Below are positions 1 to 64,000 of a DNA stretch of 64,000 nt, piece after piece. This stretch comes from Desmonostoc vinosum HA7617-LM4 (GTDB lineage: Bacteria > Cyanobacteriota > Cyanobacteriia > Cyanobacteriales > Nostocaceae): assembly GCA_019359515.1 (NCBI GenBank), contig JAHHHC010000026.1, forward strand, positions 1 through 64,000, given 5' to 3'. A program made the position numbers and the translations under genes. The notes under the pieces are model-generated. The model was given only the letters and a program-made list of their open reading frames with translations. It was not told the origin of the DNA and did not search any database. Positions within the stretch are counted from its first letter, which is position 1, and each line of letters starts with the position of its first letter.

Positions 1-167
1 ATTGGGGACTGGGGACTGGGGATTGGGGACTGGGGACTGGGGATTGGGGACTGGGGATTGGGGACTGGGGACTGGGGATTGGGGACTGGGGACTGGGGAT
101 TGGGGACTGGGGACTGGGGATTGGGGACTGGGGACTGGGGATTGGGGACTGGGGACTGGGGACTGGG
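1..167. repeat. Heptanucleotide STRR array
   Basis: Tandem GGGGACT and GGGGATT heptamers. Two ACT units usually alternate with one ATT unit, giving a 21-bp higher-order period with one skipped unit. This matches the short tandemly repeated repetitive (STRR) sequences known from heterocystous cyanobacteria. The array begins at the window edge, so its full length is unknown. It lies downstream of rimP. Reading frames through it (Gly-Thr-Gly-Asp-Trp repeats) are artefacts. Confidence 0.95.
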
Positions 168-206
168 GCCCCCGCTCCCGGAGGGAGTGGGGATTAGGGG
201 TAATGG
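168..206. repeat. GC palindromic unit joined to the STRR array
   Basis: An imperfect palindrome centred on CTCCCGGAGGGAG, followed by GGGGATTAGGGGTAATGGGG. The same unit occurs at 34243-34273 (14-bp perfect arms) and about 46201-46230 (opposite orientation), each time next to GGGGAAT-type heptamers. It is probably a small dispersed repeat travelling with the STRR arrays. Confidence 0.7.
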
Positions 207-309
207 GGAATGGGGACTAGGGACTAGGGACTGGAGAACAGTTTTACTCTAGTCCCTAACCTCTAGCCCTTAGTCCCTAGCCTCTAACCCCTAGCCTCTA
301 GCCCCTCGT

Positions 310-771
310 TTATCGACGTTCATCTAGCTGCACTCTAGTAATTACAGAGCGGGGAATTTCTACTACACGACCCTTTTGATTTAAGTAAACTGCTGTCTCA
401 TCCCGGCGAATTAATTGACCAGTCCACTCTTGCTGTCCATCGTGGGGAGGGGAAGTGGAAATGATTACAGGAAATCCTTTAAAAGAAATAAACTCCCTGT
501 CTGTTACTAGTTGCCGCGAAATACCAGGACTAGACACTTCTAAAACATAAGCGTCTGGAATGATCTCCGCCGCATCTAGAGAAACTTCCAAAGCACGACT
601 CATCCGCTCACAATCATCCAACCCAGTGTCCTGCTGAGGATTGCGGATATCTACCCGCAAGACTGGCGGACGTTGATTAGTATGAAAAACTACACCAACA
701 ACTTCTAAACCCAGTTCTTCTGCTACTGGTGTCGCTAAATCAGTAATTTGTGGTACTAAGGGATGAGTCAT
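310..771 (-). CDS. rimP: Ribosome maturation factor RimP
   Basis: 153-aa RimP, needed for 30S subunit maturation. The N-terminal alpha/beta domain (about 1-85) includes the family motif [12 protein letters not shown], followed by a C-terminal SH3-like domain ending in TRVQLDERR. An upstream in-frame ATG at 855 would add 28 residues, but that stretch covers a hairpin and a terminator-like element and is not RimP-like, so the ATG at 771 is chosen. In cyanobacteria rimP normally precedes nusA and infB. Here the downstream side holds an STRR array and then the window edge, so the operon cannot be followed. The leader suggests attenuation (see 785-809). Confidence 0.93.
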
Positions 772-784
772 GCGAAAATTCAAT

Positions 785-809
785 AAAAAAAGTGGGCATC
801 GACCCACTT
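785..809 (-). terminator. Intrinsic terminator in the rimP leader (attenuator candidate)
   Basis: On the minus strand, AAGTGGG, a 6-nt loop and CCCACTT form a perfect 7-bp stem followed by a run of Ts (complement of 785-789). It ends 13 nt before the rimP ATG. A second perfect 6-bp hairpin (CGAACC/GGTTCG, 845-862) lies farther upstream in the same leader. No gene precedes it on this strand for several hundred bases, so it reads as a 5' leader attenuator rather than the end of another gene. Confidence 0.65.
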
Positions 810-904
810 CCTGCGATAGGGATATCTTCCAAGAAGTCTTGTGACGAACCATCATTGGTTCGCCGCTAATTTGAGTTTAGCGCATTTATTTGAGAGTCAA
901 GGGA

Positions 905-949
905 AATAGGGAATGGGGAATGGGGAATGGGGAATGGGGAATGGGGAAT
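905..949. repeat. GGGGAAT heptamer array
   Basis: About six tandem GGGGAAT units between the rimP leader and the 75-bp dispersed repeat. It is a variant of the STRR family seen at 1-167. No coding signal is seen. Confidence 0.85.
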
Positions 950-1009
950 TGTAATTATCTTTCTCCCCTCCCAGCCTACCTACCCGTCTTTCTTGCTCCC
1001 TCATCCCCT

Positions 1010-1084
1010 GGTCACTGAGCGAAGTCGTACCCTGCGGGAAGCAAGCTACGCGCAGCGTCTCCGACAGGAGAAGTGCATCCCCCT
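1010..1084 (+). repeat. 75-bp dispersed repeat, copy 1
   Basis: Starts GGTCACTGAGCGAAG and ends GCATCCCCCT, with internal palindromic blocks such as CCCTGCGGGAAGC. An identical copy in opposite orientation lies at 4523-4597, about 3.4 kb away. Its end touches the stop codon of the gene at 1083-2546. Fragments related to it occur near 23466 and 44930. Confidence 0.92.
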
Positions 1085-2546
1085 ACCTTGTTTTCGGAAG
1101 CGCAGTACCTTTGTCTATGACTGCTGGAACTGATGTTTGTGTTCTTAGGTGTCTGGTTTGCTCAAGAATTTGGTCTATGTCTTCTTGGGATAAACGCTGG
1201 ACGTAGTTGAGCTTGATTTCTTCTAAAAAGTCACAAAGTAAGCTCTGAATTTCTGAGAGTACCTGTTTTTTCTGGATTTCGGCTCCTAGTGCTTCGGTGA
1301 AGCGTTGTATGAGTTGACTGGAGAGTTTTGCTCCGATGGGATCTTCGATCGCACTGACTAAAGCTTTTTGGAGGTTATCTGTTAGTTGGGTTGCTATTTG
1401 CTCACTGATTTGGGTCTGTGCCTGTCCCACGCCGGGGAGATTCTGGAGGTTTCGGTAGATGGGGACTTGATGAAAAACGGTATCGATATTGTGGCGCAAA
1501 ATGGCAACGATCGCAGGTTGAATTTCGGGTAGTACTTGGTAAACTACTGTTTTGACTACAAGAGTAGCGATCGCTTCTATTTCATTAACATTATTAATGT
1601 CTATGTAAGGGCGTAAATTTTCTTGTTGCAATAACCACTTGGTTAATTCACCTCGCTGAATCGAAACCTGAATTTGATTAATTACTCTCACCACGACAAT
1701 TTCGGTGATTTCTTCAGCAAAATTGGCAACAACACTCTGATGAATTTGTCGCCTGACTGGACGAAAATTCACTAATTGTGCTTGGTCAAGACGGATGGTT
1801 ACAGGTATAATTCGCAACCATCGCCCAAAGGGGATTAGCAAGAATAGGTCATACCAACGCCACGATAGTGCTTCTAGCCAGCTTAAAGTAGGATGTCGGC
1901 GTTTGATGTAAAAGGTACGCCCTAGCAATTCAATGCCAAAGATAATCACGAATGGTAGGTCAATCATCCAGAAATGATCGACAAATTCACCATTTTCGCC
2001 AATTTGACGATAGTAATTGGAGGCAATGAGCGGTCGGATTTTCTGGTTAAAAAAATTAATTTCCTGCAACCAGCCGTTTTTGGTTAGGTATGGTTGACTC
2101 CAAAAGGTGGCAAAGGCTTGTTTTGCAGATTTTTGATTGACGCGATCGCGCAGACGATGTTTAATTTTTTCGAGAGTCCCACTCTTATCGACTCCCTCGA
2201 ATGGATTGGTGTCAATCATCTCGGCGCTGAGACGATTTAATTCCTCTAGTCTGGCTTTTGTTTGCGGCGACCTTAAACCTAGCTGACTGACCTGTTCTTC
2301 TAAGGCAGCTACCGTTTCTAGATAGTTTTGGGTGTCGCGATGTGGTTCAATACCTTTAATGCGATCGTAAATAGGGATAATTTGGGGAAAACTTCGTAAA
2401 TAAAAATCCCGTCCAGCCACGTAACTTAAATCAAACAAGACTAAACCCAAGTTTACGGCGGCAGTAATTGCCATTAATCTCTCAAACCAAAGGTTCCGTC
2501 TCTTTGGGAATTTTTGATTATTCATTGTTAGTTTTATATTATACAA
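1083..2546 (-). CDS. Conserved membrane protein of unknown function
   Basis: Up to 487 aa, and not a family I can name. A hydrophobic segment near residues 25-45 and two more at about 190-250 (around FVIIFGIELLG and WYDLFLLIPFGRW) suggest an inner-membrane protein. Long amphipathic helices follow, rich in Ile, Val, Gln and Glu. The ATG at 2525 (MNNQKF) may be the real start, because TATAAT-like sequence overlaps the first ATG and neither start has a good Shine-Dalgarno site. The stop codon coincides with the end of the 75-bp repeat, so the last residues may have been set by repeat insertion. Confidence 0.75.
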   Translation of the reverse strand: MYNIKLTMNNQKFPKRRNLWFERLMAITAAVNLGLVLFDLSYVAGRDFYLRSFPQIIPIYDRIKGIEPHRDTQNYLETVAALEEQVSQLGLRSPQTKARLEELNRLSAEMIDTNPFEGVDKSGTLEKIKHRLRDRVNQKSAKQAFATFWSQPYLTKNGWLQEINFFNQKIRPLIASNYYRQIGENGEFVDHFWMIDLPFVIIFGIELLGRTFYIKRRHPTLSWLEALSWRWYDLFLLIPFGRWLRIIPVTIRLDQAQLVNFRPVRRQIHQSVVANFAEEITEIVVVRVINQIQVSIQRGELTKWLLQQENLRPYIDINNVNEIEAIATLVVKTVVYQVLPEIQPAIVAILRHNIDTVFHQVPIYRNLQNLPGVGQAQTQISEQIATQLTDNLQKALVSAIEDPIGAKLSSQLIQRFTEALGAEIQKKQVLSEIQSLLCDFLEEIKLNYVQRLSQEDIDQILEQTRHLRTQTSVPAVIDKGTALPKTR

Positions 2547-2789
2547 TTTTTAAATATAAGTTTTCTCAAGTACTTACTATCAAGCCTTTCTACGCTAGTT
2601 TTGCTACTAATTTAAAGTACTTCTCTTGATGGATGACATAAATTATTTTTTGTACATTTCAGATAAATTTAATCACTATATGAGAAATTAATCAAAAATC
2701 GTTAATAATCGAGAAAAAGATGTTAAAGAAACTTAAAATAGCGTGTTAACATCTCTATTCTGCTGATTTGACTAAAGGAGATTTAAATT

Positions 2790-3473
2790 ATGTGGTGTGG
2801 GTTTGGAAAATCAAGCGTGGCTATCACTGCTATCTGCTTGGTAACTGCTGGCGTAGTAATTTCTGACATAGGTTTTGCTGCCCGTAAGCAAAACTATACG
2901 CCACAACAATTCCGCGCTGTATTGCGGGGATTAGGCTATAACGTCAAGGTAACAAATGCACCTTTGACGGATGAAGAAACCAAAAAAGCAATCCGTGAAT
3001 TTCAGAAAGGCTACAGGCTAAGTTCTGTTGATGGCATAGCGGGGCCCAAAACCCAAGATTTTGCTGCCAACATCATGCAAATTCTGCAAGCTAATTTGAA
3101 TGCAGTAATTAAGCCTAATCCGCCACTCCCCCGTGATCAATTTTACGGCCCTCGGACGGAAGAAGTAGTCAAGGAGTTTCAGAAGAAATATCAGCTGCAA
3201 GAAACAGGAATTGCTAATTTGGCACTCCGCCAAAAGCTGAACGAAGAAGCAAAGAAAGTTATCGGTCAGCCAGCTACCAAGCCATCACCAACAGCTAAAC
3301 CAACGGCTAAACCAACGGCTAAACCGACAGCGACGCCAACGGCGACACCGACAGCGACGCCAACGGCGACACCGACAACCACGCCAACGGCGACACCAAC
3401 AACCACGCCAACAGCGACGCCAACGGCGACACCAACAACCACGCCAACGGCGACACCTACGACTACACCCTAG
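2790..3473 (+). CDS. Secreted peptidoglycan-binding protein
   Basis: 227 aa. A signal peptide (about 1-31, ending near GFAA) is followed by two PG_binding_1-like helical repeats (about 35-90 and 95-155; FRAVLRGLGYNV... and VKEFQKKYQLQETG). The tail (about 165-227) is almost entirely Pro, Thr and Ala repeats, typical of a wall-spanning linker. AAAGGAG lies about 10 nt before the ATG. It probably binds peptidoglycan in the periplasm, and no catalytic domain is present. The tail DNA is a 12-bp-type tandem repeat and may vary in length between strains. Confidence 0.9.
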   Translation: MWCGFGKSSVAITAICLVTAGVVISDIGFAARKQNYTPQQFRAVLRGLGYNVKVTNAPLTDEETKKAIREFQKGYRLSSVDGIAGPKTQDFAANIMQILQANLNAVIKPNPPLPRDQFYGPRTEEVVKEFQKKYQLQETGIANLALRQKLNEEAKKVIGQPATKPSPTAKPTAKPTAKPTATPTATPTATPTATPTTTPTATPTTTPTATPTATPTTTPTATPTTTP

Positions 3474-3485
3474 AAATCATCAAAA

Positions 3486-3541
3486 AAATCGGCGTGAATC
3501 TCACTCTGTAAGGGATGGGAGGGACACACGTTCGCCGATTT
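3486..3541. terminator. Inverted repeat between convergent genes
   Basis: Arms AAATCGGCG (3486-3494) and CGCCGATTT (3533-3541) are perfectly complementary with a 38-nt loop. They lie between the convergent genes ending at 3473 and 3547. The loop is long for an intrinsic terminator, so the role is a guess. Confidence 0.35.
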
Positions 3542-3546
3542 AGTGA

Positions 3547-4440
3547 TTAATTCATTTGATTCGGTTCTTCTAAGGGTCTGCCCTTGGGTGTGGGTAAAAT
3601 TGGGCGGCGATCATCGTAAGGCATAGGAATATACTGAACGGTGGGTCGCCCTCCTTGGGGTTGTGGGTATAAATCCATGAGTTCATAAATCGAACGGGGC
3701 AGTCCGACTGTTATGGGCAGCCCCATTTCTGTTGCTTCCTCAACAGTGATGGGATAGTCATGGGTGACGCGTCCAGTTGTCAAAGCTTCAATAATCGGTT
3801 CGATGTTTTCTGGCTGAACTTTCTGCTTAGGTATACTATCTTTGAGTAAAGTCCGTACAAACCGCTGTACTTGTTGAATGGCTTTGCCTGAGAGGTCTGC
3901 CATAATTAGAGTTTGGTCATCAATTTCGCTGATGGGTTTATCTGCAACTACTTTTAGGATACTCGCCGCCGGATAGTTACCAAGTTGGGGATCAACCGGG
4001 CCTAAAACAGCGTTAGCATCCATAACAATTTCATCAGCGGCCAGGGCTAGCATTGTACCGCCACTCATGGCGTAATGAGGTACATAGACGGTAACTTTTG
4101 CTGTATGACGAATTAAGGCTCTGGAAATTTGTTCGGTAGCTAATACCAAACCACCAGGAGTGTGCAAAATTAAATCAATTGGTATATCTGGTGGGGTGAG
4201 GCGAATTGCCCGCAGTATCTGTTCGGAGTCTTCGATAGTAATGTAGCGAGATATAGGAATTCCTAATAAGCTAATGGACTCTTGACGGTGAATTAGTAAA
4301 ATCACCCGGCTGTTGCGTTCGCGTTGAAATTCGTGCAAAGCACGAAAGCGGCGATATTCCATCTGACGTTTTTGCCAGATGGGCTGTAAGGAAGAAAGCA
4401 GCAAGAAAATCCAGAATAAATCACCAATACCGAATCCCAT
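3547..4440 (-). CDS. SDH/ClpP-fold serine protease, membrane-anchored
   Basis: 297 aa. An N-terminal membrane segment (about 6-20) precedes a ClpP/crotonase-type domain of the SDH_sah (serine dehydrogenase proteinase) family, related to SppA. HTPGG (93-97) forms the oxyanion region, and Ser126 in AMSGGTM is the likely nucleophile. A possible catalytic Lys or His lies further on, but I cannot place it with certainty. It is likely to act on membrane or secreted peptides. The gene is convergent with the peptidoglycan-binding protein and ends just beyond the inverted repeat at 3486-3541. Confidence 0.88.
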   Translation of the reverse strand: MGFGIGDLFWIFLLLSSLQPIWQKRQMEYRRFRALHEFQRERNSRVILLIHRQESISLLGIPISRYITIEDSEQILRAIRLTPPDIPIDLILHTPGGLVLATEQISRALIRHTAKVTVYVPHYAMSGGTMLALAADEIVMDANAVLGPVDPQLGNYPAASILKVVADKPISEIDDQTLIMADLSGKAIQQVQRFVRTLLKDSIPKQKVQPENIEPIIEALTTGRVTHDYPITVEEATEMGLPITVGLPRSIYELMDLYPQPQGGRPTVQYIPMPYDDRRPILPTPKGRPLEEPNQMN

Positions 4441-4522
4441 AGAAATGATTGCTCAGATATAACGGTTGCCGTCATTATTGTGACAATTCTTAGACCGTTG
4501 CAATTCTATCTGGAGAGCTAGA

Positions 4523-4597
4523 AGGGGGATGCACTTCTCCTGTCGGAGACGCTGCGCGTAGCTTGCTTCCCGCAGGGTACGACTTCGCTCAGTGACC
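4523..4597 (-). repeat. 75-bp dispersed repeat, copy 2 (inverted)
   Basis: Exact reverse complement of 1010-1084 over all 75 bases as read. It sits between the kinase/WD40 gene and the SDH protease gene. The 60-codon frame across it is not a gene. Confidence 0.92.
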
Positions 4598-4619
4598 GGG
4601 AGAATAATTAATACCTCAT

Positions 4620-6449
4620 TCACTTCTGTCGCCAAATCTTGATGGTGTCGTCATCACCACCACTAACTAAGGTTTTGCCATCGGGACTAAAGGCGATCGC
4701 TCTCACAAAGTTGGTATGATCTGTGAGTGTACAAATCTCTCTACCTGTATGGACTTGCCACATTTTAATTGTGTGATCCCAACTACCACTAGCAAGAAGT
4801 TGTCCATTTTGAGTAAAGGCGACTGAACACACTGAATTGGAATGACTTTTGAGAGTACGAATTTCTTTGCCTGTGTAAATGTGCCACAGTTTGATGGTAT
4901 TATCGCTGCTGCCACTAGCAAGGAGTTGCCCATCTTGACTAAAGGCGACGCTGTTAATAAAGAATGAATGACCACTGAGAGTATAAATTTCTCTATTTGT
5001 GTACACTTGCCAAAGTTTGATGGTGTTATCGCTGCTGCCACTAGCAAGGAGTTGCCCGTCTTGACTAAAGGCGACTACCCCAACTGAGTCAGAATGTCCT
5101 GTAAAAGTTTGAATTTCTCTACCTGTTTGTACTTGCCAGAGTTTGATTGTACAGTCTGCACTGCCACTAGCCAAAAACTTGCCATCGGGACTGAAAGCTA
5201 CAGAATGTACCCAGCTGGCATGACCTGTAAAAGTACTGAGTTCTTTACCTGTATTGACTTGCCACAGTTTAATTGTGTTATCCCAACTGCCGGTAGCCAA
5301 AATTCCCCCTTGAGAACTGGAGGTTGGGTAAATTGGGCTAAAGGCAACAGAACTAACCATGCTGTTATGACCAGAGAACCAACGACCGAGGTGACGTAGC
5401 AACTTGCCAGTACTGAGTTGCCAAAGTCTGATTGTGTAATCGTTGCTACCACTAGCAATAATTTGCCCATCTGGACTAATGGCGATCGCTTGAACCATAC
5501 TGGAATGACCTCTAAGGGTATGGGTACATTGCCAGTTTTGTTGTTGAGGTGCGATCGCTGTAACATATTGCACCTCATTAGGTATTACGGGCGTTGTCGG
5601 TGGTTTTGTGGTTACATACTCTTCAATGTCAGAGTTTAATAAATCCAACCATTCTTTCACAGACTGAGGGCGATATGTTGACTCTAAATCCATACCACGC
5701 ATAATCGCCAGACTCACTCTATTACTAATACTGGGATTAAAATATTGCGGTGGTTCTAGGGGTATGTTGTGGCGTCTTTCGTCTGCGCTTGTAGGTATAA
5801 CTCCTGTTAATAAATTATACAAAGTTGCAGCCAGAGCGTAGATATCAATATATTCTCCTCGCGGTGCTTCTAATTCGTACTGTTCTGGCGGAGCAAAACC
5901 AGGAGTACGATAAACAGTATGCCTTTGAACGACATTGGGAACAAATTCTCTAGCAATACCAAAATCTATCAGCACAGCTTCAGGTTTATTGACGCGAATC
6001 ATGATGTTACGCGGCTTAAGATCTCGATGCAGCAGACCTTTACTATGAATTAACATCAAAGCGTCGCCAATTTGCCGGATATATGACAGTGCTTCTGCTT
6101 CAGATAGAATACCCATGCGCCTGAGACGCTGACCTAAATCTTCACCTTCGATATACTCCATCGCCATGCAAGGCATGGTTCCTTCATCAAAAATTGTCTC
6201 TATTTGTACTATGTGAGGATGGTGACATACAGCCAGCCGAACACCTTCATCACGGAAATCTTGCCGTAATTTGTTGCGGTGAAGTACCCAGGCAGGATGA
6301 TTGAGGATTTCTTCTTTGAGGGTTTTAATAACTCGCAGTTCGTCCCGTTGATTTTTGGCAAGATAGGTAATGCCTACTCCGCCTTCGCCTAGCTGGCTGA
6401 TGATAATGTAACGTCCCCCAAATAAAAGCTTTCCTGGATTCCACACCAT
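4620..6449 (-). CDS. Ser/Thr protein kinase with WD40 propeller
   Basis: 609 aa. Hanks-type kinase domain (about 13-275) with glycine loop GEGGVG (21-26), Lys42, HRDLKPRN (141-148) and DFG (162-164), so it looks catalytically intact. Residues 311-609 carry seven WD40 repeats (GH...WD or GH...LW pattern with SPDGQ/SGS turns), enough for one seven-bladed propeller used as a protein-interaction platform. No membrane segment is seen. The repeats are very similar at DNA level (internal duplications). Start ATG at 6449 places the glycine loop at the usual distance. Substrates are unknown. A second kinase and a haem sensor lie upstream. Confidence 0.95.
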   Translation of the reverse strand: MVWNPGKLLFGGRYIIISQLGEGGVGITYLAKNQRDELRVIKTLKEEILNHPAWVLHRNKLRQDFRDEGVRLAVCHHPHIVQIETIFDEGTMPCMAMEYIEGEDLGQRLRRMGILSEAEALSYIRQIGDALMLIHSKGLLHRDLKPRNIMIRVNKPEAVLIDFGIAREFVPNVVQRHTVYRTPGFAPPEQYELEAPRGEYIDIYALAATLYNLLTGVIPTSADERRHNIPLEPPQYFNPSISNRVSLAIMRGMDLESTYRPQSVKEWLDLLNSDIEEYVTTKPPTTPVIPNEVQYVTAIAPQQQNWQCTHTLRGHSSMVQAIAISPDGQIIASGSNDYTIRLWQLSTGKLLRHLGRWFSGHNSMVSSVAFSPIYPTSSSQGGILATGSWDNTIKLWQVNTGKELSTFTGHASWVHSVAFSPDGKFLASGSADCTIKLWQVQTGREIQTFTGHSDSVGVVAFSQDGQLLASGSSDNTIKLWQVYTNREIYTLSGHSFFINSVAFSQDGQLLASGSSDNTIKLWHIYTGKEIRTLKSHSNSVCSVAFTQNGQLLASGSWDHTIKMWQVHTGREICTLTDHTNFVRAIAFSPDGKTLVSGGDDDTIKIWRQK

Positions 6450-6789
6450 TAGTAATAATTGCCAAATCCTGGTATTTATTTTGGCATGGCTTCAGCTTAA
6501 CCAACAAACTTAAGTTTTGAGCGATTAAAATAGAATTACCATCAATTACTGCAAATTAGTGATTGAAAGAGCATTGTCATCAAACTCAATAATTAACAAT
6601 AATTAAATCCAGCCATCTTGAATAAATTGTGATATTACTTTTGTAATCTCTAATTGTAATATGATTTTATAAAGCTTTAGTTAAATTATGTCTGATTACT
6701 AAAATCTCTAGTTATTTAACCATGCTAGAGTAAACGATAAGTTTAACTTTGTCGGTTCCTCATAACCTTAATTGCAAGTATCTAAGAAT
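6450..6789. other. AT-rich divergent promoter region
   Basis: About 340 bp between divergent kinase/WD40 and haem-sensor genes. It is AT-rich and several TATAAT-like hexamers are possible. No repeat, RNA gene or clear operator is seen. Confidence 0.5.
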
Positions 6790-7698
6790 ATGTTAAAAAC
6801 TTTAAATTTAAAACAGAAATTTACAATCTTCTTACTCATAATACTCGTATTTGGTCTGAGTTTGAGTGGATTTGTACTTTCTTCTTTGCTCAGAGGAAAT
6901 GCTAGACAAGATATTGCTTCGACAGCGCTAATGGTAATGGAAACTATGAGTTCTGTTCGTAAGTATACTAGTACTCAAATTAATCCAGAACTAGCTGATA
7001 AATTGACTACTAGATTTTTACCACAAAGCGTGCCTGCATACTCAGCACGAGAGGTATTTGACATTTTGCGACAGAAGACAGACTTCCGCGACTTTTTTTA
7101 TAAAGAAGCAACTCTCAATCCTACTAACTTGAGAGATAAGGCTGATGGTTTTGAAACAGAAATCGTCGAAAATTTCCGAAAGAACCCAAATACTAAGGAA
7201 GTCAGTGGTTTTCGCTCAATTCCTGGTGGAGACATATTTTACATTGCTCGTCCCCTACCAATTTCTGAAGAAAGTTGTTTAAAATGTCACAGCACGGTTG
7301 AAGCTGCACCTCCAAGTATGATTGCTCTCTATGGCACAACTAATGGATTTGGATGGAAACTAAATGAAATTATAGGCGCTCAAATTGTCTCGGTACCAGC
7401 GAATAAAGTTATTAACAAAGCTAATCGATCCTCTTTAGTGATTATCTTCATTGTCTCAACTGTTTTTGTTGCAACTATCTTGTTAGTTAACTTTTTCTTA
7501 AATCGACAAGTGGTAATTCCGCTCAAGCGCATAACTCGCGTTGCAGAGGAAGTTAGCACAGGACATATGGATGTCGAGTTTGAGCAGTTATCTAATGATG
7601 AAATTGGTAATCTTGCTAAAGCCTTTAAACGGATGCAATTAAGTTTAGAAATGGCAATGAAAAGAATCAAGCGTTCTCAGGGAAACACAGGAACTTAA
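6790..7698 (+). CDS. Tll0287-like haem-binding sensor with HAMP domain
   Basis: 302 aa. Transmembrane helix 1 (about 6-30), a periplasmic DUF3365/Tll0287-like domain with c-type haem motif CLKCH (163-167), transmembrane helix 2 (about 218-240), then a cytoplasmic HAMP domain (VVIPLKRITRVAEEVSTG) and a short helix. It ends there, without kinase, cyclase or methyl-accepting output. It is likely a redox or gas sensor that signals through a partner. Flanking Ser/Thr kinases at 4620-6449 and 7737-9014 are candidates, but this is inference. The ATG at 6790 is preferred over the TTG at 6772. Confidence 0.88.
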   Translation: MLKTLNLKQKFTIFLLIILVFGLSLSGFVLSSLLRGNARQDIASTALMVMETMSSVRKYTSTQINPELADKLTTRFLPQSVPAYSAREVFDILRQKTDFRDFFYKEATLNPTNLRDKADGFETEIVENFRKNPNTKEVSGFRSIPGGDIFYIARPLPISEESCLKCHSTVEAAPPSMIALYGTTNGFGWKLNEIIGAQIVSVPANKVINKANRSSLVIIFIVSTVFVATILLVNFFLNRQVVIPLKRITRVAEEVSTGHMDVEFEQLSNDEIGNLAKAFKRMQLSLEMAMKRIKRSQGNTGT

Positions 7699-7736
7699 TA
7701 GTTCAAAATTCCAAATTCAAAAAAATACCTCACTGT

Positions 7737-9014
7737 TCACAATAGGTTTTTCTTAAACGCAAAAGCTGCTTCAAAATCAGGAATTTCTCTAGCTATAAAT
7801 TCTACAAATTCAAAGGGAGAGATATAAGGATCTTGAGCTAAAATCTCTTCTATAACTAAATTTGCCATGGGGCCGATGTGATAAGCTAACTCTTGTTGAC
7901 AGCGTTGGATAAATCCTGGATTGAGTGAAGGCTGTTGTGCAATTTGCTGAACCTGTGGGATAAATCCTGGATTGAGTGAAGGTTGTTGTGCAATTTGCTG
8001 AACCTGTGGGATACCGGATAGATTATTTATCTGGTTATCTTGGTTATACAAATATGGCATTGTTTCTGTAGCTTGATATTCAGGAGCAAATACACTAGGA
8101 GGTAATTCTACAACTTTTGCAGACAGCGTTATGATTTCTGGCTGTCCCAAGCGCTTTAAATCGTTGAGAACTTCACTCGCTGTTTGATATCGCTTGTTGG
8201 GTGTATCTGCTAGCATGTGGTCTATGATTAAAGCGAAAGCATTACTCACATCAGCGTAAGAACGCCATTTCCACTCTAAAGAATACTGATCCATTAGTAA
8301 AGATGGGTCTCTACCTGTGAGTAGTACAATAGTTGTGACTCCCAAAGCGTACAGGTCACTACCAGGGGAACACAAACCTAAGCTAATCTGTTCACGAGGA
8401 GCATATCCCACTTTACCAACAAGAGACATTTTGCCGACAAAGGTAATTTGCTCAGAACTTTTTCCCTCATTGAATTCAGCAATTTGCTTTCCCACACCGA
8501 AATCAATTAACACTGGCAAATCTTTACCTTCAGGTAACATGATATTGTCAGGAGAAATATCTCGATGGATAATGTTGTGCTGGTGGACATATTCTAAAAC
8601 AGGTAGCAAATTCAGCAGCCACTCTGTAGCTTCCTGTTCAGAAAATGTTGCTCCTTGACGTTGGCGTTCTGCCAGCAGTCTCGAATATGTTTTACCATCG
8701 ACATATTCTTGCACTAAGAACAGCCTTCCCTCTCCTTCAAAACAAGCTAAAAATCTGGGAATTTGCGGATGTTGCAACTGATGAAGAATTTTTGCTTCTA
8801 CTTTGAATAAGTTGCGAGATTTCTCTAGTCCATTTTCTCCTGTACCAATGGGTGCAAATTCCTTGAGGACGCAAGCTTCGTTAAAGCGTCGAGTATCAAA
8901 CGCCAAATAAGTTCTTCCTAAACCGCCTTGTCCCAAAAGTTTTTGGATAATATAACGATTATCGATTAGAGTTCCAGCAGTTATTTCTGCTCGTGTCAAA
9001 GGAGACTGTGACAT
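7737..9014 (-). CDS. Ser/Thr protein kinase with C-terminal helical domain
   Basis: 425 aa. Hanks-type kinase domain (about 20-285) with GQGGLG (28-33), Lys51, HRDISPDN and IDFGVGKQ. The family-typical Lys after HRD is replaced (HRDIS rather than HRDLK), a pattern also seen in other cyanobacterial kinases. Residues about 330-366 contain a 17-residue unit (PQVQQIAQQPSLNPGFI) repeated in tandem, matching a 51-bp DNA duplication at about 7909-8011. The C-terminus (CQQELAYHIGPMANLVIEEIL...) is a helical domain seen on other cyanobacterial kinases, function unknown to me. It is convergent with the haem sensor. Confidence 0.93.
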   Translation of the reverse strand: MSQSPLTRAEITAGTLIDNRYIIQKLLGQGGLGRTYLAFDTRRFNEACVLKEFAPIGTGENGLEKSRNLFKVEAKILHQLQHPQIPRFLACFEGEGRLFLVQEYVDGKTYSRLLAERQRQGATFSEQEATEWLLNLLPVLEYVHQHNIIHRDISPDNIMLPEGKDLPVLIDFGVGKQIAEFNEGKSSEQITFVGKMSLVGKVGYAPREQISLGLCSPGSDLYALGVTTIVLLTGRDPSLLMDQYSLEWKWRSYADVSNAFALIIDHMLADTPNKRYQTASEVLNDLKRLGQPEIITLSAKVVELPPSVFAPEYQATETMPYLYNQDNQINNLSGIPQVQQIAQQPSLNPGFIPQVQQIAQQPSLNPGFIQRCQQELAYHIGPMANLVIEEILAQDPYISPFEFVEFIAREIPDFEAAFAFKKNLL

Positions 9015-9664
9015 GTCATCGCACTCCTAGCGATTATATTGATAAATTATCGATTTATTGAAGAAAATAGAAACTCTAGCCGATAAAAGCTTGTATGATC
9101 TCTAAAACTGAGGTTAGCACCACTATTGAGGCGAGAAAATACATTTTTCTACAATCTGTTGATGGTGTTGTGTAACCAAACAAACGATTTTTTGCCCTGA
9201 GTAGTTTTCAGCAATACTGCTCGTATTTAGATATTTTAGCAACCGAAAACATCAGCAGTGTCTGCGGTAATGTCTGCGGGTGCTTCTGCCTGCTGTTGCC
9301 TTTCACAATTAACAGCACCTTACCTCTAGTAACTTAGTTGGCACTAAGGTTTGGAATAAAAGAAAACGGAGTGACACATGATTTTTGGAAAGGTTGAAGT
9401 CGCTGTAGACTTGCTAGAGATAAGTATTATATATATTTCAAGTGCAAAATATGCGATCGCTCTCAAAAATTAACTTTTTTGTAACTTAATGCTGTGATTA
9501 AATAACTACCTCAGCGTTGGTTACAAAAGCTATCGGTTAAAGTGACAATAATTATGCCTGATTGATGTGAATTAAACACACCTCTTATCCAACAAGGGTT
9601 TCTAGATTAGTCCAAAATCATTATTTGAAGACTATCTATAAAATACAAGGGTTTGCTGACTTAA
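9015..9664. other. 650-bp intergenic region
   Basis: No convincing gene. One 31-codon frame (9378-9473, +) starts with ATG 6 nt after GGAGTG and could encode a tiny hydrophobic peptide, but it has no recognisable family. One HIP1-type GCGATCGC lies near 9454. Otherwise nothing is seen. Confidence 0.4.
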
Positions 9665-10486
9665 TTAACCCAAATCATCAGGATTCACGCCTAGCTGACG
9701 TAAACGTTCTGCTAGTTGTTCCGCTTTTCTTTTTGCTTGTTCAGCCTCTTGTCTAGCCTCTCTAGCCTCTTGTTGAGCAAGAATAACTCGTTCGGTGGCT
9801 GCGGCAACTTCCTCGCTGGGTTCGGGAATTAACTCTCCTGATAAAGTGAACCACCTCAGCCACAACCTTTCAATATCTCGAAATGACCCTTGCCATAAGC
9901 CTAAACTTAAATCTATCTCTGGCATTAGTAAGCGTCCATCAGTCAAATTCATAGCTTCGTAGTGACCGCCTACTAAGTGAAATGCTTGGAGTTCATTAGT
10001 ATAGCGACTAAACACGACATAATAGGGAATCCTCAGAATTCGTTCATAAACTTCCCATTTGCTAGGAGGTTTATTTGGGGAACTTGTTTTGATACCTAAA
10101 TCTTCGTCTTCTGTACCTGGAGATAATAACTCTACAATCACAAAGGGATTAGCAGGCTCTTGCCAAGTTACATAACTTAAACGTAAGTCTTTACCTTTAT
10201 ATAATTTTGATACTCCAACTGCACCAAACCAATCGGGGCGTTTGTACCATAAAGGATGCTGGATAGTGTAGTAAAGATTGAGATCAGCAGCACTATAAAC
10301 TAGTTCTGGATTCCAGTTAATCGGCTGAAAAGTTAAATATAAAAGTAAAGGCTGTAAAAAGTGAAAATCATCCGGCAAACCTGGTTCCTCTGGGTTATCA
10401 CTAGGTAAATCATACATTGTTGGCAGGGTTTCCCAAGGTGGCAGTGGAGGGTCAGATTGCGGTATGAAGGGAGGATAAAAAGTCAT
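9665..10486 (-). CDS. Uma2 (DUF820) family endonuclease-like protein
   Basis: 273 aa. Uma2/DUF820 domain of the PD-(D/E)XK nuclease superfamily (about 30-205). PDWFGAVGVSK and the VIVELLSPGTEDED segment supply the acidic residues, and KWEVYERILRIPYYVVF forms the typical third block. Residues 225-268 are a charged coiled coil rich in Ala, Glu and Arg (EVAAATERVILAQQEAR...). Such genes are abundant in cyanobacteria, often with no known partner. Its cellular role is unknown. The gene stands alone. Confidence 0.92.
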   Translation of the reverse strand: MTFYPPFIPQSDPPLPPWETLPTMYDLPSDNPEEPGLPDDFHFLQPLLLYLTFQPINWNPELVYSAADLNLYYTIQHPLWYKRPDWFGAVGVSKLYKGKDLRLSYVTWQEPANPFVIVELLSPGTEDEDLGIKTSSPNKPPSKWEVYERILRIPYYVVFSRYTNELQAFHLVGGHYEAMNLTDGRLLMPEIDLSLGLWQGSFRDIERLWLRWFTLSGELIPEPSEEVAAATERVILAQQEAREARQEAEQAKRKAEQLAERLRQLGVNPDDLG

Positions 10487-10685
10487 AATATATTTTTTTT
10501 GATTTTTGATTGAGAAAAACGGTTCTTATTAATTTTATAACTTTGCACTTGAGTACAAGCTTACTTTTAAATAAGATGCGTTAATATCACAACAAACTAA
10601 TCATCTCCCTACTACCCATTTTTAAGACAGCTACTCACAGAAAAAAACCACAGCTATGATATCAAAATACTTCTTCCCCCACTCC

Positions 10686-11447
10686 CTATTCCAGTAAATC
10701 GGGTTCATCGCGCACAATTCTGTCATAAAGCGGTTGAAAGCCAAACCAACCACTGATATGTGACCCCACTTGACTTTGTGTTAAACGAGCTGTTTCGTGA
10801 TTAATGATCCTGGGTCTACCCGCAGCTTCTGCTAATAGTTGGGCTTGACACGATCGCTCAAGGTTAAAATACCATGAAGCTGCTTCATCCACTGAATGTC
10901 CTACAGTGAGAATGCCATGGTTACGTAAAATCAAAGCTTTCTTCTCGCCTAAAGTTTCAGCTATTTGCTGACCTTCGGAAATATCCACTACCACACCTGT
11001 ATAGTCATCATACAGCGCATGATCTTCGTAGAAAGCGCAGGAGTCTTGTGTGAGCGGATCGATTAGGCGACCGATACTAGACCAAGCTTTAGCATAAATT
11101 GAATGGGCGTGCGCTGCGGCAATAATATCGGGTCGAGCTTCATGAATTTGAGAATGGATAGCAAAGGCAGATTGATTCACGGGTTGATCGCCTTTAACAA
11201 CTTCCCCCTCTTTGTCAACTAAAATCAAGTCGGAAACTCGGATATGTCCGAAGTATGTCCCAAAAGGATTTACCCAAAAATGATCTGTAAACTCAGGATC
11301 GCGAGCTGTAATATGACCTGCAATTCCCTCAGTAAATCCAAATCGAGCAAACAGGCGAAAAGCAGCGGCTAGGCGTTGCTTGCGATGCAAGCGTTCTTCC
11401 TCAACTCGCTCGAATACAGGAGGTTGTGGCCTTTCAAGTTTGGGCAT
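10686..11447 (-). CDS. Class II aldolase/adducin family protein
   Basis: 253 aa from the ATG at 11447 (MPKLERPQPP), which has GAGA upstream. An earlier in-frame ATG at 11492 would add 15 residues. Class II aldolase fold with Zn-ligand histidines in AHAHS and in HGILTVGHSVDEAA, plus EGIAGHITARDPE near the N-terminus. Related proteins include L-fuculose-phosphate aldolase and ribulose-5-phosphate 4-epimerase, but the substrate cannot be assigned from sequence. No sugar-pathway neighbours are present. Confidence 0.9.
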   Translation of the reverse strand: MPKLERPQPPVFERVEEERLHRKQRLAAAFRLFARFGFTEGIAGHITARDPEFTDHFWVNPFGTYFGHIRVSDLILVDKEGEVVKGDQPVNQSAFAIHSQIHEARPDIIAAAHAHSIYAKAWSSIGRLIDPLTQDSCAFYEDHALYDDYTGVVVDISEGQQIAETLGEKKALILRNHGILTVGHSVDEAASWYFNLERSCQAQLLAEAAGRPRIINHETARLTQSQVGSHISGWFGFQPLYDRIVRDEPDLLE

Positions 11448-11995
11448 ATTTTCTCTGTTTTTTATAGGGAACATTAGAAATTTCCAGAACAAAACAACTT
11501 AACGCTGTGAAATTCTGGTGTGAACTGGTGACGTTAAATGCAGCCGATGTCATTGTCCAAGAAATAACTCAACACGGATGAACTCTAAGATATTTTTTTT
11601 ACGACGTGATATCTATCACTATTTAAAAATTAGCGGCAGTAGATATCGCCTGGTTGCAGCGATCGCACTTTCAACAATTTTAATTGTGCATATGCTTTTC
11701 AATCATTTTTAGATTTTTTTAATATTTAGTGCCTGATTAGATCAATTAGACCACAATTGCGAGCGATCGCATCTCTCATTAGGTCTACTTTTTTAGATAA
11801 ATATTGATTACAAATTACTTAATAGATACATGAGGGAGGCGGGGATGAGGAGACGCGGGGACGCGGGGACGCGGAGAATAATCAATGACAATTCCTAATT
11901 CCTCATTCCCCTTCTCCTCATTCCCCTTCATTTATCTTAAAAATAGAAGGCTTGCTCCCCCTGCCCTTTCTCACAACAGAAGGAATCTAGGATTA
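11448..11995. other. Intergenic region with GC-rich octamer repeats
   Basis: Divergent promoter region. At about 11843-11876 is an array of the octamer GGGGACGC, followed by TTCCTCATTCCCC-type units that run into the leader of the oxidoreductase gene. Two HIP1 sites are present (11659 and 11763 areas). No other gene is seen. Confidence 0.6.
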
Positions 11996-13063
11996 ATGAC
12001 ACACCTATTTGAACCACTCAAGATTCGTGAAATTACCTTTCGCAATCGCATCGCTGTTTCACCGATGTGTCAATACTCAAGTACAGATGGATATGCCAAT
12101 GACTGGCATTTGGTTCATTTAGCTTCTCGTGCAGTTGGTGGTGCAGCTGTAGTCCTAACAGAGGCCGCAGCTGTTGAGCCTCGTGGGCGCATTAGTCCAC
12201 AAGATTTGGGAATCTGGTCAGACGCACATATAGACACTTTAGCCAAGACTGTCGAAATAATTCATAACCTTGGCTCTGTTGCAGGTATTCAACTCGCTCA
12301 TGCAGGTAGAAAGGCTAGTACTGCTAAACCAAGTAAAGGAGGAAAAGCACTAGATGAATCTCAGGAAGGTTGGCGTCCTGTGGTTTCGAGTAGTGCGATC
12401 GCTTTTAGCAAAGATAGCCCAGTACCTGAAGCTCTCACTCTCGTCGGCATTCAGCAAGTGATTGACGCCTTTGTGGAAGCTGCTAAACGTTCTCTGCAAG
12501 CTGGATTCAAGGTAATTGAAATCCATGCTGCCCATGGTTACTTGCTGCATCAATTTCTCTCACCTTTGGCTAACCATCGCACAGATAATTATGGTGGTAG
12601 CTTTGAAAACCGTACCCGTCTGTTGAGAGAGGTTGTTCAAGGAGTGCGAGAGGTGTGGCCACAGACAAATCCACTTTGGGTACGCGTCTCTGCAACTGAT
12701 TGGGTGGAAAAGGGTTGGGATATAGAGCAAAGCATAGCTTTGAGTAGCAAACTCAAGTATTTGGGAGTTGACCTCATTGACTGTTCTTCAGGGGGTATCA
12801 TACCGGGCATCAACATCCCGGTTAAACCCAGTTATCAGACTAATTTTGCTGAACGTATTCGCAAAGAAGCAAATATTTATACAGGAGCCGTAGGTTTAAT
12901 TACATCCCCCGAACAAGCAGATCAGATTATTCGTACAGGAGCAGCTGATGTAGTGTTGTTGGGGCGCGAACTGCTGCGTAATCCCTACTGGCCGCACCTT
13001 GCGGCTAAACAGCTAGGACATGAGAAACTCTGGCCTGTGCAATATGACCGAGCTTGGGTGTGA
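11996..13063 (+). CDS. Old-yellow-enzyme NADH:flavin oxidoreductase (YqjM-like)
   Basis: 355 aa. FMN-binding TIM barrel. SPMCQYSSTDG near the N-terminus, the HAAHGYLLHQFLSP segment and YGGSFENRTR are characteristic of the YqjM/NamA branch that reduces activated C=C bonds with NADPH. The C-terminal phosphate-binding part is LITSPEQADQIIRTGAADVVLLGRELL. An upstream ATG at 11885 would add 37 residues encoded by TTCCTCATTCCCC repeats, so the ATG at 11996, which follows GAAGGAATC, is chosen. An STRR array starts 2 nt after the stop codon. Confidence 0.95.
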   Translation: MTHLFEPLKIREITFRNRIAVSPMCQYSSTDGYANDWHLVHLASRAVGGAAVVLTEAAAVEPRGRISPQDLGIWSDAHIDTLAKTVEIIHNLGSVAGIQLAHAGRKASTAKPSKGGKALDESQEGWRPVVSSSAIAFSKDSPVPEALTLVGIQQVIDAFVEAAKRSLQAGFKVIEIHAAHGYLLHQFLSPLANHRTDNYGGSFENRTRLLREVVQGVREVWPQTNPLWVRVSATDWVEKGWDIEQSIALSSKLKYLGVDLIDCSSGGIIPGINIPVKPSYQTNFAERIRKEANIYTGAVGLITSPEQADQIIRTGAADVVLLGRELLRNPYWPHLAAKQLGHEKLWPVQYDRAWV

Positions 13064-13064
13064 G

Positions 13065-13169
13065 GACTGGGGACTGGGGACTGGGGACTGGGGACTGGGG
13101 ACTGGGGACTGGGGACTGGGGACTGGGGAATGGGGAATGGGGACTGGGGACTGGGGACTGGGGAATGGG
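13065..13169. repeat. GGGGACT STRR array
   Basis: About 15 tandem heptamers (GGGGACT with a few GGGGAAT) beginning immediately after the oxidoreductase stop and ending before the terminator at 13191-13213. Confidence 0.95.
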
Positions 13170-13190
13170 GCAATATGGTTAAGCTAAAAA

Positions 13191-13213
13191 CAAAAAAACC
13201 CGCCATGGCGGGG
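13191..13213 (-). terminator. Intrinsic terminator of the 51-aa gene
   Basis: On the minus strand CCCGCCATGGCGGG forms a hairpin directly followed by seven Ts. It lies 34 nt after the stop of the gene at 13247-13402. Confidence 0.85.
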
Positions 13214-13246
13214 TCATACACAAACTATGAACTATAAATATTACAT

Positions 13247-13402
13247 CTAGCTGAAATGCTTCATTTCTGCTTCCAGCTGACGAATTAGCTTTTCGTTGCC
13301 TTGCGCTCTGGCTACTTGTAGGCGATGCTCTATGCTTCTTTGAATATTTGCTCTGTGAGTTTGTTGAGCTTTGCGAGCAATTTGTAGTCTGCTTTGGTTC
13401 AT
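13247..13402 (-). CDS. 51-aa charged small protein, PirA-like candidate
   Basis: Begins MNQSRLQIARKAQQTHR and ends LIRQLEAEMKHFS. It is strongly helical and rich in Arg, Gln and Ala. AGAGG lies 9 nt before the ATG, a strong terminator follows the stop, and a GTA-N8-TAC NtcA box lies 58 nt upstream, so expression as a nitrogen-controlled gene is well supported. Size, composition and NtcA control fit PirA (Ssr0692 family, a PII-interacting regulator of arginine synthesis), but I cannot confirm this by alignment. It could be another small conserved cyanobacterial protein. Confidence 0.8.
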   Translation of the reverse strand: MNQSRLQIARKAQQTHRANIQRSIEHRLQVARAQGNEKLIRQLEAEMKHFS

Positions 13403-13459
13403 AGTATTACCTCTTTAATTTTTATTTATGTCTTGTATCCCTAACATAACACAAATTTG

Positions 13460-13473
13460 GTAACTGTTGCTAC
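13460..13473. promoter_or_regulatory. NtcA-type box between divergent genes
   Basis: The sequence is GTA, eight bases, TAC, a perfect match to the NtcA consensus GTA-N8-TAC. On the minus strand a TATGTT (13448-13443) lies 11 nt downstream, which would put the box over the -35 region (repressor-like). Alternatively, TACAAG follows at 22 nt, the spacing of NtcA-activated promoters. Both are possible. It could also affect the divergent gene starting at 13512. Confidence 0.6.
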
Positions 13474-13511
13474 AGAAATTATTCATTTATTATAAAACTA
13501 AATGGTCAACT

Positions 13512-14312
13512 ATGTCCAAAAGTCAGATCGATCAACATACACTCCTGACCTTACTCAGCGATTTTGGCGATCGCGATGTATACGTGGGTGTTATGAAAGG
13601 GGTGATTGCTCAAATCAATCCTGGGTTAAAGGTGGTGGATTTGACACACCAAATTCCACCACAAAACATTGCCGCAGCCAGGTTTTGCTTGATGAATGCT
13701 TACTCTTATTTCCCGGTGGGGACAGTGCATGTAGCAGTGGTAGATCCGGGCGTGGGCAGTCAACGACGAGCGATCGCTGTAGAATTTGCTCAAGGGTTTT
13801 TGGTTGGCCCAGATAATGGTATCTTCAGCGGCATACTCAGTCAAAGCCAAGCGATCGCAGCAGTTGAACTCACAAACCCCCATTTTTGGAGAACTTCGCA
13901 ACCCAGTAGCACATTCCACGGTAGAGATATTTTTGCCCCAGTCGGAGCTAATCTTGCTAGTGGTGTTTCTCTCAAACAATTAGGACAAGAAATAGATTTA
14001 GCAACTCTAGTACAGTTAGATATCGACTCGCTGCAAATCACCACAACTGGTATAGCTGGTTGTATTCAATACATTGACCACTTTGGCAACTTAGTTAGCA
14101 ACATTTCAGGTAGTTATGTTCAAGGCAAAGCTTGGTGTGTGCAAATTGCTGAACTGACAATCATGGGGTGTGAAACTTACAGCGATGTCAAAACTGGCGA
14201 GGCGATCGCTTTAGTTGGTAGTCACGGCTGGGTAGAAATTGCCATCAATGGCGGGAATGCACATACACAGTTACAGATTAACTGGCAAGATGGTTTATTG
14301 GTCATTATTTAA
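13512..14312 (+). CDS. SAM hydroxide adenosyltransferase (DUF62)
   Basis: 266 aa from the ATG at 13512. Earlier starts only add residues read from the promoter region. DUF62/SAM-AMT fold, which hydrolyses S-adenosylmethionine to adenosine and methionine. LLSDFGDRDVYVGVMKG, the VVDPGVGSQRRAIAV segment and FHGRDIFAPVGANLASG are the conserved motifs, and the C-terminal domain has YIDHFGNLVSNI. It overlaps the convergent 60-aa gene by 18 bp at its 3' end. Confidence 0.93.
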   Translation: MSKSQIDQHTLLTLLSDFGDRDVYVGVMKGVIAQINPGLKVVDLTHQIPPQNIAAARFCLMNAYSYFPVGTVHVAVVDPGVGSQRRAIAVEFAQGFLVGPDNGIFSGILSQSQAIAAVELTNPHFWRTSQPSSTFHGRDIFAPVGANLASGVSLKQLGQEIDLATLVQLDIDSLQITTTGIAGCIQYIDHFGNLVSNISGSYVQGKAWCVQIAELTIMGCETYSDVKTGEAIALVGSHGWVEIAINGGNAHTQLQINWQDGLLVII

Positions 14313-14477
14313 TACACCTGCTTCTTTTTCAATCCTATCTAGTGCCCGTTTAGCACGAAAAACAACTTTTAAATAAGTTAACTGACTATTCCAGGATGAA
14401 CGAGGTAATAGAGTTGCTTGAGACTCAGAAGTAGTTATATTTTCTGAAGAGATGGAATCAAGAGAAATATCATTCAT
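14295..14477 (-). CDS. 60-aa protein at the end of the RiPP operon (PlpY-like candidate)
   Basis: Begins MNDISLDSISSEN and has a basic helical centre (QLTYLKVVFRAKRALDRIEKEAG). It starts 21 nt after the radical SAM gene on the same strand, with no strong ribosome site. In known tyramine-excising splicease clusters (PlpX/PlpY, PcpX/PcpY) the radical SAM enzyme needs a small partner encoded next to it. This protein has the right size and position, but homology is not shown here. The alternative is a stand-alone small ORF. Its 3' end overlaps the convergent gene ending at 14312. Confidence 0.65.
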   Translation of the reverse strand: MNDISLDSISSENITTSESQATLLPRSSWNSQLTYLKVVFRAKRALDRIEKEAGVLNNDQ

Positions 14478-14498
14478 AGCAGTAGTATTTTATCGCTT

Positions 14499-15764
14499 TT
14501 AATAACTGGAACTAACCAAGGATGGTACTAAATTAGGTTCTTCTTCCCAACCTTCTGGCCATTGAATTTTGTCGGCGGTAAAGTGAAGCGGATCATTTTC
14601 TGGCCAAGGAGTATTAATCGGTTCTTCTATCAAAGCAAACTCGCCATTATCAAAGGGATTGCCATCTGCCCGACGTTGAAGATATACTCGCTCCCGGATA
14701 TCGCGTTTTTCTTGAGTGAGGGCACGATAATGACAGTAAGGATTGTTACCTCTCTTATCAAAGAAAACATGAGCAGTCCAACTACAACCACCGCGACAGA
14801 GTTCGGCAAATTCACAAGTTTTGCAGAAACCCCACAAGTGTTCTGTTCCTTTGGGAGTACCTGCTCCCAAATTAAACCGCAGTTCCTCTGTTTCTTCGAT
14901 GATTTTCCGCAGTGAATGGTCGCGGATATTGCCGCCGGTATAAGCTGTAGTCGGCAGTGAGGGACAACCTTTGATAGCGCCATCAGCTTCAATACCTAAA
15001 GCAGCAAGTCCAGCACTGCATCCTTGCCAAAAAGTCCAAGCATCCCCTCCGCCTCTGAGTATTCGCTCATAGGGGCCGTAATAACCGATGTTGTTTCCTG
15101 GCTGCACCTGTACCCCTTCTCGCCTTGCTCGTTGAGCAACACGAGCAATCATGGGGTATACATCAAGTAGTTCATATGGTTGCAGCAAAATTTCACTATT
15201 ATCTGCTGCATTCCCCATGGGAACAGTTAATTGAATTTGCCAAGCAAAAATTCCAGCATCACGTAGATATTCGTAAATACGAGGAAATTCTGGTGCTGAG
15301 AGGCGATTAATTTGAGTATTACAGCCAAAAGAAATACCTGCTTGCTTGAGATGGCTCATGGTCTTAAAGGCCCATTGCCAAGAACCTTGTCTGCCACGGA
15401 TACGGTCATGAGTCGCTTCTAAACCATCAACAGAAACTGACACTACATTAATACCTGCATCTTTCATGCGATGTGCTGTGTCCAGAGTGATACCATAACC
15501 GCCAGTAGTCATACCACACAACATTCCTGCTTTGGTAATTGCTTGGGCAATCTCTAACCAGTCAGGACGCAGAAATGCTTCACCACCAATGATAGTTACT
15601 TCTGTAATTCCCACGTCTGCCATTTGTTTGACTAAATCTAGCGCTTCGGCTGTAGAGAGTTCTTTGGCTCTTGTATGCCCTGCACGAGAACCGCAATGCT
15701 GACAAGCTAGATTACACTTGAGTGTGATTTCCCAAACTGCATAACTAATTCGGCGATAAGTCAT
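14499..15764 (-). CDS. Radical SAM/SPASM RiPP maturase (Nif11-class, splicease-like)
   Basis: 421 aa. The radical SAM core has CX3CX2C (CNLACQHC, Cys17, Cys21, Cys24) for the 4Fe-4S cluster. The C-terminal SPASM part (about 270-380) has Cys in KGCPSL, CKTCEFAELCRGGC and NPYCHYRA for auxiliary clusters. Start ATG has GAGGG about 9 nt upstream. The type corresponds to Nif11-class peptide radical SAM maturases, the group that includes PlpX, which cuts tyramine from X-Tyr-Gly sites to leave an alpha-keto-beta-amino acid. Two Nif11 precursors with such sites lie upstream in the same orientation. Chemistry is inferred from context. Confidence 0.92.
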   Translation of the reverse strand: MTYRRISYAVWEITLKCNLACQHCGSRAGHTRAKELSTAEALDLVKQMADVGITEVTIIGGEAFLRPDWLEIAQAITKAGMLCGMTTGGYGITLDTAHRMKDAGINVVSVSVDGLEATHDRIRGRQGSWQWAFKTMSHLKQAGISFGCNTQINRLSAPEFPRIYEYLRDAGIFAWQIQLTVPMGNAADNSEILLQPYELLDVYPMIARVAQRARREGVQVQPGNNIGYYGPYERILRGGGDAWTFWQGCSAGLAALGIEADGAIKGCPSLPTTAYTGGNIRDHSLRKIIEETEELRFNLGAGTPKGTEHLWGFCKTCEFAELCRGGCSWTAHVFFDKRGNNPYCHYRALTQEKRDIRERVYLQRRADGNPFDNGEFALIEEPINTPWPENDPLHFTADKIQWPEGWEEEPNLVPSLVSSSY

Positions 15765-15796
15765 TATAAATACCCTCTATATAATCTTTTGAGAGA

Positions 15797-15822
15797 AGGA
15801 CGGATGTATGGTCATCCGTCCT
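15797..15822 (-). promoter_or_regulatory. Stem-loop between precursor and maturase genes
   Basis: A perfect 10-bp stem (AGGACGGATG / CATCCGTCCT) with a 6-nt loop, in the 112-bp gap between the second precursor and the radical SAM gene. On the minus strand it is followed by TCTCTC rather than a U-run, so it is more likely a partial terminator or RNA-stabilising element giving more precursor than enzyme. Confidence 0.6.
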
Positions 15823-15876
15823 CATTACAACGGATGTTGCTGATGTTTTTCTAAATATCAAGCCTGTTTAGTGAAT

Positions 15877-16263
15877 TTATGCTAAATCGTCACTTCTGAC
15901 GATTCCATACATCGGCTGCACAATTCCATAAAGAGGTTGAGGGCCAATTGGTGGCCATTTGATGGGTGGCCAAATAACAACTCCGTATAACGGTCGGATA
16001 TCTGGCCGTCCTAGAATTGACGAAGCCCCACCAAAAACAGCTTCTAGTTCTTTTTCATCCAAGTCCTTGAGTTCACCTTCACCAGAGATTGACTCTAATA
16101 CTTGAGTTGTATATTGTTCAAACTCTGCTTGAGTAAAGTCGTAGCCGGCGCTTTTTACAACTTGGCTGCATTCTTCTTTAGTTGTAACTTCCTGCATTTG
16201 AGTGCGGAAAGCTTCATCGTTTGCCAGCCTTGCATAAAAGGCTTGGACATTTTCTAGTGACAT
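15877..16263 (-). CDS. Nif11-leader RiPP precursor with three XYG sites
   Basis: 128 aa. Residues 1-79 are a Nif11-type leader (MSLENVQAFYARLANDEAFR...) ending in Gly78-Gly79, a double-Gly cleavage site. The 49-residue core contains LYG (92-94), LYG (111-113) and MYG (118-120), each followed by Val-Val or Ile-Val, plus a duplicated Trp-Pro-Pro-Ile block. X-Tyr-Gly is the substrate motif of tyramine-excising spliceases, so up to three backbone edits are predicted. AAGGAG lies 7-8 nt before the ATG. No transporter or peptidase gene is found in the operon. Confidence 0.92.
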   Translation of the reverse strand: MSLENVQAFYARLANDEAFRTQMQEVTTKEECSQVVKSAGYDFTQAEFEQYTTQVLESISGEGELKDLDEKELEAVFGGASSILGRPDIRPLYGVVIWPPIKWPPIGPQPLYGIVQPMYGIVRSDDLA

Positions 16264-16330
16264 AAATTTTCTCCTTGTTAAATTGCCTTACTAGATAGCA
16301 ATTGTTTCTATAAACTGAGAATTCTCAGTA

Positions 16331-16651
16331 TTACAACAAGAATTTCCAGAGACCACTCGGCGCTCCATAAATCAAGATCAATCTAGGAAATATTCCTGCT
16401 AAAGCTGCTGTTGCTCCACCAACAACAGTTTCTAGCTCTGCTTCATCGACATCTCTGAGTTCACCCTCTCCAGCATTTGATTCTAATATTTGAGTCGTAT
16501 ATTCCTCAAATTCTTCTTGAGTGAAATCGTAGCCAGCTTCTTTAACAATTTGGCTACCTTCATGGGGGTTTGTAACACTTTGAACTTGAGTGCGAAAAGC
16601 TTCATCATTTACTAACCGTTCGTAAAAAGCTCTTACATTTTCTAATGACAT
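16331..16651 (-). CDS. Nif11-leader RiPP precursor with one IYG site
   Basis: 106 aa from the ATG at 16651, which has AGGAGA 7 nt upstream. A 25-residue longer frame upstream lacks leader similarity and is rejected. The leader (1-79) is a clear paralogue of the next gene's leader and ends in Gly78-Gly79. The 27-residue core is hydrophobic and contains a single IYG (94-96) near a Pro-Arg and a Trp. First gene of the operon, 67 bp before the second precursor. The two different cores suggest one enzyme with several products. Confidence 0.9.
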   Translation of the reverse strand: MSLENVRAFYERLVNDEAFRTQVQSVTNPHEGSQIVKEAGYDFTQEEFEEYTTQILESNAGEGELRDVDEAELETVVGGATAALAGIFPRLILIYGAPSGLWKFLL

Positions 16652-17192
16652 ACTTGATCTCCTGAATTTAATTAAGTAAGCCTGAGCGCTAACAAAACTA
16701 ACAAAATCTCTTCTACATAGATGCAATAATGCTTAGAACGACAGCATCATTGAGTAAATCTAAAATCAGAAGATTAATTTAAAATTATGCTAATTTGCGA
16801 GTAGACTTAGGCGAAAAACTACGATGTTATTTGAGATTTTAAATCAGATAAAATTAATTTTGTTGATTTTTGCAACTCTAAACTAGACAAAAATATAGTT
16901 TTTATGTCACTAAAGAACTATAAATTTAATTCATCTCTATGACTCAGTATGCAAGCTTATATATCAATTTAAATTAAATGCTTGAGGCAATTTGAGCTAT
17001 TAAGTGAAACATTTATGTCATACAAATCTTATTGAGCGATCGCGTCTCTTCTCCCACGCCAAATCCCCACCATAGCTGAAAATTTTACTAAACAGAAATA
17101 TTATTTAAATTCAAGAACTGAAATATTTATTGCACAAGAAAATTCCATACCAAACATGGAAATATCTCTTCCCCCTACTCCCTACTCCCCAT
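16652..17192. other. Upstream region of the RiPP operon
   Basis: About 540 bp of AT-rich sequence that should hold the RiPP promoter. No NtcA box, repeat array, RNA gene or further ORF is recognised. A GCGATCGC lies near 17036. Confidence 0.45.
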
Positions 17193-17825
17193 TTACCGCC
17201 TAATAAACAAGGTGCGATAAACAGGTTCACCCTTATTTTGGGTAAATATTTCCCGTTCTGTAGGAATCGATAGCGGGTTTTCTGTGAGCCATTCTACAGC
17301 ACCAATCTCAAACGCTGGGTGTTCAGCAAAGCGATCGCGCATTTCCACAGCGATAAATTCCATATCCGATTGCAGAAACACCACTCCTCCAACCATCAGA
17401 TATTTTGCTAACGTCGCCACTAATTCTGGTTGCACTACACGACGTTTAGCGTGGCGAGTTTTAAACCAAGGATCGGGAAATTGAATGCTAACTCGCTGCA
17501 AAGTTCCTATGGGGAAGGAAGATAAAAGCGGTCGCAATGAGTTATTTGCATTGCAAAATAGATAATGTAAGTTTGTTAAACCCAACTCAGAACCTAACTT
17601 ATTCGCTTCTACTACCAGTGGTTCTCGAATTTCCAACCCTAAAAAATTCCAGTCGGGTTCTACCTTCGCCATATCTAATAAAAACTTTCCCCTAGCGCAA
17701 CCAATATCTAAATGTAGCGGTTGATTTAGCTTTGCATACACCTTTTCCCAGTCAAGGGGACTCGCTGGGGTTTGATACTTTTGGGCAAGTGGGTTAACAT
17801 GCTGACGAACGCGAACAGGTGGCAA
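17193..17825 (-). CDS. trmB: tRNA (guanine-N7-)-methyltransferase
   Basis: About 210 aa. It methylates G46 of tRNA with SAM. Motif I is [14 protein letters not shown], and the substrate motif [18 protein letters not shown] is diagnostic of TrmB. The C-terminus has [17 protein letters not shown]. No ATG fits. A TTG at 17825 has AAGGAGA with 7-nt spacing, while the TTG at 17831 is only 1 nt from GGAG. An STRR array begins 4 nt upstream of the ribosome site, so the promoter must lie inside or beyond it. Confidence 0.93.
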
Positions 17826-17840
17826 ATTCAATCTCCTTTA

Positions 17841-17959
17841 CTGGGGACTGGGGACTGGGGACTGGGGACTGGGGACTGGGGACTGGGGACTGGGGACTGG
17901 GGACTGGGGACTGGGGACTGGGGACTGGGGACTGGGGACTGGGGACTGGGGACTGGGGA
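17841..17959. repeat. GGGGACT STRR array
   Basis: About 17 uninterrupted GGGGACT heptamers, then GACGCGGAGACGCGG. It directly abuts the trmB leader and is the most regular of the arrays in the window. Confidence 0.95.
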
Positions 17960-18000
17960 AGACGCGGAGACGCGGAGAATAATTAATTACGAATTACGAA

Positions 18001-18075
18001 TTACGTTAGCGCAGCGTTAGCGAGTCCTCGATAGCGTTAGCGTTAGCGACACAGGAGCGTCGCGTCATTACGAAT
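18001..18075. repeat. GTTAGCG/ATTACGAATT dispersed repeat
   Basis: Short blocks of GTTAGCG, GAGTCCTCGATAGCG and GACACAGGAGCGTCGCGTCA flanked by ATTACGAATTAC. Related mosaics lie at 29192-29336, 45611-45756, about 53690-53745 and about 57655-57730. Confidence 0.8.
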
Positions 18076-18094
18076 TACAAATTTACCCATTCCC

Positions 18095-19330
18095 TCACTT
18101 TACAAAATCAAACAATTGATGCGCCATTGCTAATTTAGAACAAGGTGCGATCGCTTGTTCTCGCCCTTTTCTATCTAAGAATATCGCTTGATTTTGATCG
18201 CTGCCAAATCCACTATCGGGCTGATCGATGGGATTGGCTACAATCGCATCTAATTTTTTATTTTGCAATTTTTCTAATGCTGGCTTGACAATATCACCTG
18301 TTTGTGCTGCAAAACCGATTAATATTTGATGTGGTTGCTTGAGTTGGGCTAGTTGGGCAACAATATCGGGTACAGGTTCTAGAGGTAAAGCTTGGGGTAG
18401 CGATCGCTTGGGTAATTTCTCTGTACTATAGTCTCTAGGTTTGACATCTGCTACTGCTGCCGACATGACAATTACGTCAGCGTTGGGCAAGCACTCTAGC
18501 ATTGTCTGGTGCATCTGTTTAGCACTGACAACAGAAATTGTTTTTACTCCTAATGGTACATCCCAACTAGCAGGGCCACGCACTAGAGTGACGCTTGCAC
18601 CTCGATGTAGTGCTGCCACTGCCAAGGCCAAACCCATTTTACCTGTGGACGGATTGCCGATAAATCTCACAGGGTCAAGATATTCTCGTGTTCCTCCAGC
18701 ACTGATTAATACTCTTTTACCTGCTAAATCTCGTGTTCCCTGCGTATGTAACAAAGATTGAATATAAGTCACAATCTCTAGAGGTTCTGCTAGTCTACCA
18801 GCACCGATGCGATCGCACGCCAACAACCCCGATGATGTTCCCACACTATGATATCGGTAATCTGTTAACACCTGTTGCCAATTACGCTGTACTGAGAGTT
18901 GTTCCCACATATCTGTATTCATCGCTGGTGCTAACAACACAGGACAAGTGGAAGCAAGTACAGTATTGGTAAGCAAATTATCAGCCATTCCATAGGCTAA
19001 CTTTGCTAATGTATTCGCACTCAGAGGGGCAATTACCATTACATCTGCCCATTCACCTAACTCAATGTGCAATGGGCGAGAATGAGTTGGTTGCCAAAAG
19101 TCTTTATCTGTGTAGGCAGGATGTCGAGATAGAGTTGCCAAAGTCAGAGGTGTAATAAATTCTTGTGCCGAACGCGTGAGGATGACTCGAACTTCCACCC
19201 CACCTTTAAACAGCGTTGATACAACTTCACAAACTTTGTAGGCAGCAATACCGCCACCCACACCAACTAGAACCCTGTTCGATTTGGCATGAGAATTTTG
19301 GGATGTGGAATTAAGCGCCAATGCTATCAC
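18095..19330 (-). CDS. coaBC: CoaBC bifunctional CoA biosynthesis protein
   Basis: 411 aa. The N-terminal flavoprotein (about 15-190) is phosphopantothenoylcysteine decarboxylase, with [11 protein letters not shown] and the active-site Cys in [16 protein letters not shown]. The C-terminal domain (about 200-411) is phosphopantothenate-cysteine ligase, with [23 protein letters not shown] and AAVADVKP. Full length for the family. It makes 4'-phosphopantetheine from phosphopantothenate, Cys and a nucleotide. The extra N-terminal 15 residues before [13 protein letters not shown] are of normal variability. Confidence 0.96.
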
Positions 19331-19797
19331 CGCTTTGAGAATTGATTTATCAGAAAAATCTTAAGTAATAAAACTCGTATTTGATTTTTGAAAAAATCAG
19401 TACACCTCTAACTTCCTTCTTTCCTGTTCCCTGTTAAGAGTTCCCTCCCCACACAAGTATGTTCATCAATCAAATCAGAATCCTATATAATTACAAAACT
19501 TTAACATAGATTAAAAATAATCACTAATATAATAATTCGTTAAGTTTATCAGGCAATATTAAGAGTATCCTTAATTATTAGAAGCCTAGTTGAAAAACTT
19601 GAGTAAAGATGTGCAAATAAACTTAAATATTTATTTAGTCTTTTGTTCCTAGTTATCTAGTTGAGTACTTAAGACTAAAGACAAAAGTTTATTGGTGCTA
19701 ATTTACTGACTAGGCTGTTGAGCAAAGCGGTGAAAATACGCTCTCATCCAAGTACCAACAGCGAAAACCCATGCAACCTTAGCACTAATTACGGAAG
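19331..19797. other. 467-bp divergent intergenic region
   Basis: AT-rich. Near 19457-19490 is a 34-bp block starting AAGTATGTTCA that resembles one at 28379-28412, both beside CTGTTCC motifs, so it is probably a small dispersed repeat. No gene seen. Confidence 0.5.
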
Positions 19798-20649
19798 ATG
19801 ATAGAAAAAATTTTGCTGGCTGTCTCTGGATTAGGACATGCGGAAGAAATGCTCAAAACGCTGAAAGAATTACCTTCAATTCAACGCGCAAAAGTTACAG
19901 TTTTGCATGTTGTTTCAGGGCAAAGCACAGCTACTGCCATGACAACTAAATGGGAAGAAGGTGGTAAGATTTTAGCTAATGCTATTCAGTCTTTGAATTT
20001 AGACCCTAGCCAAGTTTCTTCAATTTTACGGCAAGGTGATCCTAAAGATGTAGTTTGCAAAGTAGCTGATGAGATTGATGCTGACCTAATTATTATGGGT
20101 TCTCGCGGGCTTAAACGGCTGCAATCAATTTTGGCTAATTCAGTTAGTCAGTATGTTTTTCAATTGTCTTCTCGCCCCATGTTGCTGGTAAAAGATGACA
20201 TTTATGTCAAAAGAATTAAGCGTATTATGGTGGCGATAGATAACTCTGATGCAGCAAAAAATTGCTTAAATTTGGCCATATTTTTGCTGCGAGATATTCC
20301 AGGCGGCCAGTTAATTTTGGCGAATATTTCTACAGATTTAGGTGGTAAATCTTCCGGAATTAACGAGGTTCTCCCAGACAAAAATTCAGTTTTAGCGGCA
20401 GCAGTTGCAGAAACCCAAAAGCAAGGTATCCAAACTCGGTGTTATAGCAGTAGTGGTAAGCCAGGTGAAGAAATTTGCCGCTTAGCAGAAGAATTAAATG
20501 TAGACTTACTATTGCTTGGTTCTCCAGATCGCCGTCCTTCAATCGCTAAGAGTTTTGTTGATATAGATCGGCTAATAGGCTCTTCTTTATCTGATTATGT
20601 GCGAGTGAATGCGTCTTGTCCAGTACTGTTAGCGCGGACAGTCGCTTAA
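19798..20649 (+). CDS. Universal stress protein, tandem UspA domains
   Basis: 283 aa with two UspA domains (about 1-140 and 142-283). The first has the ATP-binding pattern GSRGLKRLQSILANSVS (GX2GX9GS type), while the second has LGSPDRRPSIAKSF...IGSSLSDYV, a divergent version. Typical of cytoplasmic stress proteins, with substrate unknown. A bidirectional terminator follows at 20683-20707. Convergent with psbM. Confidence 0.93.
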   Translation: MIEKILLAVSGLGHAEEMLKTLKELPSIQRAKVTVLHVVSGQSTATAMTTKWEEGGKILANAIQSLNLDPSQVSSILRQGDPKDVVCKVADEIDADLIIMGSRGLKRLQSILANSVSQYVFQLSSRPMLLVKDDIYVKRIKRIMVAIDNSDAAKNCLNLAIFLLRDIPGGQLILANISTDLGGKSSGINEVLPDKNSVLAAAVAETQKQGIQTRCYSSSGKPGEEICRLAEELNVDLLLLGSPDRRPSIAKSFVDIDRLIGSSLSDYVRVNASCPVLLARTVA

Positions 20650-20682
20650 ACTCAAAATAGATTTAGCGGTTAATAAATAAAA

Positions 20683-20707
20683 ACCCCTGCACCATCGGTG
20701 TAGGGGT
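20683..20707. terminator. Bidirectional intrinsic terminator
   Basis: CCCCTGCACC and GGTGTAGGGG pair over 10 bp (one G-T) around a 3-nt loop. A-rich sequence precedes it and TTTTTT follows it, so it can end both the Usp gene (+) and psbM (-). Confidence 0.9.
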
Positions 20708-20729
20708 TTTTTATGTTATGCAAACCGTC

Positions 20730-20846
20730 CTAACTATCTTTTCCACCTTCTCGGCTAGCAGTTTGGATGTAAAGAATGATTAAAAACACAGCGGGAACTA
20801 GTACGAACAAAATGCTCGCTACGAACCCTAAGTCATTAACTTGCAT
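20730..20846 (-). CDS. psbM: Photosystem II reaction centre protein M
   Basis: 38 aa starting [19 protein letters not shown] and ending SREGGKDS, a single transmembrane helix. It sits at the dimer interface of photosystem II in the thylakoid membrane. The sequence matches PsbM closely throughout. It shares the terminator at 20683-20707 with the convergent Usp gene. Confidence 0.97.
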
Positions 20847-21023
20847 GGCAATAAAGCCTCTCTAAATTTCCAGCCAACAACATTTAGGATATCATCATCG
20901 ATGACAGAGTTAAGCAATTCAAAGTTCAAAATTCAAAATTCAAAATGAGGAAACTCAATTTTGGTAAGTATTTTGATTACCGGATTGATGAAATTAAAAG
21001 CAGTGTCAGATAAAGTTGAAAGA

Positions 21024-21320
21024 TCAGGGTTTGGTAACTACGCTGACTGGGCCATTCACTATGGTTTGGCAGGCGAGGCGATAATTTTCTGGCTTTTTCT
21101 TGAATTTTCGCATCTCAACATCTGTACGAGGAGAAAGATTTTCTAATCCTTCAACAATTTCAACAACACAAGTGCCACACTGACCATAGCCACCGCAATT
21201 TGTCATCTTGCCAATCAATGTATATATATCAATGCCATTTTGCATAGCTTTTAGCCGGAGATTTGCACCATCTGCCGCTATTATTTCCTTATCTTCTTTC
21301 ACAAATTTGATATTACCCAT
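21024..21320 (-). CDS. Plant-type 2Fe-2S ferredoxin
   Basis: 98 aa. The cluster ligands lie in [11 protein letters not shown] (CX5CX2C) with the last Cys in LACQT. It is a soluble electron carrier. The sequence is more divergent than the major photosynthetic PetF (GGYGQC rather than CRAGAC context), so it may serve a specialised pathway. Lies between psbM and psbK on the same strand, but each has its own terminator. Confidence 0.9.
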
Positions 21321-21460
21321 AGCTGATTCCTCGTTGACTGTAAGCCTGATTTTTAAAGCTTCGTATTGATTTAGCTTGATTTCTACCTTACTTATTATAT
21401 TAATTCATTGCAAAATATTAAGAAATATCAAGTTTCGCAAAAATAAGACCGTAAAAAAAT

Positions 21461-21483
21461 AGGACAGGTACATTACCTGTCCT
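21461..21483 (-). terminator. psbK terminator
   Basis: A 10-bp perfect stem AGGACAGGTA/TACCTGTCCT with a 3-nt loop. On the minus strand it is followed by A then seven Ts. It starts 22 nt after the psbK stop. Confidence 0.92.
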
Positions 21484-21504
21484 AAAACTTGGTAATAGAT
21501 TAAC

Positions 21505-21642
21505 TTACCTAAATCCCACAGCTGCTTGCCAAACAAAAGCAAGCAACAAGAAGAATACGGGAATGACTGGGAGAACATCTACCAGTGGGTCAAAAATTTG
21601 GTAAGCTTCCGGCAGTTTTGCTAATAATAGTGTTGCTTCCAT
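21505..21642 (-). CDS. psbK: Photosystem II reaction centre protein K
   Basis: 45 aa. A short propeptide (MEATLLLA) is followed by the mature protein [18 protein letters not shown] and the conserved C-terminus [11 protein letters not shown]. Single transmembrane helix in the photosystem II core. It lies downstream of tgt, an arrangement common in cyanobacteria. Confidence 0.97.
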
Positions 21643-21998
21643 GTTTGTTTAAATCCACCTATCCAACACAGCTTTCGTGAACTGCCCTGCCGTCAGACGG
21701 ACAGAGCTTCCCAATTCATCAGGAATAGCCTCCAGAACTTCGTAGTTTTTTGGTCTTACATTCCCTTCAAGGGCAGGAGTCCTGGTTCCCAAGACCCAAA
21801 TTTTTTACCCTGAGCATAGTCGAAGGGTTTTCTTGCAACATATACCTGTTAGCTTGGTTTTCGCTTATGGCATTGATGGTCAAGATCATACTTAGTTTAC
21901 CAGAAAAGGTGATTCGTCATACATCCAGAAGAGAGTTTGTGACAAAGTAAAAACTCTCTTGCAGACGCAATCGCAATCCCCCGCGTTTCCCTCATTCC
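21643..21998. other. Intergenic region with possible IS200/IS605-end remnant
   Basis: Between tgt and psbK. The stretch about 21670-21790 (CCGTCAGACGG, CTTCCCAATTCATCAGGAAT, then a CCCTTCAAGGG palindrome) resembles the terminal region of cyanobacterial IS200/IS605 elements, but no transposase remains. The psbK promoter must lie here. No gene is seen. Confidence 0.4.
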
Positions 21999-23684
<1,686 letters not shown>

Positions 23685-24029
23685 TCACTGTTCTTCGCCA
23701 GTATCCCCATAGGGCTGCTGTAAAAATTCTTCTCGCGTCATCCACTGCTGTGACGTGTGCCGGATGTGATAAATCATCACGGTTTCCCCCTCAATGCCAT
23801 ACAAAATTTTGTATCTCTTTTTGTAGAGAAGGCAGCGGATTTCTTGCCCTACAATTTTTGCTTCTGGCGCAAGCGGACAGCGCTGAGGCATCATATTGAG
23901 CGTATCAATCACGCCAAATAACCCATTGAACCACTGAGCAGCGTTGCCGGGGGAATTCTTTGAGATCCATACATAAAAACCTTCAGCATCCGCTAACGCT
24001 GTTGGGGTGATTCTAACGCGGTATGTCAT
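23685..24029 (-). CDS. RelE/ParE-family toxin
   Basis: 114 aa of the RelE/ParE fold: YRVRITPTALADAEGFYVWI at the N-terminus, a central RCPLAPE and the C-terminal strand VMIYHIRHTSQQW. ParE-like toxins poison gyrase and RelE-like ones cut mRNA, and the sequence does not decide between them. It overlaps the upstream antitoxin gene by 17 bp, implying translational coupling. Confidence 0.9.
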   Translation of the reverse strand: MTYRVRITPTALADAEGFYVWISKNSPGNAAQWFNGLFGVIDTLNMMPQRCPLAPEAKIVGQEIRCLLYKKRYKILYGIEGETVMIYHIRHTSQQWMTREEFLQQPYGDTGEEQ

Positions 24030-24300
24030 GCTTTAATCGCAATTCTGACAGCGCTTCCACCGCATCCCGGTCTTTACCAGCCGCAACTTCTGTCATCGCT
24101 TGCCGGATTATAGCAGCCGAGTGTGCTAGTTCCAACTCATCCAGTAGTTTTTGATAGGATGCCGCATCCTGGATGATCACTGATGCCTTGCCGTTGACGG
24201 TGAGAACAATCGGTTTATGGCTTTCCTGTAAGTGTTCAATGAAGTGCTTGGCATTGCGTTGAAAGTCTGAAAGGGGGTAAATCTCTCGTGCATCAAGCAT
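24013..24300 (-). CDS. Phd/YefM-family antitoxin
   Basis: 95 aa. The N-terminal Phd/YefM DNA-binding fold (REIYPLSDFQRNAKHFIEHL, then KPIVLTVNGKASVIIQDAASYQKLL) is followed by a helical toxin-binding tail. It should neutralise the adjacent toxin and repress the operon. It is an accessory-type module beside a truncated integrase. Confidence 0.92.
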   Translation of the reverse strand: MLDAREIYPLSDFQRNAKHFIEHLQESHKPIVLTVNGKASVIIQDAASYQKLLDELELAHSAAIIRQAMTEVAAGKDRDAVEALSELRLKHDIPR

Positions 24301-24381
24301 GGCTGTTCCCTCTACATGAAATATTCATGAAATTTCATGATAACCTATCAGGCTGAGAAAGTGTAATATCCCAGCTGAGTC

Positions 24382-24720
24382 TTGAAGGTAGTGAAAATCA
24401 ACGGATTCGGTCAAGCGGAAATACTGAAACCTGAAGAAATATCGTTGCTGTTTCGTGAGGGTTTTGTCAACCCACGCGATCGCGCTCTGTTAGGTGTCTG
24501 CCTCTATGCCGGAGCCAGAATCAACGAAGCCTGTACCCTGCTCAAGGGCGATGTGATCACGCCTACAGGCGTGAGGTCTAAGTTGATTATTCGCAGTTAT
24601 AACACCAAGGGCGGACGCGACACGCGAGAGATTCAGATTCATCCCATCCTGAAAGACTACTTTGAAGTCTACGCCCCACTTATCAAAGCCAGAGGCAAGA
24701 ATCCGCACTCTAAGTCCCAG
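24382..24720 (+). pseudogene. Truncated tyrosine recombinase/integrase
   Basis: About 113 recognisable codons, starting at a TTG (24382) or GTG (24391). The start of the catalytic domain is present: Arg in AGARINEACTL and a likely Lys in NTKGGRDTR. The later His-X-X-Arg, His/Trp and Tyr residues are lost. After about 24720 the frame reads antisense through the 3' end of the DUF4157 gene, so the break lies at the end of that gene. It is a non-functional relic of an integrated element or integron-like recombinase. Confidence 0.82.
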
Positions 24721-27052
24721 GTTTCTTGTTTAATTCTTCTGCTTTATCAAAGAACTGAAGACCCAATTTTCTCCAACTATCAACACCCTCATGTAAACCC
24801 GGAATATTGCGGAATTCCACAACCATTCCTCCTCTAGTATTTTTTCCTCCTCCAATCTCACCTGAAGGCACTTCCGGGAGTTCGGAAACTGCTTCGCCTG
24901 TTCGCTTCTTGCCGACTCCTGTCGGCTTATCAATTGGTTTGCCTGCCAACATCACGTCCTTAGAATCCAAGTCGGTCAATGATTCAACGTTGTATGCTGC
25001 TGAATCCCCCAACTCTTTTGTTTTTTCAGGGAAGATTAAAATCTGATCTAAAGGTTTACCTTTGTCTTCGGGTCTGCCAATCTCATCCAAAATATTGTCT
25101 ATGATGCCCTTTCGACTTCCTCTAAACCAATTTTTTTCTGCACCCGTCATGCCATAGTGGCTAGCAATTTCATTGGGAGTTTTCAGCAAAACGGGAACCA
25201 CATTTTTAATCGTTCCTCGTAAATCTTTTGCTGCTCCTCGCTGCATATAAAGCGCCATATGAGTTACCCAGCCTTCTAAGCCTTTGAAATTACCAGCAGC
25301 TTTTCGTTTCTGAGGTGTGTTCGCAATACTCATAAACTTGGCTGTAATCTTCTGAGCTATGTCTACGGCTTTAGCCATATCCACTTTAATTTGTGCATAC
25401 ATACCCTTCTCTTTGTCAGTAGCCGAGTCTGGAGCATCAGAGATTTGATCTTGGGCATACCAATCAATTAATTGATTGTATTGACGCAAATCTATGCCCA
25501 CATTTGCTTGGATACTTCCTTTATAGTTGTGTCTATCTTTTTTGGTATAGGAGACATCTTCATCGTATGTTAAAGGGCCAACACCATTTATTAAGTCAAC
25601 ACCAGGATATTCTTCTCTCTTTGTTAACCCATTTGTAGCAGTATCTATCTTATTAACGATATCCTCTATTGCGTCCATCGTGTCTTTAAATTCTTTTCTT
25701 GTTTGTGCAGGAGGATCCATCACTATTTCTAATAATGAATCATCTCCACCTTCACGGGGGGGCCAATCGCTGCTATTTTTGACGCGATCGTCATGATCAA
25801 CATCTAATCTAAATTGATTGGTTTTGTCATGTACTATTGTTCCGTACTTAGCTTTACCTTTTGTGCCAATAGTAGTTGCAATATCTTGCTTAAGACTCGC
25901 TCTTTCTTGACCCTTTGCACCTAGTTTTTTACCAGTCTTTTTAACTTTTTGTTTATACCACAAGTGCTTAAGGAACTTGCTTTGATCTCTTTTGCCTACA
26001 TATTTTGTGAGGTCACTTATTGCTGTGTCTTCTTCATTTTGAACGTCGTGTAGCTCTGTAACTTTATCTTGAATACCTTGCACGTCACTGCTTGCTAAAT
26101 TATCAACTGGCACTGGAATTTCAATTTCTAATCCAACGGCGCGTTGTATAGTATCAACAGAACTGCGACTGATTTGCAAGGGATTATTTACACTTTCATT
26201 AGATTGAGATTGTACAGTTGTGCTATCTGAATTTTGTCCACCATTTTGTTGAATGACATGGGTTAACTCGTGGGCAATCAACTCCTGTCCACCACGGCTT
26301 TCTGGCTCATATGCACCCTGCCGAAAGAACACATTTTGTCCTGTCGTAAATGCCTTTGCCTGTATCGACCGATTTAACTCGTTTGAGTGCGAATCTGTGT
26401 GAACTCTCACACCGCTAAAATCAGTCCCAAACGCCTGTTCCATCGGCTCTTTGATGCTCTGCGCCAACGGTTGCCCACTACCTCGTGTTTGTTGTATCGA
26501 CGCTTCCAAATCAGATGTAGTAGCCACACCACCCTCTGACACACGCTGCACCGTCGGCTGCATTTGCAATCGTTTGTAGGGAATTTTCGGTTGTTGGAAT
26601 TTCTGAGTTTGAGGCTGATGAATTCGTTGTACTACTTGAGGTGCTGTTTTGTCTGCCTCTTGCTCAAACTTATCTCCAGGTTCACCGATAGTTAATTTTG
26701 CTTGAATTGGTAATTGGGTGTTAGGTCGCTTCAATGAAATATTTGCTATATTGTGACCAAACTGGGATGCTCTTTCCAATCTCGAATGCAATAATCCATC
26801 CATCTTGGCTTGCAATATACCCAGGCGCTCTTGCCCCTCTGGCGTAATCGTGCCATATTTCGCCTGTAGTTGGAGTCCGGTTGCCTCAAATTTTTGCTCT
26901 TGGAAGGCATCATCTTCTACTTGATGCTGCGACTTATGTTGAGGTGCTGCTTTTTGTCTTTGGATGCCAAAGTTTTTAGATGCAAACTGAGATACCTTAT
27001 CTGGTGCTTGAGAATTTTTTAAAAGAGATTTTCGGGCTTTGTCTAATGCCAT
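24710..27052 (-). CDS. Large DUF4157 (eCIS-core-type) protein, putative effector
   Basis: 780 aa with no signal peptide. Residues 1-180 are Gln/Lys-rich and disordered. A DUF4157 domain (about 194-272) follows, with HELTH (261-265) resembling a metalloprotease zinc motif. DUF4157 occurs in proteins linked to extracellular contractile injection systems (eCIS). The C-terminal 470 residues are unfamiliar. They begin with GLEIEI (307-312), later contain SLLEIVMDPP and end with VVEFRNIPG, an arrangement that vaguely recalls amidoligases. No eCIS structural genes are in the window. Start ATG at 27052 with only a weak ribosome site. Its last bases overlap the truncated integrase. Confidence 0.85.
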   Translation of the reverse strand: MALDKARKSLLKNSQAPDKVSQFASKNFGIQRQKAAPQHKSQHQVEDDAFQEQKFEATGLQLQAKYGTITPEGQERLGILQAKMDGLLHSRLERASQFGHNIANISLKRPNTQLPIQAKLTIGEPGDKFEQEADKTAPQVVQRIHQPQTQKFQQPKIPYKRLQMQPTVQRVSEGGVATTSDLEASIQQTRGSGQPLAQSIKEPMEQAFGTDFSGVRVHTDSHSNELNRSIQAKAFTTGQNVFFRQGAYEPESRGGQELIAHELTHVIQQNGGQNSDSTTVQSQSNESVNNPLQISRSSVDTIQRAVGLEIEIPVPVDNLASSDVQGIQDKVTELHDVQNEEDTAISDLTKYVGKRDQSKFLKHLWYKQKVKKTGKKLGAKGQERASLKQDIATTIGTKGKAKYGTIVHDKTNQFRLDVDHDDRVKNSSDWPPREGGDDSLLEIVMDPPAQTRKEFKDTMDAIEDIVNKIDTATNGLTKREEYPGVDLINGVGPLTYDEDVSYTKKDRHNYKGSIQANVGIDLRQYNQLIDWYAQDQISDAPDSATDKEKGMYAQIKVDMAKAVDIAQKITAKFMSIANTPQKRKAAGNFKGLEGWVTHMALYMQRGAAKDLRGTIKNVVPVLLKTPNEIASHYGMTGAEKNWFRGSRKGIIDNILDEIGRPEDKGKPLDQILIFPEKTKELGDSAAYNVESLTDLDSKDVMLAGKPIDKPTGVGKKRTGEAVSELPEVPSGEIGGGKNTRGGMVVEFRNIPGLHEGVDSWRKLGLQFFDKAEELNKKPGT

Positions 27053-27532
27053 AGTTGCATCTCGCTTTCCTGAGTAGTTCGTGATTGAGCAAAAAGAGTT
27101 TAATTTATGCCAAATTTATTCGTAACTTGGAATGGTTATGATTTGTTGCAAATTTTCAGTGAACAAGTTACACCGTATGAGCAATTTATGAATTACTTTT
27201 ACAATTAGTTTGTAATTCACTGAGATGAAAATCGCTATGTATGTAACAGCTTTGTTACTGAATTATCAAAGCTGACGAAGGGAACGTTAAAGAATTCGTA
27301 ATTCGTAATTCGTAATTCGTAATTAAAATAAAGAGTTATTTGCTTGATTAGTAGAAAAATTTCCATCTTTGGGTAGATGCATACAATAAATAATGTAGCA
27401 TGTGCTACATTATTTATTGATAATGTTCAAAAACTTAATTTTTATTTTGTGGTTAAGAAGGCGAAGACAACCCAACTACATACAAACCTTTTTTGCAGCT
27501 TTCAGCGTCGCAAGAGTTGCTAGCGGAGCTAC
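27053..27532. other. Intergenic region with ATTCGTA array
   Basis: Contains a short ATTCGTA tandem array (27294-27323) and the perfect palindrome listed separately. No gene is seen. Confidence 0.55.
27384..27419. repeat. Perfect 36-bp palindrome
   Basis: Two 17-bp arms (CAATAAATAATGTAGCA and its reverse complement) around a TG centre. It lies downstream of the gene at 27533-27985, whose transcripts would read through it. It could be a terminator without a U-run, a cruciform, or a protein-binding operator. Confidence 0.75.
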
Positions 27533-27985
27533 TTAAAACGAATCAGAACAGTCGTCGTCAAATTCGGCATCCCATCGGGCTGAGAGTACTTGTTCCATCA
27601 TCGCTTCGATCGCACTGACATTCAAGCTGCGATCGCGTCGCTCTTGTAAAGGAGTCGAGCGAGGAATCAGCCGCAAACACACCCCTTCTTGCATCAAATC
27701 TATATAAGTTTCTTGTTCTGAGGACTGTTTGAGTTCCAAGTAATCAAAACTGTAAACGTTCAGATAGAGCGCATGGTTAGCAACTAGGGTTGACCTTTGC
27801 GGATTGGCAAAAACTTCCATCACATCCCCTTCACCCTCACTCAGTACCTTATCTTCTTGGGTGTAGATGTAGTGGACTCGACCTAAATCAGCTAGCAACC
27901 GTCGCATGTCGAGCTTATTCACGATAATGCCCGTGTTAACAATGCAAGGAGCTGGTATCCTGGTGTCGGGTAGATGTTGACTCAT
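27533..27985 (-). CDS. Conserved cyanobacterial hypothetical protein
   Basis: 150 aa from the ATG at 27985 (MSQHLPDTRIPAP); a longer start at 28033 adds 16 hydrophobic, non-conserved-looking residues. Soluble, mixed alpha/beta, ending in an acidic tail (ARWDAEFDDDCSDSF). No catalytic motif is seen and I do not recognise the family. It is oriented away from cobS, with a 450-bp gap. Confidence 0.7.
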   Translation of the reverse strand: MSQHLPDTRIPAPCIVNTGIIVNKLDMRRLLADLGRVHYIYTQEDKVLSEGEGDVMEVFANPQRSTLVANHALYLNVYSFDYLELKQSSEQETYIDLMQEGVCLRLIPRSTPLQERRDRSLNVSAIEAMMEQVLSARWDAEFDDDCSDSF

Positions 27986-28435
27986 AAGGAAGTAGCGATT
28001 AAAGCTCAAGAGAGTGACAACACAGCTAATCAATTAATTTAACAGCTCGTTGACTCCCTACATCTAAAAAAATATCAATTTTGTAGGGCGATCGTCTAAT
28101 AATCTTAATAAGTTCTCAACAGAAAAACACAGTACAAAAATTTATCTAAATTGAATGATAACTTTTTTAATTGAGTGTTTTTTGTCAAAACTTATACTCA
28201 AAATATTTTATTTATGACTTGGTACAGCATAACAAAATTTTTAAGCTTAATCCTTTCTAAAAGTAAAACTTATCTAAAGTTTTAAAATCAGCTATCATTA
28301 CTTATGCTGAAACTATCAGTTACTTACAATCAAAAGGAACAGGGGACAGGAGAAGTGTTTCCTGTTCCTTCCCTACCTAAGTATGTTCAGTCATCAAATC
28401 GGATTCCTATACGTGACTTATATGACTAAAAAACA
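27986..28435. other. Divergent intergenic region, 450 bp
   Basis: AT-rich. Holds a repeat block near 28340-28412 (CTGTTCC and AAGTATGTTCAGTCATCAAAT) resembling 19417-19490. No cobalamin riboswitch was recognised upstream of cobS. Confidence 0.45.
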
Positions 28436-29191
28436 GTGTGGAAAAAACTACTGTTAGATTTGGCAGCAAGCGTAATATTTTACACTGCTATCCCGCTACC
28501 ATTTTTTCACGGCTTAGACTTTCGGGGTGTAGCACTGCTTGCCCCAATTGTAGGCATAGTAATTGGGGGAATTTTAGGGTTATTTGATACGGTAATGAAT
28601 TATCTGGGAGTGCCGATACTAACTCGTAGTGCTTTAGTAGTGGCTATTTGGATAATGATGACTGGGGGATTACATTTAGATGGAGCGATGGATACTGCGG
28701 ATGGTTTGGCAGTGGGTGAAAAAGAACGGCGGCTAGAGGTAATGGCAGATAGTGCCACTGGTGCGTTTGGAGCAATGGCTGCGATCGCCTTAATATTACT
28801 TAAAACAGCAGCCTTAACAGATATGACCGAAAACCGCTGGTTGTTATTGATGGCGGCTTGTGGCTGGGGACGGTGGGGACAACAGATAGCGATTTGGCGA
28901 TATCCGTATCTCAAACCCACTGGTAAAGGCGTATTTCACAAACAAGCGATTCGTTCTGGTAAAGATTTGTTACCAGGATTTTTACTCATGATCGGTTTGA
29001 GTGGTTTGCTGTTGTTGATCAATCAACAGCGCTTATTGTTAGCGCTGGGCATGATTATAGCTGGAAGTGCGATCGCCACCTCAACTGGCGCGTGGTTCAA
29101 CCACAAACTAGGCGGACATACCGGAGATACATATGGCGCAGTCGTCGAATGGACTGAAGCCTTGTTTCTGTGCGTGCTAACTGCTTTTTAG
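28436..29191 (+). CDS. cobS: Adenosylcobinamide-GDP ribazoletransferase (cobalamin synthase)
   Basis: 251 aa integral membrane enzyme joining adenosylcobinamide-GDP with alpha-ribazole, the last steps of cobalamin assembly. The motif [11 protein letters not shown] with ATGAFGAMA is diagnostic. Several hydrophobic segments (about 8-28, 32-60, 105-140, 180-220). Starts with GTG at 28436. No other cob genes are nearby. Confidence 0.95.
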
Positions 29192-29336
29192 GTAATTCGT
29201 AATTCGTAATGACGCGACGCTCCTGTGTCGCTCTAAGCGAAGCTATGCCGTAGGCTTTACGCTAACGCTATCGAGGACTCGCTCTAAGCGAAGCTATGCC
29301 GCAGGCTTTACGCTGCGAAGCGCGTAATTCGTAATT
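29192..29336. repeat. GCTAACGC/TAAGCGAAGC dispersed repeat mosaic
   Basis: Begins right after the cobS stop with GTAATTCGTAATTCG. It contains a tandem pair of about 51-bp blocks (CGCTCTAAGCGAAGCTATGCC... at 29229 and 29280) and ends with TAATTCGTAATTG. Same family as 18001-18075, in opposite orientation. Confidence 0.8.
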
Positions 29337-29399
29337 GTTTCTTCTCTCCCAGCTTTCTTACTCCGTCATCCCCCTCATCTCTTCACTCAGCACTCAGCG

Positions 29400-29690
29400 T
29401 CAGCCACAAACTGGTGAATCTGTCACTTTAACTATCTGAGTGTCTGGAAAGCGTTTAGGTCTTCCTGGTTTGCGTTTATGCCGTTGATTAATCGATTTTT
29501 CGCTGGCGGCTGCCAATTCCTCTGGTGTACATTTGAATAGACGTAAAGCATCCAAATACTTTTTGGGCGTCATTGTGGGTTCAGTACGTCCAGCTTCCCA
29601 GTTGCGAACACTGGTTTCACTAATTGCAAGTCTAAAGGCAACCTCTGCACGGCTAAGCCCAGCACGCTCTCTCAAGACTTGCATATCCAT
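29400..29690 (-). CDS. XRE-type HTH regulator with AT-hook
   Basis: 96 aa. Cro/C1-type helix-turn-helix (about 3-58: LRERAGLSRAEVAFRLAISE, then SVRNWEAGRTEP), then a basic tail with KRKPGRPKRFP (72-82), an AT-hook Gly-Arg-Pro core. Likely a DNA-binding repressor or nucleoid-associated regulator; the target is unknown. A single gene that converges with cobS. Confidence 0.9.
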   Translation of the reverse strand: MDMQVLRERAGLSRAEVAFRLAISETSVRNWEAGRTEPTMTPKKYLDALRLFKCTPEELAAASEKSINQRHKRKPGRPKRFPDTQIVKVTDSPVCG

Positions 29691-30370
29691 ATCTCATGCT
29701 CCCTTGAAAAACTTTGAGTATTTTATTAAATCAATTGACATTTAATGTCAATGGAAAACCAAAAATTTATTAACCATATTCTTTTATGATAGCGATCGCT
29801 CTGCACTCTTGCAAACGGTAGGGATTAGGGACTGGGTTTTTCAAAACCTTTACAGCACAAGGATATTCATAAAATTTTAGGGATTTTAGCCAGTAGTATA
29901 CGCCGTTAAAAATTCAAAATTGCAGACGTTATACCAATAATTCAAAATCCATACAAGAATCTGCTGTATAAACCCTAGACTCACATCTTGCATCTGCCAG
30001 TGAAAATAATGAGTCTGCCGCAATAAAGTTATAAAAATTACATATCTATTTGTCTCTGTATTTAGTCCATTTCTAATGGACTTTTGCTATATGACAGGGA
30101 TTTACAATCCCTGGCGGTAGAGAGCGAAGCCGAACAATTAGGTAAGTTTTGCGACTGACAGTTTGAAAGGTGCAAGATCTGAGTAGACAAGTCTAGACAT
30201 TTATTTCTTACTTCAATGGGAGCATGGGAGTAGTTATCCCTCAGTAAGCTTCGTGATCCGCCAAGTGCTATAACGGGGGAGACCCCAACGCGAGTTGTTC
30301 ATGGGGGAAACCACGCCACTCCCACGCCACTTGCTACAACGGGGGGAACCGTTTAGCATCTTGATTGAGA
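29691..30370. other. 680-bp intergenic region
   Basis: Contains the promoter of the XRE gene. The last 120 bp (about 30245-30350) carry G/C-rich blocks (ACGGGGGAGACCCC; CACTCCCACGCCACTTG; ACGGGGGGAACCGTT) typical of dispersed repeats. No gene or RNA is recognised. Confidence 0.5.
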
Positions 30371-30910
30371 TTATTTATTGGGTTTGAATGCTGAACCTCT
30401 TTTTCTCAGCAGTAAGCCAAAACTTAAGACTGCAAGACTAGCAAATTCAAAGGTGGGTTCAGGTATTTGTTTTGCGGATAAAACAGGTTGAATTTCCGAA
30501 GAAACAATATAATCAGTAAAGAAAGGCTTTCCAATATAATTAAGATAAGGAACTCCTACAATATTAGTAGTATATTCATCGAAATTTTCCAAAGTTGAAA
30601 AAGCCAATTTCAAATTATTAGAATTAAACCCGAAAGAACTTAAACTAGACACATCCAACCATTTCTGTTGTGGAATTTGGGCATTTCCAGAAAATATTAA
30701 ATCAAACGAGTTCAACTCATTAGTGTAGATGAACCCATCGTTATCTTGATCCACGCCAGAAAATGAACCGGACAATATTCCTCCCTTTTCCCAACCTCCT
30801 TGTGTGAAAGTGTAGAACAGTTGTGCAGCCTTTACTTGGTTCATTGAAGTTCCTATCAAGCTGAAAATGCTGACAGTTGTTGCAATTACTATTTTTGAGA
30901 ATGAGTTCAT
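30371..30910 (-). CDS. PEP-CTERM exported protein
   Basis: 179 aa. N-terminal signal peptide (about 1-28), an extracellular part with GVDQDNDGFIYTNE (a short calcium-loop-like stretch), and a C-terminal sorting signal: IPEPTFEF, hydrophobic helix ASLAVLSFGLLL, then RKRG. PEP-CTERM proteins are processed by an exosortase and are linked to envelope or exopolysaccharide export. Function unknown. No exosortase gene is in the window. Confidence 0.9.
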   Translation of the reverse strand: MNSFSKIVIATTVSIFSLIGTSMNQVKAAQLFYTFTQGGWEKGGILSGSFSGVDQDNDGFIYTNELNSFDLIFSGNAQIPQQKWLDVSSLSSFGFNSNNLKLAFSTLENFDEYTTNIVGVPYLNYIGKPFFTDYIVSSEIQPVLSAKQIPEPTFEFASLAVLSFGLLLRKRGSAFKPNK

Positions 30911-31063
30911 AGTTTCATTGGGAAAATTATTTCAGATTTTTCTCTGTTAAAAAAGGACAGATTATTTACTAAAGACAAGTCAACGTAATTCCTATTTGTT
31001 GCCAACAAGATAACTCTGCACAAATCACACCTAACTTTAGTTGTTCATCACTAGTAACAATTG

Positions 31064-32827
31064 TTATTCACCCAGAGGCGCTCCTTCTCGACGTGGGTCA
31101 GCGCCACTAATTAACCCTTGATTGGTCAACACAATTCCGTGTGAACCACTGGTTAATTGTATAACCCGCACTGTATGACCTTTGACTTCTAAGGCAGGCT
31201 TGAGGTTAACAACGTCTGTATTTGCTTCTAGTTCTGTCGGGCCATTACGACTACCAAAATTTGGTAATGATAATGCTTGCTGAATGTCCAATCCCCAATC
31301 TAGATGTGCTACTAAAGCTTTAGCAACATAATTAATAATTTGAGGCCCACCAGCCGAGCCAATGACCATCACTAGTTTGCCATTCCGGTCAAACACCATT
31401 ATTGGGGCCATTGAACTTCTAGGTCGCTTTTTAGCTTCCACGCGATTAGCAACAGGCTTTCCATCTGTTGTGGGTGAAAAAGAGAAATCTGTTAATTGGT
31501 TATTGAGCAAGAAACCTCGCACCATCAATCTAGAACCAAAGGCATCTTCTATACTAGTAGTCATGGATACTGCATTACCTGCAGCATCGACAATTGCAAT
31601 ATGGCTAGTAGAGGGGAATTCTCTGGATTGATCTTGACCCCAGCGCCGAGCCTGCTGTAGCAATGGATTACCTGCTGTAGCTTCACCAATTGAAGTTTCG
31701 AGGCTAATTAATGCTGCCCGCAGCTTTAGGTAATAGGGATCAATTAATTCTTTAACAGGCACAGGTACAAAATCTGCATCAGCTATATACAAATTTCTAT
31801 CAGCATAGGCTAGGCGTCCTGCTTCAGAAAATAAGTGAACTGCATCTACTGAGGCTGGTTTGATAGCTGCCAGATTAAATTGTTGAAGAATACCTAGAAT
31901 TTGCAGCACGGTTAAACCACCAGAACTTGGAGGACCCATACCGCAGACTTTGTAAATTCGATAAGTGCCGCACACTGGCTCTCGTTGCTTGGCCTGATAT
32001 TGTGCTAAGTCAGCAGTTGTTAAGTCTCCTGGTACGGCTGCTTGCGTTACTGTCGTTACAATGTCGCCAGCAATATTACCTTGATAAAAAGCATCAGCAC
32101 CTCCGTTAGCAATCTGTTGCAGTACTTCAGCTAGAGGTAGGTTGATTAGTCTAGTACCGATTGGTTTTGGTGTGCCATCAACTCGGTAGAAATAGCTTTT
32201 AGCTGGCTCCAAACGAGATAGATATATATCGTTATTAAGCAGACTGTACAGACGTGGTGAAAGTGGAAAACCTTGTTGTGCTAGTTGAATCGCAGGTTGA
32301 AATAGTTGTGACCAAGGTAACTTTCCATGTTTACTGTGTGCCATTTCTAGCATCCGCAACACCCCAGGCACACCTACAGATTTGCCTCCAACAACAGCGT
32401 CATAAAACGCTAATGGTTTGCCTTGTGCATCCAGGAAACGATCTGGTTTCGCTGCGGCAGGAGCAGTTTCTCGACCATCATAAGTAAGCAGTTTTTTTGT
32501 TCGTGCGTTGTAGTAAACAAGGAAAGCACCGCCGCCAATACCTGAAGACTGTGGCTCTACCAAAGTCAGTACCATTTGCACAGCAATCGCAGCGTCAAGC
32601 GCACTTCCCCCACGGCGGAGAACATCACGCCCTGCTGCTGATGCTAATGGGTTTGCTGCTACTACCACATACTTTTTAGTCCGAACCGCTTCACGTTCTA
32701 TCCGACCACTTCCTGTTTCAGGTGGAGGACGGTCTTGGGCTTTACCTACGATAGGTGGTAAGAGGGCAGCACTTAGGGCAAGGGCGAGCAAGCGAGAACT
32801 TAAGGCAAGTTTAGATGCAATAGTCAA
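31064..32827 (-). CDS. ggt: Gamma-glutamyltransferase
   Basis: 587 aa. Signal peptide (about 1-30), then the Ntn-hydrolase precursor. The self-processing nucleophile is the Thr in STSHIAIVDAAGNAVS (corresponding to TTHYSVVD of E. coli). GIGGGAFLVYYN and the lid-loop region are present, as is the C-terminal GSAGGPQIINYV. Periplasmic transfer or hydrolysis of gamma-glutamyl groups such as glutathione. No neighbour in the same pathway. Confidence 0.96.
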   Translation of the reverse strand: MTIASKLALSSRLLALALSAALLPPIVGKAQDRPPPETGSGRIEREAVRTKKYVVVAANPLASAAGRDVLRRGGSALDAAIAVQMVLTLVEPQSSGIGGGAFLVYYNARTKKLLTYDGRETAPAAAKPDRFLDAQGKPLAFYDAVVGGKSVGVPGVLRMLEMAHSKHGKLPWSQLFQPAIQLAQQGFPLSPRLYSLLNNDIYLSRLEPAKSYFYRVDGTPKPIGTRLINLPLAEVLQQIANGGADAFYQGNIAGDIVTTVTQAAVPGDLTTADLAQYQAKQREPVCGTYRIYKVCGMGPPSSGGLTVLQILGILQQFNLAAIKPASVDAVHLFSEAGRLAYADRNLYIADADFVPVPVKELIDPYYLKLRAALISLETSIGEATAGNPLLQQARRWGQDQSREFPSTSHIAIVDAAGNAVSMTTSIEDAFGSRLMVRGFLLNNQLTDFSFSPTTDGKPVANRVEAKKRPRSSMAPIMVFDRNGKLVMVIGSAGGPQIINYVAKALVAHLDWGLDIQQALSLPNFGSRNGPTELEANTDVVNLKPALEVKGHTVRVIQLTSGSHGIVLTNQGLISGADPRREGAPLGE

Positions 32828-33667
32828 TGCTAAACTCCTGGTTTAATTTCAAACTTTACCGAATACAGCAGATACGGTTATCTGTGCGGAAAATTGCAAT
32901 TCCTTACACTAAAACTAATGATTAGTAAGCTCTCAACTGGTCGCAGCGATCGCGAGTATTTGAAATTTGCGTTGTTGAGTTTTGTAGAAGAGAACAATCA
33001 CATACAACAATACAAGTATTTGATAGATCAAGCAAGCATTATCTAGTAATATTACGTATCTTTTTTAAGAATTAAATACAAATATGGTCTGTCGAGAAAA
33101 TGTATAAATTCTTTGTTAAGAATCAAAATTTTTGCTACTTTTACTGGTAAAGAGCAAATCCGCAAGAGCGATCGCCACCGCGTTCTATATTTGGGGGCCC
33201 TGGTAAGCTAATCTGCCTTTAACTTGCATAATCCTTTGCCTCAGAAAGACGCGGAGAGAAGTTGCGTGCGGGGGTTCCCCCCGTTGAGCAAACTTCGGAG
33301 GACGCGCTTAAGGGGAGACGCGGGGATGCAATTTGAATGATTATTAGCTTAAACTTACACCCTGTTTCAGCAACTCACGCGCAATTCATCTCTTACCTAT
33401 ATGCGCTGATTTTTAAAGAGATTTGCAAAGCGATCGCATTACAATAAATCAGAAAATACTAACTTTATCGAGTTTACCGAACCAATTATATTGTAATTCC
33501 CACCCCATTTATGAAATAGCAGCTAATGGTCGGAAATCATGAATTTTTCAGTGAACAAACCGAACTAACAAGCTGATTAATTATTAATACTATAGTAATC
33601 AAAGCAAGGATTTAAATCCTCAATTGATTGAGCCAAAAACTACCACTGAGACAAGGAATAAATTAAT
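32828..33667. other. 840-bp intergenic region
   Basis: Divergent region between ggt and hsp20. About 33247-33328 is a G/C-rich palindromic dispersed repeat (GTGCGGGGGTTCCCCCCGTTG, flanked by GACGCGGAG and GGAGACGCGGGG). The rest is AT-rich. No CIRCE element was recognised before hsp20. No gene seen. Confidence 0.5.
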
Positions 33668-34114
33668 ATGCTAGTTCGTTACAACCCCTGGGAAGAATTG
33701 AATGCTCTAGAACGTCACATCAACGGTTTGTTCGGAGATAGCAGAGTACCATCTACAGTTTTTGAAAAAGGTTTGATGAAAGTTCCAGCTGCTGAAATAC
33801 AAGAAACTGAAGATGCAATTCATCTCAAGCTAGAACTGCCAGGTATGTCAGCTAAAGATCTAGATATTCAAGTAACCGCAGATGCTGTTCACATTAGCGG
33901 TGAACGGAAATCGGAAAATAAAACTGAAAACGATGGCACTACTAAGAGCGAATTTTATTACGGTAAATTCCAACGCGTAATTCCTCTGAAAGCTAGAATT
34001 CAAAATACCAATGTCACCGCAGAATACAAAGATGGTATTTTGAATTTGACACTGCCTAAAACCGAGCAAGAAAAGAACAAAGTTGTCAAGGTTAATTTAG
34101 AAGCAACTGCCTAA
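33668..34114 (+). CDS. Small heat-shock protein (Hsp20/alpha-crystallin)
   Basis: 148 aa. An N-terminal region (MLVRYNPWEELNALERHING) is followed by the alpha-crystallin domain (about 42-142), with HLKLELPGMSAKDLDIQV and the conserved AEYKDGILNLTLPK. ATP-independent holdase forming oligomers. The I-X-I/V C-terminal anchor is not obvious (the end is VVKVNLEATA). AAGGAATAA lies before the ATG. Confidence 0.95.
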   Translation: MLVRYNPWEELNALERHINGLFGDSRVPSTVFEKGLMKVPAAEIQETEDAIHLKLELPGMSAKDLDIQVTADAVHISGERKSENKTENDGTTKSEFYYGKFQRVIPLKARIQNTNVTAEYKDGILNLTLPKTEQEKNKVVKVNLEATA

Positions 34115-34242
34115 AAACAGTTGGGGAACGGGGAACTCTAATATCATGTCCGTTTCAAGACTTATGATTGGGCTGACGCGGAGATAGGGAGACGCGGGGA
34201 CGCGGAGAAATTTTTATGATAAGTGATTAGCCGGACATGGTA

Positions 34243-34273
34243 TAATCCCCACTCCCGGGGGGAGTGGGGATTA
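34243..34273. repeat. GC palindrome with 14-bp arms
   Basis: TAATCCCCACTCCC, three Gs, then the exact reverse complement. It is the best-preserved of the three copies (others at 168-206 and about 46201-46230). It is followed by GAGGTAATGGGGAATTGG, as in the other copies. Confidence 0.85.
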
Positions 34274-34341
34274 GAGGTAATGGGGAATTGGAGATGGGTG
34301 TTTGTTATTTCTCCCTCTGCCTCCCCTGCTCCTTCTTTCAA

Positions 34342-34534
34342 GGGTAGGTTTCTCATATTCAGTCTGAAAAAACCTATTTTTTCGTTCCGAAATCTTTCTC
34401 CGCGTCCCCCTTCGGGTGACGCTCGCAAGCTCGCTAACGCAGTCGCCTGCGGAGGGAAACCCTCCTGTAGCGCTGTCTCACCGTGTCCCCGCGTCCCCGC
34501 GTCAACCAAAACGCGAAATCTAAAAAACCTACCC
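34342..34534. mobile_element. MITE-like element with nested insertion
   Basis: Ends GGGTAGGTTT... and ...AAACCTACCC form terminal inverted repeats. The interior (TCTGAAAAAACCTATTTTTTC, then CGTTCCGAAATCTTT) matches the reverse complement of the element at 48513-48622. A roughly 95-bp GC-rich repeat (about 34402-34505: CCCTTCGGGTGACGC, GTGTCCCCGCGTCCCCG) is inserted in the middle. It has no coding capacity. Confidence 0.75.
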
Positions 34535-34565
34535 ATAAGAGCCCTGCCCCTTCCCCCCTACCTAT

Positions 34566-35081
34566 TCACCACCAACGAATTTGCAAGTACCCGTGCTGTT
34601 GTGTTTTTAACTCAGCGTCGGTTCGCCAATCTACAGGTTTATAGGTTCTAAAGACTCGATCCCACCAGTCAACACCAATACCAAAGTTATGATGCCACTG
34701 ATCGTATTCGTGATGGACATAGTGGACTGGCATCGCTATCCAGAAACAAAGTTTGGGGTTGTCATGTTGGAGTTGATGAGCATAAGCTGCAAACACTGAG
34801 TAGCTTAAACAACCAATTAACCAACTAATTTTAATGTACCAGTTTGCCCCAGCTAGCTGAAGCATCAAAAATGTCAACAATAGGATGGGCAAACCACCAA
34901 CGATATAATCTCGAAATTCTGGCACCACACCCTGTCCTGTGCCATCCTGATGGTGATCGACATGAAATCGGCAAATTTTAGGAAATATGTGCATCAGGCG
35001 ATGACCCCAATATTCAATCAGGCTGGCGATCGCCAACGCAGCTATAAAAGTAACTGTTATCTGTGCAATATTAATCAACAT
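34566..35081 (-). CDS. Fatty acid hydroxylase/sterol desaturase family protein
   Basis: 171 aa. An integral membrane di-iron enzyme by family. His clusters HRLMH (28-32), HVDHH (40-44), HYVHH and QWHHNFG match the eight-His pattern, and membrane segments lie around 5-22, 62-82 and 88-105. It is short, but all His boxes are present. It is divergent from a fatty acyl-AMP ligase, suggesting work on a fatty chain, although carotenoid hydroxylases share this fold. Confidence 0.85.
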   Translation of the reverse strand: MLINIAQITVTFIAALAIASLIEYWGHRLMHIFPKICRFHVDHHQDGTGQGVVPEFRDYIVGGLPILLLTFLMLQLAGANWYIKISWLIGCLSYSVFAAYAHQLQHDNPKLCFWIAMPVHYVHHEYDQWHHNFGIGVDWWDRVFRTYKPVDWRTDAELKTQQHGYLQIRWW

Positions 35082-35277
35082 AATATGAGTAAATAATGAT
35101 GGAAATTAAATATTTATATCATTTAACAGAAGTCATATACTCTCTTGGCTAGAAATGACGAGCGCGACTCCAAGTAAATTGGTTTGGGATTTTAACACTG
35201 AAGTTACCGGCTCTACATTTTTGCGTGAGGATGCACTATTATAATTTTGCCTGGATTTAATATAAAAATTTGATCAA

Positions 35278-37065
35278 GTGTTATCCTCTTCCTTAAAATC
35301 TCTAGTTGATCTCTTGAGCGATCGCGCTCAAAAACAGCCCCATAATCAAGCTTTTACATTTCTCAAGGATGGAGAAATTGAGTCTGGTTGTCTGACATAT
35401 CAAAATCTTGACGAGCAGGCCCGTGCTATTGCTGCTAGTCTGCAATCTGTGACTTCTGTTGGCCAACGCGTTTTATTAGTTTATCCCTTCAATGCCTGTT
35501 TAGAGTTGATCACGGCTATATTTGGCGGCTTTTATGCGGGGGCGATCGCTATACCTACACAGCCGCCTCAAAACACCGCAGAATGGGCAGATTTTAGCTT
35601 TCGTGTCCAAGAGTGCCAAGTAGATGTTGTTCTGACTTCTGCCGCAATTATAGATAAGTTACAAGATGCATGGCCAGATCAAATCAGAGATGGCAAAAAC
35701 TTGTCTTGGATAGCAACAGATCGAATTTTATTGGATGAAGCCGCAAATTACCAGCAACGAGATATTAATCGTGATGCGATCGCATATTTCCAGTACACTT
35801 CTGGTTCTACAGGCATCCCCAAAGCAGTGACAATCACCCACGGCAATGTGTTGGAAAACTGCGCCAATTTTCAACAGAAATTTCCCACTCTTGACTTTCG
35901 AGCAGTAAATTGGCTGCCTTTAACCCATGACATGGGTTTGGTCGCTGCCATTATGCAAACGCTTTACGCTGGAGGCTATGCTGCTTTAATGTCACCAATA
36001 GCAGTGTTTCAAAACCCCAGTCGTTTGCTTAAGGCAATCTCAACCTATCAAGCAACCATCAGTGGCGGCCCTAATTTTATGTACGATCTCTGCGTGCAAA
36101 GAGTTAAACCAGAACAAATAACAGACCTGGATTTGAGTCGCTGGGAAATCGCCGGAAATGGGGCAGAACCTATAAGACCTGAAACTCTAGAACAATTTAC
36201 AGCTTTATTTGCACCTTATGGGTTTCGACAAGAAGCATTTTATCTATCCTATGGCATGGCAGAAGCAACTTTGTGGATTTCTGGAGGTGCTTTCAAAGAA
36301 TCATCAGCAATTCAGTTTGTGGACGAGCAAGCTTTGGAACAGAATCGAGTTGTGATAGTACCAGAAAGTCAAACTGGGGCACGAAGGGTGATCAGCTGCG
36401 GTTATCCGTGGCCGGGAAACCGGGTGATGATCGTCAATCCCCAAACTCTAACTCCTTGTTTATCTGATGGTGTAGGCGAAATTTGGGTGCAAGGTCTAGG
36501 ATTGAGTAGTAGTTATTGGCATCGACCCCAAGAAACTGAGCAAACTTTCCAGGCTTATTTAGCAGATAGTGGCCAAGGCCCCTTTCTAAGAACAGGGGAT
36601 TTAGGTTTTATTCACAATGAACAACTATTTATTACTGGTCGCCTCAAAGACATTATGATTTTTTGGGGACGCAACTTCTATCCTCAAATCTTAGAACAGA
36701 CTTCCCAAAAGAGCCATCCGGCGTTATCAACTAACACCAGCGCCGCTTTTTCTCTGAATGTGGAAGGAGAGGAGAGATTGGTAATTGTGCAAGAGGTCGA
36801 TCGCCATGCGATGCGAAAGTTAAATTCTGAACAGATTGCAGAGATAATTACTGCGATTTGCCAGACTATTATTATGCAGCATTTGGTAGAAGTTTATGCG
36901 ATCGCTCTCATCAAACCTGGCACTCTCCCCAAAACTACAAGCGGGAAAGTACAACGTCGTCGCTGTCGAGATTTGTTTTTAGCGGGTGAATTAGCGTTGG
37001 TTGAACAATGGTATTGTCCAGATTCTGAGCGATTAGACCCTGCTGATTTGACTAATTTAATGTAA
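35278..37065 (+). CDS. Fatty acyl-AMP ligase (FAAL)
   Basis: 595 aa, starting with GTG. Adenylation fold: A3 motif YTSGSTGIPKAVTITHGN (with family-typical FQ before it), GNGAEPIR, YGMAEATLW and the RTGDLGF motif, with C-terminal lysine region TTSGKVQRRRCRDLF. The N-terminal order (YPFNACLELITAIFGGFYAG) is FAAL-like rather than CoA-ligase-like. FAALs activate fatty acids and load them onto acyl carrier proteins of lipopeptide or polyketide assembly lines. Here no carrier protein or assembly line follows, which is unusual. Confidence 0.92.
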   Translation: MLSSSLKSLVDLLSDRAQKQPHNQAFTFLKDGEIESGCLTYQNLDEQARAIAASLQSVTSVGQRVLLVYPFNACLELITAIFGGFYAGAIAIPTQPPQNTAEWADFSFRVQECQVDVVLTSAAIIDKLQDAWPDQIRDGKNLSWIATDRILLDEAANYQQRDINRDAIAYFQYTSGSTGIPKAVTITHGNVLENCANFQQKFPTLDFRAVNWLPLTHDMGLVAAIMQTLYAGGYAALMSPIAVFQNPSRLLKAISTYQATISGGPNFMYDLCVQRVKPEQITDLDLSRWEIAGNGAEPIRPETLEQFTALFAPYGFRQEAFYLSYGMAEATLWISGGAFKESSAIQFVDEQALEQNRVVIVPESQTGARRVISCGYPWPGNRVMIVNPQTLTPCLSDGVGEIWVQGLGLSSSYWHRPQETEQTFQAYLADSGQGPFLRTGDLGFIHNEQLFITGRLKDIMIFWGRNFYPQILEQTSQKSHPALSTNTSAAFSLNVEGEERLVIVQEVDRHAMRKLNSEQIAEIITAICQTIIMQHLVEVYAIALIKPGTLPKTTSGKVQRRRCRDLFLAGELALVEQWYCPDSERLDPADLTNLM

Positions 37066-38356
37066 GTTCGACGGTTATAAGCTAAAGAGCGATCGCTGTT
37101 GATTGATTAAGAATCGGCAAAAAAGTGACAAAAAACCTGAAAGTTAACTACTACATTGACCTGACGCTACAGTGTGGTAGTTTACAAAATCTCAAAAGAA
37201 AATCAAAAATCGTCTGCATGAATTTATTTTAAAGAAATTATTTAGTAGAGATAAAGTAAATATCTCCCATATTATCAGTATATAAGAATTTATTATGCTA
37301 TAAATTTTACCTTAATAGAAATAATTAATATATCTTATATGGTTAAACTTTGTTTGCTGGTGAATGTTTATCAATAAAAATACTTAAGCTTTAAGTAAGT
37401 AAATATTGCATTCAAAGTGTAGTTTTTGAAACTTTTAAATAGCAGTGTAAATCACTAGGTATTTTGCCAGTAACTTGATTTGATTTACAAAGGGATTCTT
37501 TTTTAGTTCCATCCCAAAGGATTTGACTATGATTACTGTTCAACTTTTATAACTGTCCATATGGTGCATGTAACTACCTAATGGTAGAATTATTGCACCA
37601 GGAAAGATATCTTTTATACATTAGCCATCAAATATGTTACAAACGCTACTTAAGTGTACTACCTCCACAAACCAGAAATTTATCCAACCTATACAGGGAA
37701 GTAAACACCAGAGCCAAAGTGTAGCCCAGACGGCTTTTATTAATACCACTGGCATCACCGAATTGACTGTATAGTCATATAAAAATCTACTAATCTTCGT
37801 TGCCGAAAACCATCATCATCCCAACAATAGAAAACTTAATAGTTTTGCTTGTTTTAGCTTAAGAAGCCAAACGAGGCAAAGTGAATACAATTCGGGGTTT
37901 CTAGTAAAAATTTTGATATCGGGAACTAAAGAGCATTGTTGAAAATCCTTTTGATGCATGATATGAAATGCCTTGAACTGTTTTTGAATGAAGGAGATGC
38001 GATCGCCATAATATTAAATTAAAAAAGTAAATGACCCCCTGGAGTTTTCGCCTGAGATCCTTACAGCACAAAGAACACAAAAGTAAAAAAGCTTTTGTTT
38101 TTGACTATATTACCCTTTTTAAGATTATGTTCGGATGACCCAATAATTGATAAAATCGCTAAAAAGTACAAAAATCATCCAGTTGATATGCAGTACATGC
38201 TATTTTCCGTTAACTAGAATTCTGTTTTGGGCATCGAGGTAATATATAACAATACATAAAGGTAAGTTAAATAGATGTCATCTGATAGTTTATAATGCTA
38301 GTCCTAACATTTATTAAGTAATAATTTAAATTCTGGATAACAAAAAAGAGGAATAA
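37066..38356. other. 1.3-kb gene-free AT-rich region
   Basis: No credible gene. A 46-codon frame (37634-37774, +, starting MLQTLLKCTTSTNQ) lacks a ribosome site and a recognisable family. The region is strongly AT-rich with few repeats, unlike most other gaps, and may contain decayed coding sequence or an untranslated RNA. Confidence 0.4.
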
Positions 38357-39064
38357 ATGATGAATATTATTTTTAATTTTTCGAGAGCATTGATTATCCA
38401 AGTATTTGTATTAGCTGCAATATCTAGTGTTGCGTTCGCTCAAGAAACTACCCCAGCTCAAACCACTCCGCCACCCCAAACAGATCCAGCTCAAACCACT
38501 CCGCCACCCCAAACAGATCCGGCTCAAACCACTCCAGTTGAGCCAGAACAAAAAATCACATCGAGGGTCTGCTCTCTAGATCCTGTTGAAAGCTTACTAC
38601 CTCCCCCACAAACAGAAACTACCTCGGGTAACTCTTTGCTTTCGTACCTTGCTGAACAAGGTTTCACTCAGGAAAAAGATGGTTCATGGGCCTGTTATGC
38701 AAACGACCCCAAAAAAGAAGGGCGTTACTTTACAGTTTTTAAAGTTCAAGAAACCAACGGCAGAATCATCGGTAGTTCTTTTCTCGATGAAGGCACTCTG
38801 ATTGAAGGACAAGACAACCGAAGCTTAGACTTTTTTATGCTACTCATTGAGCGTCACATGAGTAAAAGCCAACAAAATAGTCAAGGTATACGAAGGTACT
38901 TAGAAGCTTTTATTTCCTTAGTAAAGCAAGGAAAGATTAAACCGACACGCCGAGGTTTTCTTTTTGACCAACCAAGTCGTGCATTGGTTTTGTATCATAC
39001 ACTCTCAACAGGAACACTCAAGGGTACGGCAATCACAGTCAACATTAATTTATCTAAAACTTGA
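38357..39064 (+). CDS. Secreted protein with Pro/Thr repeat linker
   Basis: 235 aa; AGAGGAATAA precedes two adjacent ATGs. Signal peptide (about 1-28, ending VAFAQE). Residues 29-65 contain an 11-residue unit (PAQTTPPPQTD) repeated in tandem. The rest is a folded domain (LLSYLAEQGFTQEKDGSWACYANDPKK...) with two Cys. Family unknown. It lies 52 bp before another exported protein and is probably co-transcribed with it. Confidence 0.8.
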   Translation: MMNIIFNFSRALIIQVFVLAAISSVAFAQETTPAQTTPPPQTDPAQTTPPPQTDPAQTTPVEPEQKITSRVCSLDPVESLLPPPQTETTSGNSLLSYLAEQGFTQEKDGSWACYANDPKKEGRYFTVFKVQETNGRIIGSSFLDEGTLIEGQDNRSLDFFMLLIERHMSKSQQNSQGIRRYLEAFISLVKQGKIKPTRRGFLFDQPSRALVLYHTLSTGTLKGTAITVNINLSKT

Positions 39065-39116
39065 TGCGATCGCAGCCTGTAAGAAAGACGTGTAAATACA
39101 ATCAATTAGAGTTATC

Positions 39117-40433
39117 ATGCCGGAACAAGCTTCTTTTAGAAATATCCCCAAAATTGCGATCGTCTTCTCATCTGTAGCCGCAGTCCTGGCTGTGTGTCAA
39201 TCTGCCTCTGCACAGTTAAATGTTGGGAATCGTGGTATCCAGCCAGGACTCGAAGAAGAGTATCTGCAATACCAAATTCAGAACCCAAATCTCAACCAAA
39301 TGCGGGTAATTCCTGGATGTGAAACAGGATTTGGTCTTAGCTGTAACAAAACCGGATCGGTACTAGAGAAATTACTTGAGCAAAACGGTGGCCCTAACTA
39401 TCAAAACCTATTGCTCCGAGCAGCCGGCGGTTCTGAAAACCTCCAGAACTTCGCCGGCTATTATGGCAACAATCCCAACATTTATAAAGCCCCATACGCC
39501 TCATTTTGGAGAAATGATTCTCCAAAAGTTATGGACGGATATCAATATGTTCTGGGGCAGAATATTAGCCGCACTCCAGTAGAAGGGCTAGGAGGTGTAA
39601 CTAGAAATTTTACTTGGGCACCATATTCGGGAGTTGGGAACGCGCTTAGCCAAAGGGACGGATTGCTAAACTTAAAATTAGCCTATGGACGCGAACTTTT
39701 CACTGAAGCTGCCAAAATTCCTAATATAGAGCAGCAAATTCAACAATTGAATTTGTCGCCAGAAATGAAAAGTTTTTATTTAAGTAGACTTTCTACAGGG
39801 TTGGATGCCTTAAATTCTGGAAACAACAACCAACTCCAACAGAGCATTTTTGAACTATTATCCTATCCATATTCAGAAGATGGCGGCTTACTCGGACGCC
39901 CCATCAATGGAGTACCCCAAGAATTAAGTCAGATAACCACAGAGGGTATCCCAGGAGACATCTTAGTTAGTGATGAACCAGTAGTATTGGGCGGAGAAGA
40001 GCTAGGTCTTGATACTCCCGTAGCATCTGTAGGGGATATCTTAGCGCCGGGTAGTGCCGATGCTTTTCCACTCTGGCCATTATTTGGACTGCCTATTTTA
40101 GCTCTCCCTTTCCTCTTACTTGGAGACAATTCCTCAAACAATTCCTCAGATAATCCTTCCAATCCGCAATCTGTACCTGTTGCTAATAATGATTCGCCAG
40201 GTACTTCAGGACAGCCGAACCCTAATGACTGTCTTACCAATGGTAACGGTAGTAGCAACGGCGGCCAGGTGATTGAAGTCCCTTGTAACCCCGGTGGTGG
40301 GCCAACTCCACCAGAAGTGAAGAAGGTAGTTGAACCATCAGTGATGAAAGCACTTGTATTGCTAGTTCTGGTTTTATGTATACTTCGTTATAAACAGCGC
40401 TCTATGAAGTTGAAAGTAGGGAGTGGAGAGTAG
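39117..40433 (+). CDS. Exported protein with PEP-CTERM-like tail
   Basis: 438 aa. Signal peptide (about 1-32, AVCQSASAQ). A central domain of unknown family with a Cys pair (PGCETGFGLSC), a membrane-like segment FPLWPLFGLPILALPFLLLG (about 316-335), then a low-complexity Asn/Ser/Pro stretch and a C-terminus VVEPSVMKALVLLVLVLCIL followed by RYKQRS. The C-terminus resembles an exosortase sorting signal but lacks the canonical Pro-Glu-Pro. The stop codon is immediately followed by a half MITE (40434). Confidence 0.8.
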   Translation: MPEQASFRNIPKIAIVFSSVAAVLAVCQSASAQLNVGNRGIQPGLEEEYLQYQIQNPNLNQMRVIPGCETGFGLSCNKTGSVLEKLLEQNGGPNYQNLLLRAAGGSENLQNFAGYYGNNPNIYKAPYASFWRNDSPKVMDGYQYVLGQNISRTPVEGLGGVTRNFTWAPYSGVGNALSQRDGLLNLKLAYGRELFTEAAKIPNIEQQIQQLNLSPEMKSFYLSRLSTGLDALNSGNNNQLQQSIFELLSYPYSEDGGLLGRPINGVPQELSQITTEGIPGDILVSDEPVVLGGEELGLDTPVASVGDILAPGSADAFPLWPLFGLPILALPFLLLGDNSSNNSSDNPSNPQSVPVANNDSPGTSGQPNPNDCLTNGNGSSNGGQVIEVPCNPGGGPTPPEVKKVVEPSVMKALVLLVLVLCILRYKQRSMKLKVGSGE

Positions 40434-40476
40434 CTGACAGGCGTAGGTTTTTAATATTTGGCGTTGCTCAAAGAAC
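40434..40476 (+). mobile_element. Half copy of the MITE-like element
   Basis: CTGACAGGCGTAGG plus TTTTTAATATTTGGCGTT matches the left end of the element at 48513. The remaining half is missing. It starts at the first base after the preceding stop codon. Confidence 0.7.
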
Positions 40477-40496
40477 AGTGGGAATTACAGCAATCA

Positions 40497-41315
40497 CTAA
40501 GAGGCGTTATTAAAAACATCTTCCGCGAGTATCCAGTCGAAGAAAAGAATAGGTCGCCAATGCGTAAGAATCATTGAGAGTCCAGCCCCAGCTGCTTCAT
40601 ATCTTGCATCCAACTCGAACATATTACTTTCCGTATTTTGCCACCCTTGCTCAACATCATCTTTTAGCAGCATATCGTAAAACAGAACATCCTGTTGGTC
40701 TGCGGGATGCTTTTCTCCACGGAGTACAGCCTCCTTAAGTTTCTGCCTGGCCTTGAACGTGTAATCTTTTCGATCCAGAATTTTCATCTGTTGCTTATCA
40801 GTTTTGCGAATAATCGTAAGACTACTACTTTGTTTTTCATTATCTCTAAAGTCGATCAGGCGATCAATCTCTCTGAACTTTAGTTCCCACTTTTTACCTT
40901 CTTTAGTGTTATTTAAATATGGCCATACATGACCTGCAAGATGACGTGCTAAAGGAATTTTACAAGACCAGGCTTGAATGCTTTTTTTGACCCCTTCGGT
41001 ATTCCAATCTTGTGTTTCCTCTCCCTTGGGGGTTGTAGGGTTTTCATCATTTCTTCTTCTTTTCGCAGGCCCTTTTGTATAGCTGTCTGAATTAAAAGTT
41101 TCATCCGTAGCTTCCCCATCTTCCACACGCTTATATGTTGACGTACTATGCTTTTCTTTTTCTCCTAATTGCGGAATATTGGAGGATAGAGATGGTAATT
41201 TTGGCGGTGAGCTTCTTTCACTCAAAGGCACCGCCATCTCTTTTCTCTGTTTTTCTAATGTTTTTAAATGATCAACAACTCCTTGAAAGTTATATTTGTT
41301 TGCATCCATCGCCAT
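40497..41315 (-). CDS. Orphan protein of unknown function
   Basis: 272 aa from the ATG at 41315 (a TTG six bases upstream is possible). The N-terminal third is charged and disordered, with a nuclear-localisation-like basic cluster (KGPAKRRRNDE). The C-terminal part (about 115-272) is a compact alpha/beta domain with many Trp and Asp residues (KIPLARHLAGHVWPYL..., LTHWRPILFFDWILAEDV). I do not recognise it. It ends beside a MITE half copy and starts beside the transposase fragment and CRISPR, suggesting an accessory origin. Confidence 0.65.
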   Translation of the reverse strand: MAMDANKYNFQGVVDHLKTLEKQRKEMAVPLSERSSPPKLPSLSSNIPQLGEKEKHSTSTYKRVEDGEATDETFNSDSYTKGPAKRRRNDENPTTPKGEETQDWNTEGVKKSIQAWSCKIPLARHLAGHVWPYLNNTKEGKKWELKFREIDRLIDFRDNEKQSSSLTIIRKTDKQQMKILDRKDYTFKARQKLKEAVLRGEKHPADQQDVLFYDMLLKDDVEQGWQNTESNMFELDARYEAAGAGLSMILTHWRPILFFDWILAEDVFNNAS

Positions 41316-41413
41316 ATTCAACAGCTTCTCTTTAAACTCTATTATTAATTCTCTGCTTATCTGATTCTCATTAAGTTTGGGTAGAAGAAATTGTTCCCAG
41401 ATAAAATTGTGTT

Positions 41414-41591
41414 TCTCCTCTGGTCACTGAGGCATTTGTGGGATGGTTAGTTACCGATGGTTACGGAGCCTACAGTAATTACCCGAAACGCCAACATTGT
41501 TTGGCTCATCTTATCCGCAAAGCGATTGCTTTAACGCAGGCATTAGATAAGGAAGTAGCCGATTTAGGACAATGGCTATTAGAAGAACAAA
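41414..41591 (+). pseudogene. Transposase fragment (IS66-like)
   Basis: About 59 codons in one frame: FVGWLVTDGYGAYSNYP and RQHCLAHLIRKA, with the catalytic-side Asp (TDGYGAY) and the CLAHLIR motif of IS66-family transposases. Both ends are missing. On the right it runs straight into the first CRISPR repeat without any leader. Confidence 0.75.
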
Positions 41592-41993
41592 GTTTTAACC
41601 AACCCAAATCCCTATTAGGGATTGAAACCTGCTCAAATATGGCGCGATCGCTTTCGTCCTGGGAGTTTTAACCAACCCAAATCCCTATTAGGGATTGAAA
41701 CCACAACATCGTGCTGAAGAACAACGCAGACATTGGTTTTAACCAACCCAAATCCCTATTAGGGATTGAAACCTAGCGGCGTTAGAGACACTTGTAGACT
41801 ATAAGGTTTTAATCAACCAAAATCCCTATTAGGGATTGAAACCTGCAAAGGAACAACATCACCTCTTTTGTAATCCTGAGTTTTAATCAACCAAAATCCC
41901 TATTAGGGACTGAAACGAAAGTACTCTGGGGACGCTGATAAGAATATATCACTACAGTTTTAATCAACCCAAATCCCTATTAGGGATTGAAAC
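41592..41993 (+). CRISPR. Orphan CRISPR array, 6 repeats
   Basis: Six 37-nt repeats at 41592, 41665, 41736, 41806, 41880 and 41957, with spacers of 36, 34, 33, 37 and 40 nt. Repeats start GTTTTAA(C/T)CAACC(C/A)AA and end ATTAGGGATTGAAAC. The first three are identical and the last three carry changes (ACC to ATC, CCC to CCA, GATT to GACT). The ATTGAAAC 3' end implies transcription on the plus strand, so decay lies at the distal end as expected. No cas gene is in the window and no leader precedes repeat 1. Confidence 0.96.
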
Positions 41994-42001
41994 ACGCCCT
42001 T

Positions 42002-42244
42002 TTATGCTAAATTCCACAAGGGAGACAACACCATTTTGACGGTGTTTTCCAGCAAGGGAGGATACTTTAGCAAATTGGCATAACTTGCCTTAACTCGATC
42101 GAGTTGTTGTTTTTGGGAGTCGGTAATTTCTGGTAAGTTATCTTGCCATTCTCTCAAAAATTGCTCATCCTCAACTAATTGCAGTTCCAAGTTGGTTTCT
42201 AATTCGAGCAGAGTAATTTCTTTAGCCTGTATTGTTTGAACCAT
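42002..42244 (-). pseudogene. Truncated N-terminal fragment of a restriction-enzyme-like gene
   Basis: 80 codons. MVQTIQAKEITLLELETNLE... and DSQKQQLDRVKASYANLLKY match the start of a cyanobacterial HsdR-N-like (PD-(D/E)XK type) protein family as I remember it. The family normally continues well past VLSPL, whereas here the frame stops 8 nt before the last CRISPR repeat, so the rest was lost when the array arrived or was rearranged. Confidence 0.6.
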
Positions 42245-42271
42245 AATCCCAAAATATTTTTCTTGAACTAC

Positions 42272-44644
42272 CTACACTAGACGATCGCGTGCTGCTGCTA
42301 AGATTAAACGTTGTTCGGCACGGGCGATCGCTTGATATGTGCGCCCTACTGCTTCTGGTTCGACGGAAATGGAAGTTATGCCCCATTGCACTAATTTATC
42401 GATGATTTCTGGATAAAAGGCTGGTGCTTGGCCGCAGATTGAACAAGGAATACCTGCGTTTTTGGCTATTTCAATGAGTTTGGCGATCGCACCCATAACT
42501 GCTGGATGACGCTCATCAAACACCCCAGCTAGCTGTCCTTGTTCGCGGTCTACTCCTAGTAATAGTTGGGTTAGGTCGTTAGTACCAATCGAAATCCCAG
42601 CTACACCTGCTTTGATGTATTCTGTCATTAAAAATAGGACACTTGGCACTTCTGCCATAATCCACAGTTGAAATTGTGAGACTTCGGTTAACCCTGCTTG
42701 CTCAACTTTGCGACGGCAAAAGGTAAACTCTTCCACAGTCCGCACAAAAGGTAATAGCAGATGGATATTGCTGTATCCAGCTTGCTGTACAGTTGCTAAG
42801 GCTTTTAATTCTAATTCAAATACTGCGGGATTTCGTAAGTAGCTGAAGGTACCGCGTTCACCTAACATCGATTGTGATGCAGATTTGAAACTATCACTCA
42901 ATGATGGTAGATCTGGCGATCGCCAATCTAAAGATCGATAAAAAACTGGTCGTGGTGCGAAAGCACGAGCAAATTGCATAATTTGCTCAGACCAACGCTC
43001 TAATAATTCTGCCTGACGCCCGCTTAAAAGCCAACTATTGGGATGTTGCCCTTCGAGTATAGTTAATATCATGAGTTCTGAGCGCAACAATCCTACACCA
43101 TCCACAGGTAGATTTTGCACTTGCTCTATCAAGCTGGGCTGACTCAAGTTAACCAGTAATTGAGTAGCAATCACAGGTAGATGCAGAGTTACGGCAGGAT
43201 GAGGAGTTACAGCTATGGAGTGATGAGGAGAAAGAGAACTGTTTGCCCCTCTCTCCCTCTGTTTCTCTTTTACTGTGCTAATTTCCCAATCTTCCACTCT
43301 TTCACTCTCCCAATCTTCCCCGTTTTCTCTAATGCGATAAACCTCTCCCCTTTCGCCATCTACTAATAGCCGTTCCCCAGTTTGAATGAGGGTTGTAGCA
43401 GATGTTGCACTTACTACTGCTGCGATTCCCAATTCTCTAGCCAGAATTGCAGCGTGACTGGTTAATCCTCCATATTCTGTGATAATACCACTAACTTGTT
43501 GCAATAAAGGTAGCCAATCAGGTGTGATATTTGGTACTACTAAAATCACTCCTTTAGGTAGTTGTTCTGGCTTGAGGGGTGAACTGATGACATGAGCGAT
43601 CGCAATGACACGTCCCCGACTAGCCCCTAATCCTTTGATAAAGTATAAATTGGGTGCTAGTTGGGGAAAGCTAACTTGCGTCAGATAAAGTTTGGCAGAG
43701 GAAGCTTGCTGGACAATAGTCCATTTAATAGTGAAGGTTTTACCTAGTTCTGTTGCTAGTTGATTTCCTAGATTAATTACTTGTTGGAGATATTCTTCTG
43801 ATAAAGCGGACTGTTTTTGTTGAGCTTCTGTGAGTAAATAGGTAGCCAAACAAGTTGTATTTGGCGTTAGTACTGAGTTTGACAAAGATGCTGTATTTTC
43901 AACTCGATAAGCCAGCATTTTATTGCCTAGCTGTTGCTCTAATACAACTCCAGTCTCCTTTTGAATATAGTAAACGTCTGGCAGGACTTCGCCATAGGTA
44001 ATCGCTACTCCTAAGCCCCATGTCGCTTCGATTTCCCACCCAGAGGAGTTGGCATTTAATAAACCACTGGCGATCGCATTCTCTACAGGTTGCACCAACA
44101 CCGCCAAATTAATTTGTTGCAGGTCAATCCCTGCTCGTTGCCAATATAATAAGCTTCTGGCGCGAAATAGTTGACTCCATGTAGTCTTTAATGCTTGAGC
44201 GATCGCGTGCTGATTATAGCTACAAAATACTGACTCCAACAACCCCGATACTTTCTCCATTCCTGGGAAATTTGACGATACCGCCAGAGTAGGCCGAAAA
44301 ATCAAGCCATCAGCTTGCCATTGTTGAGCTGCGTTGAAAATTGTATTCACCCACTCTAGTGGTATAGTTCCAGAGAGAATTTCCCGACGTAAGCGGCCAG
44401 CCACTTGCTGGAGTTGACGCCAATTAGCTACATCTAGGTGCAGCGAAGAATGAGGTAAATCAGCGATTAATGACTCTGAACTATTGAGCGTTTCTAAAAA
44501 TTGTTGCAAAATTTCCGCCGAAACTACAAAACCAGGTACCACGGGATAACCATGCTGGATGATTCTGCTCAAGTAAAACGCTTTGTCACCTACTTTGGTG
44601 CGGTCTTGTAGTTTAATTTGATCTAGCCAGTAGAGTTTATCCAC
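42272..44644 (-). CDS. PEP synthase-like protein (PpsA family)
   Basis: 790 aa. N-terminal PEP/pyruvate-binding (ATP-grasp) domain (about 1-330; DKAFYLSRIIQHGYPVVPGF), a swivelling domain with phosphorylated His in GGLTSHAAILARELG (about 395-409), and a C-terminal TIM barrel (about 500-785) with GVGLLRSE, GTNDLTQLLLGVDRE and CSICGQAP. It makes or uses phosphoenolpyruvate, but is divergent from canonical PpsA. Residues about 435-490 are a low-complexity insertion (DWESERVEDWE..., HHSIAVTPHPAV) encoded by a repeat-like DNA block at about 43180-43330 that keeps the frame. Confidence 0.9.
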   Translation of the reverse strand: MDKLYWLDQIKLQDRTKVGDKAFYLSRIIQHGYPVVPGFVVSAEILQQFLETLNSSESLIADLPHSSLHLDVANWRQLQQVAGRLRREILSGTIPLEWVNTIFNAAQQWQADGLIFRPTLAVSSNFPGMEKVSGLLESVFCSYNQHAIAQALKTTWSQLFRARSLLYWQRAGIDLQQINLAVLVQPVENAIASGLLNANSSGWEIEATWGLGVAITYGEVLPDVYYIQKETGVVLEQQLGNKMLAYRVENTASLSNSVLTPNTTCLATYLLTEAQQKQSALSEEYLQQVINLGNQLATELGKTFTIKWTIVQQASSAKLYLTQVSFPQLAPNLYFIKGLGASRGRVIAIAHVISSPLKPEQLPKGVILVVPNITPDWLPLLQQVSGIITEYGGLTSHAAILARELGIAAVVSATSATTLIQTGERLLVDGERGEVYRIRENGEDWESERVEDWEISTVKEKQRERGANSSLSPHHSIAVTPHPAVTLHLPVIATQLLVNLSQPSLIEQVQNLPVDGVGLLRSELMILTILEGQHPNSWLLSGRQAELLERWSEQIMQFARAFAPRPVFYRSLDWRSPDLPSLSDSFKSASQSMLGERGTFSYLRNPAVFELELKALATVQQAGYSNIHLLLPFVRTVEEFTFCRRKVEQAGLTEVSQFQLWIMAEVPSVLFLMTEYIKAGVAGISIGTNDLTQLLLGVDREQGQLAGVFDERHPAVMGAIAKLIEIAKNAGIPCSICGQAPAFYPEIIDKLVQWGITSISVEPEAVGRTYQAIARAEQRLILAAARDRLV

Positions 44645-45151
44645 TCAATTTGTTTAGTTGTCAGTTGTCAGTTGTCAGTCGGTGCGATGGTGGAGCAAAT
44701 TCTCTTTATTAGTGTCTCTTATTGAAAATAAGAGGTTCAGCGGTTCAATCATGTTGTGCATTTAGTGATATTCTATTTAATTATTGAGTGTATGATTAAA
44801 TTTAGCAATTTGAGGTAAAATTTCCTCAGTTAATAGTCTTTAAGGTTAAAATACTTGTTTAACAAGCTTCAAAGTCATATTGCTGCCTGATCTGTTTTCT
44901 TATCCTCCCTGTTCTCTGCTTCTACTCTACGGGAAGCTGCTTCTCTATGAGACGCTACGCGAATACATCTAAATATGGTTCGTTTTTTTACCTATTAAAA
45001 TTGAATTGCTAGACTACGAGATTGTAAATAGCTTAGTTTTGCGTGTTTAACTCGAATTAAAAAAAAGATTGTGCCATTCTCAGTATATTTTGACAAACAA
45101 ATTCCTTTTTAAGCTATTATATTAGACTACCTATTATATTTAGAATTAGCA
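44645..45151. other. 507-bp divergent intergenic region
   Basis: Contains a short TTGTCAG tandem (44657-44678) and a repeat fragment near 44928-44972 (CTACGGGAAGCTGC, GAGACGCTACGCG) related to the 75-bp repeat. AT-rich otherwise; no gene seen. Confidence 0.5.
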
Positions 45152-45610
45152 TTGTCCACTACTTACTACCTTTCAAGTAATGATTGGCTAAATATTAGCA
45201 TCAGACTGGGTACTGCTTTGCTTATTGGAGCAATAATTGGTTTAGAGCGAGAAGTTAGACATAAACCAGCTGGTTTAAGAACCCACATGCTAGTAAGTCT
45301 TGGTTCAGCCATATTCACTGTTATACCTTTAGCAAGTGGACTAGTAGAATCTCATCTTGATCCTCTTAGCCGTGTAATTCAGGGTATTGCAGCAGGTGTG
45401 GGATTTCTTGGCGCTGGAGAAATTGTCCGTGAGTCTTCCCAACAATCGCAACACATGGAAATCAGAGGATTGACATCAGCTGCGGCTATTTGGGTATCGG
45501 CTGCTTTAGGTGTTGCTGCTGGATGTGGTTTATGGCAAGTAGGGCTAATTGGTGCGCTGCTAACTTTTGTAGTTCTCAACCTGTTTAAAAAGTTGATAAG
45601 ACATAATTAA
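45152..45610 (+). CDS. MgtC/SapB family membrane protein
   Basis: 152 aa with a TTG start. Hydrophobic helices around 18-33, 48-66, 75-95 and 107-145. The signature GLEREVRHKPAGLRTHMLVSLGSA is diagnostic of MgtC/SapB. These proteins influence Mg2+ homeostasis and ATP synthase or c-di-GMP-related stress responses; the exact role in cyanobacteria is not settled. It lacks the soluble C-terminal domain of longer homologues. Confidence 0.93.
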   Translation: MSTTYYLSSNDWLNISIRLGTALLIGAIIGLEREVRHKPAGLRTHMLVSLGSAIFTVIPLASGLVESHLDPLSRVIQGIAAGVGFLGAGEIVRESSQQSQHMEIRGLTSAAAIWVSAALGVAAGCGLWQVGLIGALLTFVVLNLFKKLIRHN

Positions 45611-45756
45611 ATAATTCGTAATTCGTAATTCGTAATGACGCTCGAGGACTCGCTAACGCTACGCTAACGTAATTCGTAATGACGCGACGCTCGTACCGAC
45701 GCTCGATGACTCGCTAACGCTACCGCTTCGCTAACGCTAACGTAATTCGTAATTAA
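45611..45756. repeat. TAATTCG/GCTAACGC repeat mosaic
   Basis: AATTCGTAATTCGTAATTCG followed by alternating GACGCTCG, GACTCGCTAACGC and GCTAACGTAATTCG blocks. Same family as 18001-18075 and 29192-29336. It starts directly after the MgtC stop. Confidence 0.8.
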
Positions 45757-46273
45757 GTTTTGTGTTGGGGATTTACTTGATCTTATTGTTATGCATCGAA
45801 ATAGGTAACAGCAAATAGAAAAACTGTTCTCTGTTGCCTTTGCAATAGGATTATGATTAGTTATTGATATTTGTTAAATAATATTAATAACAAAAGAGAT
45901 ATTTTAAGATAATGTCAATGAACTTGATATAAAAAAGTATCAAAGCCGACCAAAAACAGGCATAATCTTTAACAAGACAAAACAATAAAAACCATCAACT
46001 GGGATTAAATTGAATGTCAATAAGTTGCTCAAACTTCAGGGGAGAGTTCGCAAAATAAAGACTCTGGTGTAGTAAACCTGAAGCAGCAAGTAACTGGGAA
46101 TTGGGAATTGGGAATTGGGAATTGTCATTAATCATTGATTTTTTCTTTGCGTCTTTGCGTTCCTCTCATCCCCCTCATCTTCCCCAATTCCCATTACCCT
46201 TAATCCCCACTCCTGGAGGGAGTGCGGGCCCCGAGTTCCCCAGTCCCCAACGTTTAGTGATGAGAAGGCGTAG
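45757..46273. other. Intergenic region before glycogen phosphorylase
   Basis: Holds a TTGGGAA heptamer array (46095-46123) and, at about 46201-46230, the third copy of the GC palindrome unit (TAATCCCCACTCCTGG...). The rest is AT-rich and would hold the glgP promoter. No gene seen. Confidence 0.55.
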
Positions 46274-48493
46274 ATGAATATGGCTAATAGCAGTGCAAGC
46301 ACCGCAGCACTACGCTTGAGTGAAAAATTACCTTTTGTACTCAAGCGGTTGGCAGATTTGGCTTATAACTATTGGTGGAGTTGGAGTGGCGATCGCATCG
46401 CGTTATTTCAAACTATCGATCCCCAAGAATGGGAACGCTGTGGACATAACGCCGTAGCAATTTTAGAGTCGGCAAGCTATGAACGTCTGACGCAGCTAGC
46501 AGAAGATCCATCTTACCTCAAGCAGATTTCCGCCTTAACGCGTGAGTTTGACGAATACATGGCACAGCAAGATACTTGGGTAAGTCGAGTTGCACCGCAA
46601 GTTTCGCGTGATCGTCCCATCGCCTACTTTTGTGCTGAATTTGGTATCCATGAATCCCTACCCGTTTACTCTGGCGGCTTGGGGATATTGGCGGGGGATC
46701 ACTTAAAATCATCATCAGATTTAGGTGTACCCTTAGTAGGAATTGGCTTGCTGTATCGCCAAGGCTACTTTCGTCAGCGCCTAAACCGTCATGGATGGCA
46801 AGAAGATTACTATATAGATAATATCTTCCATCGGATGCCCATAGAGTTGATCAAAAATCAACAAGGGGAACCGTTAACCATTCAGTTAGACATTCGCCAT
46901 CGCCGGGTAAAAGTGCAAATTTGGCGAGTGCAAGTAGGACGGGTGAGTTTATATTTATTAGATAGCGATCGCAACGACAACGATCCCATCGACCGCTGGT
47001 TAACTGGACACCTATACGGTGGCAATCAAGAAACCCGCATTGCCCAAGAAGTCGTCTTAGGAATTGGTGGTGTACGCGCACTGCAAGCTTTGGGAATTCA
47101 ACCTGCTGTTTATCACCTCAACGAAGGCCACGCCGCATTCTGTACCTTGGAAATTGCCCGCCTAGAAATGGAACGTAGCGGTAAATCCTTCTATGATGTT
47201 GAAGCCACGGTGCGGAATAGTTGCGTCTTTACCACCCATACCCCAGTTCCCGCCGGTCACGATGTCTTTTCACCTGATTTAATTGACTCGTATTTTGCTC
47301 AATACTGGCAGCAATTGCGACTTTCCCGCGAACAATTTTTAGCATTGGGTGCAAGGCGATTAGGCGATCCTTGGGAACCCTTTGGGATGACGGTTTTAGC
47401 ATTGCGGATGTCTCGGGCTTGCAATGGTGTCAGCGAATTACACGGTCAAGTCTCTCGCAAAATGTGGACAGTTCTCTATCCCCAACGCACAGAAGACAAA
47501 GTACCAATCGGGTATATCACCAATGGTGTACACGCACCAACTTGGACTGCACCTTTGTTGGCTGACTTATATAGTCAGTATTTAGCAGAAGATTGGAAAA
47601 CTCGTGCAGTTGATCCTAAGATGTGGGCAAAAGTGGACGAAATTCCAGATGAGGAACTGTGGTGGCGACATCAAGTACTCAAAGAACGCCTAATTGCCTA
47701 CACTCGTTATAAAGTCAAAAAATCGCGGGAGTTGCGTGGCGAAAATCATGAACTTATCCATGCGAGTGAAACTCTACTCGACCCCAACGTATTGACTATT
47801 GGATTTGCTAGGCGCTTTAGCCCTTACAAACGCGGCGATTTAATTTTACGCGATGCTGAACGGGCGTTAAAGATTTTTGGTAATGCTTCACGGCCAGTAC
47901 AGATTATCTTTGCAGGTAAAGCCCACCCAGCCGATGAAGAAGGTAAGCGAATTATTCAACGCTTGATGGAATGGTGCCATAATTCAGGCATTATCAACCG
48001 AGTCGCTTTTATTGAAGACTACGATATTTACACTGGTCAAAAATTGGTGCAAGGTGTAGATGTTTGGTTAAATAATCCCCGGCGTCCTTTGGAGGCGTCT
48101 GGTACGAGTGGACAAAAAGTTTGCTTTAACGGCGGTATTAATTGCAGCGTCCTGGATGGCTGGTGGTGCGAAGGCTATAAAGCTGATGCCAACGGCAAGG
48201 GAATTAATGGGTGGGCCATTGGTGAAGATGCAAATACTAGTGACCAAGAATTACAAGACCGGATTGACTCGCGATCGCTTTACCAACTCTTGGAGGAGGA
48301 AATTGTTCCTCTATACTACGACCAAGATGCTCAAGGTGTACCCCACCGTTGGGTGAAAATGATGAAAGAGTCGATTAAAACAAATGCACCCCTGTTCAAC
48401 ACAGATAGGATGATTGCCGACTATGTTTCACAGGTGTATGTCCCAGAGATTGCTAGCCGTGTGGAACCGATTTTAGCTAAGGTTCTGCTTTAA
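46274..48493 (+). CDS. glgP: Alpha-glucan (glycogen) phosphorylase
   Basis: 739 aa. PLP-dependent phosphorolysis of alpha-1,4-glucan to glucose-1-phosphate. Belongs to the shorter cyanobacterial branch (TIGR02094-like): YFCAEFGIHESLPVYSGGLG, HLNEGHAAFC, GFARRFSPYKRGDL and, near the PLP site, EASGTSGQKVCFNGG. The ATG at 46274 or the one at 46280 (MANSSAS) may start it. GC-rich repeats end only about 20-50 bp upstream. Confidence 0.95.
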   Translation: MNMANSSASTAALRLSEKLPFVLKRLADLAYNYWWSWSGDRIALFQTIDPQEWERCGHNAVAILESASYERLTQLAEDPSYLKQISALTREFDEYMAQQDTWVSRVAPQVSRDRPIAYFCAEFGIHESLPVYSGGLGILAGDHLKSSSDLGVPLVGIGLLYRQGYFRQRLNRHGWQEDYYIDNIFHRMPIELIKNQQGEPLTIQLDIRHRRVKVQIWRVQVGRVSLYLLDSDRNDNDPIDRWLTGHLYGGNQETRIAQEVVLGIGGVRALQALGIQPAVYHLNEGHAAFCTLEIARLEMERSGKSFYDVEATVRNSCVFTTHTPVPAGHDVFSPDLIDSYFAQYWQQLRLSREQFLALGARRLGDPWEPFGMTVLALRMSRACNGVSELHGQVSRKMWTVLYPQRTEDKVPIGYITNGVHAPTWTAPLLADLYSQYLAEDWKTRAVDPKMWAKVDEIPDEELWWRHQVLKERLIAYTRYKVKKSRELRGENHELIHASETLLDPNVLTIGFARRFSPYKRGDLILRDAERALKIFGNASRPVQIIFAGKAHPADEEGKRIIQRLMEWCHNSGIINRVAFIEDYDIYTGQKLVQGVDVWLNNPRRPLEASGTSGQKVCFNGGINCSVLDGWWCEGYKADANGKGINGWAIGEDANTSDQELQDRIDSRSLYQLLEEEIVPLYYDQDAQGVPHRWVKMMKESIKTNAPLFNTDRMIADYVSQVYVPEIASRVEPILAKVLL

Positions 48494-48512
48494 CAATTAG
48501 AGAATGGGGAAT

Positions 48513-48622
48513 CTGACAGGTGTAGGTTTTTAATATTTGGCGTTTTGATTGACGCAAAGAAAGATTTCGGAACGGAAAAATAGGCTTTTTCGGATTGAAT
48601 GCGAAAAACCTACACTTGTGAG
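48513..48622. mobile_element. MITE-like element, complete copy
   Basis: 110 bp with 19-bp terminal inverted repeats: CTGACAGGTGTAGGTTTTT and, on the other strand, CTCACAAGTGTAGGTTTTT (two mismatches). The interior contains AAGATTTCGGAACGGAAAAA and no coding capacity. Relatives at 34342-34534 (interrupted) and 40434-40476 (half). The mobilising transposase is unknown. Confidence 0.8.
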
Positions 48623-49043
48623 GAATGGGGAATTTTCCTATTCCCTATTTTTTATCCGTATTTTCCTGTAATTAATGTAGTTCAATGATTTGCAAATAAT
48701 TGTAAGATGCGATCGCAATATCAACTAAAAAAACTTGAGCAGCAAATTTTTTTAGCTGATACCCATTGGTGACAAGCTTAAGATGACGATTTAGATCATT
48801 GTACAGTTGCTCAAAAGGTTACTAAATCAAAGTTTCAGTTGTTTCCTCTAAGTTTTATCCAGAATCAAAAATAGTTCCTATTCTGCATACTTTTATTTTG
48901 TTGATAAAAGAAAAATAATTTTAAGCAATTAAATTCCCTTGAACTGTTATACTCTGAAAGCAGGTAATTAAATTGTCATTCTTAGGTAAATAGTAAATAA
49001 AAATATAGTATTTACCCAAGTCATGCATTAAATGTGAAAAATC
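48623..49043. other. Intergenic region, about 420 bp
   Basis: AT-rich, without repeat arrays or genes recognised. It should carry the promoter of the 98-aa gene at 49044. Confidence 0.45.
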
Positions 49044-49340
49044 ATGAGTAATACTTCAAATTTAATTCTAGATTTTGAAAAATTATTTAGAGAAAAATTA
49101 AAACTAAATAATTGCAGATTCCGAAAGAAAAAACAAGAGAATAATTATGAAATTACTACTCCTAGCAAAGACGTTTTTTTGATGTGTATAGGTGAATTTC
49201 CCGAAATTAAATTAATATATCAGCCAGTAGGGATACGCACAAAGCAAACTATAGTTTATGAACGGGCTATCCGTTCGCACATAGATTTTTGTTTGAGTAA
49301 TATTCAGGAAAGCAACACAACTGCTGTTGAACAAAATTAA
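49044..49340 (+). CDS. Hypothetical protein, 98 aa
   Basis: Begins MSNTSNLILDFEKLFREKL and contains a basic stretch (RKKKQENN). Mixed alpha/beta prediction; no signal peptide or membrane helix. No recognised family. Codon use is AT-rich, like the surrounding DNA. No strong ribosome site is seen, so expression is uncertain. Confidence 0.5.
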   Translation: MSNTSNLILDFEKLFREKLKLNNCRFRKKKQENNYEITTPSKDVFLMCIGEFPEIKLIYQPVGIRTKQTIVYERAIRSHIDFCLSNIQESNTTAVEQN

Positions 49341-49407
49341 TACTCGGTTCATCTAGAAACGAGCATTAATTTTAAGTGAGTGAAGGCAATAAAAAGCCTA
49401 CATTAAT

Positions 49408-49587
49408 TTACAAAATGCCCCAGAAATGCAGGAAACCTTGTCCTGAAAGAACTTCAATTAAAACGACAGATAAAAAACCTATCATTGCAAAGCGACCGTT
49501 CCAATTTTCACTTTGAGGAGTGAACCGGGGACGCAAAGCATTGCGAGCATCTAGAACAGGAGGTGTAGGGTTGTTGAAACCTGTCAT
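49408..49587 (-). CDS. High-light-inducible protein (Hlip)
   Basis: 59 aa from the ATG at 49587, preceded by CTGGAG. One transmembrane chlorophyll-binding helix with the motif ENWNGRFAMIGFL (ExxNGRxAMIG). A longer frame upstream adds non-conserved residues and is rejected. Hlips bind chlorophyll and carotenoid to protect or assemble photosystem II. Confidence 0.93.
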   Translation of the reverse strand: MTGFNNPTPPVLDARNALRPRFTPQSENWNGRFAMIGFLSVVLIEVLSGQGFLHFWGIL

Positions 49588-49776
49588 GAGTAAAACTCCA
49601 GATATTGTGTTGTCACAGTTACAGAATGTAAAGTAATGTAACAGATATTTACGAAAATGTAACTTGAACTTAAGTGGCAATTTTTCAATTAAGGCTGGGG
49701 TGTAAAAAGAGTATGCTGTCCGCCGCAGGGGCACATCATTAGTAGGCTGATAATTTTGGTGAAGTTGAGCAAAGCT

Positions 49777-49986
49777 TTAGCTAACTAATTCAACTAAAGC
49801 GTCGCCTTGAAACCTGACTATACACGAGACTGAGCAGCCACGGTAATATTCAGTTGTAAATACTGAAAGCGTGATACTGGTCTGACCAGGATCTAAAATT
49901 TGTTTCACTTTGCAGATTTGCCTTTTGTTTTTGCAGTAGGCAACGATGCGATCGCCGGCTTTGATATCCAACGCTTTAATTTTCAA
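49777..49986 (-). CDS. Small conserved-type protein of unknown function, 69 aa
   Basis: Starts with TTG 3-4 nt after AAGGAGAA. Beta-rich, with a KIKALDIKAGDRIVAYCKNK opening that resembles a small barrel fold, and three Cys. I do not recognise a family. Transcribed in the same direction as the Hlip gene but separated by 189 bp. Confidence 0.6.
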   Translation of the reverse strand: MKIKALDIKAGDRIVAYCKNKRQICKVKQILDPGQTSITLSVFTTEYYRGCSVSCIVRFQGDALVELVS

Positions 49987-50367
49987 TTTCTCCTTAACCT
50001 CATCAATAAATTGGCTGAGCCAAACGTTCTAGCTTTAATGTAGTTCAGATCGTGTTAGCCACTCAACTTAATGACGCCTTGACTCAATAAATATTCTAGA
50101 TTTTGACATTCTCCCCACGGCTGAAGCTACGAGGATTCACAGCGACCCTGAGACTCCGTAGTCTCCCTCTACTGTGCTACTTAGGAGGCTGCCATAAGCC
50201 CCGACTACGGGGAATTCCATACCTGCTGATGAGTGAGAAAAGGTAGGAAACCCTACCTTAAACCCAAAAAAAGCATTTTGTAACCAAATACCGAATCAAA
50301 TATCGCACAAGATTTTGACGCATTTATTACAAAAGTATGACGAAGTTGTGACAAAATGCTACACCTT
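49987..50367. other. Intergenic region with IS605-like end remnant
   Basis: About 50100-50215 holds TTTTGACATTCTCCCCACGG..., then hairpins GAGACTCCGTAGTCTC and CCCCGACTACGGGG, like the palindromic ends of IS200/IS605 elements, but no tnpA or tnpB. At 50241-50258 a 7-bp stem (AGGTAGG/CCTACCT) with a weak T-run on the minus strand may end the protease gene. Confidence 0.45.
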
Positions 50368-51564
50368 TCAATTAGTGGTTGACTTCGCTATAATACCCAG
50401 CTGCAACCCTGGCGGATAACTACCCTCCTCTTTGATGCGCTTAATTTCAGCATCTGTGATTCGTAAACTTAATGTTTGTGCCAACACTTTAACAATATCT
50501 CCCCGGTCAATTACACCCGCCACAGCACTAGCAGGCGAAAGCACTGTAATTCGAGGTAATTGCTCATTGTCTAGTTTATTAATTACCTCTGCCAAAGAAG
50601 TTGATTCAGCGACAGTGGGTATTTCTGTTAAAGGATGCACAATACTGTGTAGAGTTTGGATTTCCCATTGACTCCTTTCAATTGAGCGTAAATCATCAAT
50701 AGAAACCATACCCCGGTAACGACCATCGGAGGCAGCAAAATATACTTGTGAAGGGTTAGCTTCTAAGAGATATAAATCGGCAAAAGCACGCAAAGTTTGG
50801 TCAGCATCAACTACCCGAAAGTCACGAGTCATCGCATTGGTGGCTAATAATTTGAGCAGACTTTCTTGTAATGTGGTAATCCGGTCATAGCTATTAGCGT
50901 TACGGACACCAAACCAACCCAACAACGCAATCCATAAACCAATAACTAACTCTCTGGTTAAAAAATCTACAACAAACCCTAGAGCGATCGCACCATAGCC
51001 TAAAATTTGTCCAGCCCTTGCAGCCCAATGTACAGCTTGAAAGCGATCGCCTGTTACTTGCCATAGTGCCGCTTTTAACACTTGTCCGCCATCTAGAGGT
51101 AAGCCGGGAATTAAGTTAAATAGAGCCACCACTAAGTTAATCCGCGCCAAATCCCCAACCATGACACTGATTGGACTAGTATCAGGTAAAACATATACTC
51201 CCAGACGCAGCACACAAAATAGTCCAATACTTACCAAAGGCCCAGCGATTGCTACTTGAAACGCTTTGCCTGGAGTTTTCGATTCTTCTTCGATTGCCGC
51301 AATACCACCAAACAAAAACAGCGTAATCGAGTTAACTTTAATACCTTGCGATCGAGCTACCAAACTGTGACCTAACTCGTGCAATAACACTGAACCAAAA
51401 AGCAACAGCGCCATCACAATACCAGCGCTCCAAGCAATAACAGTCCCCCATTCCTGGTAAGCTACCCCAAAGTTGAGGGTTGCCAGCCCTAAAATCACAA
51501 ACCACAACGGGTCTAAAAACAAGGGAATGCCAAATAAAGACCCTATTTTCCAATTTGTTTGCAT
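50368..51564 (-). CDS. Site-2 protease (M50) with CBS domain pair
   Basis: 398 aa. Intramembrane zinc metalloprotease. HELGH (62-66) and the second motif NLIPGLPLDGGQVL (about 148-161, Asp as third ligand) lie in membrane helices. A cytoplasmic CBS pair (about 238-375) is likely to sense adenylate or redox ligands. This is the common cyanobacterial Rip1/SpoIVFB-type layout, acting on anti-sigma factors or membrane peptides. Substrate unknown. Confidence 0.94.
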   Translation of the reverse strand: MQTNWKIGSLFGIPLFLDPLWFVILGLATLNFGVAYQEWGTVIAWSAGIVMALLLFGSVLLHELGHSLVARSQGIKVNSITLFLFGGIAAIEEESKTPGKAFQVAIAGPLVSIGLFCVLRLGVYVLPDTSPISVMVGDLARINLVVALFNLIPGLPLDGGQVLKAALWQVTGDRFQAVHWAARAGQILGYGAIALGFVVDFLTRELVIGLWIALLGWFGVRNANSYDRITTLQESLLKLLATNAMTRDFRVVDADQTLRAFADLYLLEANPSQVYFAASDGRYRGMVSIDDLRSIERSQWEIQTLHSIVHPLTEIPTVAESTSLAEVINKLDNEQLPRITVLSPASAVAGVIDRGDIVKVLAQTLSLRITDAEIKRIKEEGSYPPGLQLGIIAKSTTN

Positions 51565-51746
51565 TACATTGTCCTAAAATTAGCTATTGCCAGCAGCATC
51601 TACACTACATCTGGCTGATAAATATAAATTTATATGCACATACATTTGACGCATCAATTACAAACGCCGAGGTGCGAAATCCCTAATTTAATAGAATAGA
51701 CAATTACTGCTAGTGAGCAAAAGTGCATGTAGGGGGAATTGGGAAT

Positions 51747-51852
51747 CAAGAGGACGCGGGGACGCGGTGAATGTAAATGAAAATTTCTCCGCGTCCCCGC
51801 GTCTCACTCTCTCCGCGTCTTCCCCCTCATCCCCCTCATCCCCCTCATCCTG
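51747..51852. repeat. GC-rich octamer/nonamer arrays
   Basis: GGACGCGGGGACGCGG (51752-51767), the reverse-complement CCGCGTCCCCGCGTC (51788-51803) and three CCCCTCATC nonamers. The array ends 8 nt before the psaK stop codon, inside its 3' flank. Confidence 0.8.
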
Positions 51853-51859
51853 ATCAGTT

Positions 51860-52114
51860 CTACAGGCGACCGATGTTAGTTAGCCCTAAAACAATGCCAA
51901 TACCGATAACATGACCTAAAGCCATTGCACCAATGAATGTAGGAATGCTGACGGGTAGTACAGGTAATTTGGGGCCAACTTGAGGTTTTTCAATTTTGGT
52001 GCTGAACAAAAGAACTACTATGCTGCTGATACTGATAATGATTGCCACTGTTGGACTCCATACAGGTGTTGGAGGAACAGATGCAGCAACTGCTAGTAAG
52101 GTAGATAACATCAA
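51860..52114 (-). CDS. psaK: Photosystem I reaction centre subunit PsaK
   Basis: 84 aa (83 if the second ATG is used). Two membrane helices: VWSPTVAIIISISSIVVLLF and the C-terminal GHVIGIGIVLGLTNIGRL, close to PsaK (GHILGVGLVLGL in canonical PsaK). The loop between is short and unusual (STKIEKPQVGPKLP), resembling PsaK2-type isoforms. Peripheral subunit of photosystem I at the antenna interface. Confidence 0.9.
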   Translation of the reverse strand: MMLSTLLAVAASVPPTPVWSPTVAIIISISSIVVLLFSTKIEKPQVGPKLPVLPVSIPTFIGAMALGHVIGIGIVLGLTNIGRL

Positions 52115-52240
52115 ACTTTTGTCTCCTAAGCGAAAAAAGAAATTTAGACCTACAAAATTATAAAATTACTAAAGGCAAACCAAACATTTTTGGCATAATT
52201 TATACTTTATTAAGTATTTGTTCCTATAGTTGAGATTTAA

Positions 52241-52891
52241 ATGCGAGTTAAGATTTGCGGTATCACTCAACCACAACAGTCAAGGGCGATCGCTTCTCTG
52301 GGTGCAACGACGCTAGGATTTATTTGTGTGCCAACTTCACCTCGCTACGTGACCATATCGCAAATTCAAGCAGCAATTGCAGTACTGCCAAACAAGATTG
52401 ACAAAATAGGTGTTTTTGCCAACACTACCATCTCTGACATCAGCCAAATAGTTCTTGCTTCTGGGTTGACTGGTGTTCAGTTACATGGAGATGAATCATT
52501 AGAATTTTGTCAGCAATTACGGCAATCTCTGCCCAACATCGAAATTATTAGAGCCTTGAGAATTCGCAATCTCGAACAACTCCATCAAGCAGCTAATTAT
52601 ACTCAACACGTAGACACATTGTTACTAGACGCCTATCATCCTCAACAACTAGGTGGCACAGGTCAAACTTTAGACTGGTCAATGTTAAAGCAATTTAATC
52701 CAAGTTTGCCTTGGCTTTTAGCTGGAGGATTAACCCCAGACAATATTTTAGAAGCTCTCAGTCAAGTTAATCCTACTGGTATCGATTTATCTAGTGGCGT
52801 AGAACATATACCAGGAGATAAGGATCTAAATAAGGTAGCTAGGTTGTTTCAGCAGTTAGGGAGTGGGGAGACGCGGGGACGCGGTGAATAA
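52241..52891 (+). CDS. trpF: Phosphoribosylanthranilate isomerase
   Basis: 216 aa TIM barrel. KICGITQ at the N-terminus holds the catalytic Cys, VQLHGDES is conserved, and LLDAY and GGLTPDN complete the phosphate site. The C-terminal 10 residues ([10 protein letters not shown]) are translated from the GGAGACGCGGGGACGCGG repeat, so the original end lies near residue 206. Third step of tryptophan synthesis. No other trp gene is in the window. Confidence 0.95.
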
Positions 52892-52945
52892 TCAATAATA
52901 AATGACAAATCCCCATTCCCCATTCCCAATTCCCCATTCCCTAAC

Positions 52946-53653
52946 CTAAAAGAACGCTGCTTGATGACGAATCAAGTTAAAAAATTCTTCGCGGGTTTTT
53001 TGTTCTTCTTGAAACACACCCAGCATGGCACTAGTAACAGTCCAAGAACCCGGCTTTTGGACGCCTCGCATCACCATGCACATATGGGCAGCTTCCATTA
53101 CTACAGCAACGCCTTGAGGTTCTAAAATGGTCTGGATTGCTTCGGCTATTTGGCGGGTTAGCCTTTCCTGTACTTGCAAGCGACGGGAATACATTTCAAC
53201 AATCCGCGCTAGCTTACTCAAGCCCACAACTTTTTGATTGGGAATGTAAGCAACATGTGCCCTACCCATAAATGGCAGCATATGATGTTCGCACAGGCTA
53301 AAGAAATTAATATCTCGGACTAACACCATCTCGTTGTGCCCTTCATCAAAGATGGCACCGTTGACGAGTTCTTCTAAAGATTGATTGTAGCCGCCGGTAA
53401 GAAACCGCATAGCCTCAGCTACTCGCTTGGGTGTTTTGAGCAGTCCTTCGCGTTCAGGATCTTCTCCTACGCCTAATATGATTGTTCTTACAGCGTCCAT
53501 CATTGCTTCCATCTGTTCCTCTTTTGGCTGAAACAGATCTGCTTGCCGTCCATCGTGGGTGTTGCGATCTGGTCTGGCACTGATGGCTTCTGACAAGTCG
53601 GGAATTAAAGGCGATTGAAAACGATTAGAACCGTTGGAACTAGCGATAGTCAT
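52946..53653 (-). CDS. folE: GTP cyclohydrolase I
   Basis: 235 aa. First enzyme of tetrahydrofolate/pterin synthesis. [18 protein letters not shown] gives the Zn-binding Cys and His; the second Cys lies in [15 protein letters not shown]. The N-terminal 50 residues are a variable, probably disordered extension. Convergent with trpF across a repeat-rich gap. Confidence 0.96.
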
Positions 53654-53689
53654 GATGTCGTCTTGGTTATGATTTGGTCGAGATAATTC

Positions 53690-53895
53690 GTAATTGATAA
53701 TGACGCTCCTACGTCGCTACCGCTACGCTAACGTAACTCGTAATTGCCCCAAAGATGAATTTGGGGGCTTGAAACAAGGAAAACATTGGTTTTTTTCCGT
53801 CAATTTACTGAGGGGTTTGTATCCTAAATTGATTGTGAATTACGAACTACGAATTACAAATAAGGTAGGAGGCAGGAGGAAAGAAGAAGGATTCT
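53690..53895. repeat. Dispersed repeat mosaic
   Basis: TAATTCGTAATTGATAATGACGC and CGCTACCGCTACGCTAACG, plus ATTGTGAATTACGAACTACG later. Same family as 18001-18075. It lies between folE and the short-chain dehydrogenase gene. Confidence 0.65.
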
Positions 53896-54621
53896 TTAGA
53901 GGACGCCGCCGCTGGGCATCAGGGTCAATTCATCAATAACCGCTTCTTTAGGTAGTAGGGCGGTGTAAAGAATTGACTGAGCAACAATTTCTGGGGTTAA
54001 CATTTTTGAGCGGTCAAAGTTGGCATGGACGGTTTCTGTGTCCCAAAGTTCGGTATTGACAGCACCAGGACAAATCGCAGTCACACGAATTCCGTAGGGG
54101 CGTTCTTCTTGTGATAGGGTTTGAGAAAGAGCTATGAGACCAGCTTTGCTGACATTGTATGCCCCCCAACTATGAAAGGGTTGCTTGGCTGCAATCGAGG
54201 CAACGTTAATAATTGTGCCAATACCCCGATCGCGCATTCTTGGCAATACTCCTTTGATGCACTCAAGTACACTAGTGAGGTTTAAATTAATTACCTGTTG
54301 CCAGTCCTCTAGGGGGGTAGCACTTAAGGTAGCTGTGTAACCTATGCCAGCATTGTTAACTAAAATGTCTACATCACCCAAGTCAAGGGCGATCGCTTCT
54401 ATCTGTTTTTGCACTTGGGAAAGACTAGCTAAATCTACGGCGTAAGCTTTGGCTTGTACCCCAGCTAGCTTTGCAGCTTCTGCAACCGCCTCTAGTTTAT
54501 CCAAAGAACGGCTGACCAAGGCGACATCTACTCCCGCCTTCGCAAATGCTAAAGCCGTTGCTTTGCCAATTCCACTACTCGCCCCAGTAATTAGGGCGTG
54601 CCGTTTTCGCTCAACACTCAT
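53896..54621 (-). CDS. Short-chain dehydrogenase/reductase (FabG-like)
   Basis: 241 aa from the ATG at 54621 (GGGAG lies 9 nt upstream). Rossmann fold: TGASSGIG (12-19 area), NNAGIG, and the catalytic Ser and YNVSK. NADP(H)-dependent oxidoreductase, but substrate unknown: FabG proper and many other SDRs share these motifs. Divergent promoter side, far from accA. Confidence 0.93.
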   Translation of the reverse strand: MSVERKRHALITGASSGIGKATALAFAKAGVDVALVSRSLDKLEAVAEAAKLAGVQAKAYAVDLASLSQVQKQIEAIALDLGDVDILVNNAGIGYTATLSATPLEDWQQVINLNLTSVLECIKGVLPRMRDRGIGTIINVASIAAKQPFHSWGAYNVSKAGLIALSQTLSQEERPYGIRVTAICPGAVNTELWDTETVHANFDRSKMLTPEIVAQSILYTALLPKEAVIDELTLMPSGGVL

Positions 54622-55169
54622 GGTATCTCCCAATTTTTTGGCAGTTCCTTAAGCTTACTTCCACCCAATTATTCACACCTGTTGGTTTGGATAGATTAAA
54701 AGAATCTTAAAATCAGGTAATTTTTTTTCGACAACTGCTAAGCTTCGATGTCATAGTATGTATGCAAAGCAAGCGTTTCTCCAGCGAAAGTAAGAAAGTG
54801 GTCATCTGGGGATGTATGTTGTCTACTCAAAGTAATTACTGATGATTACTGAATATTATACAAACCACTCGATTTTCGCAGTAAAGAGTCCTTAACCAAG
54901 TTAGAAGTTGATAGGGAAATAGCCACCTTGAAGCTTGGAATTGGATATTAAAGACCGAAAAGACAGCTCAATATTTAGCAAAGCCTTTTTGCTCTGCCAG
55001 GGTTTTCAGTAGGAAATGCAATCTCCGGTATTCAATCCTCTTCACTCAAATTGAGTAGATTTGCTAAATATACAAATGCCTATGGCTGATAAGATTGTTA
55101 AAAATCTTTAAGCGCCATAGGCAATTATAGCATTGCTGTTGAGCTAATCAAGAGTATTCACTGAAAATA
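54622..55169. other. Intergenic region with a stem-loop at the accA 3' end
   Basis: An inverted pair GCCTATGGC (55078-55086) and GCCATAGGC (55114-55122) encloses a smaller AAGATT/AATCTT hairpin, 48 nt beyond the accA stop; it may shape the 3' end. The rest is AT-rich and no gene is seen. Confidence 0.45.
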
Positions 55170-56150
55170 TTAATGAGCAACTTCAGTGAAAACGCCCATT
55201 TTACGGAATTTTTCGTAACGTAGTTGACGGCGTTCTGGTACTGTTAAACGGTTGAGTTCATCCAAATTAGCCAACAGCGCTTGCTTGAGAGTGGTAGCGG
55301 TCTTGAGGGGGTCGGAGTGAGCGCCACCTATGGGTTCGGGTAAGATTTGGTCAATAATTCCCAGGTTTTTGAGGTCAGAGGAAATAATTTTTAAGGCCAC
55401 GGCTGCTTGGGGGGCTTTGCTGGCATCTTTCCATAAGATAGCGGCACAGCCTTCGGGGCTAATAACAGTGTAAATGGCGTGTTCAAACATCAAGATGCGA
55501 TCGCCAACACCAATACCAAGTGCGCCGCCAGAACTGGCTTCACCGATGACCGTACAAATAATTGGTACATCAAGACAGAACATTTCTCGGAGATTATAAG
55601 CGATCGCTTCGCCTGCACCTTGGTTTTCGGCTGCCACTGTCGCCAAAGCGCCTGGTGTATCGATAAAAGTTAAAATCGGCATGGAAAATCTATTAGCGTG
55701 TTCCATCAACCGCATTGCTTTACGATAACCACCAGGAGCAGCCATACCGAAGTTCCGGGCAATATTGTCCTTGGTATCACGTCCTTTTTGCTGGCCTAAC
55801 ATGACGACTGGTTGACCGCCTAGACGACCGACACCACCAATTAAAGCAGGATCATCAGTTCCACTGCGATCGCCATGCAACTCCATCCATTCATCACTGA
55901 TAGACTGGATGTAATCAAGAGTACTAGGACGGCGGGGATGTCGAGCAACTTGCAGTCGCTGAGCCGGTGATAAACTACTGAAAATTTCCTCACGCAGTTG
56001 CATGGCACGCGTTTCGAGTTGATGAATTTGACCAGAAACATCGACGCCATTCTCTTCCGCAAGTTGCCGAATCTGTTCAATTCGAGTTGCAAGTTCTGCT
56101 AGAGGTTTTTCAAAATCCAACAGTAGCGGTTTACGCTCGGTAGTTGCCAT
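55170..56150 (-). CDS. accA: Acetyl-CoA carboxylase carboxyltransferase alpha subunit
   Basis: 326 aa. Crotonase-fold carboxyltransferase subunit making malonyl-Co[19 protein letters not shown], the oxyanion-hole glycines in [15 protein letters not shown] and the [19 protein letters not shown] stretch identify it. Downstream of aar on the same strand, 208 bp after it; accA commonly accompanies ado and aar in cyanobacteria. Confidence 0.97.
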
Positions 56151-56357
56151 CGTAGGGGTTATGAATTATGAGTTATAAGTTATCTGTCCTTTGTTCAGTT
56201 GTCCTTTGTCAGTTGTCCTCTGTTACAAAGTTCTGTTCGTCGGAGACGTTGCCGTAGGCATCGCTGGAAGCCAGCGCCCAGACTTTGCGCTTTGTCTTTT
56301 GCTTTTTGCCCTTTGCAAATCACAATTGACCAATGACTAATGACCAAGGACTAATGA

Positions 56358-57377
56358 CTAAACCAACAATGGTCTAAATCCGTGCTTAACTGACACCTGA
56401 CCAATCTGCTCCATTTTGTCTACGGTAATCTGATTGCGTCCCCACGAAAAGTTCGTGTATAACTTCTCAAATTCCAGCAGCATTGATTCGGCGAAACAAG
56501 CAAATAATTGACGTGCGGGGACATCCATATTGACTATTTTCATAATTTTCCAGTCAATATCAAGTGAATGCTCTACTATTCCACCATTTAACACGAATAC
56601 GCCAGGATGTTGAATTTTCGTTGCTAAGTTTTTAGGATAGCCACCATCAATTAATAAACAAGGTTGCTTTAACGTAGTGGGGTCAATTTCTACACCTTTA
56701 GGCATACTAGCCACCCAAACCACAATGTCAGCTTGGGGTAGTGCTTCACTCAAATCCATGATTTTGCCGCGCCCTAGTTCGTCTTGTAACTCTTTGAGAC
56801 GTTCTTGGTTGCGGGCTATCAAAAGGAGTTCTTTGACATCTGTTTTTGCATCTAGCCAGCGTGTTATGGCACTGCCAATATCTCCAGTTGCCCCGCATAC
56901 TGCAACGGTTGCATTTTTGAGTTCTATTCCCAGTTGTTTTGAGGCTTCCTCTACCTGCCGACAGATAATATAGGCAGTGTGAGTATTTCCTGTAGTAAAG
57001 CGTTCAAACTCTAGTTTGATATTGCGAACTTGGCTAAACTGCTCCAACTTAAAGTTCTCAAAAATAATCGAAGAAAATCCGCCTAAAGCTGTAATGTTAA
57101 TACCATGTTTTTGAGCATGTGCCATGGCGTTGAGTACTTTACGCGTCGCTGCTTTGATGCGGCGAGTAGCCAACATCTCTGGTAAAAAACAGGATTCTAC
57201 GTATCGCCCTTCAATTTTCTGCCCAGTCACACTAGTGACAGTGATGTTATCGACAATTTGTGGCGGGGCGCTGCACCAAAAATCTAGCCCTTGATCGGCG
57301 TATTCTGGGAATCCCAATTCGTGAGCTACTGCTTGAGCGTGTTCTAAACTAGTCAGATGTCCAATTAGACCAAACAT
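56358..57377 (-). CDS. Acyl-ACP reductase (AAR)
   Basis: 339 aa. Reduces long-chain acyl-ACP to fatty aldehyde with NADPH, the first step of alkane synthesis. The Rossmann motif [13 protein letters not shown] (about 158-170) binds NADPH; the catalytic Cys of this family lies in the C-terminal part (LLVARNQERL and [17 protein letters not shown] are seen). [18 protein letters not shown] is the characteristic N-terminus. Pairs with ADO at 57730-58428. Confidence 0.96.
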
Positions 57378-57729
57378 GTGGTGATGTATTAGGCTTGTGT
57401 TGCCTCGAGAGCGTGAAGTTTAGGGGATGGGGAGTGGGGAGTGGGGAGTGGGGGAGATGAGGGAGATGAGGGAGATGAGGAAAGAATTTTTAACTTACAA
57501 CTAAGCACTTAATACTCATCACTCATGACTCATAACTCAAAACTCTGTACTCAGCACTCAGCACTCATAACTCATAACTTTTTTAACCAAGTTTGGGGGT
57601 TTAAGTTCCCTACCGGTAGGGACAAAACCTTTAGTATCGGGGTTTAAATCCCCAGACGTTCCTACGTCGCTAACGCTTCGCTATCACAAAACGTAATTGC
57701 GAATTGCGAATTGCGAATTGCGAATTGAT
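57378..57729. repeat. Repeat-rich gap between ado and aar
   Basis: Contains GGGAGTGGGGAGTGGGG and GAGGGAGAT tandems (57425-57480), an ACTCATAACTC-type array (57500-57580), and a CGCTAACGCTTCGC plus AATTGCGAATTGCG repeat (57664-57726). The two alkane genes are still in the same orientation; the repeats may add separate transcripts or lengthen the message. Confidence 0.75.
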
Positions 57730-58428
57730 TTAAGCTGCTGTGAGTCCGTAGGCTGACAAGCGCATGATGTCGCGAGTTGTGAAGCCGATGTTACTTAATG
57801 CTTCACCGTACTGAATCATGAAATCTTCTACTAGAGCGTCTTTTGCCATTGCTAAGCTATGGGCGTCATCTTCAACTTTGTTGAGCATTCTCCAGACGAT
57901 AGGCAGGTTTTGACGATTGGCTTCCTCTAGTTCTGCTTTGGATTCTGTAAAGTGTGCTTTTAACCAAACTTCTCCAAAGTTGAGGTGGCTGTATTCGTCT
58001 TTTACTACTCCTTCAGTAATTTTGCGGGCGAAGTCATCAGCTACAGGGATGTAAATGTTGTATGCTGCGATCGCAAAACATTCAATAATTAGGGACTGAA
58101 TTAACAAGCAAGTAACTACTTTACCTTCAGCGGCAGCGGCTTGAAAGTTTTGATGTAATCCCAAGAAGAACTGCTGAGCAAATTGCATATCTGGTGTTAC
58201 TTTTAAGTTGCGCCCACAAGCTTCAAATCCTTTCTTATGGCGACTTTCCATCTTAGATAAGCGAATTAGTTCATCTTGGTGTTCCGGCAGCAGTTGGGCC
58301 AGTTTGATGTAATTCTCATGGGCTTCTTGTTCCCCTTCAATTACGATCGCATTAATCCGGCTATAGGCATCTTTGTATTTTTCGCTCTGAAAATCAACTT
58401 TTTCAAATTGGTCTGCAAGCTGCTGCAT
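57730..58428 (-). CDS. Aldehyde-deformylating oxygenase (ADO)
   Basis: 232 aa. Ferritin-like di-iron enzyme converting fatty aldehyde to alkane plus formate. Ligand-bearing segments: [17 protein letters not shown] (Glu, His), [11 protein letters not shown] and [12 protein letters not shown], in the standard order. Full length. First gene of the alkane operon in transcription order. Confidence 0.97.
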
Positions 58429-58617
58429 AGTCTGTTTACTCCTGTAAACCTGAATGGAATTATTTAATACCAGAGTTAGATTGACTCTCTGAATTTAGAG
58501 TAACAATGACTGTGGTTTAATTTAACTTAACAAGTCACTATTTTATAGATTAGCTGTTGCTGGGGGTGATGCTCTAGATGCTTTAGTAGTAAAAAACAAG
58601 GCTTTGCAGATCAACTT

Positions 58618-59445
58618 ATGTTTAAATTCAACTGGAATCAGAAATCTAGCGACTTTTTTAGTCTAGTAGTACTATTACTGGGAGCGTTGATTGTACTACT
58701 ACCGTTACTTGTGGTTTTTTTAACCTCCTTTGCACCTGCGGGTGCGACTCCAGCAATTTTGCCACAAAATCAATGGTCTTTAGCTAATTACCACGATGCA
58801 TGGCAACGGGGTAAATTTTTGCTGGCGTTTGCTAATTCTACCTTGGTAGCGATCGCTGTCACGGCGTTTCAGATGATTACTTCGGCATTAGCAGGTTACG
58901 CTTTAGCGCGATTAAAATTTCGAGGCCGGCAAGCGCTGCTACTGGTTGTCTTAGCAACCTTGGTAATACCTTTTCAGTTGTTGGTGATTCCGATATTTTT
59001 GGTATTGAAATGGGGAAACCTGATTAACACTTACGGAGCATTAATTTTACCAACTGCTGTCAACGGCTTTGGCATTTTTTTGTTACGTCAATATTTCCAG
59101 ACAATTCCCGTAGAGTTAGAAGAAGCCGCAACAATAGACGGGGCAAACAGATTACAGATTTTATGGCGAGTGATGTTACCTTTAGCGCGTCCGGCTTTGG
59201 TAACACTGTTTTTGTTCACTTTTATTGCGGAGTGGAATGATTTATTTAAACCACTAGTATTTACAACACGTCCAGAATTACGGACAGTACAGCTAGCGTT
59301 AGCAGAATTTCAAGAACAATTTACGAATAATTGGCCTTTGCTCATGGCAGCAGTAACAATTACAACGGTTCCTGTGATGATATTGTTTTTAATTGGTCAA
59401 CGCCAGTTTATTCGGGGTATTGCGGCGACGGGGATTAAGAATTAG
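58618..59445 (+). CDS. Sugar ABC transporter permease
   Basis: 275 aa, six membrane segments. The EAA loop (EEAATIDGANRLQILWRVM, about 170-188) docks to the ATPase. MalG-like permease of carbohydrate-uptake ABC systems. The partner permease, binding protein and ATPase are absent from the window, so it is likely an isolated copy or the other genes lie elsewhere. Divergent from ado. Confidence 0.93.
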   Translation: MFKFNWNQKSSDFFSLVVLLLGALIVLLPLLVVFLTSFAPAGATPAILPQNQWSLANYHDAWQRGKFLLAFANSTLVAIAVTAFQMITSALAGYALARLKFRGRQALLLVVLATLVIPFQLLVIPIFLVLKWGNLINTYGALILPTAVNGFGIFLLRQYFQTIPVELEEAATIDGANRLQILWRVMLPLARPALVTLFLFTFIAEWNDLFKPLVFTTRPELRTVQLALAEFQEQFTNNWPLLMAAVTITTVPVMILFLIGQRQFIRGIAATGIKN

Positions 59446-59455
59446 TGGGGAGTGG

Positions 59456-59579
59456 GGATGAGAGGGATGAGGGAGACGCGGGGATGAGGGAGACGCGGGG
59501 ACGCGGGGACGCGGGGACACGGAGAATAATCAATTCCCCAGTCCCCAGTCCCCAATCCCCAGTCCCCAGTCCCCAGTCC
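59456..59579. repeat. GC octamer and reverse STRR arrays
   Basis: Octamers GGGACGCGG and GAGGGAGACGCG (59460-59520), then CAGTCCCCAGTCCCC-type heptamers in reverse orientation (59535-59579) ending one base before the recF stop codon. Confidence 0.85.
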
Positions 59580-60698
59580 CTAACCTGGTGATATTTCCCC
59601 TGCTTTCACAAAGAGAATTTGTGAGGATTTTAACCACTGGGAATCGAAAGAACCTAAATGAGTGGTGGTAATTAAAGTCTGAAAACGGTCTTGAATGGCA
59701 TCTAGCAATTGATTTTGGCGGGATGGATCTAGTTCGGCAAGAACATCATCAAGTAATAGTAAAGGTGGCTCTTTAACGACTTCTTCGATTAGTTGTAATT
59801 CTGCTAATTTTAAGGCTAGAACTAGGGTTCGTTGCTGACCTTGAGAACCGTATTGACGAGCGGGTGTTTGATTGATAGTTAATTCAATTTCGTCGCGGTG
59901 GGGGCCAACTAGAGTTGTGCCTTGATGTAACTCTGCGGCAATCCGCTGCTGAATTTTTACTAGGAAAGCTTGCTGCACTTCTTCAGGATGGTTTTGCTCT
60001 AAAGGAATGCTCGGTGTATACTTAATCTGCAAAACTTCAGTGCTACCACTGATGTTGGTGTGCCAAGTGTTGGCGATGGGGGCCAATCGTTGGATGGCGC
60101 GATCGCGTCGTCTAATTACCCTTGTTCCTGTAGTTGCTAACTGTGCATCCCACAAAGCCAGTTCTGAATTCTGAGTGCTAAGTGGTGATTCTTGATTTTT
60201 TTTTAAATAGGCATTGCGTTGCCGTAGTACCTGATTATACTGCTGCAAAATGTAGGCATAAACAGGTTCCAGTTGAATTAAAAGGGTATCTAACCAGTTG
60301 CGGCGACCTTCGGGGCCGCCGCGCACTAATTCTAAATCCAGGCTGGAAAATTCTACTGCATTAAGAACACCGAGAAAGTCCATTTGACGGCGGACAAACT
60401 CACCGTTGAGAGCAATGCTGCGGCGACCATTACGGCGGAGAGTCAAGCTGAGGTCACTATCGCCATTTTGTCGCTCTAGAATAGCATTAATTTGGGCTAT
60501 TGGTTCTCCCTCGCGGACTAAATCGCGATCGCGTGCCATGCGGTGCGATCGCAATGTGGCCAGCAGCTCTACCGCCTCCAATAAATTTGACTTCCCCTGA
60601 GCATTGTTACCTACCAAAATTGTTTTGGCAGCATTAAACTCAACCCTTTGGTCTATGTAATTGCGGAACTGCCTGAGCTGTAGAGTTTTGAGGTACAT
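59580..60698 (-). CDS. recF: DNA repair protein RecF
   Basis: 372 aa from the ATG at 60698 ([14 protein letters not shown]). SMC-like ATPase with Walker [10 protein letters not shown], the QGQQRT signature and [19 protein letters not shown] as Walker B. It loads RecA at gaps. A longer frame from 60890 is read through STRR and CCTCATC arrays and has no RecF similarity, so it is rejected. The arrays begin almost at the start codon, and no Shine-Dalgarno is seen. Confidence 0.95.
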
Positions 60699-60959
60699 AG
60701 GGAGTGGGGAGTAGAGGGGATGAGGGGGATGAGGGGGATGAGGGGGATGAGGGGGATGAGGGGATGAGGGGGATGAGGGGGATGAGGGGGATGAGGGGGA
60801 TGAGGGGGACGCGGGGACGCGGAGAATAATCAATTTCCCAGTCCCCAGTCCCCAGTCCCCAATCCCCAGTCCCCAATCCCCAGTCCCCAATCCCCAGTCC
60901 CCAGTCCCCAGTCCCCAATCCCCAGTCCCCAGTCCCCAGTCCCCAGTCCCCAGTCCCCC
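60699..60959. repeat. Large compound repeat array upstream of recF
   Basis: Nonamers GGATGAGGG about ten times (60716-60807), octamers GACGCGGGGACGCGG (60808-60822) and then about 17 CCCCAGT/CCCCAAT reverse STRR heptamers (60838-60958). It ends exactly at the stop codon of the P-type ATPase, so it fills the whole gap. Confidence 0.93.
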
Positions 60960-60960
60960 A

Positions 60961-63819
60961 TTACACTGCCTTCTTGCCGACTATGCGTAAGAATAGCTTC
61001 TCCAATTCAACCCACACAAACATCAACGCACTGAAGCCGATACAAATGGATAATTCTGTAGGATTGAGCCAGTGAGTACCAAAGAAATTTCGCAGGGGTG
61101 GGACGTAAATTAGCATCAACTGCAAAATCGTAGTGACGACAACAGCCGCTAAAACATAGGGATTTGAGAAGGGGTTCACTTCAATGGTCAATCGGTTGTT
61201 AGAGCGAATGGCAATGGCGTGTCCCATTTGGGCAATACACAATGTAGTAAATACCATTGTTTTCCAAGCGTTGGGATCGCCTTCATACCCCGCTGCATGG
61301 GTATGTCTATAAGCCCACCACATTAAAGCAATGCTGATAATAGCAAAGATAATCCCTATCCGCACCATATAAGAACCCAAACCCCTAGCGAATATACTTT
61401 CACGGGGGCTAAAAGGTGGACGTTTCATCACGTCGGGTTCTGGAGGTTCCACTGCTAATGCCAAAGCTGGTAAACCGTCTGTCACTAGGTTCATCCACAG
61501 AATTTGTAAGGGGGTAAGGGGTACGCCTCCTAAGCCTATTAAAGGTGCCGCAGCAATTGTGAGAACTTCGCCAATGTTACTGCCCAAGATGTATTTGATG
61601 AAACGGCGGATGTTGGTGTAAACGACTCTGCCTTCTTTGGTGGCGGCAACAATGGTGGCAAAGTTGTCATCTAGTAGCACCATGTCACTAGCTTCTTTGC
61701 TGACGTCTGTGCCAGTGATACCCATGGCAATACCAATATCAGCTTGTTTGATGGCTGGGGCATCATTAACACCATCGCCTGTCATCGCTACAAATCTACC
61801 CCGGCGTTGTAGTGCCTGGACAATTCGCAGTTTGTGTTCTGGGGCAACACGGGCGTAAATGCTAACTAAATCAACATTTTGCTCTAGTTCTTGGTCACTA
61901 ATCCGTTGCAATTCTTGACCTGTGAGAACGCGGTCGCCTTGTTGAGCAATTCCTAACTCGGTGGCGATCGCGCGTGCTGTTAATTGATGGTCGCCAGTGA
62001 TCATAATTGGGCGAATGCCTGCTTCTCGACATTCTTGGACGGCTGCCTTCACTTCTGGGCGTGGTGCGTCTAACATGCCTACCAATCCCAACCATACCAA
62101 GCCTTGCTCTGATGTTTCATCTGAGCCTTCAGGGGGGATTTCGCCCAGAGGTTTATAAGCAAAACCTAGTACTCGTAGACCTTGACTGGCCATTTGGTCG
62201 TTTTCTGCCAAAATGCTTTGGCGTTGTTCATCGGTTATAAAATTTGCGTGATTACCCTGATAAATCTGAGTGCAACGTGCCAAGATTAACTCAGGGGAAC
62301 CTTTGGTAAACATAATGTAAGGTTCAGATTGCACAAAGCCAGCGATCGCCGGATCAACCCCACCCAAAGATGCGTCACCAGTGGCTACTTCCTTGACTTG
62401 AGAAATCACACTCATCCGCTTGCGTTCTGAAGAAAAAGGAAACTCAGCAACGCGGGGTAATTTACTTTCCCATTGATCTTTTTCAATACCAGCTTTCCCT
62501 GCCAGTGTCATTAAAGCACCTTCTGTAGGGTCGCCCAAAATTGCCCATTCCCCTTTTTCTTTTTGTAATACTGAGTCATTACAAACAGTGCAGGCGACTA
62601 GCAAAGCCGGAATTTCTGGATATTCTTCTACAGAGACTTTTTGACTATCTAAGATAAAATCTCCCGTGGGAGTATAACCTTGTCCTGTAACGCGAAAAGT
62701 TTTGCTATTTGTATAAACTGCTTGCACCACCATTTTGTTCTGAGTTAAGGTGCCAGTTTTATCAGAACAAATTGTAGTCACAGAACCTAACGTTTCCACA
62801 GCTGGCAGTTTCCGAATCAAAGCTTTCTGGCGCACCATCCGTTGGGTTCCCAGTGCCAAAGTGACGGTGATGACAGCGGGTAAACCTTCTGGTACTACTG
62901 CTACAGCCATACTTAAGGAAACTTCCAAGAGTTCTTGGATGTTACTAAAACCTCTTGCCTGAATTACACCGCCAAGAACAACGATCGCTACCAAAATCAA
63001 GGAACCTGTTACTAGGACATTGCCTAGTTGCGTCATCCGTTGCTGCAAGGGGGTAGGTTCACTTTCTACCGCCTGCAACATCGCAGCAATTTTACCTAGT
63101 TCTGTTCGCATTCCGGTGTTTGTCACCAGAACCTTGCCGCGTCCTTGGACAACTTCAGTTCCTTGAAACACTAAATTGAGGCGATCTCCGAGATCTGTTT
63201 CCTCGGATAAATTTAGTTTTGCTTGTTTGTTAACAGCTTCAGCTTCACCCGTTAGCGCTGACTCACGTACTTGTAAATTAGCCTGTTCTATCAAGCGTCC
63301 ATCCGCAGCTATTTGCACCCCAGCTTCCAGCAGCATGACATCCCCAGGCACTAATTCCTTGGCTTCGACATCCAATAATCTGCGATCGCGCAGGACTCGT
63401 ACTAAAGGAGAGGAAAGTTTTTTGAGAGCTGCTAGGGCTTTTTCCGCTCGACTTTCTTGGACATAGCCCAGGATACCATTGAGGATGACAATCGCAAGGA
63501 TGGCGATCGTGTCTTTAAATGGCACTTCACCAGGCTTTAGTTGGTCGTTTTGCAAAGCCATGAGATCTAAAAAGCCAGAAATGAGAGCTACACCAATCAG
63601 CATCAACAACATAATGTTTTTGAACTGATCTAGTAAAATCTCCCAAGCACCGCGACCTTCGTTTTCTTCAAGTTCATTGGGGCCGTATTTTTGTAATCTC
63701 TGTTGAACTTCTTGGGGTGTTAAGCCACTGTCTGCATTACTATCGAGCAGGTCTAGCGCTTGATTAACTTCTAAACTATGCCAAACAGCGGCACCTTCAG
63801 GCAGGGAATTAGCAGACAT
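60961..63819 (-). CDS. P-type Ca2+-transporting ATPase (PacL/SERCA-like)
   Basis: 952 aa. DKTGTLT holds the phosphorylated Asp (about 355), TGEAEA is the actuator motif, and [19 protein letters not shown] closes the hinge. Eight to ten membrane segments; M4 VPEGLPAVI is the PEGLP motif of SERCA/PMCA-type ion sites, suggesting Ca2+. Cation N-terminal domain ([14 protein letters not shown]) and C-terminal domain present. Plasma or thylakoid membrane export of Ca2+. The 3' end meets the compound repeat array. Confidence 0.95.
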
Positions 63820-64000
63820 CGTGTAGGTTACGAGAAATGGTTACAGACTTTGATCATAATTTAGTGATGGCCGGAAAACCATCAACTAAAGTTACATTCA
63901 GCTTTTTGTAAACTGTATGAATCTAGATTATGCTTTTTAGCATTTGTAAATTTTTCCTCTTTCGAGATGTGTGTATTATCTCTGGCGAAGGAGTTTTTCG
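63820..64000. other. Promoter region upstream of the P-type ATPase
   Basis: AT-rich leader with no recognised operator. The window ends here. Confidence 0.5.

Follow-up and report, generated by a model that had tools for sequence, protein, structure and literature searches.

A predicted spliceotide operon with one- and three-site Nif11 precursors and a conserved hairpin downstream of precursor genes

The closest described system is the plp cluster, which, in the available excerpts of PMC11002830, contains an epimerase, has two kinds of precursor leader and uses X-Tyr-Gly as its splice site. The same excerpts place PlpX in family IPR026482 and describe PlpY as a truncated recognition element; the accessible part of PMC12710340 adds that the recognition-element fold needs more residues than PlpY has. 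MYG and LYG are the only natural PlpXY sites given in the source passages at hand. According to excerpts from reviews, spliceotide chemistry is widely distributed in bacteria and the beta-residues confer potent protease inhibition, and the corresponding part of a 2022 review states that a natural spliceotide had not yet been isolated.

As the plp reference, we used the L137/L194 locus, which was recognised by published splice-site peptides and gene order, not by accession. The peptides, as far as the source excerpts give them, are PlpA-derived tags with G at the X position, plus one LYG version. A peptide search of the loci retrieved the L137 cores GAVAAMYGVVFPW... and PLFPIRPLYGLPI; the L137/L194 cores GAVAAMYGVVFP and PLFPIRPLYGLPI match the published tags with G replacing X, and the LYG version of one tag was matched as well. 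Inspection by eye revealed an epimerase-like radical SAM gene and a C39-type transporter-like gene in the 18 kb of L194, and also a nearby precursor whose leader is of a different type. Since the peptides match, and since the epimerase-like gene and the second leader type agree with the review, L137/L194 is taken to be the plp cluster of Pleurocapsa sp. PCC 7319 (PlpA, PlpX, PlpY).

The operon compared with this reference lies in a window of Desmonostoc vinosum HA7617-LM4, by which we mean the whole 64-kb stretch of DNA that was analysed (Table 1). An initial annotation of the sequence had proposed four reading frames in one orientation, and this was confirmed: all four frames are open on the minus strand and are read from 16651 to 14295, in the order IYG precursor, LYG/LYG/MYG precursor, SPASM radical SAM enzyme and 60-aa protein, with 67, 112 and 21 bases between them as calculated from the coordinates. 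The sequences AGGAG, AGGAG and GAGGG were seen by eye ahead of the first three start codons. The last 18 bases of the 60-aa gene are overlapped by the plus-strand SAM hydroxide adenosyltransferase gene, and trmB adjoins the other end. In the 7.2-Mb genome that contains the window, the enzyme gene of the operon is the single TIGR04103 match above the cut-off. Three Nif11 matches were found in this genome, the third of which is located elsewhere and has no YG.

Table 1. Coordinates of the operon, its hairpin and the adjoining genes within the window
Feature	Position	Strand	Description
trmB	17193-17831		adjoins the precursor 1 end of the operon
Precursor 1	16331-16651	minus	106 aa; Nif11 leader ending VVGG; 27-residue hydrophobic core; one IYG
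Precursor 2	15877-16263	minus	128 aa; Nif11 leader ending VFGG; 49-residue Pro/Trp-rich core; LYG/LYG/MYG
Hairpin 3' of precursor 2	15794-15826	minus	51 nt past the stop, about 30 nt before the enzyme start; covariance model match
PlpX-type radical SAM/SPASM enzyme	14499-15764	minus	421 aa; TIGR04103; CxxxCxxC and seven conserved SPASM-region cysteines
PlpY-type partner	14295-14477	minus	60 aa; LLPRxxW motif followed by a single predicted helix
SAM hydroxide adenosyltransferase gene	13467-14312	plus	adjoins the small-gene end of the operon

The enzyme matched TIGR04103, which we take to be the NCBIfam model of the PlpX family IPR026482, with 838.6 bits against a cut-off of 725 and over profile positions 1-410 of 412. 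The second-ranked family, TIGR03913, reached 424.7 and stayed below its cut-off of 591.75. On the same TIGR04103 model the enzyme of the plp cluster scored 824.4 bits, and its identity to the window enzyme is 75%, so that the proposed PlpX type was borne out by the profile search. The closest enzymes are 93-94% identical and carry the NCBI name nif11-class peptide radical SAM maturase 3. Across the phylum, an even sample of 291 genomes contained 16, the genome of the window included, with a TIGR04103 match above the cut-off.

Pfam identified Radical_SAM and SPASM domains in the window enzyme, and the top PDB match by sequence was to SkfB only (E 1.6e-19). Enzymes that crosslink the core through a thioether or a carbon-carbon ring, such as those of sactipeptides, ranthipeptides and related SPASM systems, share these domains, and 83 NCBIfam models matched the enzyme at E <= 0.1. 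However, TIGR04103 alone was above its own cut-off among the best 25 of these 83 models, and the enrichment of XYG described below and the identity to the plp enzyme also point away from a crosslink, which makes this reading very improbable. In sactipeptides and ranthipeptides, a core cysteine is the thioether donor. Cysteine is absent from both precursor cores, and the StsB, SkfB and PapB models remained far below their cut-offs; membership in these two classes was rejected on this basis, and crosslinking SPASM chemistry was rejected on the scores of the 25 models and the absence of cysteine.

Radical SAM/SPASM enzymes carry a CxxxCxxC motif followed by a seven-cysteine SPASM pattern, and the cysteine spacing of the window enzyme fits. 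In an alignment of 17 enzymes, among them those of the window and of plp, C17, C21, C24, C249, C267, C314, C317, C323, C327 and C344 never vary. Some relatives look broken, with three stop codons in the TIGR04103 match of genome G249 and partial matches in genome G325, which speaks for a decayed operon without a product. Against such decay, all four frames of the window are open and the iron-sulphur cysteines are intact, and we consider it highly unlikely here.

The 60-aa protein was compared with PlpY by means of a helper profile built from 81 helper stretches of relatives' loci and 20 proteins, in which the plp protein was not knowingly included. The 56-aa protein of the plp cluster scored 44.1 bits on this profile, in a one-sequence search whose E-value is not database-wide. 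Pairwise similarity between the 60-aa and the 56-aa proteins is weak (28.9 bits; 10 of 34 residues identical, or 29% over 34 residues), although the profile search agreed with the PlpY type that had been proposed. AlphaFold2 modelled the 60-aa protein as a single helix, residues 26-52, with a poorly predicted N terminus (mean pLDDT 70.4); the recognition-element fold was absent from this model.

Both precursors were confirmed as carrying Nif11 leaders ending in Gly-Gly and cores with X-Tyr-Gly sites, as initially annotated: precursors 1 and 2 scored 62.3 and 60.4 bits on Pfam PF07862 (Nif11; cut-off 23.8) and 59.7 and 53.9 on TIGR03798 (cut-off 32.3). The cores are ATAALAGIFPRLILIYGAPSGLWKFLL for precursor 1 and ASSILGRPDIRPLYGVVIWPPIKWPPIGPQPLYGIVQPMYGIVRSDDLA for precursor 2. 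The features of spliceotide loci include a Nif11 (or nitrile-hydratase-like) leader with X-Tyr-Gly in the core, a PlpX-family radical SAM/SPASM enzyme and a small PlpY partner, and we found these three in the operon, with both precursors showing the first feature. The operon is thus well supported as another representative of a known peptide class.

We then compared gene content across 79 named related loci (the best 80 of 161 relatives), many of which come from Nostoc and related genera. A helper gene lies 3' of the enzyme gene in all 79 loci, with two copies in L067. Counting Nif11 proteins within 3.5 kb on the strand of the enzyme and excluding the window, we obtained 126 precursors in 74 of the 79 loci; in the remaining five (L053, L068, L078, L080 and L083) the Nif11 profile found no precursor. 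The sequences of L078, L080 and L083 begin just 155-542 bases ahead of the enzyme. In these 126 cores from the best 80 of 161 relatives there are 201 Tyr-Gly motifs, whereas 1000 shuffles yielded 24.0 on average and never more than 39, and 201 of the 314 core tyrosines sit in YG. The X of the relatives' 201 sites is Leu in 91, Met in 57, Ile in 16 and another residue in 37.

A control set was drawn from 42 Nif11 matches in the genome of the window and in 15 of 20 relatives; 30 were fetched with flanks of 1.5 kb only, so that a more distant enzyme would escape detection. All 8 matches with an enzyme in the fetched stretch carry 1-3 YG, placed in the core by eye. One of the eight, L125, was counted as enzyme-bearing on 19 enzyme residues at the edge of the stretch. 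The other 22 had no enzyme within the 1.5-kb flanks, and 21 of them were readable: by eye, none of the 21 has XYG in a Gly-Gly-delimited core, and seven have YG within the Nif11 domain or outside such a core. The shuffles and this control together rule out a chance origin of the Tyr-Gly motifs.

The initial annotation had also remarked that three sites within one core would be unusual. Among the 126 cores (best 80 of 161 relatives), 5 have no YG, 51 have one, 61 two, 8 three and 1 four; the remark does not hold, since cores with several sites are normal in this family (61 have two and nine have three or four). One of the five YG-less neighbouring Nif11 proteins is truncated. Cores with three or four sites occur in L062, L066, L069, L088 (two cores), L090, L097, L098 and L103. 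As in the window, single-site and multi-site precursors stand side by side in 21 of the 74 precursor-bearing loci from the best 80 of 161 relatives. Distant enzymes of 61-63% identity adjoin proteins that, by eye, have 4-7 sites: five KYG downstream in L024, seven MYG upstream in L025 and four YG in a divergent neighbour in L026. Three sites per core are therefore uncommon, not new.

To score the context of each site, we used a position weight matrix from the relatives' 201 sites. LYG-1 and MYG of precursor 2 lie at percentiles 72.6 and 80.1 of these 201 sites, and LYG-2 at 37.8; the IYG of precursor 1 has an atypical context (percentile 6.0). An enzyme of the spliceotide family might accordingly use part of the sites, for example splicing LYG-1 and MYG and leaving the middle LYG and IYG unmodified. 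The lower scores of these two sites are consistent with such partial use, as is the presence of two sites only in 61 of the 126 related cores. However, cores of the IYG type of precursor 1 are also present in L029 and L030, and L066 likewise has two sites spaced as closely as the second and third sites of precursor 2. We consider partial use unlikely, although well ahead of crosslinking or decay.

We give a probability of about 0.9 to a spliceotide-type operon in which the predicted role of the PlpX-type enzyme and the PlpY-type helper is tyramine excision at one plus three XYG, with at most four alpha-keto-beta-amino acids as the outcome. If the enzyme works as its homologue in PlpXY does, each XYG would be a target, a C8H9NO portion (about 135 Da) would be removed at the tyrosine and the chain would be rejoined. 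The keto-beta-amino acids left by excision would be reactive, and the products would most likely serve as protease inhibitors. The genome contains 12 Peptidase_C39 matches, all on contigs other than that of the operon. A leader peptidase adjoining the operon was thus rejected, and cleavage of the leader behind Gly-Gly would fall to a transporter-peptidase whose gene lies elsewhere. The weak pairwise similarity of the helper, the atypical IYG context, the restriction of the cited natural PlpXY sites to MYG and LYG, the recognition of PlpX and PlpY through peptides and gene order, the YG-less neighbours and the loci without a precursor were counted against the spliceotide reading.

In a further step, the gap between precursor 2 and the enzyme was examined, which contains the hairpin AGGACGGATGACCATACATCCGTCCT (Table 1). 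Folding z-scores of 51 precursor-enzyme gaps of 60-260 bases had a mean of -1.43, with 16 below -2. Of 80 upstream regions, 37 were picked after viewing folds and sequences and assembled into an alignment, A2, which covers the window and 36 loci. About nine of the rows retained show no evident hairpin, and some rows are near-duplicates (L049/L050, L034/L035). In A2, 81.3% of the cells of a ten-pair stem are standard pairs versus 40.5-52.4% when the stem is slid, 9 of the 10 pairs changed on both sides, and not one of 500 shuffles equalled the alignment in any of the five measures. The stem had been derived from the same sequences on which its pairs were counted. RNAalifold predicted zero pairs on the raw 37-row A2. 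A second alignment, A3, of 13 rows chosen for a visible hairpin gave a weaker shuffle control on two measures, whose values were attained by 54 and 18 of 500 shuffles.

When both strands of 985 kb were searched with a covariance model trained on A3, 44 matches reached E <= 0.1. The hairpin of the window, which was absent from the training rows, scored 33.7 bits (E 7.1e-7). Of the 36 matches on the strand of the genes, a tally that includes a window match at 21458-21487 (E 0.019), 32 lie 10-110 nt past a precursor stop, as do 20 of the 23 matches outside the training set. This indicates that the element goes with the precursor genes in these loci. These matches include the hairpin of the window and eight that trail precursors located 482-1600 nt ahead of the enzyme (L055, L062, L069, L049, L050, L057 and, twice, L036). 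On the opposite strand, 7 of 8 matches overlap a counted one; that of L105 does not.

In the genome of the window, the operon's hairpin is the top match of the model (E 5.2e-6), and three others are weaker. A scan of 33 genomes, with 150 candidates scored per genome, gave at least 31 matches at E <= 0.01, of which 10 adjoin a spliceotide locus by coordinates. Such an adjacent match was present in 10 of the 19 enzyme-bearing genomes; of the 14 genomes that lack a TIGR04103 match at E <= 1e-150, 9 also gave a match to the hairpin model, in one case with E 1.8e-8. Across the 33 genomes, the model is thus not specific. An Rfam family for the hairpin was rejected, the one overlap being a sub-threshold, opposite-strand match to sau-63 (25.1 bits versus a gathering cut-off of 100; E 0.12). 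The literature searched, to which the primary spliceotide papers did not belong, mentions no such hairpin, and we make no claim of its being new to the literature.

A U-run is absent 3' of the window hairpin, and we therefore infer a leaky (partial) terminator or a 3'-end stabiliser. Either would leave the precursor in excess over the enzyme, and the hairpin likely keeps precursor levels high. At about even odds, Nostoc-like spliceotide precursors may have their own covarying GGGACGGAT...ATCCGTCCC RNA element, repeated per precursor in multi-precursor operons and setting the precursor:enzyme ratio, here with a pair of one- and three-edit precursors. With the conserved hairpin, there is a concrete and testable proposal for the way in which operons of this kind could make more substrate than enzyme, and the hairpin is also usable as a marker of precursor genes. 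With its one- and three-site precursors, the compact four-gene operon would allow a clean test of the way a single enzyme deals with multiple sites and with the order and spacing of these.

In the operon as in plp, the small helpers belong to one family, LYG and MYG occur in Nif11 precursors and the gene order is precursors-X-Y; 305 of 406 enzyme residues are identical, and the IRPLYG context of the first site is common to the window and one plp core. In contrast to plp, one core of the window carries three sites and another an IYG, and trmB and the SAM hydroxide adenosyltransferase gene adjoin its operon instead of the epimerase-like and transporter-like genes near plp (L194). The named cyanobacterial loci L027-L105 have the same enzyme and helper as the window and differ from it in the exact cores and in the LYG-LYG-MYG arrangement, which in L066 is MYG-LYG-LYG.

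Two Pro-rich open frames on the enzyme's strand, each adjoining a distant TIGR04103-like enzyme (61-63% identical to that of the window), look, from their sequences, like highly multi-site substrates. The frame at locus L025 (281 residues) carries seven MYG repeats and that at L024 (212 residues) five KYG repeats; no Nif11 leader was noticed in either frame. In other relatives, the enzyme gene itself looked broken, with three stop codons inside one TIGR04103 match (L023, genome G249) and partial matches (L139 and L142, genome G325), suggesting repeated loss. The PlpY-type helper gene was found in two copies within one Rhizonema locus.

The covariance model of the hairpin downstream of the precursors also gave a strong match (E 1.8e-8) about 230 nt past a small Gly-Gly precursor-like open frame of a different type, in a genome that has no TIGR04103 match at E <= 1e-150. 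This element may also serve other RiPP precursors.

Coordinates of the accessory features
Feature	Location	Positions
Helper gene, copy 1	L067	2563-2722
Helper gene, copy 2	L067	3386-3599
Hairpin-model match	L158	1501-1533
GGGGACT run	window	about 13063-13170
GGGGACT run	window	about 17841-17960

Runs of the GGGGACT heptanucleotide flank the operon-bearing stretch on both sides and resemble short tandem repeats of the kind that heterocystous cyanobacteria are known to carry.
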